This document shows, piece by piece, positions 1 to 64,000 of a stretch of DNA of 64,000 bases. The notes beneath the pieces are model-generated. The model had not been told where the DNA came from, made no database searches, and was given only the letters and a program-made list of their open reading frames with translations. The stretch spans positions 12,648,001 through 12,712,000 of the forward strand of contig CM034546.1 of NCBI GenBank assembly GCA_020055645.1, read 5' to 3'. A program made the position numbers and the translations under genes. This DNA is from Tomocerus qinae (lineage: Eukaryota > Arthropoda > Collembola > Entomobryomorpha > Tomoceridae). Numbering within the stretch: position 1 is the stretch's first letter; every line of letters begins with the position of its first letter.

Positions 1-447
1 GTCACTGTTTCGAACATAACATTAACATTTTGCTATGAAGGCATTCTAGAACACTACATTAGAGACTCATCGATTTTATCATACCACTTGTATCCCATTT
101 AATGCTATGTACCAATTTGTATTGATTTAAAATTTGTTATGGAACGTGATCCGGAAACGTAAAACCATAAACACACATTGTCCTAGGATTTATACTGTAA
201 TATATTCAAGCATCTCATCTTACTTATCCATACCAAGTATTCGTAATTAGGATGGTGAAATCATTGGCAACTCCTAAAAATTCGCCTCACATAAACCATG
301 ACCACCGGAAGTCAGATAAGATAGTCATGTCTTAGTAATAGTCTCGTTGCTGAATAAAAATAATGAGCTATGCTTAACGAAATAGAGTTGCCGTATATCA
401 TGACTAAAGTATAAAGATGAACTGGCGCACGCGTATTGAATAACTAA

Positions 448-596
448 TGTTTTTAATAATGTACCCCAAAGCAGTTTACCCGATGTCCACCACACGCAAT
501 GTGCATTTGTCGGATGCCTTCCGAAGTTACCTGACAAAGGCACTTTGATTACAGTGGACTTCGGGTCAACTGCCTTGGGGTACATTATTAAAAACA
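448..596. mobile_element. MITE with about 29-bp terminal inverted repeats
   Basis: The left end TGTTTTTAATAATGTACCCC (from 448) is repeated in inverse at the right end, GGGGTACATTATTAAAAACA (ending 596). The arms extend inwards through CAAAGCAGTT / AACTGCCTTG with one or two differences. The interior is about 90 bp and has no coding potential. A second, shorter member of the same family is at 52737-52821. That copy is flanked by TTAA on both sides, which suggests a piggyBac-type target site; this copy does not keep a clean duplication. Confidence 0.75.
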
Positions 597-970
597 TTTG
601 TATGTACGTATGTTTGTATGTGTCTATATGTATTTATGAGAATAGGGCAAGCCATAACGTTTCAAAACAGAATGGTCTCTTGCTTAATATATGCATCCAC
701 GCTTGCGCGTTTTAAAGGCAAAGTATGATAAAATTATTAAATTTAAATACACCGTTGTGTGACGTGGTAGTAGAAACTTTTTCCTTCAATTAAGTATACC
801 GTTTGTTGTACTTATTAATTTTCACTCGCATCTTGAAGTTTTGTTGTGCTATTGTGACTCATTGACTTTTGGGATTCTATATATAAAATATGATAGAGTC
901 GACTAAAAATTCTTCACATTATTACTATCATAAAACATTTATTTGACCGTTTTAACGGCTCTTTGCCAAA

Positions 971-1042
971 TAAGGCAGACTTGACCATTTGTTGGTCCAT
1001 TGCCGTTGCCGATAAGGCAGACTTGACCATTTGTTGGTCCAT
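971..1042. repeat. 30-bp direct repeat, two copies, 42-bp period
   Basis: Two copies of TAAGGCAGACTTGACCATTT followed by GTTGGTCCAT begin at 971 and 1013, separated by 12 bp. No function is evident. Confidence 0.85.
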
Positions 1043-3079
1043 CTCTTCTTATAAGAGTAAAGTGGGACATGCAGATAGATAATTCCGTATGTGTACCCGT
1101 GTAGGTTTGTATGTTTGTATCAAGAGATTTTCGTGCCACTGCATTACTGTAATTTCGAAACGTTTAGGTATCAAAATTTGATTTGGTTTCGAAAGATACA
1201 AAATTTTGCGCACGTCCACCAGAATTGACTAACACAATACACAACTATCATCACTCTATATGATAAACGTAGACTGGTTCATGCGCGTTGAATGTAACAA
1301 TTTGTTGATATATTATATTATCTCTAATATTCATATATTTCATAACAGAAGTAGTGCATGCATTCTGTATACAAATTTTTCCAACTTTCAGTGCTGAGTG
1401 CTCTCAAGGATCTCATTATTTCATGTGCGGGAAAATTATAATTGATCCATTTACATTGAATTATGATATTTCTCAATTTCACAACCAATAGTTTCATTGA
1501 AAAATAAAGAAACAAAACATGTTCTAGATATTTGTTGGAAACTGTAAAATTAGAACTGTGTAATATTGTCTGAAAATACTTCACTTTTTACACCACAATA
1601 TGTACAGCATTTTTGTCTCATTTTTCAATTGAGGACGCTCATCACAGTTAATTACTAACAAAATAAACATAATTTCCTCAATTTATTGCCGAAATGGGAC
1701 TCAATTGTTGTTCAAGTCGAAACCTCAAGTTAACCTGTCCGACTATTTCCCTACCTCAAGGGAAGAAATTTGGCAGCGTAATGAATAAAATATAGTTCTA
1801 ATTTACGTTGTGTTCACTTATGCGCTCGAATATTCTATGATTAACGTTTAGTGTCAACCTACATTGAACTATATTGAATTTAAAATTTGTCTTTACATAC
1901 GGTTTAATTGTTCTCAAAATAGGTATTTGATTTTTATGGGTCTTGCAATTATGGACTCGTGGAATATTCACGAACAAAATATAGTGGTTGGGTTTTTGAT
2001 ATCTCTACTTTAAATGCTTTAAAAAAGTCAGATTTTCAAAAAAGTGAGCACTGAGACAGGAATGGAATTAAAAAATAACTGGATCAGCTCGAAAAGTCAC
2101 ATAATATAAAAGTTTAAACTCTCTTATGGGACCAAAAAGTAACAATGAAAATTATTCAGTTTTCTATTTAACTACTTGACACTACATTGCCAATTAAGGC
2201 TAACTTGACCTCAAAATGGTCCATTATCAATTAGTGGCAGTATATAACAAAGGTTATGGTTTGAGTACCGTAAACCTCGAATCAAGTATGTGATCATAAG
2301 AGGTGACTGGAGTAAGTTGCCAGTACTCACAATTATATTTCAAAACAAAAAGTTGACTCTAGGTCGTACTAAGGCGAAGACTCTAATAATGTAAAATCTC
2401 TACCTACCGTCTCACCAAATGAGAAACCGTGGGAAGATCAATCGGAGTTAATATAAAAAATCTGTGTATCTCTTAGACGCATTCTAATAATCGTACAATT
2501 TATGCCCCGGAATAAACACTAGCTTTATTTATAACAGGGCCTGGGGCCTGAGACCGGCTATACATTATATTAGTGTTGAACCCATCTGAATACTGGTGTA
2601 ATTGGCCTACTGCAAACCAGTTCCTACAAAATTGTTTGTAGAAGTACTAGCCCCATGTACGACAGGACCTGGGTCCTGTGACCGCCTAGTAATACATATA
2701 ATATGTTTATAGGGATAGTTTGATTATCATCAACGTACACATTTATGTACAAACCACACCCAAAAAATGGCGAACGAAATAATAAAAAATTTAGTTTTCC
2801 TCTATGAAAACTTAACAAATATACAACATATTTTAGTTCACTGTGTGCAAGATAAGATCATCTCAAGATATGAGAAGGAACACATTGTAAGTAAATTATT
2901 TATTCTCTGGAACAAACGGAACAATAAATAGAATTTTTTGGATTGAAATTTTTTATCGTTACTATAAGCGGTGGGTGAAACCACTTTTGACAGAAATGGT
3001 CGGTTTATTGAGACATTGATGAAGAAAGACTGGGAAACAATAAAAGTTAAAATTATTTCAATTCTACGGAAGACTTCAA

Positions 3080-4215
3080 ATGAACATTGCGCTGATAAAA
3101 GGTATAATTCCTCCCAACAAAAACTTTGAAACATCAAATAATGCCATTCCAAAGGAAGAACGTAAAACTAAAATAATCCTTGACTCCAAGTGGTGGCCAG
3201 AAGAGAAGCACCTTCTTCAAGCGTTTCTTGAAAGAAAAGAAGAAAATAACAAATTGATTGACATTTTGAAAGATAATTTGACAAAGAGTAAAAAGAGATC
3301 AGCGTTATCAACCAAGGAGCCGCCGTCTCCGGAATGGGAGGAGTTGGAAAAACGACAATTGCAAAATGGTTCGCCATTCAATTCCAAGATTCTTATGATC
3401 ACATTATTTGGATAGACAGCGGCGAAGAAAATTTTTCTATTTCGTTCTACGATTTGGCTAAAGAGTTGAAAGTTGATGCAACTCTTCGACTCAATTATAG
3501 AGCACATGAGCTTATAAATCAAGGTGGGCATTTGATAATCTTCAAAACTGCACAGTCAATTGACTATGTGATGACATTCTTGAAAAGTCCCTCAATCAGC
3601 GACTACCGATTAGAAAATGGAGAGAAGTTCATCTTCTTAAAATTGGGACTAAATAATGGGAAGAAAATATCTCTTAAAGAATGCACTTTTGGCGAAAATG
3701 TTCCAAATGATTTACAACATTTGAGATTAGAATATGTGGAAATGCTGGATGGAGAGGGATGTCTACGAGAATTTCATGATGTATATCCCATGATTTCAAA
3801 TCTTCTGAAGACTTTAACAATAAAATGCTCCCTCGGATCATCAATATTCAAAATCGAGATCAATGACAATCTTCAATCCTGCTTTTCCATTACATTAGAA
3901 AATTGCATCATACAAATCCAAAATGACATGCGCATAATTCCGACTGAAATTGATTTTCGAGACGTCCAATTTGAAGAAATTGACGAGGAAAAATATTATG
4001 ATGCTGATTATGAAACTGATTTTCATTCCAATGATGAATATTATGATGAAGAGAACGATGATGACCATGATGATAAAGACGAAAATGATAGTGAAGAGCG
4101 TTCAGACGAAATAAATGTTTTTTGTTTGAATGATTTTATTGATTTTCATCAAACAAAGATTTTGACTCTCCACGGCAGAAACATGAGGATGAAACTAGAC
4201 GAGTCACTCAGCTAA
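3080..4215 (+). pseudogene. NB-ARC P-loop fragment with frameshift and acidic tail
   Basis: NB-ARC domains are STAND-class ATPase switches found in APAF-1, plant NLRs and bacterial regulators. From about 3301 frame 1 reads INQGAAVSGMGGVGKTTIAK, a full NB-ARC strand plus Walker A; MGGVGK starts at 3334. It continues with IIWIDSGEEN, like the segment following the P-loop. At about 3526 GGHLIIFKTAQSID resembles the Walker B block LLIFDNA, but the catalytic Asp is replaced by Lys. The helical N-terminal part (WWPEEKHLLQAFLERKEEN, ILKDNL) lies in frame 2 (3080 on), and frame 1 is closed by a TAA at 3289-3291, so a frame change is needed between about 3290 and 3330. The rest of the ATPase (ARC lobes) is missing. 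It is replaced by a region with vaguely LRR-like lines (LQHLRLEYVEMLDGEGC) and an Asp/Glu-rich tract (3970-4110). I favour a decayed or rearranged gene; an unrecognised intron is possible. Confidence 0.6.
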
Positions 4216-5091
4216 GTGCAGCTAAGTGCTAAGTTAATGTTGTTACTTTGTAGCAGTCATGATAAAATGGCTTGTTACGTTGTAATATTAAGCAGACGAT
4301 ATGATTCATACATTCGCTAAAATTTATCAACCTGCAGTTATAACATTGATTTAAACCCAGAATCCGTATAGAAGTTGGGCACTAACGATTCCCATGCTTT
4401 TTGTATCATCCAGTGTTCATGCGAGTTTCAAGTTTCAACTATTCAACTGCTTTCCACTTTTGAAGCAAATCCAGAGTTCAAGTCAAAATTGATAAGACGG
4501 ACTATCAAGTTGTGCAACTGCTTAACCAATTTCCTGTTTTCTATACTTCCAAGTTGACTTTTAATCTCTTTTTAATTCAATAAGTCGTTTACATAAACAC
4601 ACGTGTTTCAATATACCTACTTGTTCTTTTTGATGGCATCTTAAGAGTGTTAGGTATAATAAAAATAAACTTTACTCCAATAAGGACGCATTTCGGTAAG
4701 CTCTAATTTATTTTTATGTACTTCCGTCTATACACGTGCCAACAACCACTAAATATCATAATTATTATAATATAACACCTAAATATATACTGTAATTAAT
4801 TAGTCCATAAACAAGAAACAGAGAATTATTATATATTTTACTTTGGGCCATTGACTGACTGAGTTTTTTCAAACCAAAAACTAAAGTAGATATCTGAAAG
4901 GAAACCTAACCTAACCACATCCCATTGCATGAATTTTTATTGTAAGTTCATTAGGAATAAAAATATTTATATATAACAGACGTTAATATTTCTATGCTTA
5001 ACTACTTTGGTTTGTAACATCAGCGATTAGCCGTTCTAGATGATTTCGTTATCTTATTATTACTTTACAGTTGTAAATTACCTTAACAACA
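4216..5091. other. Intergenic; possible promoter of the GH18/Ig gene
   Basis: No supported gene is present. The only element I can point to is TATATATAA at about 4969-4977, roughly 115 bp upstream of the ATG at 5092. In DNA this AT-rich it is weak evidence for a TATA box. Confidence 0.3.
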
Positions 5092-8000
5092 ATGAAGTCA
5101 GGCACTTATATTTGCAGATTGATATTATTCACCTGTTTGAAAATTGCTGTTTACTGTGAGCAATTAACCCCAATTAAGTCAGACTTTGCCATTGGAACCA
5201 CTATTGCACAATCAGGTAAAATTTCATAAAAAATATATAAAATGCTTATACATACCTAAGTAGTTTTAAAGATTGAACTATTTGTTTGTCCAGCAACCAA
5301 AAATCATAGTCAAGTAGTCTTCTGTAAGATTCCACTAAAGAAAATAGAGGGAGAGGAAGCTGGCGTGGCTTTCATTTTGGAAGACGAGGACAATTTACTA
5401 AAGAACTTTAAACAAGATCTGTGCACCCACGTCATTTTTGGTCCGATTTCATTTGACGACGATTTAAGCATTAGGTTTGGTAAGAGAAAGAAATACACGT
5501 TCTAAATTGGAGTAATTTTTGCAATTGAATTTATTTTCTATAATTTACTAATAAATAGATATAAAGGCGTTTCGAGACAAAAATCCCGCTCTCAAATTAT
5601 TGGTTGAATTCACAATTTATCAACACGAAAATTTAGAATACGATAACTTTCATTTCCATGCTTTGACAACCATGCGTCAGATTCCTAAATATAGATACAA
5701 TTATATACGCTTAATGAAATACACAGCAAAGTAAGTAAACCATTACTCACTTATCGATGAGCATTAACTGAAATTTTTTGATGAATTATTTATTTTTAAC
5801 ATTTTAATATAGACAGTATGGATTTGACGGAATATGTTTGGATACCAGCTTTTCACTTAACGATGGACGAAATAAGTTTAACAAAGATGGATTTCTTCAT
5901 ATGGCTAAGGTATAAGCATTTATTAAAATTATGGCAACTTGGGCAACGATTTAATGGTAACTGAGGCGTCATTATTTATTATTGGTATTAAATTACTTTT
6001 TCACAGGGAGAATAATATCTATTTTAGATTACTATATAACAATTGGATTAATATAATGTAATTTTTTTAATCATCTAAAATATAAAAGAAGCATTACGAT
6101 TAAATTTTACTATAAATATTTTTGCAGGAGTGGAAGTCCGAATCACAAAACGATGGACTTCTTATAGCCATCGAACTACGCGCTCTTCCATTCAACAGAT
6201 TAGAAAAAGTTCCTATGGCCGAAATCACAAGAATATTTGACTTTGTTATTTTAAAAGCGTTTTACTCATTCGACGATTATTCCAGCTTCCATTACGACAC
6301 ATTGCATCACGCTCCATTACATTCACCCTATCAAAGTTTGCCTCTTGAAGATGACGATGATAAGCAAATTTGGTCCGATGAAGAAGATGACAAAGATACA
6401 GTTTCAGGAGTTTTGAAGGCTTTACACCAGCGAAACGTTAATCCAAATTCTTTAGTATTAGCAACTCCCCTTTTCGGTCGGTCACTAAATCGATCACACC
6501 CAAACATGTTTAACCCAGAACTTTTCATGGAACACGAATGGAGCTACCTTCAGGTAAATTTGAAATTACTAATTTCACCATTACCTTAGATTGAATGTTT
6601 AAAAACTAATCTGATAAATGTACAAAGGTCTGCACATTGGCGATGTCAAGAAATGATACTTGGAAAATGCTTTGGAATAATGCGTCAAAAGTCCCATACC
6701 TAAAAAATGCAAGTGACACTGTAGGATTTGAAAATTCTGCAAGCATTTACGAAAAAGTACGATTGGCAAATCAATATGGATTGGCTGGAATTATTGCGTC
6801 GGATATTTCTCAAGATGACTATATTTCTCGTTGCTCAAATGTCTCCTACCCACTTTTGAAATCAATTAATTATGCACTGTCCCAAACACACGCATTTCGA
6901 CCAGTTTGTGTGCAAAAGGAAAACCACGATAAAATTGATACACATTTTTCTCATCCAATATTTACTATGAGTTCTTACGTTATACCATTTTCTGATGCTT
7001 CGACAATAGAAGTCAATTGTACTATCGAAAGCAGTCTCGATGACGAAATTTCTTAGATAAAGGTTAGCTATAATAATTACCATAGTCTAAATACTGTAAA
7101 TATTTTGTATGCCAAAAACTAAATGGAAATGGTTAACTATAATATTGACTTTTGTTTTATTGCTACTACTAGCATTCTAAAGGTAAAGAAGCAGAACTAA
7201 AAAATGACATAACCACTGAAATTACTGAAAAGAAATTGTACGGCTGTTCTCTCAACAAAAAGATGTCTACTCTAAAAGTAAGGAATTGTGATGAAAAAGA
7301 CGCGGGAAAATATTTTTGTGTCGCAAGAAATACCTTTGGGGAATTCAAGTCCTCATTTTTCCTGATGCATAAAAAACATCCTTGTAAGTTAACTCCATAA
7401 TTACAAAAGATGTACAAATAATGCTTTTATTCTGATTTTCGTCTTCTAGCTTCGAGCACTATAAAAACGTTTAATTTCTTTTTGACAGATATAGTAGCGG
7501 ACGGTGGAATTTGGTTGGAAGGCACTGATCTTGACTTCAATTTGGCTAAAGAATCGAAAAGTAAATAAAAAAATACTTTTCCAATCATATTTTAAATCAT
7601 TTCATAACTTTGTTTCTCTTTTCCTGAAAGCAATCAAGGATCACGTAAGCATCGTGGTTTGTGGAATATATCTACAGGAGACATTTGTAGAAGGGAAAAA
7701 CAAACTGGACAATTTTGATGGAAATTTATGTACTCATGTCATTTATGGCATGGTAAACATAAACATGACGGGGTTGCAAATAGAAAATCCGGAAATCGTG
7801 TGTAAGTCGTTTATCAATACTAAACAATTTTAATTTTTAATAACCATTACAAAAATTAAAAACTTACACAATTTTAGACTCCATAAGAAAAATGTCTTGG
7901 CTTAAAGCAAAATATCAACACCTGAAAATACTTATACGGATTAATGTTGGAAGTAAAAATATTAGGGAACGCCCCAATTCAGTTGGATCTACTTTCACGA

Positions 8001-9648
8001 ATGATGCTGAACAAAAACTAATAAATCGTTTGAAAACAGTTTTGAAGTAAATTTTAATTTACTTACCTTATTATTAAAATTTACAGCATGAAAAATAAAT
8101 AACACTTATGTACATAGAGACTGTGCTTTGGATGGTATTGATGTGGATAGCTCTTTCTATTCGATAATGTCGCACAAGATTGGATTCTTCAATGTAAGTT
8201 TTTCTAAAATGCACATCAACATCGATTTACTCAATACAATGCTTTGTTTGGTTACCGCTCCATATTGTATTGTGAAATAGACCCTTAAAACGGATTTGAA
8301 AAAGGATGGAAAACTTTTAACGGCAGAATATGAATCAGAACCGATTGGAGAAAGACCCAAATTTCATTTTGGATTGTTTGATTTAATATTTGTGAAAACA
8401 TTTCGAGTTGAATATTTTAATGATGGTACTAATAACACGCCATTCCTTACCCATCGGGATGCACTATATTCAAAAGTAAAAATGGAATACAGTATTGATG
8501 ACCATCTCAGTTCTTTGGTGGCTAAGAATCTAGTGCCGGCAAAAAAATTGATCCTAGGAGTTACATTCTCGGGTTTAAAATATTTTGCATTTCCCCATCA
8601 TTATCCATCCTACCCAAATTATTTACATTACCACACAGTTACAAAAGTAGCAGAAGACGATGACTATCGCTACCAGATGTATCCTACATCTGAAGGTTTT
8701 GACAAGGTAATTAAGGACAAGGTAAGTAATTCTCTTGAGTGCAGAATTAAGCAATTGTGTGGTTTGATTTCTATTTAAATTTTGAAGGTCTGTCTACTTC
8801 TAAAATCCAACAAAAGCGAATCAATGTTTATTTGGGATCGCTCTGAAAAAGAAGCTATCATTTTAAGAGGGAACAATGACATTCGGATTGACACTCCTAA
8901 AAGCATTTACGAAAAAGTTTCCTTTCTGCGTAGTTTAAGGTTGGGAGGAATTATGGTTTGGAGAACTGAGGCTGATGACGTACGAGGTCGATGTGGAGGT
9001 GTCACTTATCCTCTTTTGAGAACCATTAATTACGCTTTCAGTGACGATAGACTCAAACCAACCAACTCCGATTCTACGAAACAAGCTGACTCATTTTCTA
9101 CTACCGCGACAAGAGAATCATCTTGTGGCGTTGGATGGATTGTGACCACTGTCATTTTCAGTTGTATTTCGCTTTTCTCGATTATCTACATACTTTGCTG
9201 GAAAACTAAATTGGTAATGTCTGCAGTTGAATAACTATAAATACTACACTTATAATTATGAAGTGAAATTATGTTATACTTATTTAAAAGGTTGGAAAAT
9301 AATAAATTTTCCCTAGAGTATTTTGTATTTCTGTAACACGAAAACGACTATGTCCTTTTTTGAAGTAAAAAGCAGTACATCCTAACCTAACGCCAAATAC
9401 AAAATTTTACAACCACATTTAGTGATTAGTGACATTGACGACGCTGTATGAAATGGCATTTGGACTTTTAGACCTTGGAAATTATTTATTTAGTAATAAT
9501 ATGGCGTTTCATATGTATGCTGCAAATACTAATACTAATATATTTTTTTCAATACCAGGGAGGAGTTGAATCAAATTTACAAGCCAAGTTCACCGTCAAA
9601 AGTCAAGAAAATGACGATTGTGGAGATAATCAGGCTCTTTTTGCTTAA
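5092..9648 (+). CDS. Membrane-anchored tandem GH18-like / Ig protein
   Basis: Fourteen exons read with GT-AG junctions and compatible phases: 5092-5215, 5294-5479, 5559-5730, 5813-5909, 6128-6553, 6628-7062, 7173-7383, 7489-7560, 7631-7801, 7878-8046, 8118-8193, 8281-8721, 8788-9213, 9559-9648 (about 1,031 codons). Residues 1-23 form a signal peptide. GH18-like domain 1 (about 44-425) shows CTHVIFG, the active-site strand as DGICLDTS (166-173) and LATPLFGRSL. The Ig domain (about 445-545) has Cys466, DAGKYFCVARN with Cys529, and a TAG at codon 478. GH18-like domain 2 (about 576-965) shows CTHVIYG, DGIDVDSS (693-700) and GGIMVWRTEADD. A transmembrane helix (about 976-998) and a 33-residue tail follow. 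Both domains lack the catalytic Glu of DGxDxDxE, so a chitin- or glycan-binding receptor or adhesion role is inferred. If the TAG is always read as stop, only domain 1 plus half an Ig would be made. The last intron is optional: without splicing the frame ends at 9234. Confidence 0.8.
7054..7056 (+). other. In-frame TAG at the Ig-domain tryptophan position
   Basis: This TAG is codon 478 of the predicted protein, in exon 6, three codons from the donor at 7063. It lies 12 residues after Cys466, where I-set Ig domains carry their invariant Trp (TGG). Reading resumes at once with IK and, after the intron, HSKGKEAEL, as expected of strand C and C'. A single G-to-A change, an assembly error, or A-to-I RNA editing (UAG read as UGG) would all explain it. 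Confidence 0.75.
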
Positions 9649-9735
9649 ATATCAGTTTAATTTTTGTCACTCGGTGGACACTAGTACATGCTACTTTCTC
9701 CATTATTGAATAATCAATATTTATTATAAGCAACC

Positions 9736-9741
9736 AATAAA
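9736..9741 (+). terminator. Candidate polyadenylation signal AATAAA
   Basis: AATAAA lies 88 bp past the stop codon at 9646-9648 of the GH18/Ig gene. Another AATAAA near 9300 would serve the unspliced form ending at 9234. Confidence 0.45.
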
Positions 9742-11553
9742 ACATCGATCTTGCTCACATTCATCCACACACAATGCATAATACAAATTTATTTTTAATT
9801 AGCCAGTAATTTAAATGAACGAGCCTTTAAATTAAAATATGGTATACTGCAGAAATATGATACTTTAAAACTAATGACATTTTCTTTAAACAAAGGAGCA
9901 TATCATTAAATATGGAAAGGAATTTTTTTTAATGCATGAAAGAATATTTTGAAAAAAATTTTATTAGCTTCGAATTAGGTCTAACCGGACCTGATAACTT
10001 AGTTATATTAAACTATACGCTATATATAATGAAAATATTGTTATCTTTGCAATTTAAGTCCCATGTCTCAAACAACTCAGTGCGTTACTACTAGTAAGTA
10101 CTTACATACTTAGCTACTTACATCTTCATTACATCAGCAATTTCAATTAAATCAACTATGATGGAGAATGCTCTAATTTAAATCAGTTAGTTATATATTT
10201 TATTCGTGTGTAGGCTCAAAAAATCGCAATAAAAATTTTTACTACTGTAATAAAAAGTAGTATTACAACTTACATTTCCAAAATTTTGGGTGATTTAACC
10301 TGTCTATTTCTCCGCGTTAATCTTCACTGTATTTAGGATTTAGAACATTATTGACTATTAATAGTAAAGTGGCACTAACCTAATGTACCTACCATAAAAA
10401 TTAGTCTAGCGACATATTTAGTTTTAGTAAACCATTCAATAGTTTTGGTAAAACTTGACGTCAAATAACTTTCATATTATCATGACCAATGCAGCAGTCA
10501 ATCATTTCTAATATAAATGGCATCATTACACAGTATTTATGCAAATTATAATTCAGGTGCTCAAATATATTCACTATCTAAACTTTTCCCGATTTATTTA
10601 ATTCATATAATTGAAAAGTTCAACTTTTCATAGATTACACAAACGACAGGTCTCGAATGATTCTTTAAAATTTGTGGGTGGATAACATAGCAAGCAGCTA
10701 TACTCATGCGCAAACGTATGGCATATCGTCTTTGTAAAGGCATCCTCCATTTTTCAGAACTAGGACAAGAAAATAACAGTTTTGTTTTACTATTTTGTTG
10801 GGGACAATGGACAAAGACTTCATAGTTGGTCCTTGACACTGGTGCTAGCATAGTACTCGACATTTTGTATCTGACATTTATTGACAACGTATAACAAGCT
10901 ATAATGCTATTTTATGTCTGCTTATTTTAAGTGTTTATAAGTTATATACCGAAAATAACAAACCAATAATGTGAATGACTGAATTTATAACAGTTTTCAA
11001 TTGCACTGTATTTATATAATTAGATCAAAACTTTTTGTACTAACTTTAGGCAATCATTTTAGTTTGAAGATGAGGTGAACAAAAATGAAAAGTTTTACAA
11101 AAAATTGAAAAACATTAATATATAAAAATGACTCGTTATATAATTGCAAGACAGATATTTATTTTGGTTGGGAAAAATAATAGAATAAGTTTTATTTTTG
11201 ATTGGCGCTTTATTTATAGGTAGATAGTTTACTTAATATTACCCCATGACTTTAGATATTAATTGCAATTTGTTATGTTGAAATTCAACGAAAGGTTTTA
11301 AGTGGCAAATATCATAAGCAGACACTTACCTTACTCAGTTCGAGTAATTGTAAAATATTTTTAATAAATGAATAGTGTAGATATACTTACTTTCACTCTC
11401 TTTCGGGGACGGAAGTTAAATTGCAACAACAGCATCACATAATCACATTTCCCACAAAGAATCATGTTTTTAAGATACAATTATTATATTAGAATACCAA
11501 TTATGACTGATTATAATTATAACGATAAGCCCAAATCGTTTACAATAGTTTAC
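9742..11553. other. Intergenic, nothing recognised
   Basis: AT-rich DNA without recognisable domains, long inverted repeats or tandem arrays. A 94-codon minus-strand frame (10603-10887) has no family features. Confidence 0.5.
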
Positions 11554-11913
11554 CTTCATCGGTGAATCTTGATACACGTAAGAATTTCGGCCTCTCTTCC
11601 TCTTTTCCACCTTTTTCAAATAAAATAACTTATAATATAACTACATTGCTAACTGCCAAATTCTGTGAATAATAAATCCTTATTTAAAATTTAATTTCCG
11701 AAATTTAAAAAAGACGCTTTACCCGTATCCTTCAAACTGCTATCACTCGATTCAACATTTTTTTGTCCTTCATCAATTTCGCTTGCTAAAAGAAGAAAAG
11801 CAGGAATAAATATATGAATATTTGTCCTTATTTTTGTAGAATAAGGGGTATTTATTATTAAATTTACCTATAACAACAGCGACAATAACTAGCACAATAA
11901 AAATGGTCTTCAT
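11554..11913 (-). CDS. Probable small secreted peptide, first three exons
   Basis: On the minus strand, ATG at 11913 opens a hydrophobic leader (MKTIFIVLVIVAVVI), a typical signal peptide, ending at a GTAAAT donor. Three exons chain with phase-1 introns: 11868-11913, 11723-11785 and 11554-11610. They give the mature segments ASEIDEGQKNVESSDSSLKD and GGKEEERPKFLRVSRFTDE, a polar and charged product. Further small exons are possible at about 11392-11400 (9 nt, followed by GTAAGT) and from about 11337 down (ending in a TAA), giving a peptide of about 70 residues, but those junctions are weak. No cysteine pattern or dibasic cleavage array identifies a known peptide family. Expression evidence would be needed to accept it fully. 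Confidence 0.45.
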
Positions 11914-12719
11914 GGTAAAAAAATAATTTGTGTGACTACTTATGGTAACAGAACACTTAATTTGAAATAACAGAGCACAAAATTAAAATCTCCTTTTGTT
12001 TCATTTAAATAGACATTGAATATCAGCTGAATTGTGATTCTAATTACTAACGAGCAGAGGTGATTGCTTTCCCTGATGGGTATATTATATCCGGGTTGTG
12101 CTGTTGTGCACGCAATTTTATATATTAGGCGCTAATTATCGTTAATTAATGCAATTAGTAAAACTGTTGAAGCAAGACATATGGTTCAGATGCTATTAAA
12201 TTGTGATTAAAAAGTTATCTTCGAAACCATTCACCAGTCTTAAGAAATTCAAGATAATGTTGACATTTTTTCCATAAGTAATAGTAGGGTAAATTCGATT
12301 GTGTATTTAAATAAATTAGATTACCAACACATACTACTTGTATAAGTTATGCTAGGCTTATTATTATCTTGGGCGATTCGCAAATAAGACAGCAAAGACA
12401 AGAAATTGACATGTATAATGTAATGGGGTACTTACACCTGTGATGATATCGCTTACAAAAAGGTGCCAATTTCCTTGCAACTAAGAACTAAAGAAAATTA
12501 TAAGTCTCATTTGCACCAATGTACCTCTAACTCATATGTAACAGACTCAAAATTATTACACAATGGTTAGTAATCAATATAAAATTAATTCCCCGGTCAA
12601 AATTTAGGGCATTTGGTACGTGTACACTTACAATGAGTACATGTGTACTAAAAGAGAAAGAAAGCAAGGACATTGGTATTGAAAGGTATTGAATAGTTGC
12701 AGTCCACAGTAAGTCTGAA

Positions 12720-13399
12720 ATGGCAGAAGGAGGAGAACGATTATATTTGACTCAAAGAAGACCCAGTGCATACATATCTCGAAATTTAACTTTTAAATTG
12801 AAAGCTATCAAATTAAGCGAGGAAACTTCCATTAACAGTGCCAGTAAAAAGTTACAAGTTGACCGAAAAAGCATTAGAGAATGAAAGAGTGAGTCCACTA
12901 AAAAAGAATTACGCAAATTACATGTCGAAACTGTTGTCATTCCTGGAGGTTGCACTAAATATGTACAAGCGGCTGATGTGTGTTGGAACAAACCTTTCAA
13001 GAACTCCAAGGTATACAATACAATGAATGGGTGACAACGACATCACCTGGAAGCATTGAATTAACCAAAGGAGGAAACCCCAAGCCACCCCCATTATTTA
13101 TTGTCTGCAATTGGATCAAGGTAGCCTGGGATAACATTCCTAAAGATGTAATAAAAAATTCCTTTTATTCTTGCGGAATTCTTAATGCTGTAGATGGAAG
13201 TGAGGATCATTTGATCACCGCCTTTAAGCCAGGCATAGATTGCAGTGAAGGATTGGAAAGTTTAAAGCAGCAATTTTCACAAATGGAACAGCCGTTGATT
13301 AACGAGGATGACATTTTGCTGCCCTCGGACGATGATGATATGGATGTGGATATCACGGAACCTATGGAAACTTTACTGTCCTCTGACGAAGAAAATTAA
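12720..13399 (+). pseudogene. Decayed pogo/Tigger-type transposase
   Basis: From ATG 12720 the frame shows a Brinker/Psq-like helix-turn-helix (LTFKLKAIKLSEETS, then KKLQVDRKSIRE) that ends in TGA where Trp is expected. It then jumps to the end of a DDE_1 catalytic domain: VVIPGGCTKYVQAADVCWNK followed by PFK, matching the usual PgxTs..QplDv..nkpFK. After a frameshift near 12990-13020 the C-terminal part reads YNEWVTT, CNWIKVAWDNIPKDVI, SCGILNAVDGSED and a terminal acidic tract (DDDDMDVD). The centre of the transposase, with the CENP-B-type HTH and the first two catalytic Asp, is deleted. This is a dead, internally deleted copy of the jerky/Tigger lineage (Tc1/mariner superfamily). Confidence 0.75.
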
Positions 13400-13470
13400 T
13401 TACATTTTAATAAAGCTTTAATTTTATTTTTAAATAATGCATTTATAATCTAATAAATATTGACTTTGAA

Positions 13471-13590
13471 ACTATAATTCCCCTATTCGAATTAATTCCC
13501 CATCCGGGGAACTACATCGATTTTTCTTGGACTAAAAGTGGCCATGAAACTATAATTCCCCCGAGGTGCTAATTCGATAAATACGGTAAC
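13471..13590. repeat. Terminal region of the Tigger-like element
   Basis: GAAACTATAATTCCCC occurs twice (about 13468 and 13546). Read on the minus strand, the end is ACCGTATTTATCGAATTAGC, resembling the ACCGTATTTwTCG termini of some Tigger-like elements. AATTAATTCCCC also appears at about 12584, on the other side of the transposase. The exact 5' end is not resolvable. Confidence 0.4.
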
Positions 13591-14228
13591 TAGCATTTCG
13601 TGGCAAACATTGTATTGCTATTAAAATAATTGTTGTGTTACCTAATAGGATACAGAATCTTTCGATTTAGTTTGGCATGCATGCATTCTTAAATTGGCGA
13701 GATACTACAAGGAAAAGAAATTACATCTATATAACAGACAGTTTAAGATATATCTACAATCATCGATCGAAATGTTAGGTTTGCTTAGCAACGATTTTTC
13801 ATAGTTCTAAACCTACTGAGTGCAACCTAAACTTCAGAATTCAACAAACATCTTTCTACATGGGCACTTTGGTACTATAATGATTATAATGTTCATATTT
13901 TGTTATTAGTTATTAAAAGTTTTCTTTAAATATTATTTAACAGTTTAATTCAACGTAGAAAAACAAATGCATACAAGACTACAAGACAGCCAAAGTTCTA
14001 ATGAATTTCGAACATTGAAAATAGCTTGCGGGGGCTGTTTAAATGGTCGCTAAAATAATGTAAAAAGTCGCTGAAAATGATTTAATGGGTCAATTTTGAT
14101 GATATGTCCCTAAAATATAATAATTAAAATGTCACTAAAAATAATTTAAAATGTTTAAATATTTTGGTGCACTGATTTCTATTTTTCATTTATTTGGTGC
14201 AACGTTGTTTAAGATACAGTACCGTATT
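13591..14228. other. Intergenic, nothing recognised
   Basis: AT-rich sequence between the transposon remnant and the segmental duplication. There is no coding signal; a short degenerate internal repetition around AATGTCACTAAAATAATTTAA occurs near 14040-14150. Confidence 0.5.
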
Positions 14229-14410
14229 GTTAAAATGCTTATTGTTAGCAAGATGGGTATATGAAAGTAATATAAGTAACGTATAAACAGTAAATGTAAA
14301 ATTAACTGTTTTGTAAGCAGCGATTTAGAAATCGTACTTTACTATTCTATTTTCTGAACGATGATCATACCTTATACACTTTACAATAATATTAGAGCTC
14401 CATCTCAGTT

Positions 14411-16918
14411 TTAAAATGGTCGTGTCTTGGTTGTCCTCATAAATATAATGCATAATGTATGTATGACAATTGTAACGGAATTTTTAATAGCTGATACTAG
14501 TGCAATGATTTTGACTTTTAAGGTTGCTCGTATTTCCCATAACAAAGCTAAAATGTAGGTCAGGGCTATACAAATGCCAATGTAAAATATAGTTGAAATA
14601 TTCGAATTATAAAATGTTAAAGGGCGAGGTGGACTTATTTCCCAGCATGTTTGGCAAGTGGAAAAGTTAAATTCATTGAAATGGTCCATCCATAAATTAA
14701 AAAGACCCGAGTGACTGACAATCAGCAATTTGTTCTTGAAATATGAATTAAACATCGGAGCCTTATGGGAATTTAATCCCGTATACAAAGAAAATGATAG
14801 AAATGAGTTTTCCTCTGTTCCATGATATAATTGTCGTTTAGGTTCAACACCGCCGTGTTCGGGATTCCACCATGAGTCATTTAACATACGATGCAAACGG
14901 GAACTTCTGAGAATCAGAGCAGAGTTATTGCATTGGGCAAGCCATTTCTGGGGAGTCAAGTAAGGAAACCCAAGTGGAAATCGAAGTGTTTTGTTAATAC
15001 TGCTCATTATATTGGCCATTTTGGAAAATCCGATGCTCTTGTACGACGGTAGAATGTCTGCAATCAACCTTTGAAGTGAAAACAGTTGGCCGGTAACTTT
15101 TTTGTGAACAAAGTTATAGGAATACATGGCAGCTTTAACTATACTTTGGTTTTCATTATCGAAATCAATTTTATATCCAAGATGAATTCGATTAAAGGGA
15201 TTATATGTCTCACATTTTATTGGTAGATTTGCAGAACCGTTCTCTTTGTGACAATAATATGATATCAGTATTTCCAATTGTTTATTCACATCAAGAAAGA
15301 AGGGATCGAGGTTTGTGGCACCTTTGATTTCACTAAATGCAGTTATGTCAGTGAGATTTGCTAAATGTTCAATTGACTCAATTTGTTTGACTGGCCTTGG
15401 CTCTATTAAATCAGTGATGACAATTCCTTTGTAGCAGTTGGTAATCACAATGAACATGAGCAACAATGGACCCATTACTAATCTAACCCAAAGAGTTTTC
15501 TCAGCCTTTGCTGACAGGGAGTAACTGACTTCCAACAAATATGCATAACAAATCATGAGAAATGGAATACTTTCATCTTTTGTGTAATATACAATGCCAT
15601 AGACGAAGGCAATTACAGAAATAGTTGTGAGAATAATTGCCAGCCAAGCATACGGTTCAAATGGTTTAATATATCCATAGAACGAAAGACTCTCATCCTC
15701 TAAAACGACGCAAGAAATAAAATTGTAAGACTCTTCCATTGTTGGAATTAAAGCAAACTGTGGACTGCGACCTAATTCATAAACATTATTAAATTGAAAA
15801 TAGAAAATAACATGGTAGGAATGGTAGGAAACTTTTTTTGTATTAAAACAAGTATTATGGTTCCCTATTCTGTCAGACACTGATAAAGTAGAATTTGAAA
15901 AGTGTTCGAAAATGACAGAAGCAATTGGAAGAGAAAGACTGTTTCTTCCTGTGAAAAAATAATTCGTAAAGTATGCATTTTCTGCTGGCTTTCCACAGTA
16001 ATTGACATCCCCAGATTTGGCTTTCCCAATCATTCGCCCATAATCTTCGTCCATAATTTTCAATGCAAATGTCTTCGTGAAGCTCAATAATATTTTACTA
16101 GCCCTTTTACGCAGTGATGTGCCACTGCAAGTATTTTGGGAGCAAAAAGGTATAGATTTGTAACTAATTCTTAATTGAGGCAAGTCACGAGTTGTGCGAT
16201 ATCCGAGCTGATGTGGACAAACAAAATACATTACTGGTTCATTATCATCCAGCCATGATAAGAGAAACCAGGATTTTGATAGAAATAATTGATGTACTTT
16301 TTTTGGATGCGAGTGTGCTCTGTCCTTTGGTAAGTCAAAAAATAATTTATAATTCGACTTTGCAGACTCGAGAATATTTCTTTCCATAACAATATAGACG
16401 GAAGAATGCTCTCCAAAGTTGTACCATTTATTAGTAAGTGGCTTTTCAGATCCTTCAGTATCAGACATCTCACTGATCTGTATGATTAACGCCATATCCA
16501 GGAAAACTTGCGGATCAAAATTAATCAGGATGTGCACAATGCAATTAAAGCGCCTCAATGTGAGTGGCCGAGTTATGCTCTGGTTATGTTTTTTGTATGC
16601 GGTTTCACAACGTTTGACATAATATCCTCCACCAAAACTAAAATCATTTGGGTCACAGTGGCGTTCTCTTTCTTTAAACATTAATGTCGTTATAGCGAAA
16701 GGATTTTCAATCTCATGCACTTGTTTGGTTAATGATTCTTCCATGGGTGTAGAAAACGTTGTCTCATGCCGAATCAGATTGACATAGCAGGAATCCTCCA
16801 TTTGCACTAGTTTTGACAGTTTCCAACCGAAAGACAATTTTACAATTAAAATGAGAAAAACGTACGTTGTGTTGTTCAATTGGCTCACGAAATGAACGAA
16901 ATTAATGGACTGCTTCAT
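14411..16918 (-). CDS. Divergent ionotropic receptor (IR)
   Basis: A single-exon chemosensory receptor of the IR branch of ionotropic glutamate receptors, expected in dendritic membranes of sensory neurons. The first ATG is at 16918; the frame extends two codons further but only from a TTG. The predicted protein is about 835 residues. Residues 1-32 form a signal peptide (VFLILIVKLSFG). A long, poorly conserved extracellular region follows, then FYGYIKPFEPYAWLA leading into TM1 (about 423-445), the pore/TM2 region (about 453-470), TM3 with RLVMGPLLLMFIVITNCYKG (about 479-502), and a second ligand-binding lobe beginning SIEHLANLTD. TM4 is about 772-795. The typical N-terminal domain and glutamate-binding residues of iGluRs are not evident, as is usual for divergent IRs. 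It is intronless and lies in a duplicated segment with a dead paralogue at 35894-38536, about 21 kb away. Confidence 0.85.
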   Translation of the reverse strand: MKQSINFVHFVSQLNNTTYVFLILIVKLSFGWKLSKLVQMEDSCYVNLIRHETTFSTPMEESLTKQVHEIENPFAITTLMFKERERHCDPNDFSFGGGYYVKRCETAYKKHNQSITRPLTLRRFNCIVHILINFDPQVFLDMALIIQISEMSDTEGSEKPLTNKWYNFGEHSSVYIVMERNILESAKSNYKLFFDLPKDRAHSHPKKVHQLFLSKSWFLLSWLDDNEPVMYFVCPHQLGYRTTRDLPQLRISYKSIPFCSQNTCSGTSLRKRASKILLSFTKTFALKIMDEDYGRMIGKAKSGDVNYCGKPAENAYFTNYFFTGRNSLSLPIASVIFEHFSNSTLSVSDRIGNHNTCFNTKKVSYHSYHVIFYFQFNNVYELGRSPQFALIPTMEESYNFISCVVLEDESLSFYGYIKPFEPYAWLAIILTTISVIAFVYGIVYYTKDESIPFLMICYAYLLEVSYSLSAKAEKTLWVRLVMGPLLLMFIVITNCYKGIVITDLIEPRPVKQIESIEHLANLTDITAFSEIKGATNLDPFFLDVNKQLEILISYYCHKENGSANLPIKCETYNPFNRIHLGYKIDFDNENQSIVKAAMYSYNFVHKKVTGQLFSLQRLIADILPSYKSIGFSKMANIMSSINKTLRFPLGFPYLTPQKWLAQCNNSALILRSSRLHRMLNDSWWNPEHGGVEPKRQLYHGTEENSFLSFSLYTGLNSHKAPMFNSYFKNKLLIVSHSGLFNLWMDHFNEFNFSTCQTCWEISPPRPLTFYNSNISTIFYIGICIALTYILALLWEIRATLKVKIIALVSAIKNSVTIVIHTLCIIFMRTTKTRPF

Positions 16919-17389
16919 TTTCAAAATTTATAAAATTTATTTAATATTTTTGCGTGATGTTCAAACCTAAAAGCAACTTTTCAACGTATGTGGTTTAATT
17001 TATTCGTATTTTCCACAAAATGACAAGTTAAATATTGTGTGAGAATGGTAAATGTTTGATATTTATTCACCATTCGCTTAAACTATTTCTAACTATCGAT
17101 TTCGATTTTGTTATCAACTGATATCCTGTTCAAATTTAATGAAAAAACCCTACATAATTAATTTGAAAGGGGCATTGGGTGAATAATTTGTTGAGTTTAT
17201 TCCAAAATTAAAAACTACGCTCAATTCAGATGAACAAATTTTCAAGAGTTAGTCACATATAATATTAGGTTTGGTGTGAAGAGTAGAACAATTGACAAAT
17301 TTTATTTATGCAGCAAAATGTTGTGAACTGTAAGAAATAAGAAGAGTCAGTAATGTACCTTTTAATTCTACGATATGAGAACCAGGTAG

Positions 17390-19165
17390 ATTCTGACAAA
17401 TGGAGTACATGCAAATAGTATTGATTTCAAGTTTTCTAACTAACATGAAGGGCAAAAGAGTACAAACATAAGTCATTACCCCTTCTTGGAACTGTACTGC
17501 AATCTGTATACCTATGCAATATTCTATTAATTATTTATATCAAGTATTTTTAGCTAACATGAGGTAAGCGAAAGTGCTATATTGATTATTTTCTATTTTT
17601 CCACTCAACCAAAATTAAATACAAGCAAATTATTTCATTTAGGTTTAGAATATCCTAAGATAGTCAAATGTTAAATGCAGATAACACCAACACAAGAATT
17701 TTCTAACTAAAGTAGTTAAATTGTATGAAAACAAAAGTTTTTTATTTTTTATCTGAGATCAGTGTTGTGCAGTGGTTAAAACCACTAGTGGTCATAATGG
17801 TCATAATGGTCAAAATGGCCCGGTCAAAAAAAATTAAAAAGTGGTCAAAATGGACAAAATGCCTGTTTGGGGTTAATTGAGACCCCAAGGTAGCTTTTAC
17901 TGCAACAGTAAACAACAAATACAACTTTCTAAAGATTGCAGTTAAAAATGATTAGAGAGTGTCATTCTGTAGTCTGATGTTAGTAGAATAGTGTTTCATT
18001 GGTTTTAGGCCATATTTCATTATCTAAATATTTTAAATTTCATTTGCTAGCCTAAGTAACTGTATACTGATATTTTGACCATTTTAGCCATTTTGACCAT
18101 TTTGACCAGTGGCCCGGTCAAAATGCAAAAAAGTGGTCAACAGTACAACACTGTCTGAGATCTATCAAGTCTTATTTCGTCCAAGCAATGGGAAATGAGA
18201 ATAATGTCAAGTTGTAGCAATCTAGCATACCTAATTACCTAATATTGCTAAAGGAAGTTCCAAGAATTGGCCAAGGCTCGGATAAATTACCATGTACGAT
18301 GCCGTTCAAAACGATCGCTTTTCGCCTTTGTGTAATGAATAGCAGATGCCGAAGTAACTGAAGCCTTTTATTTTTTGTCAAACCTTACCATCTTTGATGT
18401 TTATGCGTGGGTAAACTAATTAACTACCATACCAGAACATTTGAAATTTACGGTGAATTGGAAAATATGAATGTCATAAATTGTATTTAAAATTCAAATG
18501 AAACAATTGTTTTACTTCTTGTAATTTTTATAAACTCAATACTGACAAAGTACTGTAATCAAGAAATGGACTTGAAAAATGGTCATTTTTTTCAATTATG
18601 AGCTAAACTCAATTTTTCAGTTTTTAATTATTAAATTAACTGAACTATTTCTAACTATTTGTTAGATTATCAAAAGATTGTTTTAATGTTCAAATCGAAA
18701 TCATTGTCTTCAATACATTGTTACTATGAATGTAATATAAATTTACATCAAGTGTTGAGTGTGGGTAAAAGTGTATAACGTTTAGCCGTTACGTTTCGTC
18801 ACTCCACTAAAGCATAGTTTGGATCTAATTTTATTCCTCGTTAAAGTATACCTAGAAAAGTCGTCTATAATATTTGTTACAATTCAAAAGTACTAAAAAT
18901 ACTCAAAGACGAATAAAATAAAAGCAGAGGCTGCATGGAATTTAAGACATTGATGCTTAACTAAATACATGGGAAAGAGGAAGGGACTGGATAATGAGTA
19001 AAAATAATTCAACAGTTCAATTGTCAAGTTTAAAGTATAAACGAACAGTCCTCAATACTTCTCTTCAATGAGTTGTATATGTGTAGATCAAGGCACAATT
19101 CACTCAAATAATTCCTAATTTTGGCTTTCTGGGAAAGTATTTATAAATGGCTTTAAGCATGAAAT
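17390..19165. repeat. Dispersed repeat family, member A
   Basis: This part of copy A is also related to 38930-39860, to 43600-45110 (opposite orientation) and to 60640-64000. Shared segments include AAGAGTACAAACATAAGTCA (17457), ATCTAGCATACCTAAT (18221) and CAAGAATTGGCCAAGG (18260). No coding capacity or terminal repeats are evident. It is probably an old non-autonomous transposon or a larger duplicated block. Confidence 0.6.
17760..18153. mobile_element. hAT-type MITE with GGTCAAAATGG words
   Basis: A 394-bp element flanked by a perfect 8-bp target-site duplication TCTGAGAT (17752-17759 and 18154-18161). The termini CAGTGTTGTGC and GTACAACACTG are inverted repeats of hAT type. Subterminal regions are tandem words: GGTCATAATGG/GGTCAAAATGG at the left and the inverse CCATTTTGACC at the right. 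Copy B of the segmental duplication has the empty site (CATCTGAAATCTATTAAG at about 39228), so insertion followed the duplication. No transposase is encoded. Confidence 0.9.
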
Positions 19166-19255
19166 TCATACTGACAAAATACTGTAATCAAGAAATGGAC
19201 TTGAAAAATGGAGTATTTTTTTATTTCTTTAAAATCAGTATCTAGTGTGTGTATT

Positions 19256-22200
19256 TAGTGCTAGTATTTCATGCAACAGTTTAAGAGTAAAGAAATTATA
19301 TACACGTTTATTTCGATAACGTGATATATATTTCCCTAACTTGTTAAACCGAGGAAAAACTCATAGTTTGTTCTGAAAAGGCTATAAAGCCAAACTAAGA
19401 TTTTATTATTATTACGGTTTAACTTTTCAGGTTATGCGATATATTTGTCCGACATTCTCTGTCTCATTACAATTGCACGTTGCTAAATGTTTATTATTAA
19501 ATGACTATGAAATAGATCTTTATCTTTGAGTAATTTTTTATTTCTCTAAAATTCGTTACTTATTTATAATTATTCAGACGAACTTTTGTAATATCTTATC
19601 TCTACATTTCTTTATAGGAAGCATTTAGTTAGTGGAAGTATTTCAGAAAACAGTTTAAAAGTTAAGCAATTAAATACACAATTGTTTTATAAATGTGATA
19701 TATATTTCCTTAACTTGTTGAACATAGTAATTACCCACAGTTTGCTCTAAAAAGTCCATAAAGCCGAATTAAATTTTTGTCAATGTTACGGTTTAATTTT
19801 TCAGGTTACGCATGATATTTCTCCGACATTCTCCGTCTCATCACAATTTTAGGTTGCTAAATATCCGAATTAAGATAATTCTAATTCTGTTGATGTACCG
19901 ACTTTTATTTCTCAAAAAGGTTGTATCAAATTTCAGTTTGTGGTTTTTTAAAAAATCCGAATATAGATGAATCTTACTCTATAGATGCTGAGACTCTGTT
20001 TTCGCCATTATTTTTATCCAAACTCTGTGTTTGTAGTCACAAAACCAAATATAGAGCATTGTTACTCTATAGGTGTTTGGAGTCCTATTTCGCTATTAGG
20101 TTTTATCAAATTTCTGTTTCTGTTTATATTGAAAAATCCGAATATAGAGGATGCTTACGCTGTAGATGTTTTGACTCTTATTTCGCCATTAGTTTCTATT
20201 CAAACTCTTTGTTTCTACACAAAAGTATTTGGACTCCTATTTTAACTCTTTACCGTAAATATTTTATTTTTATGACACATTAACTTAGTGTTAGTATTTC
20301 ACGCAACAGTTTAAGAGTAAAGAAATTATATACACGTTTATTTCGATAACGTGATATATATTTCCCTAACTTGTTAAACCGAGTAAATACTCACAGTTTG
20401 TTCTGAAAAGGCTATAAAGCCGAACTAAGATTTTATTATTATTACGGTTTAACTTTTCAGGTTATGCGATATATTTGTCCGACATTCTCTGTCTCATTAC
20501 AATTGCACGTTGCTAAATGTTTATTATTAAATGACTATGAAATAGATCTTTATCTTTGAGTATTTTTTTATTTCTCTAAAATTCGTTACTTATTTATAAT
20601 TATTCAGACGAACTTCTGTAATATCTTATCTCTACATTTCTTTATAGGAAGCATTTAGTTAGTGGAAGTATTTCAGAAAACAGTTTAAAAGTTAAGCAAT
20701 TAAATACACAATTGTTTTATAAATGTGATATATATTTCCTTAACTTGTTGAACATAGTAATTACCCACAGTTTGTTCTAAAAAGTCCATAAATCCGAATT
20801 AAATTTTTGTCAATGTAACGGTTTAACTTTTTCAGGTTACGCATGATATTTCTCCGACATTCTCCGTCTCATCACAATTTTAGGTTGCTAAATATCCGAA
20901 TTAAGATAATTCTAATTCTGTTGATGTACCGACTTTTATTTCTCAAAAAGGTTGTATCAAATTTCAGTTTGTGGTTTTTTAAAAAATCCGAATATAGATG
21001 AATCTTACTCTATAGATGCTGAGACTCTGTTTTTGCCATTATTTTTATCCAAACTCTGTGTTTGTAGTCACAAAACCAAATATAGAGCATTGTTACTCTA
21101 TAGGTGTTTGGAGTCCTATTTCGCTATTAGGTTTTATCAAATTTCTGTTTCTGTTTATATTGAAAAATCCGAATATAGAGGATGCTTACGCTGTAGATGT
21201 TTTGACTCTTATTTCGCCATTAGTTTCTATTCAAACTCTTTGTTTCTACACAAAAGTATTTGGACTCCTATTTTAACTCTTTACCGTAAATATTTTATTT
21301 TTATGACACATTAACTTAGTGTTAGTATTTCACGCAACAGTTTAAGAGTAAAGAAATTATATACACGTTTATTTCGATAACGTGATATATATTTCCCTAA
21401 CTTGTTAAACCGAGGAAATACTCATAGTTTGTTCTGAAAAGGCTATAAAGCCAAACTAAGATTTTATTATTATTACGGTTTAACTTTTCAGGTTATGCGA
21501 TATATTTGTCCGACATTCTCTGTCTCATTACAATTGCACGTTGCTAAATGTTTATTATTAAATGACTATGAAATAGATCTTTATCTTTGAGTAATTTTTT
21601 ATTTCTCTAAAATTCGTTACTTTTTATAATTATTCAGACGAACTTTTGTAATATCTTATCTCTACATTTCTTTATAGGAAGCATTTAGTTAGTGGAAGTA
21701 TTTCAGAAAACAGTTTAAAAGTTAAGCAATTAAATACACAATTGTTTTATAAATGTGATATATATTTCCTTAACTTGTTGAACATAGTAATTACCCACAG
21801 TTTGTTCTAAAAAGTCCATAAATCCGAATTAAATTTTTGTCAATGTTACGGTTTAACTTTTCAGGTTACGCATGATATTTCTCCGACATTCTCCGTCTCA
21901 TCACAATTTTAGGTTGCTAAATATCCGAATTAAGATAATTCTAATTCTGTTGATGTACCGACTTTTATTTCTGAAAAAGGTTGTATCAAATTTCAGTTTG
22001 TGGTTTTTTAAAAAATCCGAATATAGATGAATCTTACTCTATAGATGCTGAGACTCTGTTTTTGCCATTATTTTTATCCAAACTCTGTGTTTGTAGTCAC
22101 AAAACCAAATATAGAGCATTGTTACTCTATAGGTGTTTGGAGTCCTATTTCGCTATTAGGTTTTATCAAATTTCTGTTTCTGTTTATATTGAAAAATCCG

Positions 22201-25200
22201 AATATAGAGGATGCTTACGCTGTAGATGTTTTGACTCTTATTTCGCCATTAGTTTCTATTCAAACTCTGTGTTTCTACACAAAAGTATTTGGACTCCTAT
22301 TTTAACTCTTTACCGTAAATATTTTATTTTTATGACACATTAACTTAGTGTTAGTATTTCACGCAACAGTTTAAGAGTAAAGAGATTATATACACGTTTA
22401 TTTCGATAACGTGATATATATTTCCCTAACTTGTTAAACCGAGGAAATACTCATAGTTTGTTCTGAAAAGGCTATAAAGCCGAACTAAGATTTTATTATT
22501 ATTACGGTTTAACTTTTCAGGTTATGCGATATATTTGTCCGACATTCTCTGTCTCATTACAATTGCACGTTGCTAAATGTTTATTATTAAATGGCTATGA
22601 AATAGATCTTTATCTTTGAGTAATTTTTTATTTCTCTAAAATTCGTTACTTTTTATAATTATTCAGACGAACTTTTGTAATATCTTATCTCTACATTTCT
22701 TTATAGGAAGCATTTAGTTAGTGGAAGTATTTCAGAAAACAGTTTAAAAGTTAAGCAATTAAATACACAATTGTTTTATAAATGTGATATATATTTCCTT
22801 AACTTGTTGAACATAGTAATTACCCACAGTTTGCTCTAAAAAGTCCATAAAGCCGAATTAAATTTTTGTCAATGTTACGGTTTAATTTTTCAGGTTACGC
22901 ATGATATTTCTCCGACATTCTCCGTCTCATCACAATTTTAGGTTGCTAAATATCCGAATTAAGATAATTCTAATTCTGTTGATGTACCGACTTTTATTTC
23001 TCAAAAAGGTTGTATCAAATTTCAGTTTGTGGTTTTTTAAAAAATCCGAATATAGATGAATCTTACTCTATAGATGCTGAGACTCTGTTTTCGCCATTAT
23101 TTTTATCCAAACTCTGTGTTTGTAGTCACAAAACCAAATATAGAGCATTGTTACTCTATAGGTGTTTGGAGTCCTATTTCGCTATTAGGTTTTATCAAAT
23201 TTCTGTTTCTGTTTATATTGAAAAATCCGAATATAGAGGATGCTTACGCTGTAGATGTTTTGACTCTTATTTCGCCATTAGTTTCTATTCAAACTCTTTG
23301 TTTCTACACAAAAGTATTTGGACTCCTATTTTAACTCTTTACCGTAAATATTTTATTTTTATGACACATTAACTTAGTGTTAGTATTTCACGCAACAGTT
23401 TAAGAGTAAAGAAATTATATACACGTTTATTTCGATAACGTGATATATATTTCCCTAACTTGTTAAACCGAGTAAATACTCACAGTTTGTTCTGAAAAGG
23501 CTATAAAGCCGAACTAAGATTTTATTATTATTACGGTTTAACTTTTCAGGTTATGCGATATATTTGTCCGACATTCTCTGTCTCATTACAATTGCACGTT
23601 GCTAAATGTTTATTATTAAATGACTATGAAATAGATCTTTATCTTTGAGTAATTTTTTTATTTCTCTAAAATTCGTTACTTATTTATAATTATTCAGACG
23701 AACTTCTGTAATATCTTATCTCTACATTTCTTTATAGGAAGCATTTAGTTAGTGGAAGTATTTCAGAAAACAGTTTAAAAGTTAAGCAATTAAATACACA
23801 ATTGTTTTATAAATGTGATATATATTTCCTTAACTTGTTGAACATAGTAATTACCCACAGTTTGTTCTAAAAAGTCCATAAATCCGAATTAAATTTTTGT
23901 CAATGTAACGGTTTAACTTTTCAGGTTACGCATGATATTTCTCCGACATTCTCCGTCTCATCACAATTTTAGGTTGCTAAATATCCGAATTAAGATAATT
24001 CTAATTCTGTTGATGTACCGACTTTTATTTCTCAAAAAGGTTGTATCAAATTTCAGTTTGTGGTTTTTAAAAAATCCGAATATAGATGAATCTTACTCTA
24101 TAGATGCTGAGACTCTGTTTTTGCCATTATTTTTATCCAAACTCTGTGTTTGTAGTCACAAAACCAAATATAGAGCATTGTTACTCTATAGGTGTTTGGA
24201 GTCCTATTTCGCTATTAGGTTTTATCAAATTTCTGTTTCTGTTTATATTGAAAAATCCGAATATAGAGGATGCTTACGCTGTAGATGTTTTGACTCTTAT
24301 TTCGCCATTAGTTTCTATTCAAACTCTTTGTTTCTACACAAAAGTATTTGGACTCCTATTTTAACTCTTTACCGTAAATATTTTATTTTTATGACACATT
24401 AACTTAGTGTTAGTATTTCACGCAACAGTTTAAGAGTAAAGAAATTATATACACGTTTATTTCGATAACGTGATATATATTTCCCTAACTTGTTAAACCG
24501 AGGAAATACTCATAGTTTGTTCTGAAAAGGCTATAAAGCCAAACTAAGATTTTATTATTATTACGGTTTAAGTTTTCAGGTTATGCGATATATTTGTCCG
24601 ACATTCTCTGTCTCATTACAATTGCACGTTGCTAAATGTTTATTATTAAATGACTATGAAATAGATCTTTATCTTTGAGTAATTTTTTATTTCTCTAAAA
24701 TTCGTTACTAATTTATAATTATTCAGACGAACTTCTGTAATATCTTATCTCTACATTTCTTTATAGGAAGCATTTAGTTAGTGGAAGTATTTCAGAAAAC
24801 AGTTTAAAAGTTAAGCAATTAAATACACAATTGTTTTATAAATGTGATATATATTTCCTTAACTTGTTGAACATAGTAATTACCCACAGTTTGTTCTAAA
24901 AAGTCCATAAATCCGAATTAAATTTTTGTCAATGTTACGGTTTAACTTTTCAGGTTACGCATGATATTTCTCCGACATTCTCCGTCTCATCACAATTTTA
25001 GGTTGCTAAATATCCGACTTAAGATAATTCTAATTCTGTTGATGTACCGACTTTTATTTCTCAAAAAGGTTGTATCAAATTTCAGTTTGTGGTTTTTTAA
25101 AAAATCCGAATATAGATGAATCTTACTCTATAGATGCTGAGACTCTGTTTTTGCCATTATTTTTATCCAAACTCTGTGTTTGTAGTCACAAAACCAAATA

Positions 25201-28200
25201 TAGAGCATTGTTACTCTATAGGTGTTTGGAGTCCTATTTCGCTATTAGGTTTTATCAAATTTCTGTTTCTGTTTATATTGAAAAATCCAAATATAGAGGA
25301 TGCTTACGCTGTAGATGTTTTGACTCTTATTTCGCCATTAGTTTCTATTCAAACTCTGTGTTTCTACACAAAGGTATTTGGACTCCTATTTTAACTCTTT
25401 ACCGTAAATATTTTATTTTTATGACACATTAACTTAGTGTTAGTATTTCACGCAACAGTTTGAGTAAAGAAATTATATACACGTTTATTTCGATAACGTG
25501 ATATATATTTCCCTAACTTGTTAAAGCGAGTAAATACTCACAGTTTGTTCTGAAAAGGCTATAAAGCCGAACTAAGATTTTATTATTATTACGGTTTAAC
25601 TTTTCAGGTTATGCGATATATTTGTCCGACATTCTCTGTCTCATTACAATTGCACGTTGCTAAATGTTTATTATTAAATGGCTATGAAATAGATCTTTAT
25701 CTTTGAGTAATTTTTTATTTCTCTAAAATTCGTTACTTTTTATAATTATTCAGACGAACTTTTGTAATATCTTATCTCTACATTTCTTTATAGGAAGCAT
25801 TTAGTTAGTGGAAGTATTTCAGAAAACAGTTTAAAAGTTAAGCAATTAAATACACAATTGTTTTATAAATGTGATATATATTTCCTTAACTTGTTGAACA
25901 TAGTAATTACCCACAGTTTGCTCTAAAAAGTCCATAAAGCCGAATTAAATTTTTGTCAATGTTACGGTTTAATTTTTCAGGTTACGCATGATATTTCTCC
26001 GACATTCTCCGTCTCATCACAATTTTAGGTTGCTAAATATCCGAATTAAGATAATTCTAATTCTGTTGATGTACCGACTTTTATTTCTCAAAAAGGTTGT
26101 ATCAAATTTCAGTTTGTGGTTTTTTAAAAAATCCGAATATAGATGAATCTTACTCTATAGATGCTGAGACTCTGTTTTCGCCATTATTTTTATCCAAACT
26201 CTGTGTTTGTAGTCACAAAACCAAATATAGAGCATTGTTACTCTATAGGTGTTTGGAGTCCTATTTCGCTATTAGGTTTTATCAAATTTCTGTTTCTGTT
26301 TATATTGAAAAATCCGAATATAGAGGATGCTTACGCTGTAGATGTTTTGACTCTTATTTCGCCATTAGTTTCTATTCAAACTCTTTGTTTCTACACAAAA
26401 GTATTTGGACTCCTATTTTAACTCTTTACCGTAAATATTTTATTTTTATGACACATTAACTTAGTGTTAGTATTTCACGCAACAGTTTAAGAGTAAAGAA
26501 ATTATATACACGTTTATTTCGATAACGTGATATATATTTCCCTAACTTGTTAAACCGAGTAAATACTCACAGTTTGTTCTGAAAAGGCTATAAAGCCGAA
26601 CTAAGATTTTATTATTATTACGGTTTAACTTTTCAGGTTATGCGATATATTTGTCCGACATTCTCTGTCTCATTACAATTGCACGTTGCTAAATGTTTAT
26701 TATTAAATGACTATGAAATAGATCTTTATCTTTGAGTATTTTTTTATTTCTCTAAAATTCGTTACTTATTTATAATTATTCAGACGAACTTCTGTAATAT
26801 CTTATCTCTACATTTCTTTATAGGAAGCATTTAGTTAGTGGAAGTATTTCAGAAAACAGTTTAAAAGTTAAGCAATTAAATACACAATTGTTTTATAAAT
26901 GTGATATATATTTCCTTAACTTGTTGAACATAGTAATTACCCACAGTTTGTTCTAAAAAGTCCATAAATCCGAATTAAATTTTTGTCAATGTAACGGTTT
27001 AACTTTTCAGGTTACGCATGATATTTCTCCGACATTCTCCGTCTCATCACAATTTTAGGTTGCTAAATATCCGAATTAAGATAATTCTAATTCTGTTGAT
27101 GTACCGACTTTTATTTCTCAAAAAGGTTGTATCAAATTTCAGTTTGTGGTTTTTTAAAAAATCCGAATATAGATGAATCTTACTCTATAGATGCTGAGAC
27201 TCTGTTTTTGCCATTATTTTTATCCAAACTCTGTGTTTGTAGTCACAAAACCAAATATAGAGCATTGTTACTCTATAGGTGTTTGGAGTCCTATTTCGCT
27301 ATTAGGTTTTATCAAATTTCTGTTTCTGTTTATATTGAAAAATCCGAATATAGAGGATGCTTACGCTGTAGATGTTTTGACTCTTATTTCGCCATTAGTT
27401 TCTATTCAAACTCTTTGTTTCTACACAAAAGTATTTGGACTCCTATTTTAACTCTTTACCGTAAATATTTTATTTTTATGACACATTAACTTAGTGTTAG
27501 TATTTCACGCAACAGTTTAAGAGTAAAGAAATTATATACACGTTTATTTCGATAACGTGATATATATTTCCCTAACTTGTTAAACGGAGGAAATACTCAT
27601 AGTTTGTTCTGAAAAGGCTATAAAGCCAAACTAAGATTTTATTATTATTACGGTTTAAGTTTTCAGGTTATGCGATATATTTGTCCGACATTCTCTGTCT
27701 CATTACAATTGCACGTTGCTAAATGTTTATTATTAAATGACTATGAAATAGATCTTTATCTTTGAGTAATTTTTTATTTCTCTAAAATTCGTTACTAATT
27801 TATAATTATTCAGACGAACTTCTGTAATATCTTATCTCTACATTTCTTTATAGGAAGCATTTAGTTAGTGGAAGTATTTCAGAAAACAGTTTAAAAGTTA
27901 AGCAATTAAATACACAATTGTTTTATAAATGTGATATATATTTCCTTAACTTGTTGAACATAGTAATTACCCACAGTTTGTTCTAAAAAGTCCATAAATC
28001 CGAATTAAATTTTTGTCAATGTTACGGTTTAACTTTTCAGGTTACGCATGATATTTCTCCGACATTCTCCGTCTCATCACAATTTTAGGTTGCTAAATAT
28101 CCGACTTAAGATAATTCTAATTCTGTTGATGTACCGACTTTTATTTCTCAAAAAGGTTGTATCAAATTTCAGTTTGTGGTTTTTTAAAAAATCCGAATAT

Positions 28201-29705
28201 AGATGAATCTTACTCTATAGATGCTGAGACTCTGTTTTTGCCATTATTTTTATCCAAACTCTGTGTTTGTAGTCACAAAACCAAATATAGAGCATTGTTA
28301 CTCTATAGGTGTTTGGAGTCCTATTTCGCTATTAGGTTTTATCAAATTTCTGTTTCTGTTTATATTGAAAAATCCAAATATAGAGGATGCTTACGCTGTA
28401 GATGTTTTGACTCTTATTTCGCCATTAGTTTCTATTCAAACTCTGTGTTTCTACACAAAGGTATTTGGACTCCTATTTTAACTCTTTACCGTAAATATTT
28501 TATTTTTATGACACATTAACTTAGTGTTAGTATTTCACGCAACAGTTTGAGTAAAGAAATTATATACACGTTTATTTCGATAACGTGATATATATTTCCC
28601 TAACTTGTTAAAGCGAGTAAATACTCACAGTTTGTTCTGAAAAGGCTATAAAGCCGAACTAAGATTTTATTATTATTACGGTTTAACTTTTCAGGTTTTG
28701 CGATATATTTGTCCGACATTCTCTGTCTCATTACAATTGCACGTTGCTAAATGTTTATTATTAAATGACTATGAAATAGATCTTTATCTTTGAGTAATTT
28801 TTTATTTCTCTAAAATTCGTTACTTATTTATAATTATTCAGACGAACTTTTGTAATATCTTATCTCTACATTTCTTTATAGGAAGCATTTAGTTAGTGGA
28901 AGTATTTCAGAAAACAGTTTAAAAGTTAAGCAATTAAATACACAATTGTTTTATAAATGTGATATATATTTCCTTAACTTGTTGAACATAGTAATTACCC
29001 ACAGTTTGCTCTAAAAAGTCCATAAATCCGAATTAAATTTTTGTCAATGTTACTGTTTAATTTTTCAGGTTACGCATGATATTTCTCCGACATTCTCCGT
29101 CTCATCACAATTTTAGGTTGCTAAATATCCGAATTAAGATAATTCTAATTCTGTTGATGTACCGACTTTTATTTCTCAAAAAGGTTTTATTAAATTTCAG
29201 TTTGTGGTTATTTAAAAAATCCGAATATAAATGAATCTTACTCTATAGATGCTGAGACTCTGTTTTCGCCATTATTTTTATCCAAACTCTGTGTTTGTAG
29301 TCACAAAACCAAATATAGAGCATTGTTACTCTATAGGTGTCTGGAGTCCTATTTCGCTATTAGGTTTTATCAAATTTCTGTTTCTGTTTATATTGAAAAA
29401 TCCGAATATAGAGGATGCTTACGCTGTAGATGTTTTGACTCTTATTTCGCCATTAGTTTCTATTCAAACTCTGTTTCTACACAAAAGTATTTGGATTTCT
29501 ATTTTAACTCTTTACCGCAAAAATTTTATTTTTATGACACATTAACTTAGTGTTAGTATTTCACGCAGCATTTCAAGAAATTATATACACGTTCATTTCA
29601 ATACGTGATATATATTTCCCTAACTTGTTAAACCGAGGAAAAACTCATAGTTTGTTTTGAAAAGGCTATAAAGCCGAACACAGATTTTATCAATATTACG
29701 GTTTA
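19256..29705. repeat. Satellite array, about 1,030-bp unit, trimeric HOR
   Basis: About ten head-to-tail copies of a roughly 1,030-bp unit; equivalent points lie at 19921, 20952, 21981, 23010, about 24039, 25070, 26097, 27127, 28157 and about 29185. Each unit contains two diverged half-repeats (GTTAGTATTTCACGCAACAG versus GGAAGTATTTCAGAAAACAG) plus a block of 80-100-bp monomers built around ATCCGAATATAGA. Variants recur every third unit, giving a 3.09-kb higher-order repeat. The overlapping 120- and 86-codon frames in each unit are conserved only because the DNA is near identical; I do not call them genes. The last unit is the most diverged, as expected at an array edge. Confidence 0.95.
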
Positions 29706-29731
29706 TCAGGAGAGAGCATTATTTCCTGACG

Positions 29732-29911
29732 CACGCCTTTTACCGAGGTTTGCAACTCAAGGTTTAAGCACGCCTTTTACCGAGGTTTGCAACTCAAGGT
29801 TTAAGCACGCCTTTTACCGAGGTTTGCTACTCAAGGTTTAAGCATGCCGTTTACCGAGGTTTGCAACTCAAGATTTAAGCATGCTGTTTACCGAGGTTTG
29901 CAACCCAAAGT
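29732..29911. repeat. 37-bp minisatellite, about 4.9 copies
   Basis: Copies start at 29732, 29769, 29806, 29843 and 29880. The unit begins CACGCCTTTTACCGAGGTTT and continues GCAACTCAAGGTTTAAG. It directly follows the end of the 1-kb satellite. Confidence 0.9.
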
Positions 29912-29964
29912 TGGTAACTCTAGGGTGGGATTTGGAGAGGGTTGGTGAGCTTTTTCAATAGGCA

Positions 29965-30414
29965 TTAGGCACCCTTTTTTATAGTGGGTCGCAACACTTT
30001 TGGACATGTATATGGATTTTTAAGGTTCACAATCAATGCAGCGGCAGTTTTGTAGTCTAATTTTTCATACCACTGCACCGGGGTATATTGTTCGAAGGTC
30101 GTGGATATATCGGAGAAATTTTAGCGCTTCATTGCGGCGGTGTCTTGGAAATTCTCCAATGTAATTGGGCACCATGTCCACTGATCTACATGTGGAAAGA
30201 AATCGGCATTTAAGAAATTCCAACAATTTGTCCAACGTATTGTCGTGGACTTGAACGCGGGTCCCAGATTTTGGATCACACGCCCCAAGCGTGGATCACC
30301 ATTAGGAACAAATGCCGGAATTGGTCCTACAAAGGTTCAACTGTGGTTTACGGCACAGTGTCCTGAAAAGCCCTGTACACCGCAAATACGATAGGTTTTC
30401 AATTCATCTGACAT
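29965..30414 (-). pseudogene. Decayed reading frame of unknown family
   Basis: From ATG 30414 one minus-strand frame of 150 codons keeps a convincingly protein-like composition but is interrupted by TGA (30337-30339) and TAA (30121-30123) before ending at 29965. Segments include MSDELKTYRICGVQGFSGHC, FVPNGDPRLGRVIQNLGPAF, WTNCWNFLNADFFPHVDQWT and YEKLDYKTAAALIVNLKNPY. It is rich in Trp, Asn and Pro. I do not recognise the family; a transposon-borne, virus-derived or ordinary cellular gene fragment are all possible. A plus-strand frame nearby (30781-31010, NVNFNGLSDKLPLYSLAPFG and an acidic EPDPDSDDD run with a frame change) may be another piece of decayed coding sequence. Confidence 0.4.
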
Positions 30415-31099
30415 TTTAAAAGAACCTTGTCTAAAATGCTCTTACATTAAAGGCCACAAAGTAATGATAAGAAATAAAATGCAATTATCACTTTGAAGTC
30501 GTCCACATTGGTGAAAGTAATATAATATATGTTCATATAGGTGGCATGCGTAAATATTCCTATTGGATAAGTTGAAAGAGACCTATGGAGACAATAAGGC
30601 GGGCATCGACCTAATGACGACATAGGCATGTGGAGGATGCAATGCGGCAGTAAGGAGATAACTACCTTACTGACCGATGTTATTAACTACATTAAAAAAC
30701 CAACAAACAGAAAAGGTTAGTCCAAATGTTTTTAATACACTTTGTTTTTCATGCTACATTACTACCTCATTACTTTTGCACAGCTCGGAAACCGCGGATA
30801 AATGTCAATTTCAATGGCTTGTCTGACAAACTTCCTCTATATTCTTTGGCCCCATTTGGATACTATGCCTTGACACAATGTAATGATAATAACGTTGCAT
30901 TTCCGAAATCAGTACGGAAAGCCTGGGAGAAAAGGTAGAAAAGGAGCCTGATCCTGACTCTGATGACGATGCAAATGCGAATAATAGAAATCCATATAGT
31001 TCTTGTACTATCTTTTGGAGGACATATTTCCTTATGCCTGTTTATTAGACCATTCACTAATGAATTTGGAAGACATATCATATCATCCAGACGACAACA

Positions 31100-32400
31100 A
31101 TCCTAGTGAAACATGGAACAAAGTAAAATTCAAAGCAGATAAATAAAACATTTTAGCTTGTCTGATGAAGGTAGCTAGAACCGCAGTGTTCGTCCCTGCG
31201 TCAGTATGCACAATAATTTTTGAACGCAATAACCGAAACAGACCAAATTAGGCGAACACTGCTTTTATATAAAAAGGGAATCTTATTGATTTTAGTTTAA
31301 ATGGGTCCAAAGGTTTTTGAGTTTATTTCGTCTTGATATTAATGTCAAAATAGAAATAGGCATAAAAATTTGGCACCGTATAAGTGCCGTACAAAATATT
31401 TAATATAAAATAAACGGTTCTATAGGCTTCCTTATTCAGGCCAACTAATACCTTCAGCAAACCCTAACAGAGGATCGCCCGAATAAATGGTACCGTGCGC
31501 ACCTTTTGATGGAACATAGAAAATAATATGGTCTGTTAAAATCAAATGGTATTCAAAAGGGATTTACGCTTTCTCAAATTAAATCAATATTGAACGAAAG
31601 TGATTATTACATACAAAGCTAAATAGAAGTTAATTAATATTGCCCATTAATATCAAAATAAAATGAAAATATATTAATGTTTATTTTCTAAACAAATTGA
31701 AATTGGAAAAATGTAGATCTGACTGTCATATTGATTACAAATTCAAAACAGATTAACAAAACAGTTAATTGAAATTCAAATTATTTATTATATTATACTA
31801 TTTTTCTATTATTTGTTTCGAGTTGCTAAACTTTTTCTGACTAAATTTATACTTTGACCATCAAAATGAAAACTCTAGGTATCTCTGCAACCAATGGATA
31901 GATTTACTCCGGAATGAATAGTTGTAGTTGTCAAAACAGGTCTATTTAAACGATTGTTCTACTGAAAACGTGCACATGGTCTCCTTCACTAAGGCGAGTG
32001 TTTGTTACGGGTTGTTGTAGGTTGTTTAATGCTAATTTCAATGAAAACATTTTTTGCAGATATTGAAGATTGACGAACTGATATGGCAACTGCCACAAAA
32101 GATTGGCAGGTGGTTGTGCTGCTGGAGGAGCTTCTAATAGGTATAACAATTAGGTTGAAACCAGTCATTTACAAATATGTTAAATATAATATCACACCCA
32201 TCTACGCATTACATTTATATACATTTCTTTCAACACGTTTGAAGCCGGACTTCTTCTTTTAAAAAGGAAAAAGCCAAAAAGTAGTAAACACGATAAAACA
32301 AGCAGCAACCGAAAAAAAACAACAACAAATCTTCTACCTCTGACAAAAAGCAAAAACAATGTGATTTCTATAAATAAATTACTAAAAAATTTTGCAGAAA
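31100..32400. other. Intergenic, nothing recognised
   Basis: AT-rich DNA without recognisable protein, RNA or repeat structure. Confidence 0.5.
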
Positions 32401-32404
32401 TACA

Positions 32405-33306
32405 TTGGTGCGCTAGAGAGTTAATTGGTGCGCTAGAGATTTAATTGGTGCGCTAGAGATTTAATTGGTGCGCTACAGAGTTAATACTTAGGCAGGATTG
32501 GTGCGCTAGAGAGTTGATTCTTAGGCAGGAATACATTGAGGCTCTAGATAATACGTTGGTGCCCTAGAGATTGAATGGGTGCGCTAGACATTGCATTGGT
32601 GTATTAGTAAGTAGGAATACATTGGTGCGTTAGTAGTGCGGTAGACTTATCAGTGATGTTCTAGTGAGTAAATTAGTGGGTAGTAATACATTGTTGCGTT
32701 AGACGTAACATAGATACGCTAGAGAGTCAATTGGTATGAAGGAGTGCAATAATGCGCAAGACGTACTATTGGTGCGCCAGAGAGTTAATTGGTAGGGAGG
32801 AATACATTGGTGCGCTAGACGTAACATTGGTGCGCTACAGAGTAAATTCTTAGGCAGGAATACATGGGTGCGCTAGAGAGTTAATTGGTGCGCTAGAGAT
32901 TTAATTGGTGCGCTAGAGATTTATTTGGTGCGCTAGTGATTTATTTGGTGCGCTACAGAGTTAATACTTAGACAGGATTGGTGCGCTAGAGAGTTGATTC
33001 TTAGGCAGGAATACATTGGTGCACTAGAGAGTTATATGGTGCGCTAGAGAGTTAATTGGTGCGCTAGAAAGTTAATTCATAGGCAGGAATACATTGGTGC
33101 GCCAGAGAGTTAATTCATAGGCAGGAATACATTGGTACGCCAGAGAGTTAATTCATAGGCAGGAATACATTGGTGCGCTAGAGAGTTAATTCATAGGCAG
33201 GAATACATTGGTGCGCTAGAGAGTTAATTGGTAGGCTGGAGATTACATATGTGCGCTGGTGGGTCGGAATTCTGGTTATGGATCGCAGGAATACATTGGT
33301 ACGCTA
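32405..33306. repeat. Minisatellite built on TTGGTGCGCTAGAGA
   Basis: An irregular tandem array of about 20-bp units (ATTGGTGCGCTAGAGATTTA) alternating with about 39-bp units that add TTCATAGGCAGGAATACA. More than 30 copies of the GGTGCGCTAGA core are present. The middle (32530-32760) is degenerate; both edges are more regular, which suggests at least two rounds of expansion. Confidence 0.9.
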
Positions 33307-33347
33307 GTTTCACGGTTTGACGGATTGATTCCGTGAAACCGTGAAAC
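33307..33347. repeat. Hairpin GTTTCACGGTTT / AAACCGTGAAAC
   Basis: A perfect 12-bp inverted repeat with a 17-nt loop lies immediately after the minisatellite. The loop end contains a further CCGTGAAAC, so two alternative hairpins can form. Confidence 0.8.
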
Positions 33348-34640
33348 CCAAAATTAACAATAATAATAATAATAACCAGGAAGTCCATAATATACATAGT
33401 GAATTTCGTTTTAAATATGAACTACCTCACTTCGGCATTGTTATACTGATTAACTCACCGTTAGGTCTTATAATTCAAAAGCCACGTTTACTGCTGATGA
33501 CAATCCATTTTTACCAATAATATAAATGATCACAGTGCCATTAGAGTTGAATAATGTATCGTTAGTCAGTGTTGCGAAATCATTTTTGTCTTGTAGGAGC
33601 TGATGTTTTTATAGTATGTCACGATACGCTGTTGATGGATGATACTGTTCTTTATACTTGGTTGATCATTTTCAAAGTTTTCTTTAAAAGATAACAAGGA
33701 ATTTTACACGCAATTAGAGGACGAATCCAAAATAAGTTTCTCTCTGATTTTCTTATTTACAAAAATAAATACTGAATTATTTGACAAATGTCCACAGTCT
33801 GTTGATCCTGATTTGTTAACGTAAGTTATGTTATGTTAACGTAACAACTCAATGATTTGTCCTGAGCGAAAACTTTACAACCCGTAGTAGTAATTTTGCC
33901 TGAACAATGTGAAATCGCTACATGAAAAATCGTCAAAATAGTTAAGAAGATCATCGTAGACCTAGACTGTCTCTGATGTCCCTTGTGGGAAACCAGTTTG
34001 TTTGCTAGCTGAGCAATGTTTGACAATAAAGCTAATCAATCAATCAATCTAGGTCTATATTTTTAGGGGAATTTTTTTTAAAAACTACCTAAAACCAATT
34101 ACAGAATGCCACCCTAGTTACATTTTAACAGTTTCAGTTACTCAATTTAACATTTTCAGTTATTCCTTACAATACTCATTAAAAATTTCTTATCAAATCG
34201 GGTACTAACAGGCGAATTGGTTGATCGAGGGGACCAAATAACAATGTTGTGAAAATAAAGTGTATTTATTCCCGTAAGCGTGAAAGTATTACACATTTAT
34301 CCGGTTAAAAATCATTTAAAATCTTCTCTGGAGCGCTTCTGTTTAACCTCCTACCCCAATATCTCTCTACCATATTATTATTGCAAGATATTACCCTCAA
34401 CATGGTACAAAGTTTATCACTTTTTAATGTAGGTTTAACAACTTGAGACTACAGTAACCAGCTGCTAAGGCATTACATACACTAAATGGTAGCTATTTTA
34501 TTTAAAATTCTGCGCAAAAATATTTTAATCATATTTAACAACTATATGATTTACCACTAATATTTAAGGGGCCCACTAATATCTCGACGATGCGCAGAAC
34601 AGCGATATAACACGTCCCCCGTAGGGAAATTAATCTGTAA
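33348..34640. other. Intergenic, nothing recognised
   Basis: AT-rich sequence with a short (AAT)n run at 33359 and a TCAATCAATCAATC run at 34035. No supported gene. Confidence 0.5.
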
Positions 34641-34642
34641 AA

Positions 34643-34985
34643 ATCGACTATAAGCCGACAGAATGTATACTACATTGTAATCATTGACTATAAGCCGACG
34701 GAATGTATACTACATTGTAATCATCGACTATAAATCGACAGAATGTATATTACATTGTAATCATCGACTATAAGCCGACAGAATGTATACAACGTTGTAA
34801 TTATCGATTGTAAGCCGAAAGAATGTATACTACATTGTAATCGACTATAAGTCAAGGGAATGTAAATTAATATGTAAGCATCGACTATAAACTGAAAGAA
34901 TGCAAATTAATCTGTAAGCATTGATTCTAATTCGACAGAAGTAATGATCCACTATAAGCCGACGGAATGTGGATTGGTTTGGTTT
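34643..34985. repeat. 40-bp minisatellite, about 8 copies
   Basis: The unit begins ATCGACTATAAGCCGACAGA and continues ATGTATACTACATTGTAATC. Copies start at 34643, 34683, 34723, 34763 and 34803, then diverge. Confidence 0.9.
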
Positions 34986-35344
34986 GACTGAAAAAATACC
35001 TATGAAGTTTCCTCCAATCTGTGAGCGAATCTTACAGACTCCTGTCCTAAGTCTATGAAAAGTAAAAATGAGAAAGAAAGAGATTACAAAGGGTTACAAA
35101 GTAATTTATTCGTGCAGAATTACATCTTTATATATGCTTACATCAGGATGTCTTAAGGTTAGATGAACTTAAAAGTAAACAATAATCTGGAGTATTAACC
35201 TAGTTTATTACTAATAATCTAGAAAAAAACATTTTAGCCTATAAATATATAAGGATAAAATGATACTAAATACTACGTACATATTGTGACTATAATTATA
35301 ATGCAATTAAAGTGAACTTGTTATATACATAAATAGAATGCATA
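34986..35344. other. Non-repetitive block inside the 40-bp minisatellite
   Basis: About 355 bp of unrelated sequence separates two blocks of the same minisatellite. It has no clear inverted repeats or reading frame. It may be an insertion or a region that was never part of the array. Confidence 0.5.
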
Positions 35345-35530
35345 TTCAGCGAATATAAGCCGACGGAATTTAAATTAATTTGTAAGCATCGATTATGAGC
35401 CGACAGAATGTATACTACATTGTAATCATCGACCATAAACCAACAGACTGCATATTAAATTGTAATCATCGATTATAGCCCTTCAGAATGCAACTTTATT
35501 TGTTATTGTCGACTATAAACCGAAGGAAAC
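35345..35530. repeat. 40-bp minisatellite, second block, about 4.5 copies
   Basis: The same unit as 34643-34985 (CGATTATGAGCCGACAGAAT, GACCATAAACCAACAGACTG), more diverged, in the same orientation. Confidence 0.8.
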
Positions 35531-35893
35531 CTAAAGTAATTGTCATCGTCGGTCGTCGAATATACGCTGAACGTTTGTATGTATCCCCGTTTGGTACAAT
35601 TGTACCACATTGGGTTTTGCTATGTGGTACAATTGTAGCACACTTGGATATTGCCATGTTAGCAAGAGTAGGGCCGTCCGCGGAAGTTTTTGGCTTGGAT
35701 TTGGAAGTGTTAAAATGTTTATTTTTAGCCAGATGGGTATGCGAAAATAATAAGTAACATAAAGACAGTAAATGCGAAAATGTAAAGTTGTTTATTTGCA
35801 GCGATTTAGAAATCGTACTTTATTATTCTATTTTCTGAACGATCATACCTTATACACTTTACAATAATATCAGAGAGCAGCTCCATCGCAATT

Positions 35894-38536
35894 TTAATAT
35901 GGTCGTGTCTTAGTTGTCCTCATGAATGTAATAGTTACAAACTTCTTAAAAATTGATACTAGTGCAATGATTTTGACTTTTAAGGCTGCTCGTATATCTC
36001 AAAAGAAAGCCAAAACGTAGGTCAGGGCTATACAAATGGCAATGTAAGATATAGTTGAAATATTCGAATTGTAAAATGTTAAAGGGTGAGGTGGACTTTT
36101 TCCCAGCATCAGTGCTTTATGCATGCCAAATCCCGTGTACAAAAAGAATGATAGAAATGAGTTTTCCTCTGTTCCATGATATAATTGTCGCTTTGGTTCA
36201 ACACCACCGTGTTCGAGATTCCACCACGAATCATTCAAACCGCGATGCAAACGAGAACTTTTGAGAATCAGAGCAGAGTTATTGCATTGGGCAAGCCATT
36301 TCTGGGCAGTCAAGTAAGGAAACCCGAGTGGAAATCGAAGTATTTTGTTATTTGTTAATACTGCTCATTATATTGGCCATTTTGGAAAATCCGATGCTCT
36401 TGTAAGACGGTAGAATGTCTGCAATCAACCTTTGAAGTGAAAAAAGTTGTCCGGTAGCTCTTTTGTAACCAAAGTTGTACGAATACATGGCAGCTTCAAC
36501 TATACTTTGGTTTTCATTATCGAAATAAATTGTATATCCAAAATGGATTCGATTAAAGGAACTATATATCTTACATTTTATTGGTACATTTTCAGAGCCG
36601 TTCTTTTTCTGACAATAATATGATGTCAGTATTTCTAATTGATAATTCGAACGAAGATCAAAGGGATCGAGTTCTGCAGCATCTTTGATTTCACCAAGAA
36701 CAGTAAAGCCAGTGAGATTTGCCAAATCAAGGTTTCGACTGGGAAATACCACTAACGGGAAGTTTCCCATTTCCCACTGGGAAATGTGGGTATCAAAATG
36801 GAGTGGGAAATGGGAAGTGTGGGAAATAGTGGGAAATAGAGCCAAAATAGCGCTAAAATTCAAATTTTTTGGCTTTATTTCCCATATTTCCCACTAATTC
36901 CCACTATTTCCCATTTACCACAATTTCCCGCATTTCCCGGACGTCCAACAAAGTGGGGTGGGAAATGGGAATATTCGCAACTCTGTGCCAAATGCTCAAT
37001 TGATTCGATTTGTTTTACTGGACGTGGCTCTACTAAGTCAGTGATGACAATTCCTTCGTAGCAGTTGGTGATTACAATGAACATGAGCAACAATGGACCC
37101 ATCACTAATCTAACCCAAAGAGATTTCTCGGCCTTTGCTGAAAGAGAGTAACTGACTTCCAACAAATACGCATAACAAATCATGAGAAATGGAATACTTG
37201 AATCTTTTGTGTAATATACAACAGCATAGACGAAGGCAATTACAGAAATAGTTGTGAGAATAATTGCCAGCCAAGCATATGGTTCAAATGGTTTAATATA
37301 TCCGTAGAAAGAGAGACTCTCATCTTCCAAAACGACGCAGGAAATAAAATTGTAGGAATCTTTCATTGTTGGAATTAAAACAAACTGAGGACCTAATTCA
37401 TTCACATTATTAAATTGAAAATAAAAAATTACATGATAGGAGTCTTTAGGAGCTTTTAGTCCGTTAAAACAACTATTATGGGGCAACATTTTGTTTGATA
37501 TTGATAAGGTGGAATTTGGAAAGTGCTCGAAAATTATCGAAGCAATTGGAAAAGAAAGACTGTTTCTTCCTGTGAAAAAATAATTCGTAAAATATGCATT
37601 TTCTGATGGCTTTCAACAGTAATTGACAGACCATGTTTTGGCTTCTTCAGTCATTTGCCCATAATCTTGGTCCATAATTTTCAATGAAAATGTCTTTGTG
37701 AAGCTCAAAAGTATTTTACTATCCTTCTTACGCAGTGATGAGCCACTACAAGTATATTGAGAACAAAAAGGTATAGATTTGTAACTAATTCTTAATTGAG
37801 GCAAGTCACGAGTTGTATGATATCCGAGCTGATGTGGACAAACAAAATACATTACTGGTTCATTGTCATCAGGTGATGATAGGAGAAACCAGGATTTTGA
37901 TAGAAATAATTGATGCACCTTTGTTGAATGTGAGGAAGTTGTGTCCTTCTTTGGTAAGTCAAAAAATAATTTAGAATTGGACTTTGCAGACTCAAGAATA
38001 TTTCTTTCCATGACAATATAGACGGAAGAATGCTCTCCAAAATTGTACCATTTATTAGTAAGTGGCCTACCAGATTCTCCAGACATCTCACTGATCTGTA
38101 TGATTAACGCCATATCCAGGAAAACTTGCGGATCAAAATTAATCAGGATGTGCACAATGCAATTAAAGCGCCTCCATGATAGTGGCCGAGTTATGCTCTG
38201 GTTATGTTTTTTGTATGCGGTTTCACAACGTTTGACATAATATCCTCCACCAAAACTAAAATCATTTGGGTCACAGTGGCGTTCTCTTTCTTTAAACATT
38301 AATTTCGTTATAGCGAAAGGATTTTCAATCTCATGCAGTTGTTTTGTTAATGATTCTTCCATGGAAGTAGAAAAGGGCTTCTCATACCGAATCAGATTGA
38401 CATAGCAGGATTCCTCCATTTGCACCAGTTGTGACAATTTCCATCCGAAAGATGATTTCACGATTAAAATGAACAAAAAGTAAATTATGTTTTTCATTTG
38501 ACTGAAGTAATGATCGAAACTAATGGACTTTTTCAT
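35894..38536 (-). pseudogene. Ionotropic receptor pseudogene
   Basis: Paralogue of the intact receptor at 14411-16918, over nearly its whole length. Lesions visible by comparison, from the N-terminal end: TGA for Gly after VNYC (37613-37615); a 258-bp hAT element inserted after SIEHLA (36728-36985); a 7-bp tandem duplication giving SSINK then TAA at about 36352; loss of about 35 codons between SFFLYTG and SPPHPLTFYNS; and TGA in place of Trp in the last membrane helix (35996-35998). The start ATG is at 38536. Several independent disabling changes make function as a receptor very unlikely, although a fragment could still be transcribed. Confidence 0.9.
36728..36985. mobile_element. hAT-type MITE with GGGAAATG words inside the IR pseudogene
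   Basis: A 258-bp element with 8-bp target-site duplication TGCCAAAT (36720-36727 and 36986-36993). The termini CAAGGTTTCGA and TCGCAACTCTG are imperfect inverted repeats. The interior is almost entirely the word TTTCCCAC/GTGGGAAA in both orientations. The intact paralogue has the uninterrupted site (GAGATTTGCTAAATGTTC at about 15353). Confidence 0.9.
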
Positions 38537-38929
38537 TTTCAAAATATATAAAATTTATTTAAATATTTTTGCCTGATATTCAATCCAAAAAGCAACCTTT
38601 TAACTTCCGTAGTTTAATTTATTCGTGTTGCCTACAAAAAAACAAGTTATTTGTGTGTGATGATAATAGATGAAAATTACGAAAGACTACCTACTAAATT
38701 TGAAGGGGCAATGTGTGAATAATTTGTTACTGTTGTGTTTACATTCCAAAATTAAAAACTACGGTCAATTCAGATGTACAAATTTTCAAGGGTTAGTCAC
38801 ATAATTTTAGGTTTTAGGTTTGGTGTAAAGATTAAAACAATTGACAAATTTTACTTGTGCAGCAAAATATTGTGAATTATAAGAAACAAGAAGTGTCAGT
38901 AATGTTCCTTTTAATTCTACGATATGAGA

Positions 38930-39860
38930 ACCAGGTATATTCTGACAAATGGAGTGCATGCAAATAGTATTGATTTCAAGGTGCCTAACTAACATGAAGG
39001 ACAAAGAGTACAAACATAAGGTATTTCTAGTTGAGGTAAGCGAAAGTACTATATTGATTATTTTCTATTTTTCCACTGAACTAAAATTAAATGCAAGTAA
39101 ATTTTTTCATTTAGGTTTAGAATATCCTAAGATAGTCAATAATAAATGCAGATACCACCAACACAATAATTTTCTAAATAAAGTAGTTAAATTGTATGAT
39201 AACAAATGCTGAAGTTTTTTACTTTTCATCTGAAATCTATTAAGCCTTATTTCGTCCAAGCGATGAGAAATGAAAATATTATCAAGTTGTAGCAATCTAG
39301 CATACCTAATACTGTTAAAAGGTAAATTCCAAGAATTGGCCAAGGCTGATGCTTGCATGACGGCTCACAAAATTCGATAAGCTTCTTGGAATACTCGGAT
39401 AAATTACCATGTTCGATGCCGTTCAAAACGATCGTTTTTCGCCTTTGTGCATTAAATAGCAAATGCCGAAATAACTGAAGCCTTTTTATTTTTCGTCAAA
39501 CCTTACAATCTTTGATGTTTATGCACGGGTAGCTAATTAACTACCATACCAGAACATTTGAAATTTACGGTCAATTGGAAAATAACAATGTCATAAATTG
39601 TATCTAAAAATAAAATGAAACAATTGTTCTACTTCTTGTAATTTTTATAAACTCAATACTGACAAAGTACTGTAATCAAGAAATGGACTTGAAAAATGGT
39701 CAATTTTTTTAATTATGAGCTAAACTCAATTTTTCAGTTTTTAATTATTAAATTAATTGAACTATTTCTAACTATTTGTAAGATTATCAAACGTTTGTTT
39801 TAACGTTCTAATGGAAATCATTGTCTCCAATACATTGTTACTATGAATCTTTACTCTACA
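38930..39860. repeat. Dispersed repeat family, member B
   Basis: Counterpart of 17390-19165 within copy B, lacking the hAT element at the position corresponding to 17760. It is related to 43600-45110 (inverted) and 60640-64000. Confidence 0.6.
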
Positions 39861-41266
39861 TAAAGATAAAGTGGGGCATGCGCATGCAGTGGCGGCTCTA
39901 GGATTTGCGAGGCCCTGGGCAAAATGGTCTCGCGAGGCCCTATACTAATAATTCACAAAAATTCAATTTTTAAATATGTTCGGGAATCAGAATGCTAACC
40001 GTTTAATGTGTTACGCTAAAATTACAGAAATCATTCGTGATTTGGTTGAATGTTCAAGCAATTGTTTTTTCATGTATTTCACTTTTGGCTATTATAAATC
40101 ATTTTAGCCAGCTAAAAATGGTACCCGGAAGAGTATGATTTATAAATATTAAACCGTAGTTAAGTTTCACTTCCTTCTGAAAAGAAGACTATTCCGTAAC
40201 TAATATTGCAATTGCGAAGGAAGTGAAAAGGAAGTGAAACTTTATCTCGGTCTAATGCATTAAGATTCAAAGATTTTTAAAAATGACATACCTACATAAA
40301 CCCATTTTTGCTGTGGAGTCCTTAAATATATTATATTATAATTGTTTTGCTGCAGTTCAATAGTCAAGCGTTTTTTTACTATTATTATAATATTTAAAAC
40401 TAAGGAACTTTCTCGAGCGAAGCGAGAAAATTTTTTCGTTTTTAACTGAATTTGTTCATAAAAGTAATATCATCGTTAAGAATTTTTATTATTTTTTGGA
40501 TGTTAATGAAATAATTCCTTCTAAAGACAAGTAAAACTCTTCCAAAATAACAGCTTGAACCTCTGTCAAAGAGCATGCAAGCGCTATTGAGACATTTTAA
40601 GATTTGAATTTTTTTCGTTTAAACTATATTCCTTTCCCGTTTAGAAATAACAGCGATTACTGAAACCTTAATTGTCTGCAACTACTGCAATCCTGTGGTT
40701 TTAGTAAATTGCAAAATGCAACTTTCTTCAATGAAATCAGATTAAAAATTTCAGAGATATACTTTTAAAGTTTCAATTTATATAACTTTGGAGAAATAGT
40801 ATACTTTTCTTCCTTGAATTATTACAAATTGTGCAGCGATAAAGCTGTAAAATTTTTAGTCTGTAAATATATTTATCAAAACGTATAACTTAAACTAAAA
40901 TCTGTGTTTCGGAAATGCAATCAACAGAAAAAACTTCAATTTTTTTTCTTTGTCAAAGCTCTGCGCGAGGCCCTCAAAGCGCGAGGCCCTGGGCAACTGC
41001 CCAGTCCGCCCATTGGGAAAGCCGCCTCTGTGCGCATGGGATTCTTTCACTATTCCTGAATAAATGTTTGTATCTACTATGTCCGTAATATTTTGTAATT
41101 AATGAGTAAGGGTAATATTTTGTAATTAATGAGCAAGGACTAGGCTATCAATACTGAGTCCAATCAACGGTCTATGAAATTCGGGCCAATGCGCAGTCGC
41201 TAGAAATTTACTGATTTCAACATTTTCTAGCACACTTTATGTGTGCTAGGATTCAACTAGTATAAT
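39849..41266. mobile_element. Older insertion in copy B, hosting a nested hAT element
   Basis: Relative to copy A (ATGAATGTAATATAAATT at about 18726) copy B gains about 1.4 kb between ATGAAT and GTATAATATAAATT. The outer part (39849-39886 and 41031-41266) is separate from the hAT nested in it. It includes a 30-bp direct repeat of TAATATTTTGTAATTAATGA, and TAAAGTGGGGCATGC resembles sequence at about 1056. Confidence 0.55.
39887..41030. mobile_element. Non-autonomous hAT element, 1,144 bp
   Basis: Perfect 8-bp target-site duplication TGCGCATG (39879-39886 and 41031-41038). The termini CAGTGGCGGCT and AGCCGCCTCTG match as hAT inverted repeats. GCGAGGCCCTGGGCAA occurs near both ends in the same orientation. 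No transposase frame is visible in the AT-rich interior. It is nested in an older insertion. Confidence 0.9.
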
Positions 41267-41307
41267 ATAAATTTACATCAAGCGTTGAGTGTGGGTAAAA
41301 GTGCTTA

Positions 41308-41601
41308 CAGAGTTCAGTTTTAGCCGGCTAAAACTACATTTGCCCACCCGCCCGGGTAAAAGGGGCAAAGTGGGTAGTGGGCAAAAGGGGCAAAGTGGGT
41401 AGTGGGCAAAAGCGGCAAAAGTACCTAATATTTAAAATTTTGCGCCAATTTTTACATCCTTTAGTGTATCTATTAGCCCCATTTTGACTTTTGCCCACTT
41501 TTGCCCCCTTTGCCCACTAGCCACCTATCAATTTACCCGCCCACTAGCCACTTTTGCCCCCTAGCCACCTAGCCACTACCCATCGGCTAGTTGAACTCTA
41601 A
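41308..41601. mobile_element. hAT-like MITE with GGGCAAAAGTGG words
   Basis: About 294 bp with ends CAGAGTTCA and TGAACTCTA in inverse and near-identical flanks AGTGCTTA (41300-41307) and AGTGCATA (41602-41609). The interior is tandem GGGCAAAAG/GGGTAGTG words on the left and the inverse CTTTTGCCC/CTAGCCACC on the right. Copy A has the empty site (GGGTAAAAGTGTATAACG at about 18763). Confidence 0.8.
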
Positions 41602-42012
41602 AGTGCATAACATTAAGCCATTATGTTTCGTCACTCCACTTTTAAGCATAGTTTGGATATAATTTTATTTCTCGTTAAAGTACCTAGAAAAGTCGTCTAC
41701 AATATTGTTATTGTTACAATTCAAAAGTACTAAAAATACTCAAAGACGAATAAAATAAAGCTTGGCTGCAGCGAGGCTGCATGGAGTTTCAGACATTGAT
41801 ACTTAACTAAATACATGGGAAAGAGGTAGGGACTGGATAATGAGTAAAAATAATTCAACAGGTTGTCAAGTTTAAAGTCTATACGAACAGTCCTGAATAC
41901 TTTTCTTCATTGAGTTGTATATGTGTATAGATCAAGACATAATTCACTCAAATAATTCCTAATTTTGGCTTTCTGGGAAAGAATTTATAAATACATGGTT
42001 TTAAGCAGGAAA

Positions 42013-42800
42013 CTTTTCCTTCCCCTTAGTATAGTTACAATACAAACATGTAGCCGTTGATAAGCATTTCTGTCCTTACTACTGTAATCCTTGGTGGAAC
42101 TTTTGCCTTTGATTTTGACTTTTAACAGAGTCGTGAGGGGATTATTCTCCCTTCATTTGCATGACCTTTTTCGTCTGACCAACTGTAATACATAAGGAGT
42201 CTTTCTTGTGTCTATTTGGAGATGGCTTGGGTTTACAATTATTGTCAGTTTGCCTTCTCCCTTCTATCTGAGACAATCGGAGTGAGCAGAGGTTGATTAA
42301 GAATTCAAACCAAATAGAATCTCTCAGATTCAGTATACCATGATTAGAATACTTATGCATTTTCTTTGAGATTTAATTTTAATCTCCGGACACTAAATTC
42401 TTACTCTCAAGTGCATTTGAAATTAAACGAAGATAAATAGACTCAAAGGTTGTTTGGCTTATGGTGGCTTGGGACTGGAGATCAACATTACGGTAAGTAT
42501 AGATCTCTTTTGAATTAATATAACCACTTAACCCTTTTAGTTTAAATTATTTGGAACACAAACTATATAATATTATTTCTTAATTGATCAATTGGCTACC
42601 TACATGAGAGTTTCGTAGTAATAATCAAGGACATATTTTTTGGTTAGAAAACATTTTTGGTTTGGTTCGTATTTTCATCATTTCGTTTTCATATGATACA
42701 ATTTCACCTATATTATGTTCGAGCATTTTCGAATAATTTTTCCCTATACTGAACCTTAGGATCTGAGATTATCTTATTATTTAGAACTTACAAAATGAAA
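42013..42800. other. Intergenic, nothing recognised
   Basis: A 72-codon minus-strand frame (42142-42360) is Lys- and Pro-rich in its second half but has no family features. No repeats of note. Confidence 0.45.
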
Positions 42801-42809
42801 GTAAATGTA

Positions 42810-43124
42810 GGTTGGGTTGCTGAAAACGGGACGCAGTAACCGGAAGTTTTTTTCCAATATGGAAAATGAAACCCAAATTTCTTTCCCCAATGTAAGAATG
42901 ACGAATTTAGTCTTCAGTATATAGTCACTTTATAGGCCACCCGTCACTATTTTCGCCTTTTTCTAACTTAATCTAATAAAATTTAACATAATAAATGTTT
43001 GGTCAATTTTATTAGATTTGATCAAAAAAGAGGCAAACAGTGACTGGTTTTGAAAATACTTAGAAATTTGTCGCCTGATTTTTGCATTGGGAAAAGAACT
43101 TAGAAATTTGCAGCAACCCAACTA
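42810..43124. mobile_element. hAT-like element with nested inverted repeat
   Basis: Ends GGTTGGGTTGCTG (42810) and CAGCAACCCAACTA (ending 43124) are inverted repeats flanked by TAAATGTA / CAAATGTA, a 7-of-8 target-site duplication. Inside, about 42947-43052, a second imperfect inverted repeat (GTCACTATTTTCGCC versus GAGGCAAACAGTGAC, with AATCTAATAAAATT arms) forms a hairpin. Confidence 0.65.
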
Positions 43125-43599
43125 CAAATGTACCCAGCAATTGGCCATTTCTGAAAAAAGGTTTTCTGCTTAAAACACCTAAAATTAAATCTGCCAAACC
43201 GAATGGGCGATGACTGATAAATCACGTATTTAGAAGGGGACATTTCTGACAAATAAGATTTAAAAGAATAATTTTTTTTCGCGCTTCGCCCGAATGTCTT
43301 TTTATCAATATATTGTGGTGTTGTAACTTGTTTGATTTTTGCAGTACTCAATTTTAGAAATTAGCACCCCCTAAATCTTGTTGCAAATTACTCTTTTATT
43401 ACTAATAGTTAATTTAATGTTCTGATCAGGGCATTATGAAAATGAATAGGTACATGGTTCCCACACAATACAATTTCTTTATAAATATGCATAATATAAT
43501 ATAAGTAATTTTTATCTTGGAAATCTATTTAATCAGTTTACTAAAGCGTAAATGTTCCTGCGCTTATTTTTCTGAAACAATTAAGTATTTTATTATTTT

Positions 43600-45110
43600 T
43601 TAGGCATTTGGTTTGAAATAGCGAACGATACGTAGGATATAAAGTGCATCAGCTAAAAAAAGTCTAGAGAGATGACAGGAAAGCGAACTATATATCAAGT
43701 AAGTCAATTTAATAGTAATTCAGTAAACGGCCATTTTGCACAAATGGCTAATTTTTAGATCAATTTCTTTTTACGGCATTAAATTTTTGGAATTACAATA
43801 GCAAATAGCAATATTTTATCAGTATTAAGTTTATAACAATTTATAGAAACAAATCAATGTTTTCACTTGCATCTTCGATACAATGTATGGCATTTGTTTT
43901 TCTCAAATTGATGGTAAATGTACAGGTAATTAACTAATTTACCCGTGCATATGCATCAAAAATGATAACAAACTTTAGAGAAAACAATTAAAAGTAAAAT
44001 GTTTATTTTTGTACATTGGTAACTGCGAACGATTGTAACAATACTATTAATAATATTAATACTTAGTTATTAGTTTATCGATTTTTGTGAGCTGGTATGC
44101 TGAACATTACCCTTGTCCAATTCTTATAAAAATATTAGGTATGCTAGATTATCAGAACTTGACAATGTCCATTTCTCATTGCTTGAACTAAATAATAAAA
44201 TAGCCCTTTAACATAATTATCTTAGATGAAAACGAGGAAAAACTTCTGGATTTGGGTTCATACAGTTTAGCCACTTTATCTACTAGATCTTTGTGTTTGC
44301 GTTAGCTGTATTTAACAATTACCTATCTTATAAATTTTTAAACCTAAATGAAATAATTTGCTTGAACTTAATTTTATTAGTTCAGTAAAAAAGTTAAAAT
44401 AATCAAAATAGTACTTTTGCTGCTTTTCTTACCTTATGTTGACTACAAATAGACATGATAATAATATAATTGATATAAATAATTAATAGAAAATTAATAG
44501 GCATTGCAGTATAATTCAAAGGAGGGTTAAATGACTTATGCTTGTACTCTTATGTCCTTCATGTGAAATAGGAAATCTCTTTCCACGTATATTTATAATG
44601 TAATATCGTATAACACAATAATAATTATTATATTAAATCTTTGATTTTATGATAACCATATCCAACCAATATTGCTGCATATGTTTCTATGGAAATAAAT
44701 AAGCTTTTATTAAATTTCAGACATTGATTTCAAAGAGCCAACGAAACGTACCATGGAAAGTTTATCAGCTAAACAAGACTGAAGAGATAACAGGAAAACG
44801 AATTTTATTGGGTAAGTGAATTTAATTTTAAGTTATTAAATAAAAGGAGGAAGTTATTAACAAGGACCAGAATTGTGATCTAATATCTTGCACAACTTAT
44901 ATAAACTAAAGATGTGCAAATGAAATATTGAACATTCACTCCAGTAAAGCGGATTAAAATAGAATAATATTAAATAATTAAATAATAATATTAAATAATA
45001 ATTAAATCTCAATGTGCTTGTGGTCTTTCAGATTCCATTTGCAACGAAATAAGGCACACACAAATGCAGCGGAGAGGAAATGTACAGAAAGGAAACATAC
45101 AGATAACATG
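43600..45110. repeat. Dispersed repeat family, member C (inverted relative to D)
   Basis: The reverse complement of this stretch matches 60640-62620: AACGTATTAATAACTTCCTCC-type, GTTTGTATAAGTTGTGCAA and TTTTAATCCGCTTTACT blocks appear in the same order. Shorter matches to 18180-18280 and 39250-39330 include ATCTAGCATACCTAAT. No supported gene. Confidence 0.65.
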
Positions 45111-45409
45111 CTATAGTTAAGAGAAAACGACAGAGCTCAGAGCATTGCATTTCTTTCACTTTTCCAACTATCCATGCTTTCTGCATTACTATGACAGTTT
45201 CTATCTTGATCATTTTATGATATGTATCCATAAAATGACGGAATCGAAATTTTCTCCGCCAATTTTTACCCAGTACATCATGGATTATGGCATATTGTCA
45301 ATTCCTATCGAAAAATCATTCAGTAAAGAATTAATTACGAAAATATTTGCTACGTTTTCAGAAATAGAAAACTATTTTTTAAAGTCGTCCATATCAAGAG
45401 TATATTAGG

Positions 45410-47200
45410 TCTATAGAAATCTTGGATACAATGTTCACATTATGAATTACATACTTACTCAATATAACTTTCTCAGGCCGTTAAATACTATTTTTTGATA
45501 TGACTTGACAACTACCCTTTCACTGCCACAGCGCTGTGGCGAAGGAATGGCAAGATTTGTTAATTTTTAGGTTAGGTTTACTACCCTAACAATGGCCTGG
45601 CAATGGCGGCGAATCACAGTGTATTTTCTCGATTTCGCTTTTATTCCTTATTTAATTGATAATATAACCCTTTTCCCCACTGTTCGTGCCAACTCGGCGG
45701 TTGAGAAGACTACATGACTGTATAATGAAATAGTAGTATAATTTATGAATATCAAATAACAATAACAACTAGAATAACAATTATAATTTGACGGGCTCAG
45801 TAGGATAATGGTCTTAATCTTAAGCTCAGACTATTCACATCGATGCTAAAGTATTATTAATACTATTATGAATTCCATTAATTGTGTAGTCTAGCTAATT
45901 TTCTTCGAACTACTATTTTCAGCAGTATTACCTCCTCCGGTGGTATATTAGGGTAGTTGTAGTTTAGCATCGTCGTCATCAAATACCTTAAATGTAAGAT
46001 GCTAAGCGGACTGAATTTTGTTTTGAAATAATAATATTGATTGTGAATCAGTCAGTCATAACGAAGGATGGCTAAAGATATCAAGTATCAAGGCTATCAA
46101 GTGGGGAATTATGCTTTTTTGTCTTGTTCCATGCTTCTCTATTTGTGATCATACTATACTGGGCTGTGACAGTCACGTTCTAATACAATATATAACGAGT
46201 GTGCATATGTTGGAAAATAGTACGGTAGTAGTTAAAACTTATGCTTTGAATTAACACAGATTACTGCGGTAAGGTAATCTCTGTACCTGGAGAAAAGGTT
46301 TTTATGATTAAACATTAAACATTAATGTTCTCTTTAATGCTGAAGTTTGAATTTGGATAGATTTTCGTATGAATTTTTGTTTATGGGGATTGAAAAGGCC
46401 GGTAGTTGTACTTGATGAGCTTTAAGTAGACTGGATTTTCTAGTAAAATTCAGAAAGGGCATCTTACGCAGTTTTCATTGATGCTTCCACAGAAACGGTA
46501 GGATATAATTTTGTGAGTCTTGGACTTTATTAATTGGAAGACTTAATTTCTATCTTCCCACTCGTCTACCAAGTTCTATCATGAAAATATACATTTATTA
46601 TTTTACAAAAATTACACTTTGTTTCTAAAAAAATCATACATTTAGTTTCAGACCTTTCATCATCTTATTATCTGCCATGGTAGTGTGGTGGTTTAAGTCA
46701 AGGGTAGTATGATAATGTGAGGTCCACCGTAAATAAGGTTTTCCCCAAGAAGGAGTGCATAGATAGTATGTATTAAATGTGCTAGAGAATAAACATAGAC
46801 GTTCGGTTAAGCTTCAAGCAAAGAGTGTCCGTTTATTATTGGTTCTGTCCCTATTTATGATTTAACAATTGTCCTCCTTTTGAATGTATTTTTATACATA
46901 CATGAATCTATTGTTTTACAGTCGTTTGCCTAAATAAAAAAATCCTTAGAGTACAAGGAAAATGGAGTCCCGTTAGGTACTTATGGGCTATTTATGTCTT
47001 CTCATTGGCATAAACATCACATAAGTAGTCTATGGTAACATAGAAATTACACATAAAACATAACTTAGCTTAGGTTACAAATTAGGAATTTGTTTATACT
47101 AGCATTCCATCTACATCCGGTATGTAAATGTTAATATCTACTACATAACTTGATCTATTGTGTTCCAGTTGTCATCAGCGATGATAAATGTTGTTACTAC
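45410..47200. other. Intergenic, nothing recognised
   Basis: AT-rich; contains the palindrome CCACAGCGCTGTGG at about 45527 and no recognisable coding sequence. Confidence 0.5.
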
Positions 47201-47602
47201 TCAGTCTATCTTCTTTCCTGTTAAGGTTAAACTCTTTTCTACGGCTGTCGTGAGGTATTCGATGATCTTCTTCTCCCTCAGTGTAGGCAGGAACCTTACC
47301 TTAATGAAGTAGTTGGTGCATCCTTCTCGCATAAATAGTACATGGAAATCCCCGTTTCGGTTTGCAACATCTGTAGTCAGCACCTCTGTATATAAGCTTC
47401 CTTCCTCCAGGAAATTATACTGCTTATCTTCCTCAGGCAGAGTCAGTTGGCGGCTCCTCTGGACACATATCTGGCAGTGGAATTCCTCCTCTAAGTCGTA
47501 TTCAGACTCTAGGTATACTTCTTTTCTCTCAAGGCCATCTTTATAAATCCGTATTTTTGGTGACCAAGCCCTTCGTGCAACGATTGTAATAGCCTTTTGC
47601 AT
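47201..47602 (-). CDS. Hypothetical 133-residue frame
   Basis: An open frame of 133 codons from ATG 47602 with balanced, charged, protein-like composition (RRAWSPKIRIYKDGLERKEV, EEEFHCQICVQRSRQLTLPE, MREGCTNYFIKVRFLPTLRE). No signal peptide, membrane segment or family motif is seen. It could be an exon or a remnant of a mobile element, because Ty3/gypsy sequence lies 1.5 kb away on the same strand. Function unknown. Confidence 0.3.
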   Translation of the reverse strand: MQKAITIVARRAWSPKIRIYKDGLERKEVYLESEYDLEEEFHCQICVQRSRQLTLPEEDKQYNFLEEGSLYTEVLTTDVANRNGDFHVLFMREGCTNYFIKVRFLPTLREKKIIEYLTTAVEKSLTLTGKKID

Positions 47603-47983
47603 GTTCCGTGCTGCGACAACTGCGTGTCACCTTTTATTCTTTGTTGCCTGAAACGCTGCAACTCATTTTTGTGTTAATAACTTGATATTCTTGTCGTCGC
47701 AATTTAGGTTGTAGCTATGATAATGTAAAGCCGTCATAGAAATATAGTTTGTTGACCATTGGACATACTGTACCTCTCGAAAAATTCGTTGTTCAAATGT
47801 TCCTGTCCAAGCGCTCGCATAGAAACGTCCCCGGCCAATGTAGACGTTACTTGTGTTCCTTCCTTAAGGGTCAAGAGGGTGGACGTGGTCTTTTCCGTTC
47901 CCTCGTTGAACAGCGACTAGTTGTTGCAGACATAGCGATGGCATTTAAAGTTGATGACCCATGTGTCTCTTTTGGCTTCCAGG

Positions 47984-48033
47984 GATGATGATGAGGAGAA
48001 AAAGAAGACCATTTGTTTCTCCTCATCATCATC
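47984..48033. repeat. Hairpin GATGATGATGAGGAGAAA / inverse
   Basis: A perfect 18-bp inverted repeat with a 14-nt spacer. It is not followed by a T-run, so nothing suggests a termination function. Confidence 0.7.
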
Positions 48034-49079
48034 TTGTTCTTGGACTTCAGCGGGGTGATCCTTAACCGTCCTCCTCAAATAGTTAACAAAAGAAAAAGTT
48101 GCTGTTTTCTGATAGCGTAAATCCGATGTGGTTTGTGAGAAAATTTAATATTGCAGACCGTAGAGCTTCTCGTACAGAATACGTAAAAAAGTAGAGTTCG
48201 GGTTAGGCAAGTGGGCATAAATGATTGGAGAGAGATTTAAGTGAGTTCAAGAGGATGCTCAAAGAGTCTGATTTTATTAAGTCAAAGGAACAGGTATTTT
48301 TACCAAAATACAACGAAAGAATGAGAATACTAATATCATGAATCTAGGTAAACTAGAATTCTTAGCATAGATGTTTAGGTCACTAATACAGTAATAAAGT
48401 ATGGATACAATATTTGTCACTTACAATGACAGATAGAGAAATTGAAATCATAGCATCAAGTAATGTAGGGATTTGGCAATAGGCCCGTTTTTGCGGCCTG
48501 CGCCCTGGACGGCATATCTTATCTATAGTATGTCGTCCACCTCTTATAACAGAATGTAGGGATAATTTAGGTACTTACATACTAACAATAATAAACATGA
48601 ATGTGGGTTGCTGACGTTGGGAGATTACTCAGCATATTACATTAGTTTCTGTGGGTCATAAAGTGGCTATAATATTGTGGTGTTCAAGGTGGCTTATGGA
48701 TTACTTCAGGTATTGTTATATTATGCTCAATGTCTAGGGGTTATCTATCTGACTTAATTATGACTAAAATCTAAAATGTGTAATTATGCATGGTGAATGG
48801 TAGAGTTCTGCTCTGTTCAAAGTCAAAATCAACATTACTTTATTCTTCATGTTTTCTCATATTTATACTTACATTAGATTTTCCTTAAACCAGGAAAACA
48901 ACATGTTTTCCTTCGCCTTCCATTCTCCTAAACAACACTATTTCCTTTATCACCAAGGCTGCCCTTGGCTGATTATCTCTGTTGTTTTTCCCTAATCCTA
49001 ACGAATATCGGTCGTTCTCTACTGAACGTCACAATATATTACTCTATTACTCATATTATCACTCTATTCATCTTTGATG
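48034..49079. other. Intergenic, nothing recognised
   Basis: No coding or repeat signal. The TTGCGGCCTGCGCCCTGGAC block at about 48496 is unusually GC-rich for the window. Confidence 0.45.
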
Positions 49080-49756
49080 GATTCACCGGGCTGATATTCC
49101 CATTGGATGGATTTCGTGCTGGACGCTTTTGTTGACTATGGACACATCGAAACAAATTTGTAGACGTCCATTTGGCTTCTTGGCGATGACCATAGGGGCA
49201 CACCAGTCAGTTTGCCCGAAGGTATGGGTACACGACGTGGCACTGAAACTGCAAAAGGCTTTCACTCTGGTTTCAGTCTTATGGTGTAGCACTTTGTTCA
49301 TTTTCCTAAGCCGGAAAAAGGTTTAGAAAATTCTTTCTCGGGTTTTACGGTGGTGTGTTGACTCGAGACACTATCCAAACTTCGGATTAGTTTTAGATCC
49401 CAAAAGAGGTTGTGCTATATTTTTCACAAAATACACAGTCTGTTGAATCACTTTTGACTTGTAGAACATAGACACTGAAAGTTTACCTGTTACAGACAAT
49501 GGAGCGCCTGCGGGTCCATTTAGAGGTGTTTTTTACTTTCCTAGTTTCCTCGAAAATAGTGTTTGGGCGAATATTCTCCAGCTGTTTGCGCAAAGATTCT
49601 TGTTTTCTAACCATCTCAATGACTTTGGTGAGAATGAAAGTGGAGTCCATTTACATACGCTCTGAAAACTTCCTGTCACAAACGCCTACCACAATTCGGT
49701 CTCTGATTATTTCTTTCCTAAGGGCTGCGAAATTGCAATGTTCAACGAGGTGGTAG
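49080..49756 (-). pseudogene. Ty3/gypsy retrotransposon fragment
   Basis: On the minus strand from 49756 the frame shows a gag-like signature (CNFAALRKEIIRDRIVVGVC, then DRKFSERM, TAA, MDSTFILTKVIEMVRKQE). Further on (about 49215-49090) comes the start of reverse transcriptase (TDWCAPMVIAKKPNGRLQIC, FDVSIVNKSVQHEIHPM). The interval is broken by several stops and the rest of pol is absent downstream. No LTRs are visible. This is a dead, truncated Ty3/gypsy-type element. Confidence 0.8.
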
Positions 49757-51340
49757 AGAGCCGTGATGAATTTTTAGCTGTTTCTCCTCTCGGACTGAAC
49801 ACGTTGAAAAAATTTGGAACGTTCAAAAATTACGTTGCGCGGAATTATAAAAAGGCTTTAATGACGAGGTCTATTTTCTGTTCGTCTTCCGCTTTACGAA
49901 TCTAACCTTTACCTTTGCAAACCAAAATGTACTCGTAGTTGTGCGGAACGTTATCTTCTTGTTCATAACTGTACGAAGAAGCCCGTGCAGGTGTATGTAT
50001 TTTCTGTGAAGCTATCGATGCTTCCGCAGTGATTTAACGGTAGTGATTTGTTTGTGTTGTAGTTTGTAAATTGTAATAATGATCTGGCTAAAATTTAACT
50101 TGTAAGAATATAAAAATTATAAATTGGAACCTAAATTGTCATTTTTATCAGCCAAGTGCTCGCAGAAAACATTAATGAAACAGTCAATAACTTATGTTTT
50201 GTATTGTTGACCAAAAACTAGTATATAAGGGTGTTTCGATGGAAAGCATTTATATTTGTTAACGGGAAAAGTGTACAAAATGCAAACCATTTACAATTTT
50301 GTACAATCTAAAAGTTTGTATTTTACCAATCCTGGCCAGTTTAAAACAACTTTCATGTAAATTTGATTGCTTTAAGGCAAAGCTCAATAAAATCAAAATT
50401 TTTAATTGTAAATATCATTTAAAATAAAGTTACGATCATAGCATATTATTTTACGATTTTTATTTAATATTTTGACAATTGAAGCATAATAAAAAATCAA
50501 AATTGAATTGTCGATATTTTTAGTCATATTTTCTCACATTCTTTAGGGCCGGTTTATCACAAATTGGTTGACTTGGTTGGTGAGCAAGTTGGTGAACAAA
50601 CAATACGTTGATTAACTTATTGCAATATTAATTACCGCCTTATTAAATTATTTCAAATTTTATCCCAGGTGTTTTAGGAACTTTAAATCAAAGTATTTTT
50701 TATCATTTTAATCATGTAACATACATTTCTAACATTAATATGCATTTTTACGAAAAAAAATGTTATAAGTGCTATATATTTCCTACAATGTTTGAATCGA
50801 CGATCCGACATTCCCATAAAATCCAATTATTTATTTAAAGTCGGGGTGCATGGAAACGTAAATGATATCTTGACTAATAATCCCCATTAACTCTTTTTGG
50901 GAAAGTCCTAAAGAATCTAAGATTACTGGTCCTACATACATGTAGTAAATTTGAAAATTTCACAATTTTGTCTTTGATTGGAAGACATACGGCAAATGCT
51001 AATACAGAAATATGTATCAAATTTCAAGTTTCAAACAATGATATCTTCAATCTAAAGACAAATTATGTGCAATTTTCAAGATAAAAACTCTGGAATAAGC
51101 TCTCTATGATAATTTTTGCTGGTCACGTATATACATCCCCATTTAATACTACATCGCCTTAAATTATAATTTTAAGGGTTTGAAAGGTATGCCATTAAGC
51201 AGTTTTATTCCTTTAAATGTTCTTGTGTAACTAATTTATAGATTTGGAGATTCCATTAATTTTATATGATGAACATATTTACATATTTACAATGGTGAAA
51301 TAGAATTTCATGCTTATGTGTCATATCATCACATCTTTTG
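49757..51340. other. Intergenic, nothing recognised
   Basis: AT-rich. The missing C-terminal exon of the gustatory-receptor-like gene should lie near 50500-51340 on the minus strand, but I could not identify it. Confidence 0.45.
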
Positions 51341-51347
51341 CAATTAC

Positions 51348-53589
51348 CATAAAGCTACGCAAATGGTGTTATTCATTTGTGACATCATTGCATCTGCGAC
51401 AAATGAGCAATTGACAAGAGAAGGTCCTGACCTCATTATTAGTTTCGGCAACGATCGAGCCGTGGATCTCCAAAAAGTAGCATACTTACCATCGGAAAGA
51501 GCTAAGCATTCATCTAGCTTTCCCCTAAATAATTGAGACGCCTCTACTACTCTTGATATTGGAGTCAGTGTAAAATAAATAACAGAATAGGATGACAGAA
51601 AATCAATGACTAGATAAAATATTGACTCGAAATCGATTTCTTCTGACCGTATGATTTGGAATATGACGTAGGCATCACAAAGAGTTTCAATCGAAGCTGT
51701 GAAGCGAAGAACCCAAATTACATATGCTAGGGTTTTGTTGGCTTGGTCAATTATAATATGTAGTTTCCTGTACTTGTTAATACAATCCATTATTTTTTCA
51801 TTTTTTAATTGTGACGTTTTGAATTTCCTGTTCGAGTCGGCATATTCAAGTTTGTTAGCCCCAGTATATGCTTCCATTTCATTAGGACGGCTCTTTACTG
51901 AATTTGCACTCAAAACAATATCTGTGTGCTGAACTTTAGATTTTTCCTTCTCAGGGAACAACTGCTCCAGTTCTTTGGCAAGATAAGTTAGACATGTAGT
52001 CAGTCCATTTCCGAGAGAGCCGGCAACAAAAACCATGCTTAGGTAGTTGGCCACAGCGTGGAATACAAACAGTACTTCGTGGCCACAGAATATTATTCGC
52101 AGTAGGAAAGTATCCAGCTCAAATGTGGAGTAGAGGAACAAGCAATATTTGGGTGCTGTGAAGAATTGATAGCAGAGCAATGCCGGATTCATGGTAAACA
52201 ACCAACTGAAATTAATAATTTAATAGGGCTGAATCATATAATTAATAAAGTGTATAGCTGCTAGTATGATTAACAAGACACGCTATTCAAACGGATCATT
52301 AAATACGTTAACCAATGTAAGACAATATATCCATAGAAAAAATCAATATGGAGTAAATTAATGTGTAATTCTGTAGCGTTTGCAATGATTTTTTAAAATC
52401 AATGCTGTCATAACTAGTAGATCATCCATTTTAGACTATACACATATACATAGTGGTAACCAGTAATTAAAATGAAATGACATGAAATGACATGATTAGA
52501 AATGGGAGCCCAAAATCTGACAATCTTATTACAATATTATGATTGTAAATAATGCTAAATTGGTAGGTAGAGGTACTTAACTTTATTTGTAATCATATCG
52601 TAAAGTAAAAATACATTTCGTAGAAAATGTTTTGAATCAAATGTAAACAAACACACTAAATCAGTTCAACTTAAGTCTGTATTTGACTCAGCAATTGTAT
52701 AATTAAAATACACACAAGACACCCAAACCCAATTAATGTTTTCAATAATGTACCCCAACGCATACTTCATGTGCTAAATTTAGTACATAGAGGTATGCAT
52801 TGGGGTACTTTATCGAAAACATTAACTCACACACCAAACATCATTCCCTTCATTCCAGTGTTTGATATAGTTACAACAATCCTTATAATTATACAGTTTT
52901 TTAAAAAGGTATTTAAACAAAGACTAGCTACTTGGTTTTCATTAAATAGCAACTCATGTAAGACAGCAATTCTCCTAATGACCAAACTCACATAAAAAAC
53001 TAACAACGAGCCACTCAACCGTTTACCACCATAAAAGCCTGCATCTAATTATAATTGACAAAGAGAAGACTCACAATAAGCAACCAACTAATTAAAACTG
53101 AATGGACTGTATCAAGTGTTTGTAAATAAAGCATTATAATTAATAATGTTTAATAAATACTTACATAGAGTAGAGAAAATACTTCCTAGTGTCATGTTGT
53201 ATTTTTGACGAATATCCGATTGGCCGACCACAGAAGATATACACATCGTTTTGCGTTTTCCAAACCGAAGCTATCATTTCATAGAAGGGATATGTTCTTC
53301 CCAATACACTTCCATTAACGTAGGAAAAGAATCCAGATAACATCCACATTAAAACCCCAATTTGGTCCATGTACTCAATGCGTCGCCCGAGAAGTCCAAG
53401 TGACAATAATATTAAGTAGGAAACTTTGACAAACATATTTATTTGCAAGCATATATAAAGAAAGAGTCGAAACCGTTTAGAACGGATGAAAATATAGTTT
53501 TGAGCTTGTGGGTAGACGAGAGTAGTAGAAACCCCTACACAAGTCATCACCCGAAATAATTTTTCTCCCAAACTGACCACAGACTTCAT
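51348..53589 (-). CDS. Gustatory-receptor-like seven-helix chemoreceptor (3' end unresolved)
   Basis: A minus-strand gene of at least two exons. Exon 1 is 53165-53589 (ATG 53589, MKSVVSLGEKLFRVMTCVGV) and ends at GTAAGT. Exon 2 is 51348-52205, preceded by TTAATTTCAG and closed by GTAATT. The junction restores one frame, KYFLYSIWLFTMNPALLCYQ. The 427 residues give about six hydrophobic segments (for example FRLFLYICLQINMFVKVSYL, VLFVFHAVANYLSMVFVAGS, LAYVIWVLRFTASIETLCDA, SIFYLVIDFLSSYSVIYFTL), with a long polar loop before the later helices, as in insect-type gustatory receptors. The final helix exon, with the expected TYxxxxxQF, was not found, so the gene may be truncated or have a distant last exon. 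A MITE (52737-52821) sits in the intron. Confidence 0.65.
52737..52821. mobile_element. 85-bp MITE flanked by TTAA
   Basis: Ends TGTTTTCAATAATGTACCCC and GGGGTACTTTATCGAAAACA are inverted repeats, and TTAA lies on each side (52733-52736 and 52822-52825). It is the same family as 448-596. TTAA target sites are typical of piggyBac elements, so this is probably a piggyBac-mobilised MITE. It lies in the intron of the chemoreceptor gene. Confidence 0.75.
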
Positions 53590-53758
53590 CGTGAAACAGT
53601 TAAACGAATCCAACGCAAAGAATAAAGAGTAAATTGTATCGAAAGTAAGCTGTTCCTCTTCTGACGAAATGTTATATAGCTTTATATTTGTGAAATAGTG
53701 ATAATGTTTACTGCATTCTTGATTATTAAGTAACGGAGTTACTTTATAGCCATGCCCA

Positions 53759-53791
53759 ATCTGTCTGTCTGTCTGTCTGTGTGTCTGTCTG
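53759..53791. repeat. (GTCT)n microsatellite
   Basis: About eight GTCT/GTGT units upstream of the receptor's exon 1. Confidence 0.9.
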
Positions 53792-54051
53792 TTCGCGCAT
53801 ACGGAATTCTCATGAACATTGCAATACACACAAACAAGCACAGCACTGCACTGCGGAGCGAGGGTAATGCATGAGTGAATGGAGTCAAGATAATGCACAC
53901 AAGCACAGCAGGGCTAGGTGGGGAGTGAGGGATATACACAAACAAGCACAGCACTGTGGATTTCTAGAGAGGGGTCAATACACAGACAATTCGGCACTTC
54001 GCATTGAAGTGCGGGAGATTTCAGGAGAGACGTTGGTTCTTGAGTAGCATC

Positions 54052-54254
54052 AACTTTTTGGAAATTTAAGTGAGTGTTGAAGAATTGGGTCAAAGGGCAA
54101 TTGATATTTCGACCTTTTGGTTTTTGAATTATTTTTAAATCACCATGAGAAGTTGGTTAATCAGTATATCAACTTTTTGGAAATTTGAGTGAATGTTGAA
54201 GAATCGGGTCAAAGGATAAAGGTTCTTTTGACTTTTTCATTTCTAAATTACTTT
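54052..54254. repeat. 118-bp direct duplication at array edge
   Basis: AACTTTTTGGAAATTTAAGT followed by GAGTGTTGAAGAAT occurs at about 54050 and again at about 54168, each followed by GGGTCAAAGG. It borders the exon-like tandem array. Confidence 0.75.
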
Positions 54255-57000
54255 TGCGTCGCCTGCAACAGTGTACAGATAACCAAAAAAGGACTGGGTT
54301 GAGGATCCTACACGGTGAGTGAATATTGAAGAAATTGTACATAATGTTTGAATACACATGGACAGTAAATACTGAATGCATTATCACAATTGATATTTTG
54401 ACGACTATTATAAATACTTTATTTCTGAACATTTTAGTTTGGTCTGCTGATATCGATAAGCATTACTTCTGCGTTGCCGACAGCAATATACAGATAAGTG
54501 ATAAAGAATTCTGTCGACGTACATATACAGTAAGCGAATTTTGAAGTAATTGTATAACGGTCAATGAATTGGAGTTTTGATCAAGACATTGACTTCTACC
54601 TGGCATTCAATAGTACACAGAAAACTGACAATGGATTGATTAGATCATATACGGTGAGAAAATATTGAAGAAATTGTACATAATTTTTGAGTACATGTGG
54701 ACAGTAAATACTGAATGTTCTATTACACATTGATATTTTGATGACTATTATAAATACTTTTTTTCTGCATATTGTAGTTTGGTCTGGCAACAGTGTACAG
54801 ATAACCAAAAAAGGACTGGGTTGAGGATCCTACACGGTGAGTGAATATTGAAGAAATTGTACATAATGTTTGAATACACGTGGACAGTAAATACTGAATG
54901 CATTATAACAATTGATGTTTTGACGACTATTATAAATACTTTATTTCTGAACAATGTAGTTTGGTCTGCTGATATCGATAAGCATTACTTCCGCGTTGCC
55001 AACAGCAATATACAGATAAGCGATAACGAATTCTGTCGACGTACATATACAGTGAGCGAATTTTGAAGGAATTGTATAACGGTCAATGAATTGGAGTTTT
55101 GATCAAGACATTGACTTCTACCTGGCATTCAATAGTACACAGAAAACTGACAATGGATTGATTAGATCATATACGGTGAGAAAATATTGAAGAAATTGTA
55201 CATAATTTTCGAGTACATGTGGACAGTAAATACTGAATGTTCTATTACAATTGATATTTTGATGACTATTATAAATACTTTTTTTCTGCATATTGTAGTT
55301 TGGTCTGGCAACAGTGTACAGATAACCAAAAAAGGACTGGGTTGAGGATCCTACACGGTGAGTGAATATTGAAGGAATTGTACATAATGTTTGAATATAC
55401 GTGGACAGTAAATACTGAATGCATTATCACAATTGATATTTTGACGACTATTATAAATACTTTATTTCTGAACATTTTAGTTTGGTCTGCTGATATCAAT
55501 AAGCATTACTTCTGCGTTGCCAACAGCAATATACAGATAAGTGATAAAGAATTCTGTCGACGTACATACACAGTGAGCGAATTTTTAAGTAATGGTATAA
55601 CGGTCAATGAATTGGAGTTTTGATCAAGACATTGACTTCTACCTGGCATTCAATAGTACACAGAAAACTGACAATGGATTGATTAGAAGATCATATACGG
55701 TGAGAAAATATTGAAGAAATTGTACATAATTTTCGAGTACATGTGGACAGTAAATACTGAATGTTCTATTACAATTGATATTTTGATGACTATTATAAAT
55801 ACTTTTTTTCTGGATATTGTAGTTTGGTCTACTGATATCAATAAGTATTACTTCCGCGTTGTCTACAACAGTATACAGATAAGTGATAAAGAATTCTGTC
55901 GACGTACATATACAGTGAGCGTATTTTTAAGTAAATGTATAACGGACAATGAATTGGAGTTTTGATCAAGACATTGACTTCTACCTGGCATTCAATAGTA
56001 CACAGAAAACCGACAATGGATTGAATCGAAGAAGATCATATACATGGAGTGAATATCGATGGAATCGTACATAATTTTCGAGTACATGTGGACAGTAAAT
56101 ACTGAATGTACTATTACAATTGATATTTTGATGACTATTATAAATACTTTTTTCATTAATTGCAGTTTGGTCTGCCGACACTAATAAGCATTAATCCCGC
56201 GTTGCCGACAACAGTATACAGATAAACGATAAAGGATTCTGCCGTCGTTCATATACACTGAGCGTATTTTTAAGGAATTTTATAACGGTCAATGAATTGG
56301 AGTTTTAATCAAGACATGGACTTCCACGTGGCATTTAATAGTACACACAAGATGCCTCCATTACAAGGTGAAGACATAGAGGGATATTCTCCGAGTTTGC
56401 ACCCAATTTGAATTCTACCTATACTGCCACAGAGAAGTAAACACCCAAGCCGAAAGTAACCATGGTTATTTGGTTTGGGTGCCTACCTCTCTGTGGTAGA
56501 AAGTAAATACGGATTGGGTGCAAAAATCCGGGAAACCCCCTCTATGTCTTCACCTTGTAATGGAGTTGATATTAAACAATTGCGTTACTATAGAGTGACA
56601 AATTCGAGGCATCTTGAGTACACATAAAACCGACATGCAATGGATTGATTCGAAGATCATATACGGTGATTGAGTTTTGGAGGATTTGTACATAATGTTT
56701 GAGTACCACCGGTGGATAGTAAATACTAATTACACTTTTACAATTAATATATTAACGACTATACTTTCTTTCCGAATATTGCTGTTTGGTCTACTGATAT
56801 CAATAAACATTACTTCAGCGTGGCTTACAATAGTATACGGGTAAACCATTCTGTCGTCGTTTATATGCAGTGCGTGAATTTCGAAGAATTGTATAACGGT
56901 TAATGAGTGGGAGTTTTGATCAAGACATTGACTTCCACGTAACATTTAATGGTGCACAGATAACTGACAATTGATTCGAAAATCATATACCGTGGACTTG
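54255..57000. repeat. Tandem array of exon-like units, 521-bp higher-order period
   Basis: Three near-identical 521-522-bp blocks (equivalent points 54314, 54836, 55357) are followed by more diverged monomers to about 57000. Each block holds three monomers. Each monomer has a short peptide-like frame before a GTGAG/GTAAG, for example DKHYFCVADSNIQISDKEFC then RRTYT; DIDFYLAFNSTQKTDNG then SYT; and NYFCVACNSVQITKKGLG, stop, GSYT. TAG or GAG precedes TTTGGTC / TTTTGATC. The implied splice phases do not chain into one protein, and stops occur in some units. I therefore annotate a repeat derived from a duplicated coding segment rather than a gene. Confidence 0.75.
56348..56616. mobile_element. 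Palindromic hAT-like MITE, 269 bp
   Basis: Perfect 8-bp target-site duplication AGTACACA (56340-56347 and 56617-56624) and terminal inverted repeats CAAGATGCCTC / GAGGCATCTTG. A further 28-bp perfect inverted repeat (CTCCATTACAAGGTGAAGAC, ATAGAGGG) follows at the left and lies about 45 bp inside the right end. The centre (CACCCAAGCC / GGTTTGGGTG around ACCATGGT) is also palindromic, so the element can fold back over nearly its whole length. It interrupts one monomer of the surrounding array. Confidence 0.85.
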
Positions 57001-58711
57001 GAATTGTATTTTACTGGCTTTTTATTTTTGGACAGTGCTATGCATAAGCCCTATGGCCCAGTTACCTCTGTATTTTTTTACAGTACTTTAGCCTTTTTGA
57101 ATATTCAGACAGGGAATAATTGTATACTAATCAGTATAATTCCTGTCCTTGCTCCGTTACTTTTTTACACCAGTTACTATGGTTTATTCTGTTGGGCGTC
57201 ATAGTAGTAGAGCGTTTAATATTGTGTAGGATAAGCATTATAGCTTGCACACGAATACTTTATTGAAATTTCTCATTATGTGGAATGGGTATAATTCTTT
57301 ACTTTATACCCAATAATGGTTATAGATTAAAAAAAATATTGCTGCTTTTATGAATTAATTGTACGAAACTAGGCAATTATAAACAGACAGGCGACGTGGG
57401 TGATGACGACAATCCTCCTGGCCACTATATTATAGTAACTGGTCAGAAATTATTCAAATCAAAGACGATGACGCATTTAACTTTAATTTCATAAGTTATG
57501 TGGATAGAAGGCGACGACTTAGGTGCGTAAATGTAATCAGTTACTTATTTATTTTGACTACTGAGTCGATGTCTCTTTTTAATAAAAAATATTTTAAAAC
57601 TATGGAAATAAAGCAGTTTGAAATTTGTACATAAATCTTGTTGTTTATACATTGCGTGTATGACATGATTGAAATGTAATAAGCTAAAAGCATTGTGTAA
57701 TGAATACTAGAAAAGCAATTAACTTCTTTTTGGAGGGTTAGCACCATTCGGAATAAACCATAAATATTGTTTGTTGATGTCACAACCTTTTGAAATTCAT
57801 AGGACATGCTGGTGGTCTAGTAAATCAACAAACATGTAAAACATTTTACTACTGAGGGGATTTTGTAGTTAAATATGGCATTTCTAACCGTGCTGACGCA
57901 GACACTAACTGGGCTGATAGTTAACGGTGATATCTATCATTTCAAAAGCATTATGAACTGTAAAAAATTATCCAGTATCATAAGAAATTTATCTTGATCA
58001 TTCAGTAGAAATTTTATTTTAACATTCAGTCAGTAGACATTAGCTTTAATCGAATTACTAAATAAATTCATAAAAGAAAAAAAATAAATCCTAAAAACAA
58101 TTTCTTGTTCAACGGATGCCACAACATGTTTTCCAAAACAACTGTGTTCAATAATTAAACACATCCAAAAAAGTCTTATTTTCTGACAGTTATAAGAAAG
58201 TTGTGGATATCACAATTCACTAGTTATAGTTTCCACACTTTCAGTTATAATATCATTATTGACTGCGACAGGTATATGGTAGAGTATATTATTATTATCA
58301 TGCTGTTGTCTAGTTATTATGTCTCTCTATGTGATTAACAATTTAAGTTCATTTCGGGCTGTTGTGGTTGTGAGTAGCCCTTCTTAAGTTTTCAAGTCTG
58401 CTTGATTGAATTTTGAAAGGCTTGTACTATTAAATGTTTTGTAGGCAGTACTGATAAAACTCAATACTGATATTATATTATGAGTACCAATACACATTCC
58501 AAATATAGCACAAGTAGCGGTATTTAAACTCTGACAATAAAGGCGTCTGATAAAATATTAGATTGAAACAGTCAACTCCTTCGAATAATGTGTATTGATA
58601 TAGCTTAGTGCACCAATATAGCCTGCAAAATATTTAACACAATTCCAAATTCAGCTTTATCAACCAGACTAAAGGAGGCTACTCACTCTCTCCCAAGTGG
58701 ATTTAAATTAG
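57001..58711. other. Mostly intergenic; weak exon candidate at 57541-57807
   Basis: A minus-strand frame of 88 codons (57541-57807) has hydrophobic stretches (YTMLLAYYISIMSYTQ) reminiscent of a chemoreceptor exon, but has no decisive motif or clear splice sites. The rest shows nothing recognisable. Confidence 0.3.
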
Positions 58712-58719
58712 TTATAGAT

Positions 58720-58828
58720 TAGAGAGTTGCAAGGGCACAGGCAGCCCGTACGGGCAGCTGCCCGGCCCGTGCCCGTACGGGCACGGGCGGGCACGGGCAC
58801 TAAATTGCCTGCCTGTGCAACTCTCTAA
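58720..58828. mobile_element. hAT-type MITE with GGGCACGGGC words, 109 bp
   Basis: Perfect 8-bp target-site duplication TTATAGAT (58712-58719 and 58829-58836). Inverted termini are TAGAGAGTTGCA and TGCAACTCTCTA, followed by CACAGGCAG / CTGCCTG. The interior is GC-rich GCCCGTGCCCGTACGGGC-type words in both orientations. Confidence 0.9.
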
Positions 58829-58836
58829 TTATAGAT

Positions 58837-60090
58837 AAATCATGTGGAGAGTAGACTATACCTACAGTACAGGAATATTGAACTATAATAATTGAACTTA
58901 TCAGTTTTACTTGAATACAGCTTCTATGCCATTTACCTTTCTGAGTATTGCACCTGCATATTACTAGATATTATAATCCCAGGTACATATGTTCATTCGG
59001 GATGCTCAACATAACAAAATATCATCGCCCTAATTCTCACTCTTAATTTCAGTGTAATTACAGTAATTAGGAAGGACAGTGAATTTGTGTTGCCAAAAAC
59101 TAAATTATTATAGTCGTCCCCCCAGGTTTATGAGACTTGATACAGTAATGAACTAATCAACAAAAATTTATATTTAATTCTGCCAAATATTTGGTCACCA
59201 GAAATGGCATAATTGTGTTAACATTTGGAAATATGAAAATTACATCATTATGGTACAAAAAGTAAGAAATATCTTTTACTGTACTGCACTATAATTACTT
59301 TTACTTTTTAGCAGGTAAGTTAACTTTAGTTAACTTGCCTGCCAAAAACGATTACCTAATCTAATAATTTTAATTTTATTTTTTTTATATTTTATATTTT
59401 ATTTATTTATTTAATTTAATTTAATTAATTAATTAAAACAGTTATTTGGCTTTGAGGAAAAGCCTCATTCTGAATCATAATTCATGTTTAAGATTGTATA
59501 CCCTAAAATTTGAATATTCTAGCTCAAACCATTCGAAGCTGCACAGAGATTTACAGACAGAGAGAAAAAGCATTCCTATGTAGAGAAGGTTCTTTGAAAA
59601 GCATTGTGGTGTGGAATACCATATTTAGAAGTCGATTTTGGAGGGGCAATGATGTCATGCAACCACATCTATTATTTTGTCTAAAATGGGTAAAAAAGAG
59701 CCTAAAAATCACAAAATATTTTTGTTTTTTGAGAAAAAACTTTTCTTGTTTTATAATATAGGTGGTAGTTGTACACTAATTTACCGCCTAATTTAATGTT
59801 AGTTAACTAACTACAATTAATTATGGTTGCCCCGTCCCCTAAATCGAAGATAAAGAGATTTTAAGAAATGGCCAACAAATAACATATTATTATACCGAAT
59901 TGTATTTTATAACGTATTAAATAAAACATTTTAACAACATTATATTTGCACCAAGCCATTAACACATTTTTAAATACGTCTCGTCTGAAATTTAGAATCA
60001 GCCTTTGAGATTTCAGTAAAATTTGTCAAAAGATTATTTCAATATTTAGTTTCATTGTTGTCTATCTAAGAATAAAATATTTTATTTTCA
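58837..60090. other. Intergenic with one inverted repeat
   Basis: GCAGGTAAGTTAA / TTAACTTGCCTGC forms a hairpin with one mismatch at 59311-59342. A TTTATTTAATTTAATTAATT low-complexity tract lies at 59400-59440. No supported gene. Confidence 0.5.
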
Positions 60091-60260
60091 GAAATAAAAA
60101 TAGAAGCTATTCCGGACAAGGGTCTCATTTCTTGGTTCTCGATAGAAAGCAATTCTGTATTTGAAAATGAAACAAGAGTACATATAGCAGGAAAACTAGG
60201 TAACTCTGCCAAAACTTGTGGGTAGATATTCCTTCAAATCCTCGAAATGAAAAATTCAAA

Positions 60261-60362
60261 GATGAAGTGAATAGGTGGTGCTCTTTCTGTGGTTAAACTT
60301 TCAAAACTTCGTCTGATTTGAAGATGCATCTTAGAATTCATACAGAGGAAGATCTTTGTACC
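60261..60362 (+). pseudogene. Single C2H2 zinc-finger relic
   Basis: One frame reads WCSFCG, TAA, TFKTSSDLKMHLRIHTEE, matching CX2CX12HX3H exactly with the HTxE linker. The stop (TAA 60294-60296) replaces the usual Lys (AAA). Just upstream a frame after a TTTTATTTTCAG acceptor-like site (60091) gives IKIEAIPDKGLISWF, possibly part of the same lost gene. No further fingers follow. Confidence 0.65.
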
Positions 60363-60398
60363 TCTTCCTTTTCTAAAAGGATGGGTATCGCAATCAGG

Positions 60399-60500
60399 GC
60401 ATGAAAAACCCAAAAACCCGGGTTTTTGGGTTTTTGGTTGGGTTTTTGGGTAGCAAACAGCAAAAACCCAGGGTTTTTGGTCAAAAACCCAAATAAATAT
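60399..60500. repeat. GGGTTTTT / AAAAACCC word repeat
   Basis: AAAAACCC and its inverse GGGTTTTT alternate about ten times, starting just after CAGGGCATG, which resembles a hAT end. A matching right terminus and target-site duplication were not found, so it may be a truncated member of the short-word MITE group. Confidence 0.6.
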
Positions 60501-61236
60501 CATATTTGTTACGTACTCGATGGGATCTTTCGAATGAGCTATATTATATCGGTCCATTCCAAAAGGCGCCAATATACTAAGAATGTTCCAATAGTTAGAA
60601 ATGTGAAAGTTATCTCCTCATTATAGCAAGTTTATCTGTATATTTCCTTTCTGTATATTTCCTCCCCTCTGCATTTGTGTAAGCCTTAATTCGTTGCAAA
60701 TAGGATCTGAGTGACCATAAGCACCATTGAGATTAATTAACTATTTAACATTATTCAATTTTAATCCGCTTTACTAGAGGGAATGTTCAATATTCCATTT
60801 GCACATCTTTAGTTTGTATAAGTTGTGCAATATATTAGATCAAAATTCTGGTCCTTGTTAATAACTTCCTCCTTTGAGGAAAAATATTATATTATTATTA
60901 CTAATTACAATTAAATTCACTCGTTTTCCTGTCATCTCTCCTTGTCTTTGTTTAGGCGATGAAAATCAAATCAATCCCTGGAATTTAATAAAAGTTTTTT
61001 TATTTTCATAGAAACATATGCAGCAATATCTACGCTTTATATTGATTGAATATGGTTATCATAAAACCATAGATTTAATATAATAATCATTATTGTGTTA
61101 TACGATATTATATTATACATGTACGTGCAAATAGGTTTCCTATTTCACATGAAGGACATAAGAGTACTAACATAAGTCATTTAATCCTTCTTGGAATTGT
61201 ACTGCAATGCCTATTAAACCTCTATTAATTATTTAT

Positions 61237-62174
61237 GGGTAAACTTTTAGAGGGATGTAAAAATATATATTTAGGCAGTAAAAAGAATTTTATTAGGCAG
61301 TTTTTTAAGGCAGTAATTTTAATCAAGTGGGGCAGTAAAAAACAATTGCGATAGGCAGTAGAACCAATAATTAAGGCAGTAACAAAATAATGATATTTAT
61401 TTAGTCAAATGGAGGATTAATTCAATTATAGGTCACTTCTAGGATTAGTTCAGGGTAAACTCAATGTCAGTATTTAAGCAAAAGTAATGAAACTATTAGT
61501 GTAATCAAAATTGACGGGTTCACGAATGTTTTAGGTACGCTTGGAGGTCGGCTTCGTTTAATTGCAATCAATATCTGATTAACGATGGGTGGAAGGAAAT
61601 GTGAATGCCTTATACGTACCTTGTTTATTCTGGCAATGGCAATTATGTGTTTACGTGTATAAATTTTTTGAAAAAAACGGACATGTGCATAGTGAATTTT
61701 TATAATTGTCAGAGGTGTGAATGTAACATGCCACATGGAAATTTCAGATGACAAAATGCTTCAAAAGTTTTGCGATTAGCGATTAGGACTCATGTAAGCG
61801 CTGATTACGTATGAAATAATTTTTTTCTGTCAGTTATTTCCAACAAAAAGACAGGACATCCGTTGCAGTTTAGTTTATAGGTAGACATGCTTTCGGTATG
61901 TGACAAGCTTAAGTAGCGTTTTATTGGACATAAGCCCCTTAAAACAGGGTTATCTTCGTCACGAATCATAAAGTCCAAAATTTTAAGTGAATCTATTCTA
62001 TTAAAGCACATATAAAAAGCAATTTTTGGTACTGCTTTTATAATTGGTTCTACAGCCAATTGTATTTGTTTTTACTGCCTTTTTAATAAAAGTTTACTAT
62101 CTATTAAAAAACTGCTTAAAAAGTTCTTTTTACCGCCTAAATAATTATTTATACAGCCCCGCAAATTGGTACCC
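61237..62174. mobile_element. Non-autonomous transposon with 9-bp target duplication
   Basis: 938 bp flanked by ATTATTTAT (61228-61236 and 62175-62183). Ends GGGTA and TACCC are inverse, and subterminal TTTAGGCAGTAAAAAGAA is mirrored by TTCTTTTTACCGCCTAAA. AGGCAGTA words repeat near the left end. A 9-bp duplication with GGG ends suggests a Mutator-like element. The empty site is visible at about 17530 (TTAATTATTTATATCAAG). Two minus-strand frames inside (84 and 95 codons) have no transposase features. Confidence 0.8.
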
Positions 62175-62670
62175 ATTATTTATATCAATTATATCATGTG
62201 TTTTTGTAGTCAGCATGAGGTAAGAGAAGAAGCGAAAGTACTATATTGATTATTTTCACTATTTCCACAGTAATATCACATAGTACTGTGATATTTCCAC
62301 AGTAATATTACGGTATAACGATTACTGCACTAATAAAATTAAATTCAAGCAAATTAATTCATTTAGATTAAAAATTATCTAAGATAGCCAATTGTTAAAT
62401 ACAGCTACTACAAACACAATGATCTAGTAGATAAAGTAGTTAAATTGTATGAAACCAAATCCAAAAGTTTTTCCTCGTTTTCATCTGATATATTATGTTA
62501 AAGGATTATTTTATTATTTAGTTTAAGCAATGAGAAATGGATATTGTCAAGGTCTGCCAATCTAGCATACCTAATATTTTTATAAGTGAAAGTTCCAAGA
62601 ATTGGCCAAGGCTAATACTCAGCATAACAGCTCACAAAAATCGATAAACAAAATATAATAGCTGCAGCTT

Positions 62671-63659
62671 AGGGAATCCAAAACCGGACCCAAATTTCAA
62701 AACCGGTTTTCGGGTTTTTCGGTTTTTGAACTTTTAAAACCGGTTTTTCACCAGTTTTAAAAACCGAAAATTCGTTTTTAAAAATTCAATGCTAATATTA
62801 CCAAATTAATGTGTTTGCAGATAGAGACAGACAGAACACAATTTCATCAAGTGGGATTTTAACTTTTTAAAATTTATTTGAATTTTTAAATGAGATATAA
62901 GTCTCAAAAGTAGTTTTTGGTATTATCGTTTAAAGGGTGCTGATAGTGCTAAATGTATTGCAATTGGAGGGGTCCCTGCTCCTGCTACAGAACCAATTCT
63001 ATCGAGTCATTCTCATGAGAAATAATCAAAATAATGTAAATTTATTTACTAAAATTATTGGCCACTCCAAAAACCCCAACTCATATTCAGTTTTCGATAA
63101 TTATCAAAGGTAATGCAATCATAGAATACAGCGTCATTGAAGCAAATAAATTTTTCTCATATTTTTATGCTTTCTAAATTTTTGAAAATCAGAGAAAATT
63201 GATTTAAAATGATTCCATCTTAGTAACAAATTTTATTTTATTTCAAAAAATAAATCGAGAATAGAAAATTTTACTGACATTTTTGTATTGCGTTACTCTA
63301 AAGTAGAAAACTCTAAACGGAACTGGTGATTGCCCTTCTATTACTTTACTGCTATTGTAAATACTAGTTTATTGTGTTTTACTTTACTAGAGTCTACATA
63401 ATTGCACGCATCCAAAATTTAGAATTTTCATGTTATTATTAATAAACGTTTTACTATTTAATATAATTTATGTGACTTTATAATTGTATCTCAATTTTTC
63501 GAATTTTCAGGCTTTATTGCTATTTTAACTGCATATCAGATATAGTTAAATATCTTCTATCAACACCGGTTTTCAGAAAGTGGAAACCGGTTTCCGGTTT
63601 TGAAAGATCCGGTTTTTCACCGGTTTTAAAACCGGTGTAAAACCGGCTTTGGATTCCCG
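62671..63659. mobile_element. TIR element with AAACCGGTTTT words
   Basis: Ends AGGGAATCCAAAACCGG and CCGGCTTTGGATTCCCG match over 15 of 17 positions in inverse. Both subterminal regions are arrays of ACCGGTTTT/AAAACCGGT. About 800 bp of AT-rich interior has no frame. A target-site duplication could not be defined. Confidence 0.75.
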
Positions 63660-64000
63660 TCAGCATGTACGACCACATGCAAAAGTAATACTAATCTCAT
63701 TTCGCCTTCGTTCGCAGTTACTAATGTGCAAAAATAACTGAAATATTTTATTTTTAATTGTTTTCTCAAACGTTTGTTACCATCTTTGATGCATATGCAC
63801 GGGTAAATTAATTAAGCACGAGTACATTACTATGAATTTGAAAATACAAATGTCATACATTGTATCGAAAATTCAAGTGAAAACATTGGTTTATTACAAT
63901 GAATTGTTATAAACTTAATATTGATAAAATGCTGCTATTGGCTATTGTAATTCCAAACATTTAATGCCGTCTTTATGTAGCTGATGCATTTTACATTCTA

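Follow-up and report, generated by a model that had tools for sequence, protein, structure and literature searches.

What kind of protein is encoded by a springtail gene in which an immunoglobulin (Ig) domain sits between two chitinase-like folds on a membrane anchor, and is that protein still made? The gene lies on the forward strand at 5092-9648 of the window, by which we mean the whole 64,000-nucleotide stretch of Tomocerus qinae contig CM034546.1 that was analysed. It comprises fourteen exons with 13 GT-AG introns and 1031 codons plus a terminal stop. The original prediction that these exons chain in frame held for the exons, their coordinates and all 13 introns, but not for the frame itself, which is interrupted by a single TAG at 7054-7056. 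A spliced aligner given the window protein returned the identical 13 introns, a check of the aligner's consistency rather than independent evidence.

Exon 1 (5092..5215) carries the start codon and signal peptide, exons 2-5 (5294-5479, 5559-5730, 5813-5909 and 6128-6553) encode most of a first GH18-like domain, and exon 6 (6628..7062) completes that domain before continuing into the first half of the Ig domain, including its B-strand Cys. Intron 6 (7063..7172, phase 0, GT-AG) interrupts the Ig domain just past the C-strand, at a place where a splice donor also appears in other members of the family described below, and exon 7 (7173..7383) supplies the second Ig half with the F-strand motif DAGKYFC. 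Exons 8-13 (7489-7560, 7631-7801, 7878-8046, 8118-8193, 8281-8721 and 8788-9213) encode a second GH18-like domain, exon 13 also holding the membrane helix, and exon 14 (9559..9648) a cytoplasmic tail of about 30 residues and the stop. The helix (residues 978-996) is the most hydrophobic 19-residue stretch of the protein (mean Kyte-Doolittle 2.42), followed by the N-terminal residues 4-22 (1.49). Intron phases run 1-1-2-0-0-0 in each GH18 half and match one for one, the pattern expected from internal duplication. Both barrels belong to one ancestral gene, since exons 6 and 7 each encode part of the Ig domain.

Profile searches for Glyco_hydro_18 and I-set, which had been proposed as a check, placed all three domains above their Pfam cut-offs and, together with hydrophobicity, bore out the order of signal peptide, GH18, I-set-like Ig, GH18, membrane helix and short tail. 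The first GH18 domain matches Glyco_hydro_18 at 8.7e-26 (residues 80-398; 91.8 bits against a cut-off of 29.6) and the second at 4.8e-22 (79.5 bits against 29.6), while the Ig region, once X is put in place of the stop, matches I-set at 1.3e-7 (32.0 bits against 23.7). The first barrel had been described as inactive-looking, which holds for the second as well: FDGICLDTS in the first and LDGIDVDSS in the second replace DGxDxDxE. The catalytic Glu is thus Ser in both, neither has the DxxDxDxE of a catalytic GH18 chitinase, and both look catalytically dead, as judged from these motifs. The second barrel retains a Trp in GIMVWRTEADD. In the Ig domain the two cysteines and DAGKYFC are present, and the C-strand Trp codon is the TAG; the X standing for it lines up with the Trp of the FGFR3 D3 Ig domain.

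The original prediction knew of no family with this domain order, which proved wrong for this very genome. The window gene is a member of a large family, and paralogs with the same ectodomain continue into a VEGFR/FGFR-like tyrosine kinase, giving the architecture [GH18-Ig]n(-GH18)-TM-kinase. The predicted membrane helix and short tail are present in the window gene, but the short tail is the exception, since the relatives run on into the kinase. Kinase exons occur in 14 of 20 loci on contig C1 (L009-L028), and 51 of the 129 C1 kinase exons listed have a GH18-end exon no more than 4 kb upstream on the same strand, as against one downstream and none on the opposite strand. The linkage of ectodomain and kinase is drawn from spliced alignments on genomic DNA. 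Three loci (L015, L020 and L028) show a continuous stop-free frame over ectodomain, helix and kinase, and L012 a continuous frame over a single GH18 domain, helix and kinase; the models of L021 and L022 have doubtful introns or end early.

All three of the proteins scanned (L012, L015 and L020) contain GH18 together with a Pfam kinase (3.1e-74, 3.6e-76 and 1.6e-78, respectively), although the Ig region of L020 scores below the Pfam cut-offs. Following the membrane helix, they carry VAVK or VAIK, HGD(L/V)A.RN and DFG, and by these motifs they are predicted receptor tyrosine kinases. Among PDB entries, the top row is a single 678-aa chain labelled EGFR (9.1e-88), and VEGFR2 (6e-68 and below) comes next, followed by FGFR and KIT. 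The DxxDxDxE chitinase motif was found in none of 17 family models, its exon being poorly modelled in some (such as L012, L013 and L023); L027 retains a Glu in a broken motif, DGIVLDEE. The dN/dS values are 0.17-0.29 for double-GH18 ectodomains, 0.36-0.58 for the GH18-Ig stretch in pairs with a single GH18 and 0.06-0.21 for the kinases where not saturated. These low values indicate genes under purifying selection, with ectodomain amino acids changing faster than those of the kinases. Binding-competent GH18 proteins keep a Trp on strand beta8; seven aligned paralogs have lost it, the second barrel of the window gene being the only one to keep it, a pattern that speaks against an ordinary chitin-binding groove in most members, as far as sequence comparison can tell.

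A kinase hidden in the window was rejected: tblastn with family kinases gave no match at E<=0.1, and at E<=10 only two chance rows that were short or contained stops (E 1.2 and 5.8), so that, as far as this search reaches, the window gene is not itself a receptor tyrosine kinase. Among the best 150 kinase exons listed, the nearest on the same strand lies 296 kb downstream; this list and the tblastn search could both have missed a kinase exon that is decayed or distant. By Pfam, the sole match among seven other ORFs of the window was a weak one to NB-ARC/nSTAND3 that reached neither cut-off, and Tandem Repeats Finder returned nothing for the satellite region because the program's longest period is 500.

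We next consider the TAG, which falls on residue 478. At this position, 60 other exons of the same type in the genome encode Trp (49), Ile (10) or Leu (1), and none has a stop. The count takes 60 of the 61 exon rows that reach the site, plus L027, and includes the window as the sole stop; the row left out (C1:124393755) has three stops contributed by in-frame intron sequence. The main split of the exon tree puts 23 other exons on the same side as the window exon, and all 23 encode Trp; with only 89 columns and the window row flagged as a long branch, the exact placement is unsure. Since the 1031 codons hold no second lesion and family-conserved columns are retained equally on either side of the stop (60 of 100 before, 55 of 95 after), long disuse is excluded and a long-dead pseudogene was rejected; the stop may then reflect an error or a polymorphism. 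It is most likely to be read as a nonsense mutation of recent date. As assembled, the gene would yield no more than a shortened GH18 protein carrying half of the Ig domain, if its mRNA is stable at all; such a product would resemble a secreted chitinase-like protein (IDGF, CHI3L1).

The same intactness argues for an assembly error or a rare allele, in which case the normal gene would encode an intact kinase-less receptor (GH18-Ig-GH18-TM-tail) that serves the kinase-bearing members as decoy, co-receptor or adhesion molecule. The tail, which has splice sites and a stop of its own, fits this as well. Against it, the one haplotype covered reads TAG, and no second copy with another codon was found. 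Single in-frame stops also occur in L022 (in the GH18 part) and L010 (at an Ig cysteine), which indicates that disabled copies are normal in this family. Moreover, the only other member extended to both sides that was found without a nearby kinase (L027/L029) is degraded: it has the order GH18-Ig-GH18-Ig, Trp at the TAG position and no kinase in the stretch covered, but stops interrupt its first Ig exon and its model has two more, so it was rejected as an intact kinase-less sister. We therefore regard an error or rare allele as a serious but unlikely explanation. It lies close to the view taken in the original prediction.

That the stop at 7056 closes a frame would also suit two separate genes meeting near 7060. 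Any such split would cut through the Ig domain, whose intron coincides in position with a donor in other members; the second half lacks a separate signal peptide, and the paralogs are continuous, all of which makes a two-gene arrangement exceedingly improbable.

Alternatively, the stop could be real but bypassed, by A-to-I editing of UAG to UGG (Trp), by readthrough or by use of a donor after 7011, which would turn it into a switch between a secreted fragment and a membrane receptor. UAG is a favoured ADAR context, which counts for editing, and editing would restore exactly the Trp found in 49 of 60 relatives; the exons downstream of the stop are well kept. The 7011 donor scores 3.2, nearly like the natural donor at 3.7, with the remaining alternatives at 0.1 or less, by a rough matrix built from 12 introns. 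Splicing from it would, however, remove the first Ig cysteine and destroy the Ig domain, and every stop-avoiding chain tried (6990-7230) deletes part of that domain, so alternative splicing was rejected as a route to an in-frame chain. Editing at 7055 likewise found no support in a strong RNA duplex, the best partner giving -25.1 against a mean of -26.4 at 29 other places. Ig Trp codons are, besides, ordinary nonsense targets, about 9% of weighted nonsense changes in the coding sequence hitting Trp. Bypass in any of these forms thus appears very improbable, as does a conditional switch by editing or readthrough, with a secreted barrel as one product and a membrane receptor as the other.

Our preferred explanation, which we consider probable, is that the window gene belongs to a receptor family of at least about 50 genes and is a kinase-less, most likely recently disabled copy. 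In this family the extracellular part would be built of between one and three inactive GH18 domains linked through I-set-like Ig domains; a single membrane helix would come next and then, in the majority of members, a VEGFR/FGFR-type tyrosine kinase. The dead barrels would bind ligand without cutting it, the Ig domains would space or dimerise the receptor, and dimerisation would switch on the kinase. The window copy would itself act as a receptor without a kinase, in a decoy or adhesion role, or be descended from one.

The classification of receptor tyrosine kinases follows the ectodomain for the most part, and no animal class is known to us that carries a glycoside-hydrolase fold on its extracellular side. 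The family shares with VEGFR, FGFR and KIT the Ig domain, the single membrane helix and, in the paralogs, a related tyrosine kinase, but it has GH18 barrels in place of most of the Ig array, and the window copy lacks the kinase. Arthropod GH18 chitinases share the fold over its full length, OfChtIV being the best PDB match of both GH18 halves of the window gene (E 2.5e-19 and 2.4e-16), whereas the domains of that gene have lost the catalytic Glu and gained an Ig domain and a C-terminal helix. CHI3L1 and IDGF also have a dead GH18 fold (matches of 6.2e-6 or weaker for the first half, down to 2.3e-10 with IDGF-2 for the second). These are single secreted domains with no Ig domain, helix or kinase, and the window gene, with two GH18 domains, an Ig domain and a membrane helix, is not of their type.

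Plant kinases of the tobacco CHRK1 type are of the receptor-like (Ser/Thr) kind, and the paralog kinases, which match VEGFR/FGFR/KIT best, are set apart from them on that basis rather than by direct comparison with CHRK1. The plant proteins share a GH18 ectodomain on a membrane kinase; the accessible part of the source counts 91 sequences, expects the ectodomain to be enzymatic and mentions no Ig domain (PMC5485988).

Full-text literature searches found no animal GH18 receptor kinase, and a large animal family of cell-surface receptors built from dead chitinase and Ig domains is apparently undescribed. We tentatively propose, as a possibility somewhat short of even, that at least about 50 receptor tyrosine kinases with tandem dead-chitinase/Ig ectodomains, kinase-less members included, form a diversified glycan- or microbe-sensing repertoire parallel to the plant lectin receptor kinases. 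If so, this family, with its 50 or more copies, would amount to a new recognition system that directly parallels, in an animal, the plant GH18 receptor kinases, and it makes testable what signalling pseudo-chitinase folds bind. Another springtail, Holacanthella duospinosa, has 23 chitinase-like genes with collembolan-specific expansions, several of whose domains lack the catalytic Glu (including Cht14, 19a, 19b, 20 and 21); the word immunoglobulin is absent from the accessible text of that paper, and these genes offer a lead for orthologs (PMC5644144).

Spliced from 14 exons across 13 introns, all of them GT-AG, the window gene at 5092-9648 on the forward strand yields 1031 residues when read through a single in-frame TAG at 7054-7056. 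Its protein begins with a hydrophobic N-terminus, contains two Pfam GH18 domains (8.7e-26 and 4.8e-22) with an Ig domain between them, and ends with a membrane helix (residues 978-996) and a tail of about 30 residues. The exon count and domain order of the original prediction, namely GH18, Ig, GH18, membrane helix and short tail, are thus borne out by the gene model, Pfam and hydrophobicity. This confirms the anatomy with one decisive correction: the exons do not all chain in frame, as had been supposed, because of the stop. The insect chitinase OfChtIV aligns with each of the two protein halves, and both GH18 halves have the intron phases 1-1-2-0-0-0, a shared series which suggests that an exon cassette was duplicated.

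Searching the same genome (334 Mb, 115 contigs) for GH18 recovered 143 stretches, and twenty loci of 10 kb each, all on contig C1, were examined. Alignment of the window protein revealed the same domain order in many of these loci, and tyrosine kinase exons follow the ectodomain in 14 of the 20. For L011, L024 and L025, a kinase exon lies no more than 3 kb beyond the locus edge among the matches listed, while the stretches fetched for L014, L019 and L027 contain none. Stop-free, continuous models run from GH18 through Ig, a second GH18 and a helix into the kinase at L015 (0.8-6.8 kb), L020 (reverse strand) and L028; the equally continuous model at L012 (4.0-8.0 kb) has a single GH18. The L016 and L022 models each carry one stop, with L022 ending early within the kinase, and the introns at the ends of the L021 model are doubtful. 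Two overlapping models suggest three GH18 domains in L025, and the joined stretch L027/L029 (C1:67384500-67401999, reverse strand) reads as GH18-Ig-GH18-Ig with signs of decay and no kinase found within it. Pfam placed kinase and GH18 above cut-off in all three paralog models searched and Ig in two, the L020 Ig falling below. PDB searches liken the paralog kinase to VEGFR2, FGFR and KIT; a 678-residue chain labelled EGFR heads the matches. The receptor reading of the original prediction stands in its domain anatomy and widens in interpretation to a receptor tyrosine kinase family, which is the surprise here more than the window copy itself. The 64 kb contain no kinase exon for the window gene, and the nearest on the same strand, among the matches listed, lies 296 kb downstream.

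A kinase probe detected at least 150 exons in the genome, of which the best 150 were counted. Within 8 kb and on the same strand, a Pfam GH18 stretch lies upstream of 37 of these 150, as against two downstream and none on the opposite strand. A second count set the C1 part of the junction-exon search (exons joining the GH18 end to the first Ig half) against the 129 C1 kinase exons among the best 150. Here, 51 of the 129 listed have such an exon upstream on their own strand at a distance of up to 4 kb, versus one downstream and none on the opposite strand; at 8 kb the figures are 53, 6 and 0, the downstream rise reflecting tandem arrays that start to count. By this exon adjacency, the family comprises at least about 50 genes, all counted ones on C1. 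For the other 78 listed C1 kinase exons, the 4 kb upstream contain no GH18-end exon, so related kinases may be joined to other ectodomains.

The first chitinase-like domain had been described as inactive-looking, and this holds for both: Ser replaces the catalytic Glu in each barrel of the window gene. The DxxDxDxE motif was found in none of 17 models, some of which cover the motif exon poorly. Chitin-binding GH18 proteins keep a Trp at strand beta8; this residue is missing from both barrels in all seven aligned paralogs, and the window gene has lost it in the first barrel and kept it in the second. Together, these substitutions suggest that the family barrels are binding modules at best, with the usual chitin groove predicted to be altered in most members. 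The paralogs are under purifying selection, with pairwise dN/dS of 0.17-0.29 for double-GH18 ectodomains. Single-GH18 pairs give 0.36-0.58 over their GH18-Ig part, and kinases give 0.06-0.21 in the comparisons that are not saturated; dN is higher in the ectodomain than in the kinase in every pair compared. By analogy with receptor tyrosine kinases generally, such a receptor would sense a ligand and then signal by dimerisation and phosphorylation.

In a phmmer alignment, the X placed at the window stop falls under the Ig C-strand Trp of FGFR3 D3. A probe for the stop-bearing exon gave 112 matches in the genome, 61 reaching query position 129; 60 of these plus L027 made up the 61 exons of the residue count, window included, C1:124393755 being left out because its frame runs through intron sequence with three stops. 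The position holds Trp in 49 exons, Ile in 10, Leu in one and the stop in the window. In an exon tree of 89 columns, where the window is a long branch, the 11 exons with another residue form one branch (support 87/76), and Trp is present in all 23 other exons that the main split (95/85) groups with the window. Among 60 probe matches read, in-frame stops occur in the window and in L022 (TAA, GH18 part); L010 has a stop at an Ig cysteine, and stops also interrupt the first Ig exon of L027, so single lesions are nothing out of the ordinary for this family. Of the point changes possible in the window coding sequence, about 4.3% would create a stop, and since Trp codons take about 9% of weighted nonsense changes, a stop at one needs no special cause.

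The intron after the TAG begins two codons downstream, at a donor also found in other family members. A donor at 7011 scores similarly and would skip the TAG; we rejected this way round the stop, as it would remove the first Ig cysteine. A strong duplex that might allow RNA editing at 7055 was looked for and none was found. Conserved family columns are kept at 60/100 before and 55/95 after the stop at the 80% threshold (39/57 and 33/44 at 99%), so decay is no greater 3' than 5'. Retention is higher in the seven paralogs compared (0.64 to 0.96 at 80%), a difference explained by the greater divergence of the window gene from them. A single lesion in 1031 codons means that the gene was lost recently or that the stop is an allele or an error, and the assembly has no second copy besides the window itself. 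The window copy is probably disabled.

Plant proteins of the CHRK1 type likewise combine a GH18 ectodomain with a kinase, 91 such sequences being given in PMC5485988; plant GH18 lectins and lectin kinases are treated in PMC12355970. Among springtail genome papers, PMC5644144 reports 23 chitinase-like genes, several of whose domains lack the catalytic Glu, and does not contain the word immunoglobulin; PMC5490193 mentions neither kinase, chitin nor immunoglobulin. No animal GH18 receptor kinase was among the full-text literature matches listed, a coverage mostly outside subscription journals.

Elsewhere in the window, an ORF with a GGVGKTT P-loop (3292-4215, + strand) matches NB-ARC (1.5e-4) and nSTAND3 weakly, below cut-offs. 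About ten near-identical ORF copies, spaced roughly 1.03 kb apart, form a long-period tandem repeat at 19894-29550 (+ strand) that Tandem Repeats Finder did not report. On the reverse strand, an 838-residue ORF (14411-16927) and a shorter relative (36875-37612), 84% identical over 219 aligned residues, have no Pfam match and look similar to ionotropic-receptor-type chemoreceptors. Finally, C94:2879-3049, on a small contig, and C1:34101475-34101645 share one GH18 stretch that scores identically at both places, perhaps an unmerged haplotype.
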